From the NCBI GenBank assembly GCA_020718645.1, contig DYRQ01000014.1, positions 1-32,548 of the forward strand: DNA of 32,548 nucleotides, written 5' to 3'. The notes under the pieces were generated by a model. That model saw only the letters and a program-made list of their open reading frames with translations, searched no databases and was not told where the DNA came from. The stretch's first letter is position 1. Each line of letters begins with the position of its first letter. This DNA is from Verrucomicrobium spinosum. Lineage in GTDB: Bacteria; Verrucomicrobiota; Verrucomicrobiia; JADLBR01; JAIBCM01. The position numbers and the translations under genes are program-made. Of this stretch, positions 1 through 32,548 are shown one piece after another.

Positions 1-2
1 CG

Positions 3-1697
3 AGTGGGCGCACTGGGGAAGTAGATGTTACCAACAGCATGATCGGGACATTTGCTAATGATCAGATTGGGAGTGGCGGTGTCGTGGCTTTGGGCAACGG
101 GAATTTCGTGGTTGTCAGCCCTCTGCGGGATAGGTGGGAAACAGCTGATGCCGGGGCTGTGACTTGGGTCAATGGAGCAGTCGGGCTTTCTGGTGAAATA
201 ACTATCTCGAACAGCATGCTAGGCACTAATCCAGGAGACCGAATTGGCAGTGGTGGTATTACACAGCTCACGAACGGCAATTTTATCATCTCAAGTCCAA
301 ATCGTATGAGAGAAGGAGTTTCAAATGCGGGAGCTGTGACTTGGGTCAATGCTGCCACTGGCATGGTGGGAGAACTGACTTATCAAAATAGCCTCGTTGG
401 CACCTCCATTGGAGATGTGGTTGGCAGTGGTGGTATTGTAGAGCTTTCTAATGGAAATTATCTCGTCTTCAGTCCGCAGTGGGATAAGTGGGACGCTTAC
501 AATGCTGGAGCGGTTACCTGGGGTAGCGGCACGGCTGGGGTATCGGGAATTGTTGGTGGTTACAACAGCATCGTCGGAGGGTCGAGCAATGCGCTGACGA
601 CCCAATACCAGATAGATTCGGTGAACAGCCGAATTATTTTCGCTATGCCATCTGATTCTGCGGGTGGTGGCGGCGGTCGGGTGGTGACTATCTCGCTGGC
701 TCAAGGCGGTCGCTCTCTCACCGAGATAGCTGGTGTCGGCGATGGGGTGTTTGCAACGAGTGCCGGCGCTGGTGTTACCATCACCCCATCTTCGATCACT
801 GATATTCTGAACACGGGCACCCAAGTGATTCTTCAAGCCAACAACGATATCACTCTTGCCTCAGATGTTATTGCTAATAACGCGGGGGGTGCTGGCGGTA
901 ACTTTACCCTGCAAGCGGGGCGCAGCATTCTCATCAAAGCTGATATCAACACAGATAACGGTAACCTGACCATGATTGGTAATGACACTGTGGCGAGCGG
1001 TGTGATCAATGCCTACCGCGATACGGGAGCCGCGGTCATTTCAGCCGATGTGGGAACGCAGATACAGGCGGGCACAGGCACGGTAACGATCGAATTGCGA
1101 AACGGCGCTGGTAAAACTTACACGACTAGCGGAGATATCACCCTCGCAGCTACCACGGCGCACAATCTTTCTATTACCAATAATGGCCCCACGGCTGGGA
1201 GTGATATACTCCAGCATTCTGGCACGGGTTTAACAGTCACGGGAACACTGACTCTGAGTGCTCCACAAGGATCCGTCACACTGCAAGACGCGAACAACAG
1301 CATAGCGAACTTGGGCAATGCCTCTAGTGGTAGTGCCCTGCGCGTGAATGATAGTGGTGATGGGCTCAACCTGACAGGCGCCGTGCAGGGTGGTGGAGGT
1401 AATATCCAGATTGCTACTACAGGAGATCTGACCATGGACGCCTTGGCTTCGATCATCAATACGGGCACAGGCAATGTCTATCTGGCTGCACAGCTTGGAA
1501 ATTTTATCAACAACTCAGCACTTGGAGCTGGAGTCATTGGTCTCGATACTGGGCGTTGGCTCATTTACACACAAGACGCTGGCACCATGGTGCGGGGTGG
1601 TCTGCTAGAGTCTGGCATACAATCTGGCAGCTATTCAGCCGATCCCCCGGAAGATTGGAATGGCACACCCGGAAATCGAGTCATTGACGAACCTTGA
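3..1697 (+). CDS. 3' part of a repeat-rich secreted/surface protein (about 65-aa repeats followed by filamentous-haemagglutinin-like beta-helix segment); 5' truncated by window edge
   Basis: The frame is open from base 3 (SGRTGEVDVTNSMIGTFANDQIGSGG...). Repeats of the form NSM(I/L)GT..GD.IGSGGI..L.NGNF...SP......AGAVTW occur at least three times; then low-complexity G/N/T-rich beta-helix-like sequence. Confidence 0.8.
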   Translation, partial: SGRTGEVDVTNSMIGTFANDQIGSGGVVALGNGNFVVVSPLRDRWETADAGAVTWVNGAVGLSGEITISNSMLGTNPGDRIGSGGITQLTNGNFIISSPNRMREGVSNAGAVTWVNAATGMVGELTYQNSLVGTSIGDVVGSGGIVELSNGNYLVFSPQWDKWDAYNAGAVTWGSGTAGVSGIVGGYNSIVGGSSNALTTQYQIDSVNSRIIFAMPSDSAGGGGGRVVTISLAQGGRSLTEIAGVGDGVFATSAGAGVTITPSSITDILNTGTQVILQANNDITLASDVIANNAGGAGGNFTLQAGRSILIKADINTDNGNLTMIGNDTVASGVINAYRDTGAAVISADVGTQIQAGTGTVTIELRNGAGKTYTTSGDITLAATTAHNLSITNNGPTAGSDILQHSGTGLTVTGTLTLSAPQGSVTLQDANNSIANLGNASSGSALRVNDSGDGLNLTGAVQGGGGNIQIATTGDLTMDALASIINTGTGNVYLAAQLGNFINNSALGAGVIGLDTGRWLIYTQDAGTMVRGGLLESGIQSGSYSADPPEDWNGTPGNRVIDEP

Positions 1698-1730
1698 TCC
1701 CTCGCCTATGCATCGCCTCTATTTTTTGCC

Positions 1731-3656
1731 ATGCTTACCGTTTCGAGAGTTTCTAAATCCTACGGCGCCCGAACTTTGTTCGAGGATTTGTCGTTGCAGG
1801 TCAATCGCGGCGATCGTATCGGGCTCATAGGCCCTAACGGCGCCGGTAAATCCACCCTTTTTTCCCTGATACTCGGGGAAAACTCGCCCGACACTGGAAC
1901 CGTCAGTTTACAGCGTGGATGCACCTTGGGCTTTCTGCCCCAAGAAAGCGCTCCCTCGGGAGATGAGACGATACTCGAGTTGGCCATGTCATCCGACGAT
2001 GAATTGGCTCAAGCCATGGCAACCATGCGAGAGCATCCAGATCTCGACTCCCCTGAGAACCAAGAGGCCTCCGCCCGCTACGCCGAACTGGATGGTCACT
2101 CTTTGGCGGCCAAGGCAAAAAAAATTCTCTCTGGCCTCGCCTTCCGCGATGGGGATCATGCGAAACCTGCCAAGACCATGAGTGGCGGCTGGATCATGCG
2201 TGCTCATTTGGCTCGGCTTTTGGTGATGGAGCCTGACCTGCTCATGCTCGATGAGCCGACCAACCACTTGGACCTGGAGTCTCTCGGGTGGTTTCAAAAC
2301 TATCTCGTGAACTATTCCGGCGCTATCCTTGCCATTTCCCACGACCGATATTTTCTCAACACCGTTTGCGGAGCCATCGTGGACATCTCGCGGGGATCAC
2401 TCCGTCGCTACACAGGCAATTACGACCGATTCCTCGCACAGAAAAAGGCTGAAGAGGAGCAATACCTCGCAGCCTACAAAAACCAGTTACGAGAGATCGC
2501 CCACCTCGAAGATTTCATCAACCGTTTCCGCGCCAAAGCCAGCAAGGCCGCACAGGCTCAGGAACGCATCAAGAAACTAGCTAAGATCGAGCGCATGGCC
2601 CCGCCCGATAATTACGAGCCGGCGGTGAGGTTCCGCTTTCCGCAGCCCAAGAGGAGCGGACTCAAAGTCATGGCACTGGAGAAGGTTTGCCAGGCCTACG
2701 GCGACCATGTTGTTTATCGCGATCTCAATGCCGAGGTGGAGCGTGGCCAACGCATTGTCCTTGTGGGACCCAACGGTTCCGGTAAATCCACGATGCTCAA
2801 AATTCTGGCAGGTCTGGTGCCTATCCAGTCAGGGGAGCGCATCGAGGGGCACAACGCCAGCGTCGGATATTTCGCCCAGCAAAGGACAGAGACGCTCAAT
2901 GTGAAGCGCACTGTGCTGGATGAGGCTTCCTCGACACCCGGTGATGCCAGCGAACAGACTATCCGCACTGTGTTGGGCTCATTTCTGTTCAAGGGCGATG
3001 ATGTGTTCAAACCCGTCGGCGTGCTGAGCGGTGGCGAAAAAAGTCGCCTATCGCTGGTCAAACTCCTGCTGAATCCTCCGAATCTCCTTCTGCTGGATGA
3101 GCCGACGACCCATCTCGATATGAGCAGCATTGACGCTCTCATCGCTGCGCTGGAGCCCTATGAGGGAACGCTTGTTTTCGTCAGCCACGATGTGCATTTC
3201 ATACGGGCACTGGCAAAAAATGTCTGGCATATCAACGCGGGTGTTCTCACTACTTATGCTGGGGATTACGACTACTATTTGGAAAAAACCCAGGCCTCGT
3301 CGGAGCGGGGTGGTCTGGTGGCACCGCTCGGAAACTACAGGCCTGAAGAGAGTCCCGATAAGAGTGATGTCGGGGCTAAAATGGGGATGAAAGAAATCCG
3401 TGAACAGCGCCGCCTCGAGGCAGAACAGCGCAAGGCAGCCGCTAAAGCTCGCCGTGAACTCGAGCAGAGGGTCAAGACATTAGAAAGTGAAATACTCACT
3501 CTGGAAACCCGCCAGAAAGAGGTTGTTGCTCTTTTGGAACAATCGCCCGATTCCTCTTCCGCGTGGTCTCTGCATAAAGAACTTGCTGAGATCAGCGACC
3601 AACTCGAAGCTAATAATGCTGAGTGGGCGCAAGCCGCTGAAGTTCTCTCGGATTGA
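1731..3656 (+). CDS. ABC-F family ATP-binding protein (duplicated ATPase, Uup/YheS-like)
   Basis: Two Walker A motifs (GPNGAGKST, GPNGSGKST), two signature motifs (MSGGW, LSGGEKSRL), LLMLDEPTNHLD and LLLLDEPTTHLD, no TM segments, C-terminal coiled coil. Confidence 0.95.
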   Translation: MLTVSRVSKSYGARTLFEDLSLQVNRGDRIGLIGPNGAGKSTLFSLILGENSPDTGTVSLQRGCTLGFLPQESAPSGDETILELAMSSDDELAQAMATMREHPDLDSPENQEASARYAELDGHSLAAKAKKILSGLAFRDGDHAKPAKTMSGGWIMRAHLARLLVMEPDLLMLDEPTNHLDLESLGWFQNYLVNYSGAILAISHDRYFLNTVCGAIVDISRGSLRRYTGNYDRFLAQKKAEEEQYLAAYKNQLREIAHLEDFINRFRAKASKAAQAQERIKKLAKIERMAPPDNYEPAVRFRFPQPKRSGLKVMALEKVCQAYGDHVVYRDLNAEVERGQRIVLVGPNGSGKSTMLKILAGLVPIQSGERIEGHNASVGYFAQQRTETLNVKRTVLDEASSTPGDASEQTIRTVLGSFLFKGDDVFKPVGVLSGGEKSRLSLVKLLLNPPNLLLLDEPTTHLDMSSIDALIAALEPYEGTLVFVSHDVHFIRALAKNVWHINAGVLTTYAGDYDYYLEKTQASSERGGLVAPLGNYRPEESPDKSDVGAKMGMKEIREQRRLEAEQRKAAAKARRELEQRVKTLESEILTLETRQKEVVALLEQSPDSSSAWSLHKELAEISDQLEANNAEWAQAAEVLSD

Positions 3657-3707
3657 CAACTGCTGCCATTTGACTTAGGGCTCCAACATACGGGAAAAAA
3701 CAGCACC

Positions 3708-4523
3708 ATGAAAAGCGCCCAAGACATTCAGCTCCTAGTGACCAGAGAAAATCTCGACCCTGCCGTTCCAGCGGACAAGAAAGTCGAGATACTCCAATTT
3801 GCCCTCTCAGACAAGCTCGACGACCTTCTGCTCAGGGTAGGTTACTCGAATGCCCAAGTTTTGAACATGACCCTTCAGCTCATGACTGTAGGTAAAATCC
3901 GTGTTGAGTTCGATAATTTTAATGAGCGCATGGAGTTAGTGCATCGCGAAACAGACCTTATGAGCCGTGCCGATGCGATCACCATGTTTGACGCGCATCT
4001 TTCCGAACTGCAAGGAGCCCAGACAGCGGCAGCTCCCGAGGCGATCGGAGCTACCCAGAAGATAGTCATTACCCCCCGCCAGAAGCCTGCTCCAGCCCAG
4101 CCAGCCCTGAAGCGAATCGCCAATGTCGTCCCTCCCTCAGTGCCTGCTCCAGCTCAAGGCGTGCAGCCGCAGCAGCCCAACCCCTATGTGCAGCCTGTAG
4201 CTCCTCAACCTGTGCAGGTGCCACAATACCAGCAACCAGTCGCGCCTCCAGCCCCCGCAGGGATCCCTGCATGGCAGATGTCTGTGCAACAGCCGACTCA
4301 GCCTACCGCCTACCAGCAGCCCTACGCGCCCCAGCAAGCTCCCGTGGCCCACCATCCGCAAGCTGTTTATCCGCAGCCTGCGACCCCAACTCAAGTGCTG
4401 GCCACCATGCGCCCCAGCCCGAAGAAAAAGGATAACAATGTCCTCTTCTGGGTATTGGTGATTGTGGCCATTGCCGTTGGACTGATCATCGCCTATGCGA
4501 TTTTTTCGGCCAAGCCGCTTTGA
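3708..4523 (+). CDS. hypothetical protein: acidic helical N-domain, long Pro/Gln-rich linker, single C-terminal TM helix (tail-anchored topology)
   Basis: 271 aa ORF; PQ-rich region about aa 120-230; C-terminus KKKDNNVLFWVLVIVAIAVGLIIAYAIFSAKPL. Confidence 0.75.
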   Translation: MKSAQDIQLLVTRENLDPAVPADKKVEILQFALSDKLDDLLLRVGYSNAQVLNMTLQLMTVGKIRVEFDNFNERMELVHRETDLMSRADAITMFDAHLSELQGAQTAAAPEAIGATQKIVITPRQKPAPAQPALKRIANVVPPSVPAPAQGVQPQQPNPYVQPVAPQPVQVPQYQQPVAPPAPAGIPAWQMSVQQPTQPTAYQQPYAPQQAPVAHHPQAVYPQPATPTQVLATMRPSPKKKDNNVLFWVLVIVAIAVGLIIAYAIFSAKPL

Positions 4524-4609
4524 TTTCTTTTCCCGTTAGCACTGCAACCATGGCCCATCTGCGGCGTTTAGATTGACAAGACGCGACTCTAGATTAGGGT
4601 CATGACCTT

Positions 4610-5623
4610 ATGCCAGTGCCTATATCTCAGATGTGGACCGTGGCCTCCTATGTGCTCGGCAACAAGCTCAGGGGTCACAAGAAGTATCCTCTCGTGCTCA
4701 TGCTCGAGCCCCTGTTCCGTTGCAACCTCGCCTGTGCAGGCTGCGGAAAAATTCAATACCCTCCCCACATTCTCAATAAACGCCTCACCCCCGAAGAGTG
4801 CTGGTCTGCGGCAGATGAGTGCGGTGCGCCCATGGTTTCTATCCCGGGTGGCGAACCTCTCATTCACCCCGAGATGGATAAAATTGTCGCTGGTTTCATC
4901 GAGCGAAAAAAATATATCTACCTGTGCACAAACGCCCTTTTGCTGGAGAGAAAAATGGATCTCTTCACCCCTTCGAAATACCTCACTTTCTCCGTTCACA
5001 TGGATGGTCTCCAGCCCGAGCACGATGAGGCTGTCTGCCGCGAGGGCACTTACGAGATTGCCGTCAAGGCGATCAAAGAGGCCGTCAAGCGCGGTTTTCG
5101 TGTCACCACCAACACCACCCTGTTTGAGGGTGCCAATCCCGAGCGAGTTAGAGCGTTCTTCGATGAGATGATGTCTCTCGGTGTCGAGGGTATGATGCTC
5201 TCGCCTGGCTACAGCTACGACAAGGCGCCTGACCAAGAAAACTTCTTGGCTCGTGAGCGCACGACCAAGCTCTTCAGCGAGATTCTGACCCAGCGCAAAA
5301 AGAGTTGGCAGTTCAATCTCTCCCCCAACTTCATCGAGTTTTTGCAAGGCAATGTCCAATACGATTGCACCCCTTGGGGCAACCCCACCTATAATATCTT
5401 TGGGTGGCAAAAACCCTGCTACCTTCTGCAAGAAGGCTATGCCAAGAGCTTCAAAGAGCTCATGGACGAGACCGACTGGTCCGCCTACGGACACGCCAGT
5501 GGAAATACCAAGTGCAGCGATTGCATGGTTCACTGCGGGTTTGAAGCGTCCTCTGTGGACGACACCTTTGGTTCGTGGCAGGGCTTCGTTCGCACCGTTC
5601 AGTCCACGATGAAATACAGCTAA
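4610..5623 (+). CDS. hpnH: radical SAM protein, HpnH-type (adenosyl hopene transferase family)
   Basis: CNLACAGCGK radical SAM Cx3Cx2C motif; N-terminus MPVPISQMWTVASYVLGNKLRGHKKYPLVLMLEPLFRCN and IPGGEPLIHPEMDKIV typical of HpnH. Confidence 0.9.
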   Translation: MPVPISQMWTVASYVLGNKLRGHKKYPLVLMLEPLFRCNLACAGCGKIQYPPHILNKRLTPEECWSAADECGAPMVSIPGGEPLIHPEMDKIVAGFIERKKYIYLCTNALLLERKMDLFTPSKYLTFSVHMDGLQPEHDEAVCREGTYEIAVKAIKEAVKRGFRVTTNTTLFEGANPERVRAFFDEMMSLGVEGMMLSPGYSYDKAPDQENFLARERTTKLFSEILTQRKKSWQFNLSPNFIEFLQGNVQYDCTPWGNPTYNIFGWQKPCYLLQEGYAKSFKELMDETDWSAYGHASGNTKCSDCMVHCGFEASSVDDTFGSWQGFVRTVQSTMKYS

Positions 5624-5641
5624 CCGACTCCGAGCACACCC

Positions 5642-6034
5642 ATGTCACACGATTCCCAGCACCACCACCCAGCCATCAAGCCCAACTCATGCGAAGGGCT
5701 TCGCTATAAACCTTCGAGCGATGCAGAGCTGCATAAAGCCATGGATCAAGCTTTCGACTACCGCGGCGACATCACGCTCAAGCTCCGCAACGGTTCCGAG
5801 TGCATTGGCTTCCTCTACAACCGCGACCATGCCAGCGGGCGTGCCGACCTTTTTGTCGCATCGCAACCTACCCCAGTCTTTGTCCGCTATTCCGAGGTCG
5901 AGGAGATTGTCTTCTCGGGCGACGACATGGCTTTTGGCAAGTCCTGGGATGATTGGGCTGACAAAAATTCGCACGAGCGCAAGGCCGAGGCCGAAGCACT
6001 GCGGCGAGAGTCTGAAAAACTCGGACATCTCTAA
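5642..6034 (+). CDS. conserved small hypothetical protein, possible partner of HpnH
   Basis: 130 aa ORF starting 18 nt after hpnH; YRGDITLKLRNGSECIGFLYNRD...VEEIVFSGDDMAFGKSWDDW. Confidence 0.7.
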   Translation: MSHDSQHHHPAIKPNSCEGLRYKPSSDAELHKAMDQAFDYRGDITLKLRNGSECIGFLYNRDHASGRADLFVASQPTPVFVRYSEVEEIVFSGDDMAFGKSWDDWADKNSHERKAEAEALRRESEKLGHL

Positions 6035-6229
6035 TAGCTAGCCTTGTTGCACCAGCGCTATTGTTGTCATACCACGGCCTCAATTTCGGCTGCATCTGGT
6101 TCCATCGCGAGCCACTTCGGGATTGAGGTCTATGCCTTGTTTCGGCTCGAGTTAGTGTCGTAAAACTTTTTGGGTTGCGGGTGGAAAACCCGAACTTACC
6201 CTACGATAATGATGTTATCGAGTTCTTGC

Positions 6230-8045
6230 ATGCGATCACTGACGGCTAGCGCATTCTTTTTTGCTATGGGTCTGGCAGTGTGTGCAGAAGATGTTGCACG
6301 CCCAGTGAGCGCCTGGCTCCAAGAGACAAAGGAGGCATCTGCCCAACCAATGGATTCTGCGGAGCGCGCCGTGCTGATAGCTGCGGCTCTGCAAGACAAC
6401 TCAAAAATCCAAGGCATCTCTTGTGATGCAAAGGCTCTGGAGGAGTGGTTGGCGGGACAGGGTGGGGCGATTCAGAAGAAACTACTCACTGGAGAGCCTC
6501 TCACCCCTGAAGAAGCCCCACACCGTTTTGGCGCGCTGGCTCTGCTCCTACGCCAAGCTCACCACCAACTCAAAGGAGGCAAGCTTCCCAAAGAAAAGCT
6601 GGAGAGTCTGAGTGAAGAGCAGAGCCAATTACTCGCACTTTACAAGCGAACACACGAAAAAGGCATGGCCGCCATGAAAAAAGGCTATGCCACGGGAATG
6701 TTGACCCCAGAGGAGTATGCCGCCGTGCGAGACTACGCTATCTCTGTGGAAGTGCGTGGCACCAGCAGCTCTTTTACCCCCAGTGATTTTAAAATTTCTT
6801 CTCCAGGGTTAGAGTTAGGCAAACCTGCACCACTGTTTTCCGCGCTCAAATTGGAGAGTGTTCCTACTCCAGAGATGGGAAGCACGGATAACATTTATGA
6901 TACTTTGACCCCGAGAGGGGTGCTCTGGAGCTGCTTCAATTGCTCGATGGCTACCAACCATCCGGGAATGGCGTGGTGCCGAGGGAAGCGGTAGCTGAGC
7001 CCACGGGCGCCGAGGTGTTTCACCTGAAGGATTACATCGGAGTCAAGCCAGTGCTCTTGGTATTCGCCCATCCTTCCGATTACTGGGCGTGGCATTTGAC
7101 GCTGGCGGTGGAGTTGGAGGCGGTGCGTCTGGCTCTGTTGCCGCAGGTGGAAACGGTCATGGTCAATGTGAGTATCCATGACGCCTACATGGGCGCGGAA
7201 GACCCGTTTGAGCCGAAGGGGATGGTGGGTTTTTGGGGTTCAGGACGGAGAACTCTACTACACCCGATCAATCTAGAGGAGCGAGCACGCGTCGCCCGCC
7301 TTTTTTACATGGCGTTGCCTTTTTATCGGATGCCCATGGTGCTCGACAGCATGGGACAGACCATCCGTGATGCCTACCGTGATCGTGGTGGTGAGGCGAC
7401 ATTTGTCCTCGTAGATAAGGCTGGCACGGTTGTGTATTGGGATCGCGGGAATGTGCTGCCGCATCCGCAGGGAAAAGCTTTTTACCGTGAGTGGCGCTCT
7501 GGCAGCGTTTGCAGCTTTTGACCCACCGTGTCGCCTCCCTTTTGGCCAAGGGTGGCTCGGATGCGACTCCGACGGATTGGAAGCGCCCAGAACTGTGGAA
7601 AGCCACAGAGGGGGTGGAGTTGGGCTCAGGATTGCCTCAAGTGAGCGGTGTGGATGAGCGTATTGCAGTCGCAACTTCTATGGCATTGGGAGGAGTGATC
7701 GCCTCTGTGGATGAGGCTGCTGGACTATTCACACTGCAAACGGGAGAGCCCTATCCATCAACAGCGGGCACGGAACTGTGGCAGCAGTATGCAGCGAATC
7801 TCGAAAGCGCCTCGGCACAAACGCGATTCAGACTCCAGACAGTGCAACGCTGGCAAAAGGAAGGTTCGCCAAAGCAATTTCAAGTAGCCCCCTACACGCT
7901 GATCATGCGCAACGGAGAAGTGGCAACTTTGAGTAGTCTGAAAATTGGGGATAGCGTGGGTCTTCGATTCCGAGCCACCCGAGCTGGTATGGAGGCTGTG
8001 GGGGTGGATTGGATGCTAGCGGTTGACCCTAGGTTGGGTAAGTGA
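6230..8045 (+). pseudogene. split gene for a secreted thioredoxin-fold/iodothyronine-deiodinase-like protein; three reading frames joined by two -1 frameshifts (near 6901-6906 and 7491-7495)
   Basis: ORFs 6170..6994 (frame 2), 6940..7521 (frame 1), 7491..8045 (frame 3) abut with coding-like protein sequence across junctions; signal peptide MRSLTASAFFFAMGLAVCA; middle ORF resembles deiodinase fold: KPVLLVFAHPSDYW, VMVNVSIHDAYMGAEDPF, PMVLDSMGQTIRDAYRDR..ATFVLVDKAGTVVYW. Confidence 0.6.
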
Positions 8046-8132
8046 GTGGGGAAGTTCCTAGGGCAACACGATCTTGGCAATTTTTCACCAAAAAAGCTGG
8101 CATTATTTTTCAGGTCTAGTAATAAAAAATCC

Positions 8133-8534
8133 ATGATACTAAAAAATCGGCTTGGGTTTTATTTGTTAGTTTACGGTTTTTTCATCCTGCTCTGCGGTAT
8201 GATCGGTTATCACTCTCTGCCTCCCAAGGCTACATCGCTCTTGGTGTCAGCTAGCCTCTGTGGCTCGCTCATGGGGGTGCTCGGTATTTTCTCCCTGCGA
8301 GGTGTCCAGATTGCATCTAAGATAGCCACTTGGGTGGTTGCTGTGTTGGGTATCGTTTTTCTATGGAGAGCATCCTTGGTGACGATGGCTGTGAAAGCCG
8401 GTCAAAACGACAAAGCCATTGTAGCCTGTGTTTTAACGGCCATGGCTTTCGCATCCTTGGCGATGATAGTAGCCATTTATTTTGATGCACGGCGCAGCAG
8501 CGCTGCTGGGAAAACACCTCAGCAAGCTGAATAG
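8133..8534 (+). CDS. small four-helix integral membrane protein, possibly TMEM14/UPF0136-like
   Basis: ATG at 8133 in the 8046..8534 ORF; MILKNRLGFYLLVYGFFILLCGMIGYHSLPPKATSLLVSASLCGSLMGVLGIF... with four hydrophobic segments. Confidence 0.65.
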   Translation: MILKNRLGFYLLVYGFFILLCGMIGYHSLPPKATSLLVSASLCGSLMGVLGIFSLRGVQIASKIATWVVAVLGIVFLWRASLVTMAVKAGQNDKAIVACVLTAMAFASLAMIVAIYFDARRSSAAGKTPQQAE

Positions 8535-8652
8535 GTGGCCGGCTAGTTCATCTTTGTTAGAACAAGGTGAAATGATGGGGCTCAGTGCTATTGACCTGCA
8601 AGGCAGGCATCACTCTTTCGTAGTTTGAAATATTGTAATAAAGGGAGTTATT

Positions 8653-10671
8653 ATGGGTTCCATGACAAAAAAACATGCTAGCCTGAGGGTGAAAATCATC
8701 AGCGGCTTTATCTGGGTGTCTGTCGCAATCACCCTGCTTAGCCTGATCAATGCGTGGGGTATCAATAGACTCAAACACCACATAGAAGACATAGGCGGTG
8801 TGCGTGCTCCGGCGGTGGAATCGGTGAGGCAGATTCAGAAAGAGCTGGAGAGTATCCGTGTAGCTCAGCGCACCTTGCTTTCACCCTTGCTCAATCCTGA
8901 GGACAGAGCCCGCCAGTTTACCAATGTCGAGGCTGTCAGGGCGAGGTATCGGACTATCTCCGAAAATTTCAAAAACTATCTCCACGATGATATTGACCGC
9001 GCTGCATGGCAGGAGAGCCAAGCAGCCATTCAAGAATGGGCTCAGGCTAATGACCGCTTTTTCCTGCAAGCCAAAGAACTTGTAGCGATGGATGTCACTA
9101 ACCCGGATGGATTACTCAAGTCTTTGGAAGGTTTTTCTGCCGACCATGCAGATGCTGTTGCCAAAGCCGCCATTCACATCATCGAAAACAAGCATTATGA
9201 AGGGTGTTCTGACCCGACTCAGTGCCGTTTCGGTAAGTGGCTGGCTACTTACAAGACAAGCAACAAGGTGATACAGGCTGTGCTGGCTGGTAGCGTGGAG
9301 CCTCATAATAGTTTTCATGCTGCTGTCAAGGAGATCAAGGAAGCGCTGCAAGTGGGGGATGATGCTAAAGCCAAAATTATTTTTCAGGAAAAAATGAAAC
9401 CTGCAGCCGATAAAACACTCGGTTCGTTTCGAGACACTATCAGTGAGGCCAATAAAGCTCATGTCATATATGCTGAAATGGCTGAATACACGATGAAAGG
9501 CGCCCGTGAGAAGCAACAGGCAGCTTTTGCGGCTTTGGAGAAAGTAGCCCAAGATCAGAGTGCTGACATGAAACAAGAGGCCACCGATGCAAATAGATCC
9601 GGGGAACTGATTGTCATAGCTACTGTGGTTCTGAGCGTGGTGACAGTGGGTGCTGCCATTTTCGTTGGAGTAACGCTCAGTGGAAGTCTCTCGAAGAAGT
9701 TGACAAACATCAGCCAGACCATGGCATCGGCTTCTCTGCAAACAGCGGCTTCTGCAGGTCAAGTAGCCTCCTCCAGCCAAGCTTTGGCCGAGGGCACCAG
9801 TGAGCAGGCGGCTGGACTCGAAGAAACCAGTTCCTCACTCGAGGAAATGGCCAGCATGACCAAGCGGAATTACGAGTTTACAGAGGAGGCGAAAATGGTC
9901 TCCAACCAAACCCGCCAGATGGCCGATCAAGGTGTTCTCGAAATGAACGAGATGGAAGCGGCGATGCAGGCGATTCAGCAATCCAGCAATGACATCTCCA
10001 AGATCTTAAAATCCATAGACGAAATCGCTTTTCAAACCAATATTCTCGCTCTGAACGCTGCCGTCGAGGCCGCTCGTGCAGGCGAGGCCGGCGCTGGATT
10101 TGCTGTTGTGGCCGATGAGGTTCGCACCTTGGCACAAAGAGCCGCTATGGCAGCTCAGGAAACCGCAGCTAAAATCGAGGATGCCACCAAGACGAGCACC
10201 CAAGGCGCAGGTATTTGCACCAAAGTTTCGATCAGCCTCAATAAAATAGTAGAGAACGCACGCAAGCTTGACCACACCATCTCTGAGATCGCCAATGCCT
10301 CCAAAGAGCAAACCCTTGGCATCGAGCAGATCAACGGTGCAGTAGGACAGATGGATAAAGTGGTGCAGTCTATCTCGGCCCAGTCCGAGGAGAGTGCTGC
10401 CGCGGCTGAGGAGCTTAGCGCCCAAGCCCAAGAACTCAAGGTTTCCTCATTCGAATTGCTGCAAGTGATTAATGGGAGTGACGGTCAGATTGGATCGAGT
10501 GGTCGAGGTGGGGATATGCGCAGACCTGCCGTGACCGAGGAGCTGAAACGATCCGCTGCTACTGCTAAGATTCCCCTGCCACCTACCCAAACTCTGTCCC
10601 ACACGAAAACTCACCAAGCCCAATTGCCCGCCCAGACCAAGCCCACGCACGGTCATGATGAATGGGTCTGA
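8653..10671 (+). CDS. methyl-accepting chemotaxis protein with CZB-like motif between two TM helices
   Basis: RBS-like AAGGGAG upstream; TM1 about aa 14-33; [17 protein letters not shown] and PHNSFH; TM2 [25 protein letters not shown]; signalling tip [45 protein letters not shown]. Confidence 0.95.
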
Positions 10672-11504
10672 CGGTGCTCGTAGCAGAATCGGCTAGCACT
10701 TGCGTCCTGCACCGGAAACGGGTCAGAACGCAGAAGGCCGAGGCGCTCCGCAATATCTATGAGCGCGAGGGTTTAATCTTTGTCGAGACCACCGCCGAGA
10801 CCTCGGGCTGGACCACTTTTGATATTTACACGCGAGACAGTGTCTCGGCGCAGAAGCTCTGTGCTCAGTTTGGGGGTAGGGTGTTGAGCTGGACTCAGCG
10901 CGATTGGACTCGCAAACAGCGCGAGGCCGAAAAGCCCATGAGGATTGGGAGCCGATTTGTCGTCATCCAGACTGAAGCTCAAGCCAAGCTCAAAGCTTGT
11001 CGTGGTCGAACTCCTCTGATCATCCCACACGCCATGGCATTTGGCACGGGGAGCCATGCTACGACTTGGATGTGTCTCCGGGCGATTTCTGAGCTTCCGG
11101 CAGGAGCCAGATTTCTTGATGTTGGGACAGGTTCAGGCATTTTGGCGATCGCAGCGAGCATTTTAGGCTGGCAGCAAGTGACTGCCATTGACAACGACCC
11201 AGCCTCCATAAAAACAGTCTGCACCAATGCCACGGCTAACGGTGTCGCACTGAAAGCGCGGCTTGGAACATTAGCTAATCTAAAATCCTATCAGCCAGCA
11301 GATTTGGTTGTAGCCAATATTTTGCTCAATCCGCTCATGCAACATGCGCATCAGCTCTTCTCCGTGCTGGCTCCAGGTGGTTGCCTGATCCTCTCAGGCG
11401 TCAAAACTACTAATCAACATGAGTTAATAGAATCATATAAAAATCTAAAATTAATAGACTTGCACAAAAAAGATGGGTGGATCTGTGCTGTCCTACAGCG
11501 CTAG
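10662..11504 (+). CDS. prmA: ribosomal protein L11 methyltransferase-like (PrmA)
   Basis: [44 protein letters not shown]; overlaps the 3' end of the MCP gene by 10 nt. Confidence 0.85.
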
Positions 11505-11586
11505 TGTTTTTCCGCCTAGCTCTGTCAGGTAGAAAACACCACTAAAATTGATTTGCGAAAAAAATTAATTAACTTAATGTTCTGCC

Positions 11587-12156
11587 ATGGTCACAACACA
11601 TAACGACAACAGAAAACAAGCCGAAGAATTGGCGGAGATTATTTTGAATCTCCATCGCTCACTCTTGATCAAACTCTCGAGCAAACTCTCGAATGGGAAA
11701 ATATCTATACAACAGTTTACATTGCTCGGTTTCCTCTATCATACCCCCAACCTGACGATGACTCAGCTCGCCAATAAGATGGGGCACACCACTGCTGCCG
11801 CTACCGGTTTGGTGGATCGTCTTCAGGACGCTGGTCTGATCGAACGGACAGGCGAAGCTATGGATCGCCGGAAAAAAATAGTTCGCATTACCAAATCAGG
11901 TCTTTCCGTTTACGAAGGATTGAAAGCAGAGATGGCTGATAATGTCCTGAAAATCTTTACTGCCATCGGTTCTGACGACCAAGCGGCATGGATGCGTATC
12001 TATCGTTACATTCATAAAGAATGTCATACCGTGGATAATGCTGATTTCTACCAAGTGCAGCAAAATAAGCCCACGCTAGTCCACACGGCTCCTGCCGGGT
12101 ATGCCCCTGTGTCTGTTCCTAGCCACGCGGCTTCACCAGAAGCTGCGCTGGCCTGA
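11587..12156 (+). CDS. MarR family transcriptional regulator
   Basis: winged helix: TMTQLANKMGHTTAAATGLVDRLQDAGLIERTGEAMDRRKKIVRITKSG. Confidence 0.9.
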   Translation: MVTTHNDNRKQAEELAEIILNLHRSLLIKLSSKLSNGKISIQQFTLLGFLYHTPNLTMTQLANKMGHTTAAATGLVDRLQDAGLIERTGEAMDRRKKIVRITKSGLSVYEGLKAEMADNVLKIFTAIGSDDQAAWMRIYRYIHKECHTVDNADFYQVQQNKPTLVHTAPAGYAPVSVPSHAASPEAALA

Positions 12157-12201
12157 TTGTTCAGCCGTTTTACTCAACAGCTGACTCATCGTTGAGCGAT
12201 C

Positions 12202-13839
12202 ATGCGTGCTCGGTTTTTATCCTGTTTAGCTTTAGTGGCAGCGCTCGCTGCTGGCTCTGCTGTTCCCGTGGCTCAAGCTGGCTCAGAGGTTCTGTCGGCT
12301 GGTGTCTCTGCTGATAAGCTCCAGCACGCTTCGTCACAGGCAACGCCTCCTGCCAAGACAACCCCAAATAGCGGCTCAGTCGCCGGCAAGCGACAGTTAA
12401 CACTCGAAGATTGTCTTGATCTGGCGCTCCGCAAAAATGCAGACATCCTGCGGGCCAAGTCGGAAATTGAGAGATCCAAGGGGGTCACGATTGAAACCCG
12501 TGCCGCCGCCCTGCCTCGCCTCTCGCTAGAAAGTCAGCTTGGCACAACGGATGAGTATTTGGTCAGCGCTCGGACGACTTCGGGTCGCCCCCCTGCTGAG
12601 AAGTCATCTTCCTCCTCTGCGTCCAGTGCCACGGGCAATACCACTACCACGGCGCAGACTCGAGTGGTGCCGAATACTGACAAGGCTACCAACGAACAGT
12701 GGGACATCAGTGTCAAGGTAACGAAAACCATCTTTGATGCAGGCGGCACACGAGCCTCGATCGCCATGGCCAAACTCGACGAAGAATCTGCTTTCCTCGA
12801 TTTGCAGGAGACGGTGCAGGAAGTTCTTTTGCAGGTGAAACTCACCTTTAACCAAGTGTTGCTCAACCGCTCGCTCATTACTGTGCAGGAGCAGTCGGTG
12901 AAGCTGCTTGCTGAGGAGTTGGAAAATCAGCGCCGTCGCTTTGAAGCTGGCACAGTGACTCGCTTCAATGTGTTGCGTGCCGAAGTTGCGCTGTCGAACC
13001 AGAAGCCCGAGTTGATCCGCGCCAAAAACAACTATCGCCTCGCCATGCAAGACTTGGCCCGCCTCATCGCAGAGGATCTCGGCCCTGGTATTGCGGCGAC
13101 AGATTTGCCTTTCGAGATTACAGGGCTGCTCAGTGGAGATCGCCAAGAACTCGATCTCCAGAAGGGCATTGCCGATGCGACAGGAACCCGTCCCCTCATC
13201 AAGCGCCTCGACAATACTGTGGCTCGGGAACGAAAATCAAAAACCCGTGCCCTCTCTGGTTACTATCCCACTGTCTCCGCCTACGCCACCTACGGTTACG
13301 AACATGAGGGTTACTCCGAGGATTGGGGCAAGACCGATGGCGGCTACACCGCTGGGGTTCAGGGATCATGGAATATTTTTGATGGGCTGGAAACCAAGGG
13401 GCAAGTGGATCAGGCGCATGCTCGCATTATGTCCGCCATGACCCATCTCGAGGATGAAAAACGCAAGGCGGAAATTGATGTTCGCCAAGCTTACTCCAGC
13501 TATCTCGAAGCGCTGGAACTCATGGAATCCCAAGCCAAGACGGTGGAGCAAGCAGAGGAGAGTCTCCGCCTCGCCCAGAGTCGTTTCGATGCTGGAGCCG
13601 GCACGCAGATCGAAGTGCTCGATGCTCAGGTGGCGCTCACCACGGCTCGCAGCACCGAACTGCAATCGCGTCACGATTACCAGAAGGCTCTAGCTGAATT
13701 CCATAGGGCAAGCGGCGGGGATTTTGTTTTCAAGAGAATTGCTGATACCCCCAAAGCACAGCCTGCCCAGATACCCTCTCAGCCAGACTCTCCTGCTACC
13801 AAGAGCCAGTCGCCCCAAGCACCCACGAAGCAGGAGTAA
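12202..13839 (+). CDS. TolC family outer membrane efflux protein
   Basis: signal peptide; LTLEDCLDLALRKNADI; duplicated OEP helical repeats: QRRRFEAGTVTRFNVLRAEVALSNQ and AQSRFDAGAGTQIEVLDAQVALTTAR. Confidence 0.93.
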   Translation: MRARFLSCLALVAALAAGSAVPVAQAGSEVLSAGVSADKLQHASSQATPPAKTTPNSGSVAGKRQLTLEDCLDLALRKNADILRAKSEIERSKGVTIETRAAALPRLSLESQLGTTDEYLVSARTTSGRPPAEKSSSSSASSATGNTTTTAQTRVVPNTDKATNEQWDISVKVTKTIFDAGGTRASIAMAKLDEESAFLDLQETVQEVLLQVKLTFNQVLLNRSLITVQEQSVKLLAEELENQRRRFEAGTVTRFNVLRAEVALSNQKPELIRAKNNYRLAMQDLARLIAEDLGPGIAATDLPFEITGLLSGDRQELDLQKGIADATGTRPLIKRLDNTVARERKSKTRALSGYYPTVSAYATYGYEHEGYSEDWGKTDGGYTAGVQGSWNIFDGLETKGQVDQAHARIMSAMTHLEDEKRKAEIDVRQAYSSYLEALELMESQAKTVEQAEESLRLAQSRFDAGAGTQIEVLDAQVALTTARSTELQSRHDYQKALAEFHRASGGDFVFKRIADTPKAQPAQIPSQPDSPATKSQSPQAPTKQE

Positions 13840-13847
13840 TACAGCAC

Positions 13848-14603
13848 ATGGGCGAAGGTCTTCCGTCAAATTTTGGACTGATCATTGTGCCCACTTATGG
13901 TGAGGCGGCTTCTTTGCCGAGGTTTCTCGATCGTTTAGGCACGGCGGCACCCCCTGCGCATGTTCTGATTGTAGATGATGACTCTGGCGATGGCACACCA
14001 GATATTATCACCTCGCACCCCCAGTATGGTTCTGCCATCCACCTGCTAGCGAGGCCAAGCAAACTCGGTCTTGGCACGGCCTATATCGAAGGATTTCGCT
14101 GGGCTTTAGCTAGGGATTATTCTTGGGTGTGCGAGATGGATGCTGATCTCTCTCATTCACCTGGCGAGCTAGGCAAGCTCCTCTCCCGCCTCAACCAAGG
14201 TGCTGAACTCGTGCTGGGCTCCCGTTATCTGAACGGGGTGCGCGTGTTGAACTGGCCGGTGGAACGCCTTTTAATCAGCCTCTTTGCTGCCGCCTATGTC
14301 CGGGCATGCACAGGCATGCCATTTACCGATCCGACAGGCGGGTTCCGTATCTACCGGAGAGAGCTGTTGGAGCGGCTCAATCTGGATGCTATCCTCTCGA
14401 ACGGTTACGCCTTCCAGATTGAGATGCTGTTTGAGGCATGGAAGTCAGGGACATCAATCGTGGAAGTTCCCATCACCTTCCGCGACCGCGTGAATGGCAC
14501 TTCCAAAATGTCGAGAGCCATTGCTCTGGAAGCTGCTTGGCGCACTGCGAGCCTCTGCCTGAGAAGGTGGGGACGGAGAGAGGTGTTGACGAATAGTGTC
14601 TAG
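13848..14603 (+). CDS. family 2 glycosyltransferase, dolichol/polyprenol-phosphate mannosyltransferase (DPM1-like)
   Basis: IIVPTYGEAASLPRFLDRL, VLIVDDDSGDGT, EMDADLSHSP, DPTGGFRIYRRELLE, EVPITFRDRVNGTSKMS. Confidence 0.9.
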   Translation: MGEGLPSNFGLIIVPTYGEAASLPRFLDRLGTAAPPAHVLIVDDDSGDGTPDIITSHPQYGSAIHLLARPSKLGLGTAYIEGFRWALARDYSWVCEMDADLSHSPGELGKLLSRLNQGAELVLGSRYLNGVRVLNWPVERLLISLFAAAYVRACTGMPFTDPTGGFRIYRRELLERLNLDAILSNGYAFQIEMLFEAWKSGTSIVEVPITFRDRVNGTSKMSRAIALEAAWRTASLCLRRWGRREVLTNSV

Positions 14604-14673
14604 GTCAGGACAGCGCCGTTTGCTAAATTCGGTTGCCGAGAAAACAATGGGACGCGCTCAGTAAGAGGGCGGT

Positions 14674-15411
14674 TCATTTCAGCCCGAGCACATCCTGCAT
14701 GTCGTAGAGACCAGGGCTGGCTGTGATGGCCCAGTGTGCTGCGCGGAGGGCACCTCGCGCGAAGGTTTCGCGGGACGATGCCTTGTGTGTGAGTTCCACG
14801 CGCTCGCCTTGGGCGGCGTAAATCACGGTATGATCGCCCACCACATCGCCGCCGCGCACAGCGTGCATGCCCACTTCCCTCTGGGAACGCTCGCCCACGA
14901 TGCCGTGCCGTCCGTGTTGCACATCGTTGTTGTATTGCAAGTCGCGGACTTCGCACAGGATTTCAGCCAAGCGTTTGGCGGTGCCGCTCGGGGCATCTTT
15001 TTTGAGGTTGTGGTGCATCTCGACCACTTCGAGATCAAAGTCAGATCCGAGGATTTCAGCAGCCTTGCGAGTGAGCCAGAACAGGGTGTTGACCCCGACA
15101 GAATAATTGGGAGCAAACACCGTAGGCACCTTCGAGGCGTGACACCGGATAGCAGCGAGTTCCTCATCGCTGTGGCCTGTGGTGCCGATGACGAGGGCTT
15201 TATCCTGAGCCGCGCAGAGTTCCGCAACCTGTGCAGTGACAGCGTGCGAACTGAAATCAATGACAGCTTGAACGCGAGAGAGACCAGCGACGAGGTCGTC
15301 CCCTTGGTCAAGCGAAGAGACAAGGTCGAAACCCATCTCAGGAGCTAGGCGGCAGAGAGTCTGCCCCATACGCCCCTTGGCGCCGACGATAGCAAGCGCG
15401 GGTGCGCTCAC
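14674..15411 (-). CDS. dapB: 4-hydroxy-tetrahydrodipicolinate reductase
   Basis: AIVGAKGRMGQTL, VIDFSSHAVT, IGTTGHSDEEL, FAPNYSVGVN, EVVEMHHNLKKDAPSGTAKRLAE; GTG start overlapping the dapA stop. Confidence 0.95.
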   Translation of the reverse strand: MSAPALAIVGAKGRMGQTLCRLAPEMGFDLVSSLDQGDDLVAGLSRVQAVIDFSSHAVTAQVAELCAAQDKALVIGTTGHSDEELAAIRCHASKVPTVFAPNYSVGVNTLFWLTRKAAEILGSDFDLEVVEMHHNLKKDAPSGTAKRLAEILCEVRDLQYNNDVQHGRHGIVGERSQREVGMHAVRGGDVVGDHTVIYAAQGERVELTHKASSRETFARGALRAAHWAITASPGLYDMQDVLGLK

Positions 15412-16286
15412 AGCCAGCCCCCATCGTTCAATGTCGCCTCAAGCTTGTCGCGGTTATCCTTGGACATAGGCACCATAGGCAGACGGTATTCTTCCATGAT
15501 CCAGCCGCGCATGGCTAGAGCCGCTTTGACGGGGATTGGATTGGTCTCGATGAAAAGGTCGCGGAAGAGGTGATCCATTTTGGCGTGGAGAGACCAAGCT
15601 GAATCGGCGTTGCCCGTCAGGAAATGGCGAACCATGTCCGACACTTCTTTGGGTAGGAGGTTGGAGGCCACGCTGACCACTCCGACAGCACCGTCGCGCA
15701 TGAAAGGGAGGGTCAGGCCATCGTCACCCGAGAGGATCGTGAACGAGGACGGCACCACGCCGATCAGTTGTTTGACGCGTTCCAAGCGTCCGCCGGCTTC
15801 TTTGATGCAGACGATATTTTCCGGACAATCAGCAGCGAGGCGTGCCACGGTATCAATGGCAATCTCAATGACGCACCTGCCTGGGATGCTGTAGAGGATC
15901 AGAGGCAGGTCAGTGCTTTCGGCGATGGCTTTGAAATGTTGGTAGAGGCCTTCTTGGGTCGGCTTGTTGTAGTAGGGAGCCACTTGCAGGGAGCCGTCAG
16001 CGCCAGCGCGTTCGGCGGCTTGGGTGAGCTGGATAGCCTCGTCCGTGCAGTTGGAGCCAGTTCCTGCGATGACTTGGCAGCGACCGTTGGCCACCTTGAC
16101 GCAAAGCTCGATCACGCGGATATGCTCGTCGTGGCTCAGGGTGGCCGACTCGCCAGTAGTGCCGACTGGCACAATGCCATCCACACCACCTTCGATCTGC
16201 TTTTCTATGAGGAACTCGAGGGCTTCGGTGTCTATGCGCCCGTCGCTGAACGGCGTGACCAATGCTGTGTAAGTGCCTTTGAACAT
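15408..16286 (-). CDS. dapA: 4-hydroxy-tetrahydrodipicolinate synthase
   Basis: GTYTALVTPF, GIVPVGTTGESATLSHDEH, VIAGTGSN, APYYNKPTQEGLYQHFK, IKEAGG, SGDDGLTLPFM. Confidence 0.96.
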   Translation of the reverse strand: MFKGTYTALVTPFSDGRIDTEALEFLIEKQIEGGVDGIVPVGTTGESATLSHDEHIRVIELCVKVANGRCQVIAGTGSNCTDEAIQLTQAAERAGADGSLQVAPYYNKPTQEGLYQHFKAIAESTDLPLILYSIPGRCVIEIAIDTVARLAADCPENIVCIKEAGGRLERVKQLIGVVPSSFTILSGDDGLTLPFMRDGAVGVVSVASNLLPKEVSDMVRHFLTGNADSAWSLHAKMDHLFRDLFIETNPIPVKAALAMRGWIMEEYRLPMVPMSKDNRDKLEATLNDGGWL

Positions 16287-16406
16287 GGCGACATGCTACA
16301 GCATCGGCGGCGTTTGGCAAAGCTAGATTCGAGGTTTTTGGCGAACACAGCCCATCCCGTCGGTATCCCTCCGGGCAGCGATCTCATGAGGAGACGCGGA
16401 GCGGGA

Positions 16407-19385
16407 TTATGACGAGAGCGGAGGAGAGTTCTCGGCTAGAGCAGGCCAGAGTGTAAGTATGGCTTGGCGGGTAGTAGCAAATTCTCGGACAACATCCTCA
16501 GTGATATTTTTAGCGTGCGACAGCTTCCCTTCTTTGGCTGCTTGTTCAAGGGATTTGAGAGCCCCGACCAAGCGAGCGGCACCTACGATAGAGAATCCAC
16601 CTTTGAGCTTGTGGGCTAGGTCAGCTGCTGGCTGGCCCTCTCCCTGTTCGATGTGGCGGATCAAGCTGGCAATTGAGCCTGGTGCTTCTGACAGCAATGG
16701 CTGGCAGAGGGATAGGAGTAAGTCGTGATCCCCTGCGGTCTGGCGGAGTGCAAATTCTTTATCGAACGCGCCAGTGTCATCTTTCGTTGGCTGGGCTGGA
16801 GGTGTAGTGGGCTGCGGGGCAGCAGTCTTAGTTTCAGGGAGCCAAAGGCGGATTTTTTCCACTAGCAGTGTGGGGTCAATAGGTTTGGTGAGGTAGTCGT
16901 CCATGCCCGCGGCCAAGCAATCTTCTTCATCGCCTTTCATGGCATGAGCTGTCAGGGCGATGATACGGGTATTAATTCTGTCCACACCAGCGTGTCCTGT
17001 GCGGATGGCGCGCGTGGCCTCGTGGCCGTCCATCTCCGGCATCTGCACATCCATGAGAATGATGTCGTAGGGTGTGGTGGAGAGTGCTCGGACAGCGTCG
17101 CGTCCGTTGGCGGCCACATCCGCTGTGTAGCCGAACTTTTTCAAGATACCGAGAACGACGGTCTGATTGACGGTATTATCCTCAGCGAGCAGTATTTTGA
17201 TGTTGGCGGCTTCGGGATCTGGCGCTGTGGAGAGTGGAGCGGTGGCTGGGCGGGTGAGTAGGGGCGGCTGGGTAGTGGAGCGATTTTTTACGGCATGGGA
17301 AAGGGCTTGGAAGATGTCTGCCCGGCGGACGGGCTTGGTTAGAAATGCGCTAAAACCAGTCTGCAAAAAGCGTTGAGCATCGGAGAGATGGTCAGCCGAA
17401 GACATCATGATGAGGCGGGTGTTGGCGATTTCTGGATCTGCTAGGATGCGGTGTCCCAGCTCTTCTCCATCCATGCGGGGCATTTGCATATCGAGGATAG
17501 CGATGGGGATGGGTTGTCCTCGTTTTGCTGCCTCTTGGAGTATGCGTAAACCTGATATAGCATCGCTGGCTTCGATAGGGCGGATATCCCAGATGCGGAG
17601 TATGCCGCGTATGATAGCTCGGTTGGTGTCATTATCGTCCACCACCAGCACTTCCATTCCTCGCACACAGCCGAGATCTGTTGTTACGGGGGTTACAGAT
17701 TTACCTTCGGGCAAGGTGATCTCGAACCAAAATTCCGATCCACGCCCCTCTGTGCTTTGGACTCCGATAGAGCCGTCCATGAGGTGGATGAGCTGCTTGC
17801 AAATTGCTAGACCTAGACCGGTGCCACCGTATTTGCGAGTGGTGGAGGCATCGGCTTGGCTGAACTTGGCGAAGAGCAAAGATTGTTTCTCGGCAGAAAT
17901 GCCAATACCCGTATCGAGCACTGAGAAGCGGAGGGAGATACGGCCTGTTTGCGAAGCGAGGACTCGGATTCGCACCACGACTTCGCCTTGGTGGGTGAAT
18001 TTGACAGCATTGCCTACCAAGTTGAAAAGGATCTGGCGGAGGCGGTTTGAGTCGCCGCAGAGGACGGAGGGTATTTCTGGCGGGATGTCGCAGAGCAACT
18101 CAATTTTCTTGGCATGGGCTCGGGGAGCCATGACTGCAGCCAGCTCTTCTACAAGGTAAACCAAGTCGAAATCAGTAAGGTCGAGTTCGAGTTTGCCCGC
18201 CTCGATTTTAGAGAAATCTAAAATGTCATTGATGATGGAGAGCAGGGCTTCTGCGCTGGAATCGGCGGTCTCGGCCAGTCGTCGTTGTTCGGTATTGAGG
18301 GGGGTGTCCATGAGCAAGCCCAGCATCCCCGTGACACCGTTGAGCGGGGTTCTGATTTCATGGCTCATGTTGGCTAGGAATTCACTCTTGGCTTTGCTTG
18401 CGGCCTCGGCTTCGTGCTGGAGCCTGCTCAGGCGGGCATAGACCCAAAAGGCTGCCAGAGCACTCAGCAGGAGTAAAACAGCTCCGGCGATACCGAGGCG
18501 CAAGGTGGTCTTGCGGATGGTGGCCAGCGCTTGTTGTTCATCTGCGGCAGCGATGATGACAGAAGACCAGCTCTCGAAACTGAGGGGGGCGTGGGCGCAG
18601 ACAAAAGAGCTTGTGACGCTGCCAATGCGAGCCGAAAATCTTCCTTCGCTAATTATTTTTTCACGGGCATCAGATTGCAGAGCGGAAATCCAGCTTGGAT
18701 CGAGGACAGCTTCTGTGAGAGTGCGACCGGCGCGGTTGACATCGAGTATGCTGCCGTCTGGTGCTGCCAAGAGGATGGAGAGTTCAGGGCGAGCCACTCC
18801 AGTTTCTCGGAGCAATTCGCGCATAGCAGTGTCAGGTTCGAGGACAGCAGTGATGTGGCATTGCCCAGCACGGCCATGGATTTCAATCTCTCTGCCCCCC
18901 AAGGGAGGCCACGAGGAGGTATTTTGAATGGGGGATATTTGGAGATAGTTTCCCTTGCGGATGCGTATGATACGGCCTTGTTCTGTATCACCTGTGAGGC
19001 GCAATTCCCGAAGGAGGGGGGTATGGAGCAATAGAAACCGTTTCAAGCAGGGCAGAGGTTCTAGAGCAGTCTCGCCAGACGCTAAAATCTGAGCGAAAGG
19101 GATAGTGGATTGGGAGAGGGTGAAGGATTCGCGAAAGCGCTCCAATTCTCGGACAGCGTGTCGGGCATCATTTTTGGCAAGTTCCCGGACTTGCGCCGAC
19201 GCTTGGACAAGCTGGTCTTCATGGATATGATGGATCATCCATGCAGATGAAAATAGAGTTGCGGCGACCCCGACCGCCAGAAGGCAGGCGGGAACTGCAG
19301 AAGATCTCCACACTGGGAGATCTGTCTGAGACTGACTCCCAGACTTGTGCTCGCGCTTTTGTCTCGCTGCTGTGCGGGGTTTCAC
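16407..19385 (-). CDS. membrane hybrid sensor histidine kinase (sensor-HisKA-HATPase-REC-REC-Hpt)
   Basis: two TM segments; [10 protein letters not shown] (His342 codon 18360-18362), [33 protein letters not shown]1 [16 protein letters not shown]2 [13 protein letters not shown]; Hpt DLAHKLKGG. Confidence 0.95.
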
Positions 19386-19409
19386 GGTGGTGGCTCGAAA
19401 GCCTGAGTT

Positions 19410-20441
19410 TTACAGCTTTTCAAAAACCACGACAGTGAAATTGATGCCTGGCACGATGGAGGTGGAGGCATGGTATTTCCCAGAGGCTAGGTCGAGGGAG
19501 AGCGGGCTTTGCGAATGGGCCGTGGTGAGGCGCTCGCTGATCTGGCGTATGGCGCGGTTTGGGCTCTTGGTTACATTGTAGTCATCGGCTTTGTAAGTAT
19601 CTTTTTTCACTGTTTCCAAGTAGCGATGCTCTTTGATGCGTGGCATTTCCATGATGGCGATGGCGTCCTCTGTGGCAGCCACCAAGACGCCTGTGCGGGC
19701 GAACACCGCTACAGGTTTTTTGCTGTGCTCCATGTAGCGCTCGGAGATAGTGTCGAGGGTCACATCGAGACCCACAACACCGAGGAGTTCTGTCCCGCTG
19801 TAAACAGGGGCGATGGCACTGATCATCCAGCCGCGCCCAGCAGGATCCACATAAGGCTCATCCACCCACACGCCCTTGCGGCTCGGGTTATGTTCTGCGT
19901 CGGCGAGGTAGTAGAAGTTGAACTTGGGTATATCCATTTTCGGCTCGTATTGTGTCAGCACATCCATCCACGGATAAATACGGTTCAGGCTGTTGCGGTC
20001 GTTGTAATAAGCTTGCACCACCGAGGGGGTTTCCTTGCAGATGCGCTTGAGTTCGGCGTCCATGGGCTCGGTCAGATAGGCTACTTCTTGCACTGGTTCC
20101 GTGATGGGCACAGCACCTGATATCCAGAGTGCAGCGCCGCCATCGTTGACCGGTTTATAGAAGGCCCCGTCTGGAGCTGTGGTATAACGGCTCTTATCCA
20201 CGCTGGGCAAAATCTCGGCTTTGCGGGTGTAGAGATCGAGGGTGTAGGTCGCTAAAGCCTCAACGCTCTGTAGAGCCAAAGCACTATCTTGAGCGATCTG
20301 GTCTGCAATGATGGTGGCGTCTGCCGAATTTTTTGGGGCGGGCGAGCAGGCCGTTAATAGTAATGATACCGCTAAAGCCCGGTGAGTTGATCTGACAGTT
20401 TTAATGCAAAGAGAAGAGAGGCGATTCATGTATAGGAACAT
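19410..20441 (-). CDS. lipoprotein with Cache-like extracellular sensor domain, no output domain
   Basis: lipobox-like SLLLTACS; dCache-like GVWVDEPYVDPAGRGWMISAIAPVYSGTELLGVVGLDVTLDTISERY; stop lies 24 nt before the kinase start. Confidence 0.75.
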   Translation of the reverse strand: MFLYMNRLSSLCIKTVRSTHRALAVSLLLTACSPAPKNSADATIIADQIAQDSALALQSVEALATYTLDLYTRKAEILPSVDKSRYTTAPDGAFYKPVNDGGAALWISGAVPITEPVQEVAYLTEPMDAELKRICKETPSVVQAYYNDRNSLNRIYPWMDVLTQYEPKMDIPKFNFYYLADAEHNPSRKGVWVDEPYVDPAGRGWMISAIAPVYSGTELLGVVGLDVTLDTISERYMEHSKKPVAVFARTGVLVAATEDAIAIMEMPRIKEHRYLETVKKDTYKADDYNVTKSPNRAIRQISERLTTAHSQSPLSLDLASGKYHASTSIVPGINFTVVVFEKL

Positions 20442-20444
20442 TAT

Positions 20445-20480
20445 TAAATATATTATAGATGGGCAATACTAACCAGATAA
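20445..20480 (-). promoter_or_regulatory. candidate sigma70-like promoter of the Cache lipoprotein/kinase pair
   Basis: reverse strand reads TTATCT-17 nt-TATAAT (TATAAT is the reverse complement of 20452-20457); AT-rich upstream region; -35 is weak. Confidence 0.35.
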
Positions 20481-20646
20481 TAGTAATCCAATATTCTATA
20501 GCAGAAGGAAATCCAACTACATCCAGACAATCAATTTTTGCCTCGAAATCAATTATTGAGAACGAGTCAGTGACTTAATTGATGCCATACTCGAGCCAAG
20601 GGGCAAATAGGCTCTGGGGTCTATACTTTATTCCCAAGGAAAGAGA

Positions 20647-21327
20647 TTAGAGGACATTGCCTGTTTCGCCGAGCTTTTTGGCTTTCTGGGCATCGTTAGT
20701 AGAGATGAAACCGCGCTCTGCCATATATTCCGAGAGGGCTGCAGTGGTCTCGCGAGAGGTGCGATTAGCGTCTTCGGAGAGGCCGCGCACTGTGTGTTTG
20801 ATGACGGCGAGCCCAGCAGAGATGGGGCCTGGGCTGGTCAGGATGCCGGGTTCAGCGTTGCTACCCCCTGTGGTGACAAAGCGCATGAAGGGTTTAGTGC
20901 GGGAGATGGAGAGGTCATAGACGAGCACTTCGGTTTCCATCTTGGTGCCACCAGCACCGAGTCCGAGGGTCATGCGCAAAGCGCGGCTGCCTTGGTTCAC
21001 GCGGATAAAGCGGCCAGTAACTAACCAACCTTTTTTGAAGGAGGTTTTGTTGCCAAGGATTCTCTGGGCTGGTGCCACGGCTTTGCCTAGCCGCTCCACG
21101 AGGAGGTCGGAGAGCATGGCAGTGAGGTCGGTTTTAAAGGTTTCTAGCTCTTTGCCCTCGCGATCCACATTAAACTCGGCACTCTCTGTGCTGAAATCCA
21201 TCACATAGAGCGTCTCGGGCTTAGTCTTGGGCTCAGTAGTCGTATTTTTCTGGACATCTTTGACACTGACTGACGCGCAGCCTGCCAAGGCGATAGTGCA
21301 GGCAAGGATAGCTAGTATTTTGCTCAT
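20647..21327 (-). CDS. lipoprotein, DUF4410-like
   Basis: internal ATG of 20647..21759 ORF: MSKILAILACTIALAGCASVSVKDV with lipobox LAGC; GRFIRVNQGSRALRMTLGLGAGGTKMETEVLVYD resembles DUF4410 proteins. Confidence 0.75.
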   Translation of the reverse strand: MSKILAILACTIALAGCASVSVKDVQKNTTTEPKTKPETLYVMDFSTESAEFNVDREGKELETFKTDLTAMLSDLLVERLGKAVAPAQRILGNKTSFKKGWLVTGRFIRVNQGSRALRMTLGLGAGGTKMETEVLVYDLSISRTKPFMRFVTTGGSNAEPGILTSPGPISAGLAVIKHTVRGLSEDANRTSRETTAALSEYMAERGFISTNDAQKAKKLGETGNVL

Positions 21328-21370
21328 AGAAAAACGCTTTGGCACAGGTGTAGGGTTGGTGTGGTCTGAA

Positions 21371-22792
21371 TTACTGGGCACGACCGAGGGGTTCGCGCAG
21401 GTGGGCGGGTTGCCCAGTGGCTTCCACTTCGCCGCAGATGTCGGTGAGGCGCAAGAAGGAGAGGAGGGCACTGCGGGTTTCAACTTCATCGGGGGAGGTG
21501 GCTTCAATCGGGATGTGGAAGCGACCATCGGGGAAGCTGAAGTGGTAGCTGAAGGTTCCGTCTGGGCGGAGTTTGATCTGCTTGCCATCAATGCGCACGG
21601 TGGCGTTCGGGTCTGTGCCACCGTAGATGATGAGTTCCGCGTTGACATGCATGTAGAAATTGCGATCCCGCCCAGTCTCGCCAGCCGCGCCGAAGGCGCC
21701 GCCAGGGCTGCTGAAAGAGGAGACACCAGCACCAGCGACTGTGGCGCCAGCAGCGGCACCCCAAGAGGTCATAGCACCGCTGGAGAGACCACCTAGGCCG
21801 CTCTTTTCGAACCCGCCGAAGCCCGAGATGCTCTGACCCATCATGCTGCCCATGAGTCCGCTGGACATGCCGCCGAGCGCGAAGCCGCTACCGCCTACTG
21901 AGGAGAGCTGGTCTTGGAGGCGCTGGCGGATGACCTCGGAGATCTCGTAGGAGCCCATGTTGATGCGGCGGGTGATTTCGCCGCCGAGGTAGTTGAGAAG
22001 CATCTGCTGCTGATCGGGGCTGGTGCCGAAATCGGCTCCGATGTCGAAGGGGAATTGGAAGCCCTGCTCCTGGAGGCGGGTGATCGCTTCGCCCAGTTCC
22101 TCCCCATCTTGCATATGCAGACCGACAAGCTCGAGGAGTTGGCGGAAAGTGAAGTGAAAGGGGATGGTGACAAAGCGGGAACGGACGTCATCCGAGACAA
22201 AGTCACGGGGGGCGACGGCCAAGTTGGAGCGACCGAGGGATTCAAACTGGTGCTGGCGATTGTAGAATCCGAGTTCGGCGTAGAACGAGGAGCCGGGAGA
22301 GCCTGCATTGATGAACCAAGTCCGGCAGCCTTGGGGAATCTGGATTTGCTGCACCTGAGTGCCGGCAGGGGTGTAGAGTTGCAGGAAGACTTTACCGTCG
22401 TGCGAATTTTCGATGGCCTGCTGGTATTGCTCGTGGTTCAGATCCCAGTAGGCGTAGAACCAATGAGGGTCGCGTGCCACGAGATAGACGCGGCGGGTGC
22501 CGTAGAAAGAGGGGAGTTCACCGAGATCTTCGAACTCTGGCACGGGGCGATAGGCTGACTGTGGCTCGGGTTGCGAAACGACATATTTCAGTGCAGAAGG
22601 ATCTTTGTCCGTGACGATGCGGGGCTCGAGGCGGTCAGCGTTTTCGGCGGCACTACGGGGGGCTGTGCTGCGGCGAATCTGGGAAACGGCCTTGGCTGCC
22701 TCGGCTTTGACTCTGCGGATGGCACGAGCCCGTGACTGTGTTGTGTTCTTGCCTTTCGCCGTTTCGTCGGCTTTTTTATCAGCTCTGGCCAT
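21371..22792 (-). CDS. DUF4912 domain-containing protein with glycine-rich C-terminal half
   Basis: VYLVARDPHWFYAYWDLNHEQYQQA...RTWFINAGSPGSSFYAELGFY; Gly/Ser-rich linker; terminal ELIIYGGTDPNATVRIDGKQIKLRPDGTFSYHFSFPDG. Confidence 0.85.
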   Translation of the reverse strand: MARADKKADETAKGKNTTQSRARAIRRVKAEAAKAVSQIRRSTAPRSAAENADRLEPRIVTDKDPSALKYVVSQPEPQSAYRPVPEFEDLGELPSFYGTRRVYLVARDPHWFYAYWDLNHEQYQQAIENSHDGKVFLQLYTPAGTQVQQIQIPQGCRTWFINAGSPGSSFYAELGFYNRQHQFESLGRSNLAVAPRDFVSDDVRSRFVTIPFHFTFRQLLELVGLHMQDGEELGEAITRLQEQGFQFPFDIGADFGTSPDQQQMLLNYLGGEITRRINMGSYEISEVIRQRLQDQLSSVGGSGFALGGMSSGLMGSMMGQSISGFGGFEKSGLGGLSSGAMTSWGAAAGATVAGAGVSSFSSPGGAFGAAGETGRDRNFYMHVNAELIIYGGTDPNATVRIDGKQIKLRPDGTFSYHFSFPDGRFHIPIEATSPDEVETRSALLSFLRLTDICGEVEATGQPAHLREPLGRAQ

Positions 22793-22829
22793 ACTCTTGT
22801 CCCTCTATTCTTGCCTCAGTTTATGTTAC

Positions 22830-22849
22830 GGGGAGCCGCTCGGCACCCC
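22830..22849. other. hairpin GGGGAGCCgctcGGCACCCC upstream of the DUF4912 gene
   Basis: 7 base pairs plus one A/A mismatch, 4-nt loop; no U-tract follows on either strand. Confidence 0.4.
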
Positions 22850-22977
22850 TGTTCCTCAGGGCTTAACCGTGAGCAAGTGATTAAGCTACTGCAAGTATTA
22901 AATGGGCTAAGAACAATTTTTCTCGAAAAAGAAGCTGAAAAGTTTATTGACAAAGAAAATTTAGATGAAGACTCAAT

Positions 22978-23589
22978 CTATAAATCTTTGTGCCAGACTG
23001 TGATAATATGGAGTGACCGACCGAAAATCCACGCCAACCACCATGGATAAATTTTCGGAGCCTTTTCCTGATTGTCCAGGTGCCATCCTGCAGGGCGTGC
23101 TGTTTCCCAGTCTTCCGGAGCCCAATACCAGAGAGGGAGAGGGATGCCGTGGTGGAGGTTGCCAGCGATGTCCATGGCGGAAAGCGTGAGCCAATCCCAC
23201 GCGGTCTGGCAGCAGTGGTCTTTGATGATCACGACTCCCCGTGAGACTCGGCAGGCTTCGCGGATGACACGGGCTGGGTTTTCCGAGTGGTGTAGCATGT
23301 CAACCATCATGACGACATCGAAAGACTCGTCTCCGTAGGGCAGGGTTCTGCCGTCGTAGGCAGTCACTGGCACAGAGCAATGGAGGCGTGGGGCGATATC
23401 CACGGCAGAGGGGGTGAGGCCGGGTTTCAGTTGGCAGCAGAGAGCTAGGATGGAGCCATCACCTGTGCCTATATCGAGGATAGTGCCGGATTCTGGTAAT
23501 TGGCGGGTCAGAGCTGAGGACAGGCGTTTGACTCTGCTGGGGAAGATGCAGGAGCTATGGAGGTCGGCCAGAGTCCAGACAGGTTTCAT
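22978..23589 (-). CDS. SAM-dependent class I methyltransferase (Methyltransf_11-like)
   Basis: start ATG at 23589 (MKPVWTLADLHSSCIFPSRVKRL); GTILDIGTGDGSILAL, LPYGDESFDVVMMVDMLHHSENP; ATGA overlap with upstream gene. Confidence 0.85.
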   Translation of the reverse strand: MKPVWTLADLHSSCIFPSRVKRLSSALTRQLPESGTILDIGTGDGSILALCCQLKPGLTPSAVDIAPRLHCSVPVTAYDGRTLPYGDESFDVVMMVDMLHHSENPARVIREACRVSRGVVIIKDHCCQTAWDWLTLSAMDIAGNLHHGIPLPLWYWAPEDWETARPAGWHLDNQEKAPKIYPWWLAWIFGRSLHIITVWHKDL

Positions 23590-26192
23590 TCTTCGATCCA
23601 CGGTTTGCGGTTGGCGTAATGTGAGGCGCGCAACTCTATGGCGCGAGCACCTTCTTCGAACTGCCCTTTGCGGCAGAGGTCTGCTGCCCGGTGGGCGGTT
23701 TCGATGGCCTCGGTGTATTTCCCGAGCCGGGCGAGTGAGGCTGACAGGGTGTCGAGAAAGGCGGGGTTCTCTGGGTTGTTGTTGGATGATTTTTGAATTC
23801 TCTCGAGAGCCTCCCGGTGTTCTTGAGTAGAACTCCACGGTGCTGTGGCCATGATCCAAGCAGCGTTATTCTGGGCATCGCCGACCCCGAGGTCTGCGGC
23901 TTGTCGGTAAAAAACGAGAGCCTGTTGTTTATGGCGGGTGTTGAGAAGGAGGGTGGCAATCTGGAAGGCGGCTTGAGCCCGAGCTGGTTCAGGCAGCAGC
24001 CGGAGAGTCTTGTGAAACAGTGGCACGGCTTCTTGCGTGTCGCCCGTGTGAACCTTCGCCTCGGCCAAGCGCATCCAAATGAGGGGTTGCTCTGGCATGA
24101 GATGGCAGGCCTGATTCCATTTGCTGGCGGCCTCCTGCCACAGCTCATGGGATGCCAGATAATCTCCTTGATAGAAAAGAGCATCTCCCCGTTCTTGCCC
24201 AGGCTCCACGGCGCAAACGAGCACATCCCATTTGAGATCCCGCAAGCCCGGCGGGATGCTGTAAGGAAGCGGCCTGAGCCAATCTGGCAATTCACGCCCA
24301 AAAAAAACTTTTGCACCAAAAGTCTGAGCTAGGTGCTGGCTGGGCTCTGTTGGTTTAGCGAGGTCGAAAAACTGCTGGATAAAGTGCTCGTAGCTAATGA
24401 AGGCAATGTGAGTGGTGGCGGAGTTTTTTAGTAACGCCAGTGCCTCGGCATCGCTGGTGGCGCTGTGTATAGCCGCGGCTTTTTTGAGTCCAGGCATATT
24501 CTCCCAGAAGAGGGAGCAGACACTGGTGAGATCTGAGAAATAGCCTAGGGGGGTGGAACAAGTAGGATTACTCAAGAAAACGGCTTTGCCCCCCCCCTCT
24601 GCGCGGATGAAATGCGCGATGTCTCGTAGGGCGAGCATGAGTCCTTCGTCTTGCGAGATGTTTTTTTGACGGGTGACCGCCTCGATTCGTTGCAGGTAGC
24701 TCACCGGTGTAGCGAGCGTCGTAGCCACTACGAACACAGCTAGGCAGTTCCGGAGCCACACGGGAGAGAGGGAATCCGAGATCCAGATACCAGCCGGCAC
24801 ACAGCAGCAGAGCCATGCCGCTGCCGCTACGAGGCTCCACCGAGTTTGCAGGGCAAAGGCCAAGGTCAAGGCTGCTGCCAGACCAAGAAAAAGGAGGCAC
24901 AGGCGCCGTATTCGCAGGGGGGTCTTTTTGTAAAAGGCTGCCCAAGCCAGCAGCAGCATGGGTAGTGGGGCTAATCCGATCAGGTGCAGAAACGGGGTGA
25001 TTCCAGATTGCTGAACTCGTATCCAGATAGGCAGACATTCGATGATATGCTCCAAGAGACCCGTGAAAAAGGGATCTCTCATCACATAGACGGATGATCC
25101 GCCGAGTGCGATAGTGACGGGTAATGCTGCAAGGCAGACCAGGGCGATGGCCCAGCGACCTATCTGATCACGGCGTGCGTGGATATGCCAGTTGGCCATC
25201 ATTTCTAGGAGCAGCCCGCCGCCGAGCCAGGCCAAGGAGTAGAGGGGATGGTTGGCTTCCAAGCGCCACGAGAGGTGGTTGGGGAAATATTCTAAGCCAT
25301 AAAAAAATAGCGAAGAGGCACAGCCTGAGTAACCCCAGAGCTTCCAGAGTTCAGGTTCCCCATTGGGATCTTGGCGCTTGGCTTGTAGTCCACCCAGAGA
25401 CAGGGTGGCTAGTGCCGCGACGCCTAGGCAGAGCAGCACGATGGTCATGGTGACCGCGCTGGCCCAGAGGGCGATGCCACCGAAGAGCCCAGAGAGCATG
25501 ACCCAGTATTGGCGGTGCCTGTGACTCATGCCTCTCGGGAGGGATGTCCAGCCAGCCCCGGAGATGGCCAAGCAGAGTGCCATGCCGACGATGGCGGCAT
25601 TGATCATGCCGTGGTGGTCAGGGTAACAGGGGAAAAATGACTCGTAATACAGGGCGCTTCCTGCTGCGGCGCAGGTGGTCCAGATCGCTGGAAAGACTCC
25701 AAACTTGGCGCGGATCATGGCGCCAAAAACAAGAAGGCACCCGATCAATAAAAGTGGGTTGGCCCATCCTGCCATCACTTCGATAGAGGCTCGGAGGGAT
25801 GTTCCTGTGGCAAGGGAGTGGCACTTGCCCAAGGTGATAAGCCACCAGCAGAAGCCTGAATTCCAGTGCAGTTCGCGACCTTCGGGGGGATTGTCCAGAG
25901 TGACATGGCGGAGACGCCAAGCCCCGCGGTCAGACATCTCTTGTGCGTAACGGATCCAAGCATAACCATCCACTGCAAAAGATGGGAGGATCAGGTTTCT
26001 TCCTTCCACTAGTTGAGCTGAGTTGGGTGGGGGAGCGAACTGGCTGCTCGCGTAATGCTGTCTTGCGGTGATCCCATGGGTGTGGTGGAGGATGTAAACT
26101 GTGGCGAAGCACCAAGTCAGAAGCCAGCAGACCCAGCCAGCGTAGTGGCGAATGCGGTTCCGTGGTGCGGCTGTGTCAGGCGAGTCCTGCAT
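23586..26192 (-). CDS. multi-spanning membrane protein, GT-C/STT3-oligosaccharyltransferase-like, with C-terminal TPR region
   Basis: 868 aa with many TM segments; VDGYAWIRYAQEMSDRGAWRLRHVTLDNPPEGRELHWNS loop and YESFFPCYPDHHGMINA motif; TPR-like repeats (ASKWNQACHLMPEQPLIWMRLAEAKVHTGDTQEAVPLFHKTLRLLPEPARAQ). Confidence 0.7.
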   Translation of the reverse strand: MQDSPDTAAPRNRIRHYAGWVCWLLTWCFATVYILHHTHGITARQHYASSQFAPPPNSAQLVEGRNLILPSFAVDGYAWIRYAQEMSDRGAWRLRHVTLDNPPEGRELHWNSGFCWWLITLGKCHSLATGTSLRASIEVMAGWANPLLLIGCLLVFGAMIRAKFGVFPAIWTTCAAAGSALYYESFFPCYPDHHGMINAAIVGMALCLAISGAGWTSLPRGMSHRHRQYWVMLSGLFGGIALWASAVTMTIVLLCLGVAALATLSLGGLQAKRQDPNGEPELWKLWGYSGCASSLFFYGLEYFPNHLSWRLEANHPLYSLAWLGGGLLLEMMANWHIHARRDQIGRWAIALVCLAALPVTIALGGSSVYVMRDPFFTGLLEHIIECLPIWIRVQQSGITPFLHLIGLAPLPMLLLAWAAFYKKTPLRIRRLCLLFLGLAAALTLAFALQTRWSLVAAAAWLCCCVPAGIWISDSLSPVWLRNCLAVFVVATTLATPVSYLQRIEAVTRQKNISQDEGLMLALRDIAHFIRAEGGGKAVFLSNPTCSTPLGYFSDLTSVCSLFWENMPGLKKAAAIHSATSDAEALALLKNSATTHIAFISYEHFIQQFFDLAKPTEPSQHLAQTFGAKVFFGRELPDWLRPLPYSIPPGLRDLKWDVLVCAVEPGQERGDALFYQGDYLASHELWQEAASKWNQACHLMPEQPLIWMRLAEAKVHTGDTQEAVPLFHKTLRLLPEPARAQAAFQIATLLLNTRHKQQALVFYRQAADLGVGDAQNNAAWIMATAPWSSTQEHREALERIQKSSNNNPENPAFLDTLSASLARLGKYTEAIETAHRAADLCRKGQFEEGARAIELRASHYANRKPWIEE

Positions 26193-26252
26193 GACTTGGT
26201 GCTTGTAGGGGACAATTCCAAATCTGGCTATGCTTATTGTGCGAGGACAATT

Positions 26253-28787
26253 TTACTGAGGTGTCTCCATATCCGATTGGAGTTGGGCGAGCGTTTCATC
26301 GTAGGCGGCGCGGACTTCGGGGAGGAGGCTGGGCACCTGGCTGATGTCGTTGTCGCGACCCATTTTTTCGATGGTCTGACAGATTTTCACGAGGCGATCG
26401 GCTTCGAAATTTGAGGCGCTACCCTTGATGGTGTGCGCAATGCGGGTCACGGTCTTGATGTCCTGATTAGCGAGCGCAGCGTCCAATTCCCCCAGGCGTT
26501 GGGAGGTCTCTTTGAGGAACATCTCGATCAGGAACGGAGGGAGGTCGAGTTTGGGTCGCTTGGGCGGGCTGGGTGGAGCGAGCTTGGCAGCCTCCAGTGC
26601 CAATTCCTCTTCGTCCATCTCCTCGATGGAGGGGTGCGGGGGCGGGGCGGTCAGGGGCTCTGCGCGGGCAGTAGGGGTGACAGACGATACTATTTTACTG
26701 AGTATTTTAGAGAGGGCAGAAGGGATGAGAGGTTTGGCAAGGAAGTCATTGACCCCACAGATGGTGAAACGGCTCTTCTCGGCAGCGCTGCTGCTGGCGT
26801 TGAGAGCGATGATGGGGATGGTGCGCCGGATGCTTGAATAGTCACCCGAGCGTATGCGGCGTGTGGCCTCGATGCCGTCCATGACGGGCATGTGGCAGTC
26901 CATGAGCACGGCATCCACGGGTTGTAGAGCTAGTAGGTCCAAGGCTTCTTGTCCGTTGCCAGCGATCAGGGGGTGATGTCCGAGTTTCTCGAGGAGGGCC
27001 TTGGCGATCTCTTGGTTGGCGGAGCTGTCATCCACTACCAAGACAGTGAGCGGATGAGTGGAAGTGGCCGGTTGCGCCTGCGCTGGAGCAGCAGGGTGGA
27101 TGACGGCTTTTTTGGCCAAGGTGTCGTGGAGGGATTGAGCTGTGACAGGGCGGTAGAGGACGGCATCTATTCCCGCCTTGGTGATTTCAGCAGGGCTTGG
27201 CTGTGTCTGTTTGTGGCAGAGCAACACCACTTTAGATTTCTGAGCCGCGGGCAATTTTTTCAGGGTGCGCGCCAGTGATAGGGCGTCGAGGATGCCAGGG
27301 TGATGGGCGAGGATGATGAGGTTGAAGGCTGCACCCTGCTCCGCATGGGTGCTCGTCCAAGTAGCTGCGTCGTTCGGATCAGGGCAAGACTTGTAAGCCA
27401 TACTCCACGAGGAGAGCCAAGAGGTGAGAACCTCCCGGTGCGCAGGCACGGGTTCTACCAGCAAAGCGCGTATGCCCCAGAGAGTCTCTTGTCGGGATGC
27501 TTCCTGCGTGGGCTGCACTTTTTCAAAAGGGAGGGTGAGGCGATAAACCAGATCCTTGCTGGGTTGGCGCTCGGTAGAGAGAGAGCCACCCATTTGCTCC
27601 GCCCAGTGATTACAGAGCGGGAAGGCGATGGAGGCAGGCTGGATCAAGTCGTGCCCAGTAGGGTCTGGAACTGTGTTTTGGGTCTCATCCCATGTGGTAA
27701 ATATGTCCAACTCGACCAGCGATTGTTGGGGGGTATCTTTGATAATCTGGAGGTTGAGGGTGAGAGTTCCAGAGGCAGTTTGCGAGGCGGCGCATTCCAG
27801 AAGCAGCGAGACCATGCGTATCAAACGGGCGCGGTCGCCAGACAGGTGGCGCGGTAAGGTTTGTGGGATACGGCAGAGCAACTCGACTTTTTTCTCTGTG
27901 ATTTTTGCACTGCTGGCGCAGAGACTTTCCTCCAACGCATCGAGTAACTCGAACATTTCAGAGGAGAGTGGGGCCGGGACACATTCTAGTCCCGAGAGGT
28001 CGGCGATATTTTCAGCTAGGGTGCAGAGGCTCGAAGACTGGGAAGCGATGGTCTGGACCTGTGCTCGCTCGGCATGGTCGAGATCGGTGTCGAGCAACAA
28101 ATGGGCGAATTCGGTAAAACCCCTTAGGGTGGCTTGGATTTTATTCGCGAAAGCAGCCAGTCTGAGCTGGGAGGTGCGGAGAGATTCAGAAGTGGTGCAG
28201 GTCAGTTTTTCGAGGTTGGTTGCGGCCTTCTCCACCTGAGTTTGGAGCAGGGAAACCTGTTCGTGCTGGCGAGTTACCAAGGCTTTCTGCGAGCTGATCT
28301 GCGAGGCGGCTACTGTCAAGATCCGGTGGGGGTCAGCCACCCCGGTCAGGCGGTCGTCTTCTTGCAGCACCAAGAGAGCGTGGGGATGGTCGTCGGAACC
28401 AATCGGTAAACCGAGCACTGTCAACACCTGCTCGATGGGGGCGTCCACAGCGATAGTGTCAAACAGAGAGACCATAGCCTCAGAGATGCTTTTCTTTCGG
28501 GACTGGGGTGAGGCAAAGCCGAGCCCCCCTTTTCCCGCTGGCTGGCGGGCATGGACTTGGCGACAGATGTCTGCATTGATGACGCCGATGGGCTTGCCAT
28601 CCTCCCCACATACCGGGAGCCATGCCCCGGGGTGTTTCTCGAAAAATGCGTGCGCCTCCTCCCAACGACTGTCTGTTCGCAAAGAGAAGCGGTGTGCCAG
28701 ACAATCCACTAACCACGGGGGAGGGGCACTTATGGCGGCAGCGTCAATATCGGGGAGGGCGTTCAATAAGTCACTATAGTCTGGCAA
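26253..28787 (-). CDS. CBS-containing hybrid histidine-kinase-like protein with degenerate kinase core and first receiver; intact terminal REC and Hpt
   Basis: CBS-like pair aa about 25-160; degenerate H-box FANKIQATLRG; pseudo-REC ALLVEPVPAHREVL...NLIILAHHPG; intact REC VLVVDDSSANQEIA...AVLMDCHMPVMDG; Hpt IAHTIKGSASNF. Confidence 0.9.
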   Translation of the reverse strand: MPDYSDLLNALPDIDAAAISAPPPWLVDCLAHRFSLRTDSRWEEAHAFFEKHPGAWLPVCGEDGKPIGVINADICRQVHARQPAGKGGLGFASPQSRKKSISEAMVSLFDTIAVDAPIEQVLTVLGLPIGSDDHPHALLVLQEDDRLTGVADPHRILTVAASQISSQKALVTRQHEQVSLLQTQVEKAATNLEKLTCTTSESLRTSQLRLAAFANKIQATLRGFTEFAHLLLDTDLDHAERAQVQTIASQSSSLCTLAENIADLSGLECVPAPLSSEMFELLDALEESLCASSAKITEKKVELLCRIPQTLPRHLSGDRARLIRMVSLLLECAASQTASGTLTLNLQIIKDTPQQSLVELDIFTTWDETQNTVPDPTGHDLIQPASIAFPLCNHWAEQMGGSLSTERQPSKDLVYRLTLPFEKVQPTQEASRQETLWGIRALLVEPVPAHREVLTSWLSSWSMAYKSCPDPNDAATWTSTHAEQGAAFNLIILAHHPGILDALSLARTLKKLPAAQKSKVVLLCHKQTQPSPAEITKAGIDAVLYRPVTAQSLHDTLAKKAVIHPAAPAQAQPATSTHPLTVLVVDDSSANQEIAKALLEKLGHHPLIAGNGQEALDLLALQPVDAVLMDCHMPVMDGIEATRRIRSGDYSSIRRTIPIIALNASSSAAEKSRFTICGVNDFLAKPLIPSALSKILSKIVSSVTPTARAEPLTAPPPHPSIEEMDEEELALEAAKLAPPSPPKRPKLDLPPFLIEMFLKETSQRLGELDAALANQDIKTVTRIAHTIKGSASNFEADRLVKICQTIEKMGRDNDISQVPSLLPEVRAAYDETLAQLQSDMETPQ

Positions 28788-29030
28788 GTGTGTGACAGCA
28801 AAACCTCGAAATTGTAAATCTCTGGTGACTGCTATGCGGTCAACAGGAGCTTAACCTTGATAAATACCCGCTCACAGTGGGGTGCAAGATGTTGTGAGTG
28901 AATACGAAAAGTGTAGAAGAATCGCCTGGCATGGGAAGGGGAGGATGATCTTGTGAATAACTCTGTGAATAAATCGGTTTGACCCAGTTGCAGTCTTTGC
29001 TAGAACAAGCGGCGGAATCGTTCCACTCGC

Positions 29031-29639
29031 ATGATGACCGCGTCTATAGGGCAGAATGTGTTAGTGCTGAACCGATTGTGGCAGGCAGTCCATGTCTGCT
29101 CGGTTCGGAGGGCCTTCACTCTCCTCTACGCCGGACACGCTCATGTTGTCCATGAAGAGGGCGATAGCTACCAGACGCTCAATTTCGAAAAGTGGCATGA
29201 TATCTCCCAAGACTATTGCGGCGCTGATGTGGTGAGCACCGTGGCTTTCAAAGTGCGGGTGCCTCGTGTGATCGTGCTTCTCTTCTATGATCGTTTTCCG
29301 AAAAAAGAGGTCAAATTTACTCGGAATAATATTTTCGACCGCGACAAGCACACTTGTCAGTATTGCGGCAAGGTCTTCCCCAGAGAGATGTTGAACCTCG
29401 ATCATGTGGTGCCCCGTGACCGCGGTGGCCAAATGAGCTGGGAAAATATCGTCTGCTCCTGCATCCCGTGCAACACTCGCAAAGGCAATCGCACGCCGTC
29501 CGAGGCCGGTATGCGCCTCCTCCGTCAACCCAAGCGCCCGCGCTGGCGCCCGTCTTTGCATGTCACCTTCGCCAAAGCCTCCGAGGATTCATGGAGAAAC
29601 TTTCTGGATCTCTCCTGCTGGCATGTCGAGGTGGGGTAG
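29031..29639 (+). CDS. HNH endonuclease family protein
   Basis: CQYCGKVFPREMLNLDHVVPRDRGGQMSWENIVCSCIPCNTRKGNRTP (two CxxC plus HNH core). Confidence 0.9.
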   Translation: MMTASIGQNVLVLNRLWQAVHVCSVRRAFTLLYAGHAHVVHEEGDSYQTLNFEKWHDISQDYCGADVVSTVAFKVRVPRVIVLLFYDRFPKKEVKFTRNNIFDRDKHTCQYCGKVFPREMLNLDHVVPRDRGGQMSWENIVCSCIPCNTRKGNRTPSEAGMRLLRQPKRPRWRPSLHVTFAKASEDSWRNFLDLSCWHVEVG

Positions 29640-29711
29640 CCGCTCGCGTCCCGATAGCTGTAGCGCTTTCTCGCTGGCTTATCCTCGGATTTTTGGCGTA
29701 GAGTCTCCCTT

Positions 29712-30599
29712 ATGTTAATTCGCGATATTTTGCAGGCAACGCCAACGGCCTTCAGCTTCGAATTTTTTCCGCCCAAGACAGAGGAGGGCTGGACCAGACT
29801 CTATCAGACCATCTCCGAGATCAAACCACTAGAGCCTTCGAGTGTCAGTGTGACCTATGGGGCAGGGGGAAGCACACGCGACAGGACTCATGATCTCGTG
29901 GTCAAAATCCAGAAGGAGACCTCTATCACCGTGGTTTCTCACCTGACTTGTGTCGGGTCAACCCAAGAAGAAATCCAGGCGATTGTGGCACGCTATGAAA
30001 GCGAAGGTGTGAGCAATATATTGGCTCTGCGCGGTGACCCGCCCAAAGGCTCAGTTTTCTCACCCGTTCCCGGCGGCTTCAGTTATGCCGCCGATTTGGT
30101 TTCCTATATCCGTTCCAATAATCCGGGTGTCGGTATCGGAGTGGCCGGTTTCCCAGAGGGGCATCCCGATATGCCCAATCGCCTGAAAGAGATGGATTAC
30201 CTGAAAGCTAAAGTAGAGGCTGGCGCCGATTATATTGTGACGCAGCTTTTTTTCGATAACAGGGATTTTTACGATTTCCGCGAGAGGTGTGAGTTGGCTG
30301 GGATTCGAGTCCCCATCGTGGCAGGCATCATGCCGGTATCCACCAGATCCGGGATGGTGCGCATGGCTGATTTGGCGGCTGGTGCACGCATTCCAGCTAG
30401 GTTGCTCAAATCCGTTTACCGGGCATCAGACGATGCCGCAGTCGAAGCTGTCGGCATACATTGGGCCACAGAGCAGGTCAGAGACCTGATTGATAACGGG
30501 GTGCGTGGAATTCATTTTTACACGCTTAACCAGTCCAAGGCGACTCTCAAAATTCATGAATCACTGGGAGTCACCAAATCGTCCCAGCTCCTCGGTTGA
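29712..30599 (+). CDS. metF: methylenetetrahydrofolate reductase [NAD(P)H]
   Basis: FSFEFFPPKTEEGW, PSSVSVTYGAGGSTRDRT, HLTCVGST, NILALRGDPP, GADYIVTQLFFDN, PIVAGIMPV. Confidence 0.96.
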   Translation: MLIRDILQATPTAFSFEFFPPKTEEGWTRLYQTISEIKPLEPSSVSVTYGAGGSTRDRTHDLVVKIQKETSITVVSHLTCVGSTQEEIQAIVARYESEGVSNILALRGDPPKGSVFSPVPGGFSYAADLVSYIRSNNPGVGIGVAGFPEGHPDMPNRLKEMDYLKAKVEAGADYIVTQLFFDNRDFYDFRERCELAGIRVPIVAGIMPVSTRSGMVRMADLAAGARIPARLLKSVYRASDDAAVEAVGIHWATEQVRDLIDNGVRGIHFYTLNQSKATLKIHESLGVTKSSQLLG

Positions 30600-30639
30600 T
30601 CTGCCGCACAAAGGTGTCAACCTCCCGCACGAAATAACT

Positions 30640-31686
30640 ATGGAACACCAGAGCAAAAATACGAGGGCATGGACCGGTAACCCCACCTTGGACGGGCTGA
30701 TTACCCAAGTGCTAGAGGTCGGGAAAATCCAACAGGATGATGCAGATTACTACCGCGAGCTGATCGTGAACGCCATCAAGCTTGCCCGGAATAATCCCAG
30801 TTATGCGGACTTGAAATTGTTTACGCGTTCGATGCGTGAGTTGCGGGTCGCTAATAAGATTTTTGCCGACTATAAGCACATCAAAAAGCTTTCCATTTTC
30901 GGCTCTGCTCGCACCAAACCCGGCACACCTGAATATGTCGCTGCCCATGATTTCGCTAAGATGATGGTGGAGGCCGGATGGATGGTCATTACTGGCGGTG
31001 GCGACGGTATCATGGGAGCAGCCCAAGAGGGAGCTGGGGCAGAGCGCAGCTTTGGTCTTAACATCCGTCTCCCCTTTGAACAGCGTGCCAATGCCACCAT
31101 AGAAAAAGATCCTAAGCTGATCAATTTCCGCTACTTTTTTACGCGCAAAGTCAATTTCGTCAAAGAGAGTAAAGCCGTGGTCTGTTTTCCTGGTGGATTC
31201 GGGACCATGGATGAAGCTTTCGAGGCGCTGACCTTGATACAGACGGGGAAAGCTCCGCTATTTCCTTTGATTTTCATGGATGCTCCTGGGGGCGATTTCT
31301 GGCGCACTTTTGAGAAGTATCTCAGAGATCATCTGCTCAAGGATGGCTGGATTTCTTCGGATGACTTTCATCTGTTCAAAATCATGGACTGCCAGCAGAC
31401 AGCGGCAGCGGAGATACTGAATTTTTACCGCAACTACCATTCCTCACGCTATGTCGGTGATCTGCTGGTGATGCGCTTGTTGCGTCCGGTTCCAGAAGAG
31501 GCGTTTGCAGCGCTCCAAGTAGAGTTTCAAGATATCTGTGTGGACGGCGTGCCTGTGCAATGTCACGCACTACCTGAGGAGATCAATGAACCGGAATTGA
31601 CGGACTTGACTCGAATCTGTGTGCCGTTCAACCGTAAGAATCTCGGACGCCTGCGCAAACTGATAGATCTGATCAACGAGTATTGA
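30640..31686 (+). CDS. LOG family protein (TIGR00730-like)
   Basis: LSIFGSARTKPGTPEY, MVITGGGDGIMGAAQEGA, VCFPGGFGTMDEAFEALTLIQTGK; ATG at 30640 is a better start than 30490, which lies inside metF. Confidence 0.88.
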   Translation: MEHQSKNTRAWTGNPTLDGLITQVLEVGKIQQDDADYYRELIVNAIKLARNNPSYADLKLFTRSMRELRVANKIFADYKHIKKLSIFGSARTKPGTPEYVAAHDFAKMMVEAGWMVITGGGDGIMGAAQEGAGAERSFGLNIRLPFEQRANATIEKDPKLINFRYFFTRKVNFVKESKAVVCFPGGFGTMDEAFEALTLIQTGKAPLFPLIFMDAPGGDFWRTFEKYLRDHLLKDGWISSDDFHLFKIMDCQQTAAAEILNFYRNYHSSRYVGDLLVMRLLRPVPEEAFAALQVEFQDICVDGVPVQCHALPEEINEPELTDLTRICVPFNRKNLGRLRKLIDLINEY

Positions 31687-31762
31687 TCCCAGATTACGCA
31701 ATTGAAAACAGGAGGAAGTCAGGAAGGTCTGTTAATTAGGCAGTTGAAGAGAGAATGCGTAA
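31687..31762 (+). repeat. relic IS-end repeat, inverted relative to about 32391-32466
   Basis: CCCAGATTACGCAATTGAAAACA...GGAAGGTCTG...TTGAAGAGAG matches the reverse complement of the region ending at 32468 (CCCAGATTATGCAATTGAAAACA...GGAAGGTCTG...TTGAAGAGAG). Confidence 0.7.
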
Positions 31763-31869
31763 CAATCTAGACCACCACAAAGGCGAGCAGATAAACCCAA
31801 ATTTTGCATTAGAAGGCATGGAAAGAAGGTAGTTGAGAGTTGGGAGTGCAGGTGGGAGGATGCACCGGT

Positions 31870-32176
31870 ATGGTGAGCCCGATATTTGAGTTGGAATACA
31901 GCGACGAGAAGGTGACAGCGTGGGGCGGGATGCGCCTGATGAAAGAGGTGTTGGAGCGCAGCGGGGTGAGTCAGCAGCTCAGGGGATTGCCGCTGCCTGT
32001 TCCTAGATCGAAACCGTGGGTATGATCCTGCGGTGGTGGTGGAGAGCTATCTGGTCAATGTATGGATGGGCTGTTACCGGATGAGCCACACGGAGGTGTT
32101 GCGGCAGGATGACACGCTCAAGACGCTTTTTGGCTGGAAGCAGACCCCATCTGGGAGCAGTTACGGGCGGTTTTTC
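31870..32176 (+). pseudogene. IS1380-like transposase N-terminal remnant, frameshifted and truncated
   Basis: MVSPIFELEYSDEKVTAWGGMRLMKEVLERSGVSQQLRGLPLPVPRS then frame change to NRGYDPAVVVESYLVNVWMGCYRMSHTEVLRQDDTLKTLFGWKQTPSGSSYGRFF; sequence homology ends at 32176. Confidence 0.75.
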
Positions 32177-32468
32177 AACCCAGATTATGCAATAGCACGC
32201 GAAGGATGCAGATGCGAGGCGCAGGCTCGCCTGTTCTTATGGGGTGCCGCTGTAGTCATCTACTGCAAACCCCGAGCAACAAAGCAGATGCGTCTATGAA
32301 CCAGCCGAGGCTGCCCGGCTATCCGATAGGATTGAAAACTCTGCTCGTTTTGCCGCAGTTATTGTTTCCCCATTTTGGTGAACTGGATTATGCCTTATGC
32401 TCTCTTCAAATGTCTGATAAAGCAGACCTTCCGCAGTTCCCCATGTTTTCAATTGCATAATCTGGGTT
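32177..32468. mobile_element. about 292-bp terminal-inverted-repeat-bounded segment (MITE-like or fused IS ends) interrupting the transposase remnant
   Basis: AACCCAGATTATGCAAT at 32177-32193; its reverse complement ATTGCATAATCTGGGTT at 32452-32468; no convincing ORF inside. Confidence 0.6.
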
Positions 32469-32548
32469 AAAATTTTTGCGGCAACAGGGGAGGTTCGGGT
32501 GTGATTAAAAGTGGGTGAGGTAGATTTGATCAGTTCCAAATGGTATTC

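Follow-up and report, generated by a model that had tools for sequence, protein, structure and literature searches.

The gene P0001 of Verrucomicrobium spinosum, carried by contig DYRQ01000014.1 of assembly GCA_020718645.1, almost certainly encodes a pseudokinase. Judged from its sequence, the product is paralogous to a CBS-HisKA-HATPase-REC-REC-HPt hybrid kinase and catalytically dead; its relay tail appears to be conserved while catalysis has been lost. The protein features a CBS-like N-terminus, a pseudo-HisKA/HATPase core, two receiver domains (REC1 and REC2) and an HPt domain. Positions in Table 1 and in the text refer to the window, i.e. the whole stretch of 32,548 nucleotides analyzed.

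Table 1. Features of the P0001 gene and positions in the window
Feature	Residues	Position	Strand	Evidence
Pseudo-hybrid histidine kinase P0001	844 aa	26253..28787	-	Open frame; domains from Pfam, alignment and structure prediction
CBS-like N-terminal sensory region	22-162	28302..28724	-	Pfam CBS; alignment to L027 and L002
Pseudo-HisKA/DHp	205-272	27972..28175	-	Alignment, counts; two-helix DHp in model; NKIQA in place of HExxT
Codon of Asn at phospho-acceptor His site	215	28143..28145	-	Alignment
Pseudo-HATPase	273-422	27522..27971	-	N-box LLLECAASQT; G1, F and G2 absent; ATP lid shortened, disordered
Dead REC1	436-558	27114..27482	-	Residue alignment; sub-threshold Pfam match
REC2	578-700	26688..27056	-	Pfam Response_reg, E 1e-26
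HPt	748-838	26274..26546	-	Pfam Hpt, E 4e-18; His785 and Lys788 kept

The frame of P0001 runs without interruption, the other two forward frames being closed by 24-25 stops each, and synonymous codon usage is normal in all domains. Translation is assigned to a TTG, but the start is uncertain, because the same frame stays open upstream of it for another 21 codons or so. An explanation of the losses described below by a wrong start codon or frame was rejected, as they sit within a single continuous frame. A promoter scan gave no hit. The source assembly is made up of 152 contigs, and is 94% complete.

In the kinase core the phospho-acceptor His is replaced by Asn215, the N-box Asn by Cys332 and the HExxT motif by NKIQA, and the ATP site has lost its G1, F and G2 boxes. 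In an alignment of 121 rows, which were picked by similarity, partly overlap and are not a survey, His is found in 109/109 of the other rows having a residue at this column, and loss of the N, G1, F and G2 boxes is restricted to P0001 and its duplicate fragment. The Asn at the His site, the replaced N-box and the unrecognizable G motifs had all been reported by a sequence-only reading of this DNA, and hold in the alignment. P0001 thus lacks each of the hallmarks of active kinases (H-box His; N, G1, F and G2 boxes), and has presumably lost autophosphorylation. REC1 is similarly altered, with Glu445-Pro446 at the acidic pair and Ala494, Cys524 and Arg546 at the positions of Asp, Thr/Ser and Lys, respectively. 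The residues on which REC-HPt phosphotransfer is judged are found in REC2 (Asp586, Asp587, Asp630, Lys685) and HPt (His785), except that REC2 features Asn663 at a position occupied by Thr in nearly all relatives, a change which may weaken switching.

Receiver and HPt domains, and a weak CBS match, are recognized by Pfam in the whole protein, HisKA and HATPase_c are not. Scanning of the core alone gave an HATPase_c match spanning the full profile (E 0.068), and residues 163-430 scored 80 bits against an HMM built on 70 intact kinase cores; among 500 shuffled sequences, the top score was 8 bits. The HisKA/HATPase homology proposed from the sequence is therefore found by profile. A fold of the same type, with two DHp helices and an alpha/beta sandwich, is predicted by AlphaFold2 for the core (pLDDT 82.5 on average, below 50 in the lid region); the alignment fed to the predictor otherwise consisted of intact kinases, and the model partly depends on the assumption of a kinase. 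Among solved structures, GacS and RetS come nearest, with DivL lower down, and the RetS-GacS complex is also among the closest. RetS and GacS are similarly the best matches of the core in a PDB sequence search (RetS, E 2.5e-14); many intact kinases match equally well, and no special kinship with RetS is shown. A comparison by hhalign was circular, the query being inside the alignment, and was left out of the evidence.

Of 67 conserved hydrophobic columns in the core, 57 are kept (p about 9e-13 vs. composition; the aligner somewhat favours matches at such columns); of 44 near-invariant polar, Gly or Pro columns, 32 are lost. This is, at the sequence level, the pattern expected of a fold kept without catalysis, not of decay. 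The idea that the core survives as a dimerizing or sensory module is plausible, and in this the earlier proposal of a retained scaffold stands; the term scaffold misses the conserved phosphotransfer residues of REC2 and HPt. The dead REC1, the preserved REC2 and HPt, and the CBS-like N-terminus had gone unnoticed in the same reading. Scanned alone, the N-terminal 162 residues match Pfam CBS with 26.8 bits (cut-off 24), and can be aligned to the CBS region of two intact hybrid kinases, L027 and L002, G-x-GFA motif included. The match to the N-terminal HMM of the family is weak (8.4 bits; shuffles at most 2.3), and the fold of the N-terminal 160 residues is poorly predicted in the full-length model. 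Residues 431-560, also scanned alone, gave a Response_reg match below threshold. The HPt domain of P0001 has the top HPt score in its own genome.

The best match to P0001 found anywhere is L027, an intact CBS-HisKA-HATPase-REC-REC-HPt kinase of 887 aa encoded by the same genome. L027 and L002 (43% identical to each other) form with L171, L172, L174 and L175 a group of CBS hybrid kinases, whose kinase motifs are intact in 6/6 members. P0001 clusters with the six in a tree spanning the core to HPt (support 99/99), at the end of a very long branch (3.9), and again in a tree based on REC2 and HPt only, from which degenerate columns are missing (98/96). P0001 thus shares the overall layout and the clade of these proteins, but is alone in lacking the kinase motifs. 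The layout had earlier been aligned to that of the intact kinase at 16407-19385; the alignments quoted were correct, and the two proteins are 26% identical over 509 columns (E 6e-42, in a single comparison), yet L027 is the closest relative by both score and tree. A duplication within the lineage of P0001 is possible.

Divergence is unevenly distributed along the protein. The ratio of the identity of P0001 to the six-member family to the identity within the family is 0.45 in the CBS, 0.31 in the DHp and 0.38 in the HATPase domains, 0.72 in both REC1 and REC2, and 1.05 in HPt. The DHp of P0001 is 23.5% identical to the family, vs. 76.6% among family members, and identity over the kinase core is about 21%. 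The REC1 value carries little information, since this domain varies across the family anyway, being degenerate in L174 and L175 and missing in L171. A search for orthologues of P0001 in 57 relatives, 384 genomes from the class and 388 from the phylum, plus further genome and viral contigs, retrieved none. Synteny is uninformative, because the neighbour P0003 has no match in four same-order genomes. A second candidate lacking the His, L173, was rejected, because a frame break divides what is an intact kinase. L173 (G234:C214, 906-4128) is a CBS hybrid kinase read in two overlapping frames, with two HPt-like regions at the end; the split is probably an assembly indel.

On balance, the REC2-HPt tail probably exchanges phosphate with other proteins, as a hub or a sink, combining traits of RetS and RcsD. 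The CBS and pseudokinase parts would fold, dimerize and pass on a cytosolic signal. REC2 could be charged only by another protein, since P0001 has no kinase of its own; L027 would be the first candidate donor, because the REC2-HPt regions of the two proteins share one clade. Phosphate would move from REC2 to His785 of HPt and then to a response regulator, or flow in the reverse direction, P0001 acting as a phosphate sink. The selectivity of the losses, which hit kinase motifs and REC1 residues and spared the Asp/Asp/Asp/Lys set of REC2 and the HPt His, argues for a relay, as do the low divergence of HPt and REC2 from the family and the fact that the genome also encodes L027, which is intact and has this layout. 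Against it, selection on the kept residues is deduced from paralogues only, no partner kinase or regulator was identified next to the P0001 gene, and both Asn663 and the length of the end branch must be taken into account. Tentatively, P0001 might be viewed as a cytosolic, CBS-regulated and kinase-free phosphotransfer hub, in which kinase and REC1 serve as a regulatory shell and REC2-HPt shuttles or drains phosphate for other kinases.

Alternatively, P0001 may be an allosteric partner similar to RetS or DivL, whose core heterodimerizes with an active kinase, either inhibiting or activating it, REC2-HPt being secondary. RetS, DivL and the RetS-GacS complex are among the closest folds, the hydrophobic core is kept, and heterodimers of paralogues are known, as RetS-GacS and ChrS-HrrS (PMC4866733, PMC9491836). 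This role is nevertheless unlikely. DHp is the most diverged domain, which is odd if pairing with L027 is needed, and REC2 and HPt are the parts best conserved; loss of the phosphatase motif HExxT makes RetS mechanism 2 unlikely in P0001, and speaks against a transmitter phosphatase activity of the RetS type. Decay is quite improbable: a slowly decaying pseudogene, unneeded and with a REC2-HPt region not yet eroded, would account for the very long branch and for the lack of orthologues in the relatives, class and phylum genomes searched, but not for 844 codons free of stops and frameshifts at such low core identity, nor for the normal codon usage of every domain, the hydrophobic columns kept, and an HPt as conserved as it is among active relatives. 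The intact frame and the view that this is not simple decay, both put forward from the sequence, find support here. That P0001 is an active kinase using an unconventional site or ATP pocket is hardly credible, as the retained fold is all that speaks for it, every ATP motif is lost, the lid is shortened, and Asn has no known role as phospho-acceptor in this kinase family.

Relay by the REC2-HPt tail, the reading preferred, has precedents, and P0001 belongs with the inactive kinases already described, as an unusual version of them rather than a novel type of system. RetS of Pseudomonas aeruginosa has a degenerate HATPase, and its REC2 takes phosphate from GacS (PMC5992135). Both RetS and P0001 are hybrid kinases with two REC domains and a degenerate HATPase devoid of G-boxes. 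The H-box and HExxT are kept in RetS (PMC5992135), whereas His and Thr are both lost in P0001, which in this respect falls outside the RetS type. Unlike RetS, P0001 features a dead REC1, an HPt domain and a CBS-like N-terminus. RetS is not known to have an HPt. The GacS HPt receives phosphate from LadS (PMC4866733). RcsD of enterobacteria lacks kinase activity and works as a relay through a C-terminal HPt (PMC5651002), a combination predicted also for P0001. However, the NCBIfam RcsD model (NF007907) matches residues 171-463 with 69.8 bits, far below the cut-off of 634, and RcsD sits in the membrane and has a periplasmic domain, whereas P0001 has a CBS-like N-terminus and carries REC2 in the same chain. 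DivL of Caulobacter has, like P0001, a kinase fold with a substituted His, and regulates another kinase (PMC5361649, PMC12189002); it senses a phosphorylated regulator, and is not known to carry a REC2-HPt relay tail. In PhyT, which has a degenerate ATPase domain, the roles of relay and negative regulator are combined (PMC5898713), and flow in P0001 may likewise run in either direction. A literature search on EspA/EspC and on CBS-domain kinases in Verrucomicrobia returned nothing useful.

HisKA domains without His are rare (722/76,471, about 0.9%; PMC12632262), and few proteins of this kind have been studied so far. Since the genome also encodes L027, which is intact and has the same domain order, it can be asked directly what stays useful once a hybrid kinase loses its engine, and the pattern seen in P0001 points to the relay tail. 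P0001 is a possible natural counterpart of an engineered, kinase-dead GacS chimera (H294A), with which wild-type phenotypes were still recovered when phosphorylation in trans was tested (PMC8175716).

In four relatives, a gene for a GYF-like/REC regulator lies right after the CBS hybrid kinase gene. The nearest homologue of this regulator in the P0001 genome is L197 (G000:C93, 60-1622, minus strand), a GYF-like/REC/Ser-Thr protein kinase fusion, the REC part of which is homologous to the regulator.

Additional genes of interest reside on the minus strand of the window. An 868-aa protein, hydrophobic in its N-terminal two thirds and ending with TPRs, is encoded at 23586-26192, 60 bp downstream of P0001; four same-order genomes yielded no homologue. 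The intact hybrid kinase mentioned above (992 aa) lies 24 bp downstream of a gene for a Cache-like (PDC) protein, the N-terminus of which resembles that of a lipoprotein (16407-20441 overall), and the two are a possible sensor-kinase pair. At 20647-22792 two listed ORFs overlap; the overlap is a listing artefact, since an internal Met, with a lipoprotein-like signal (MSKILAILACTIALAGCAS), is the more likely start of the DUF4410 gene found there.
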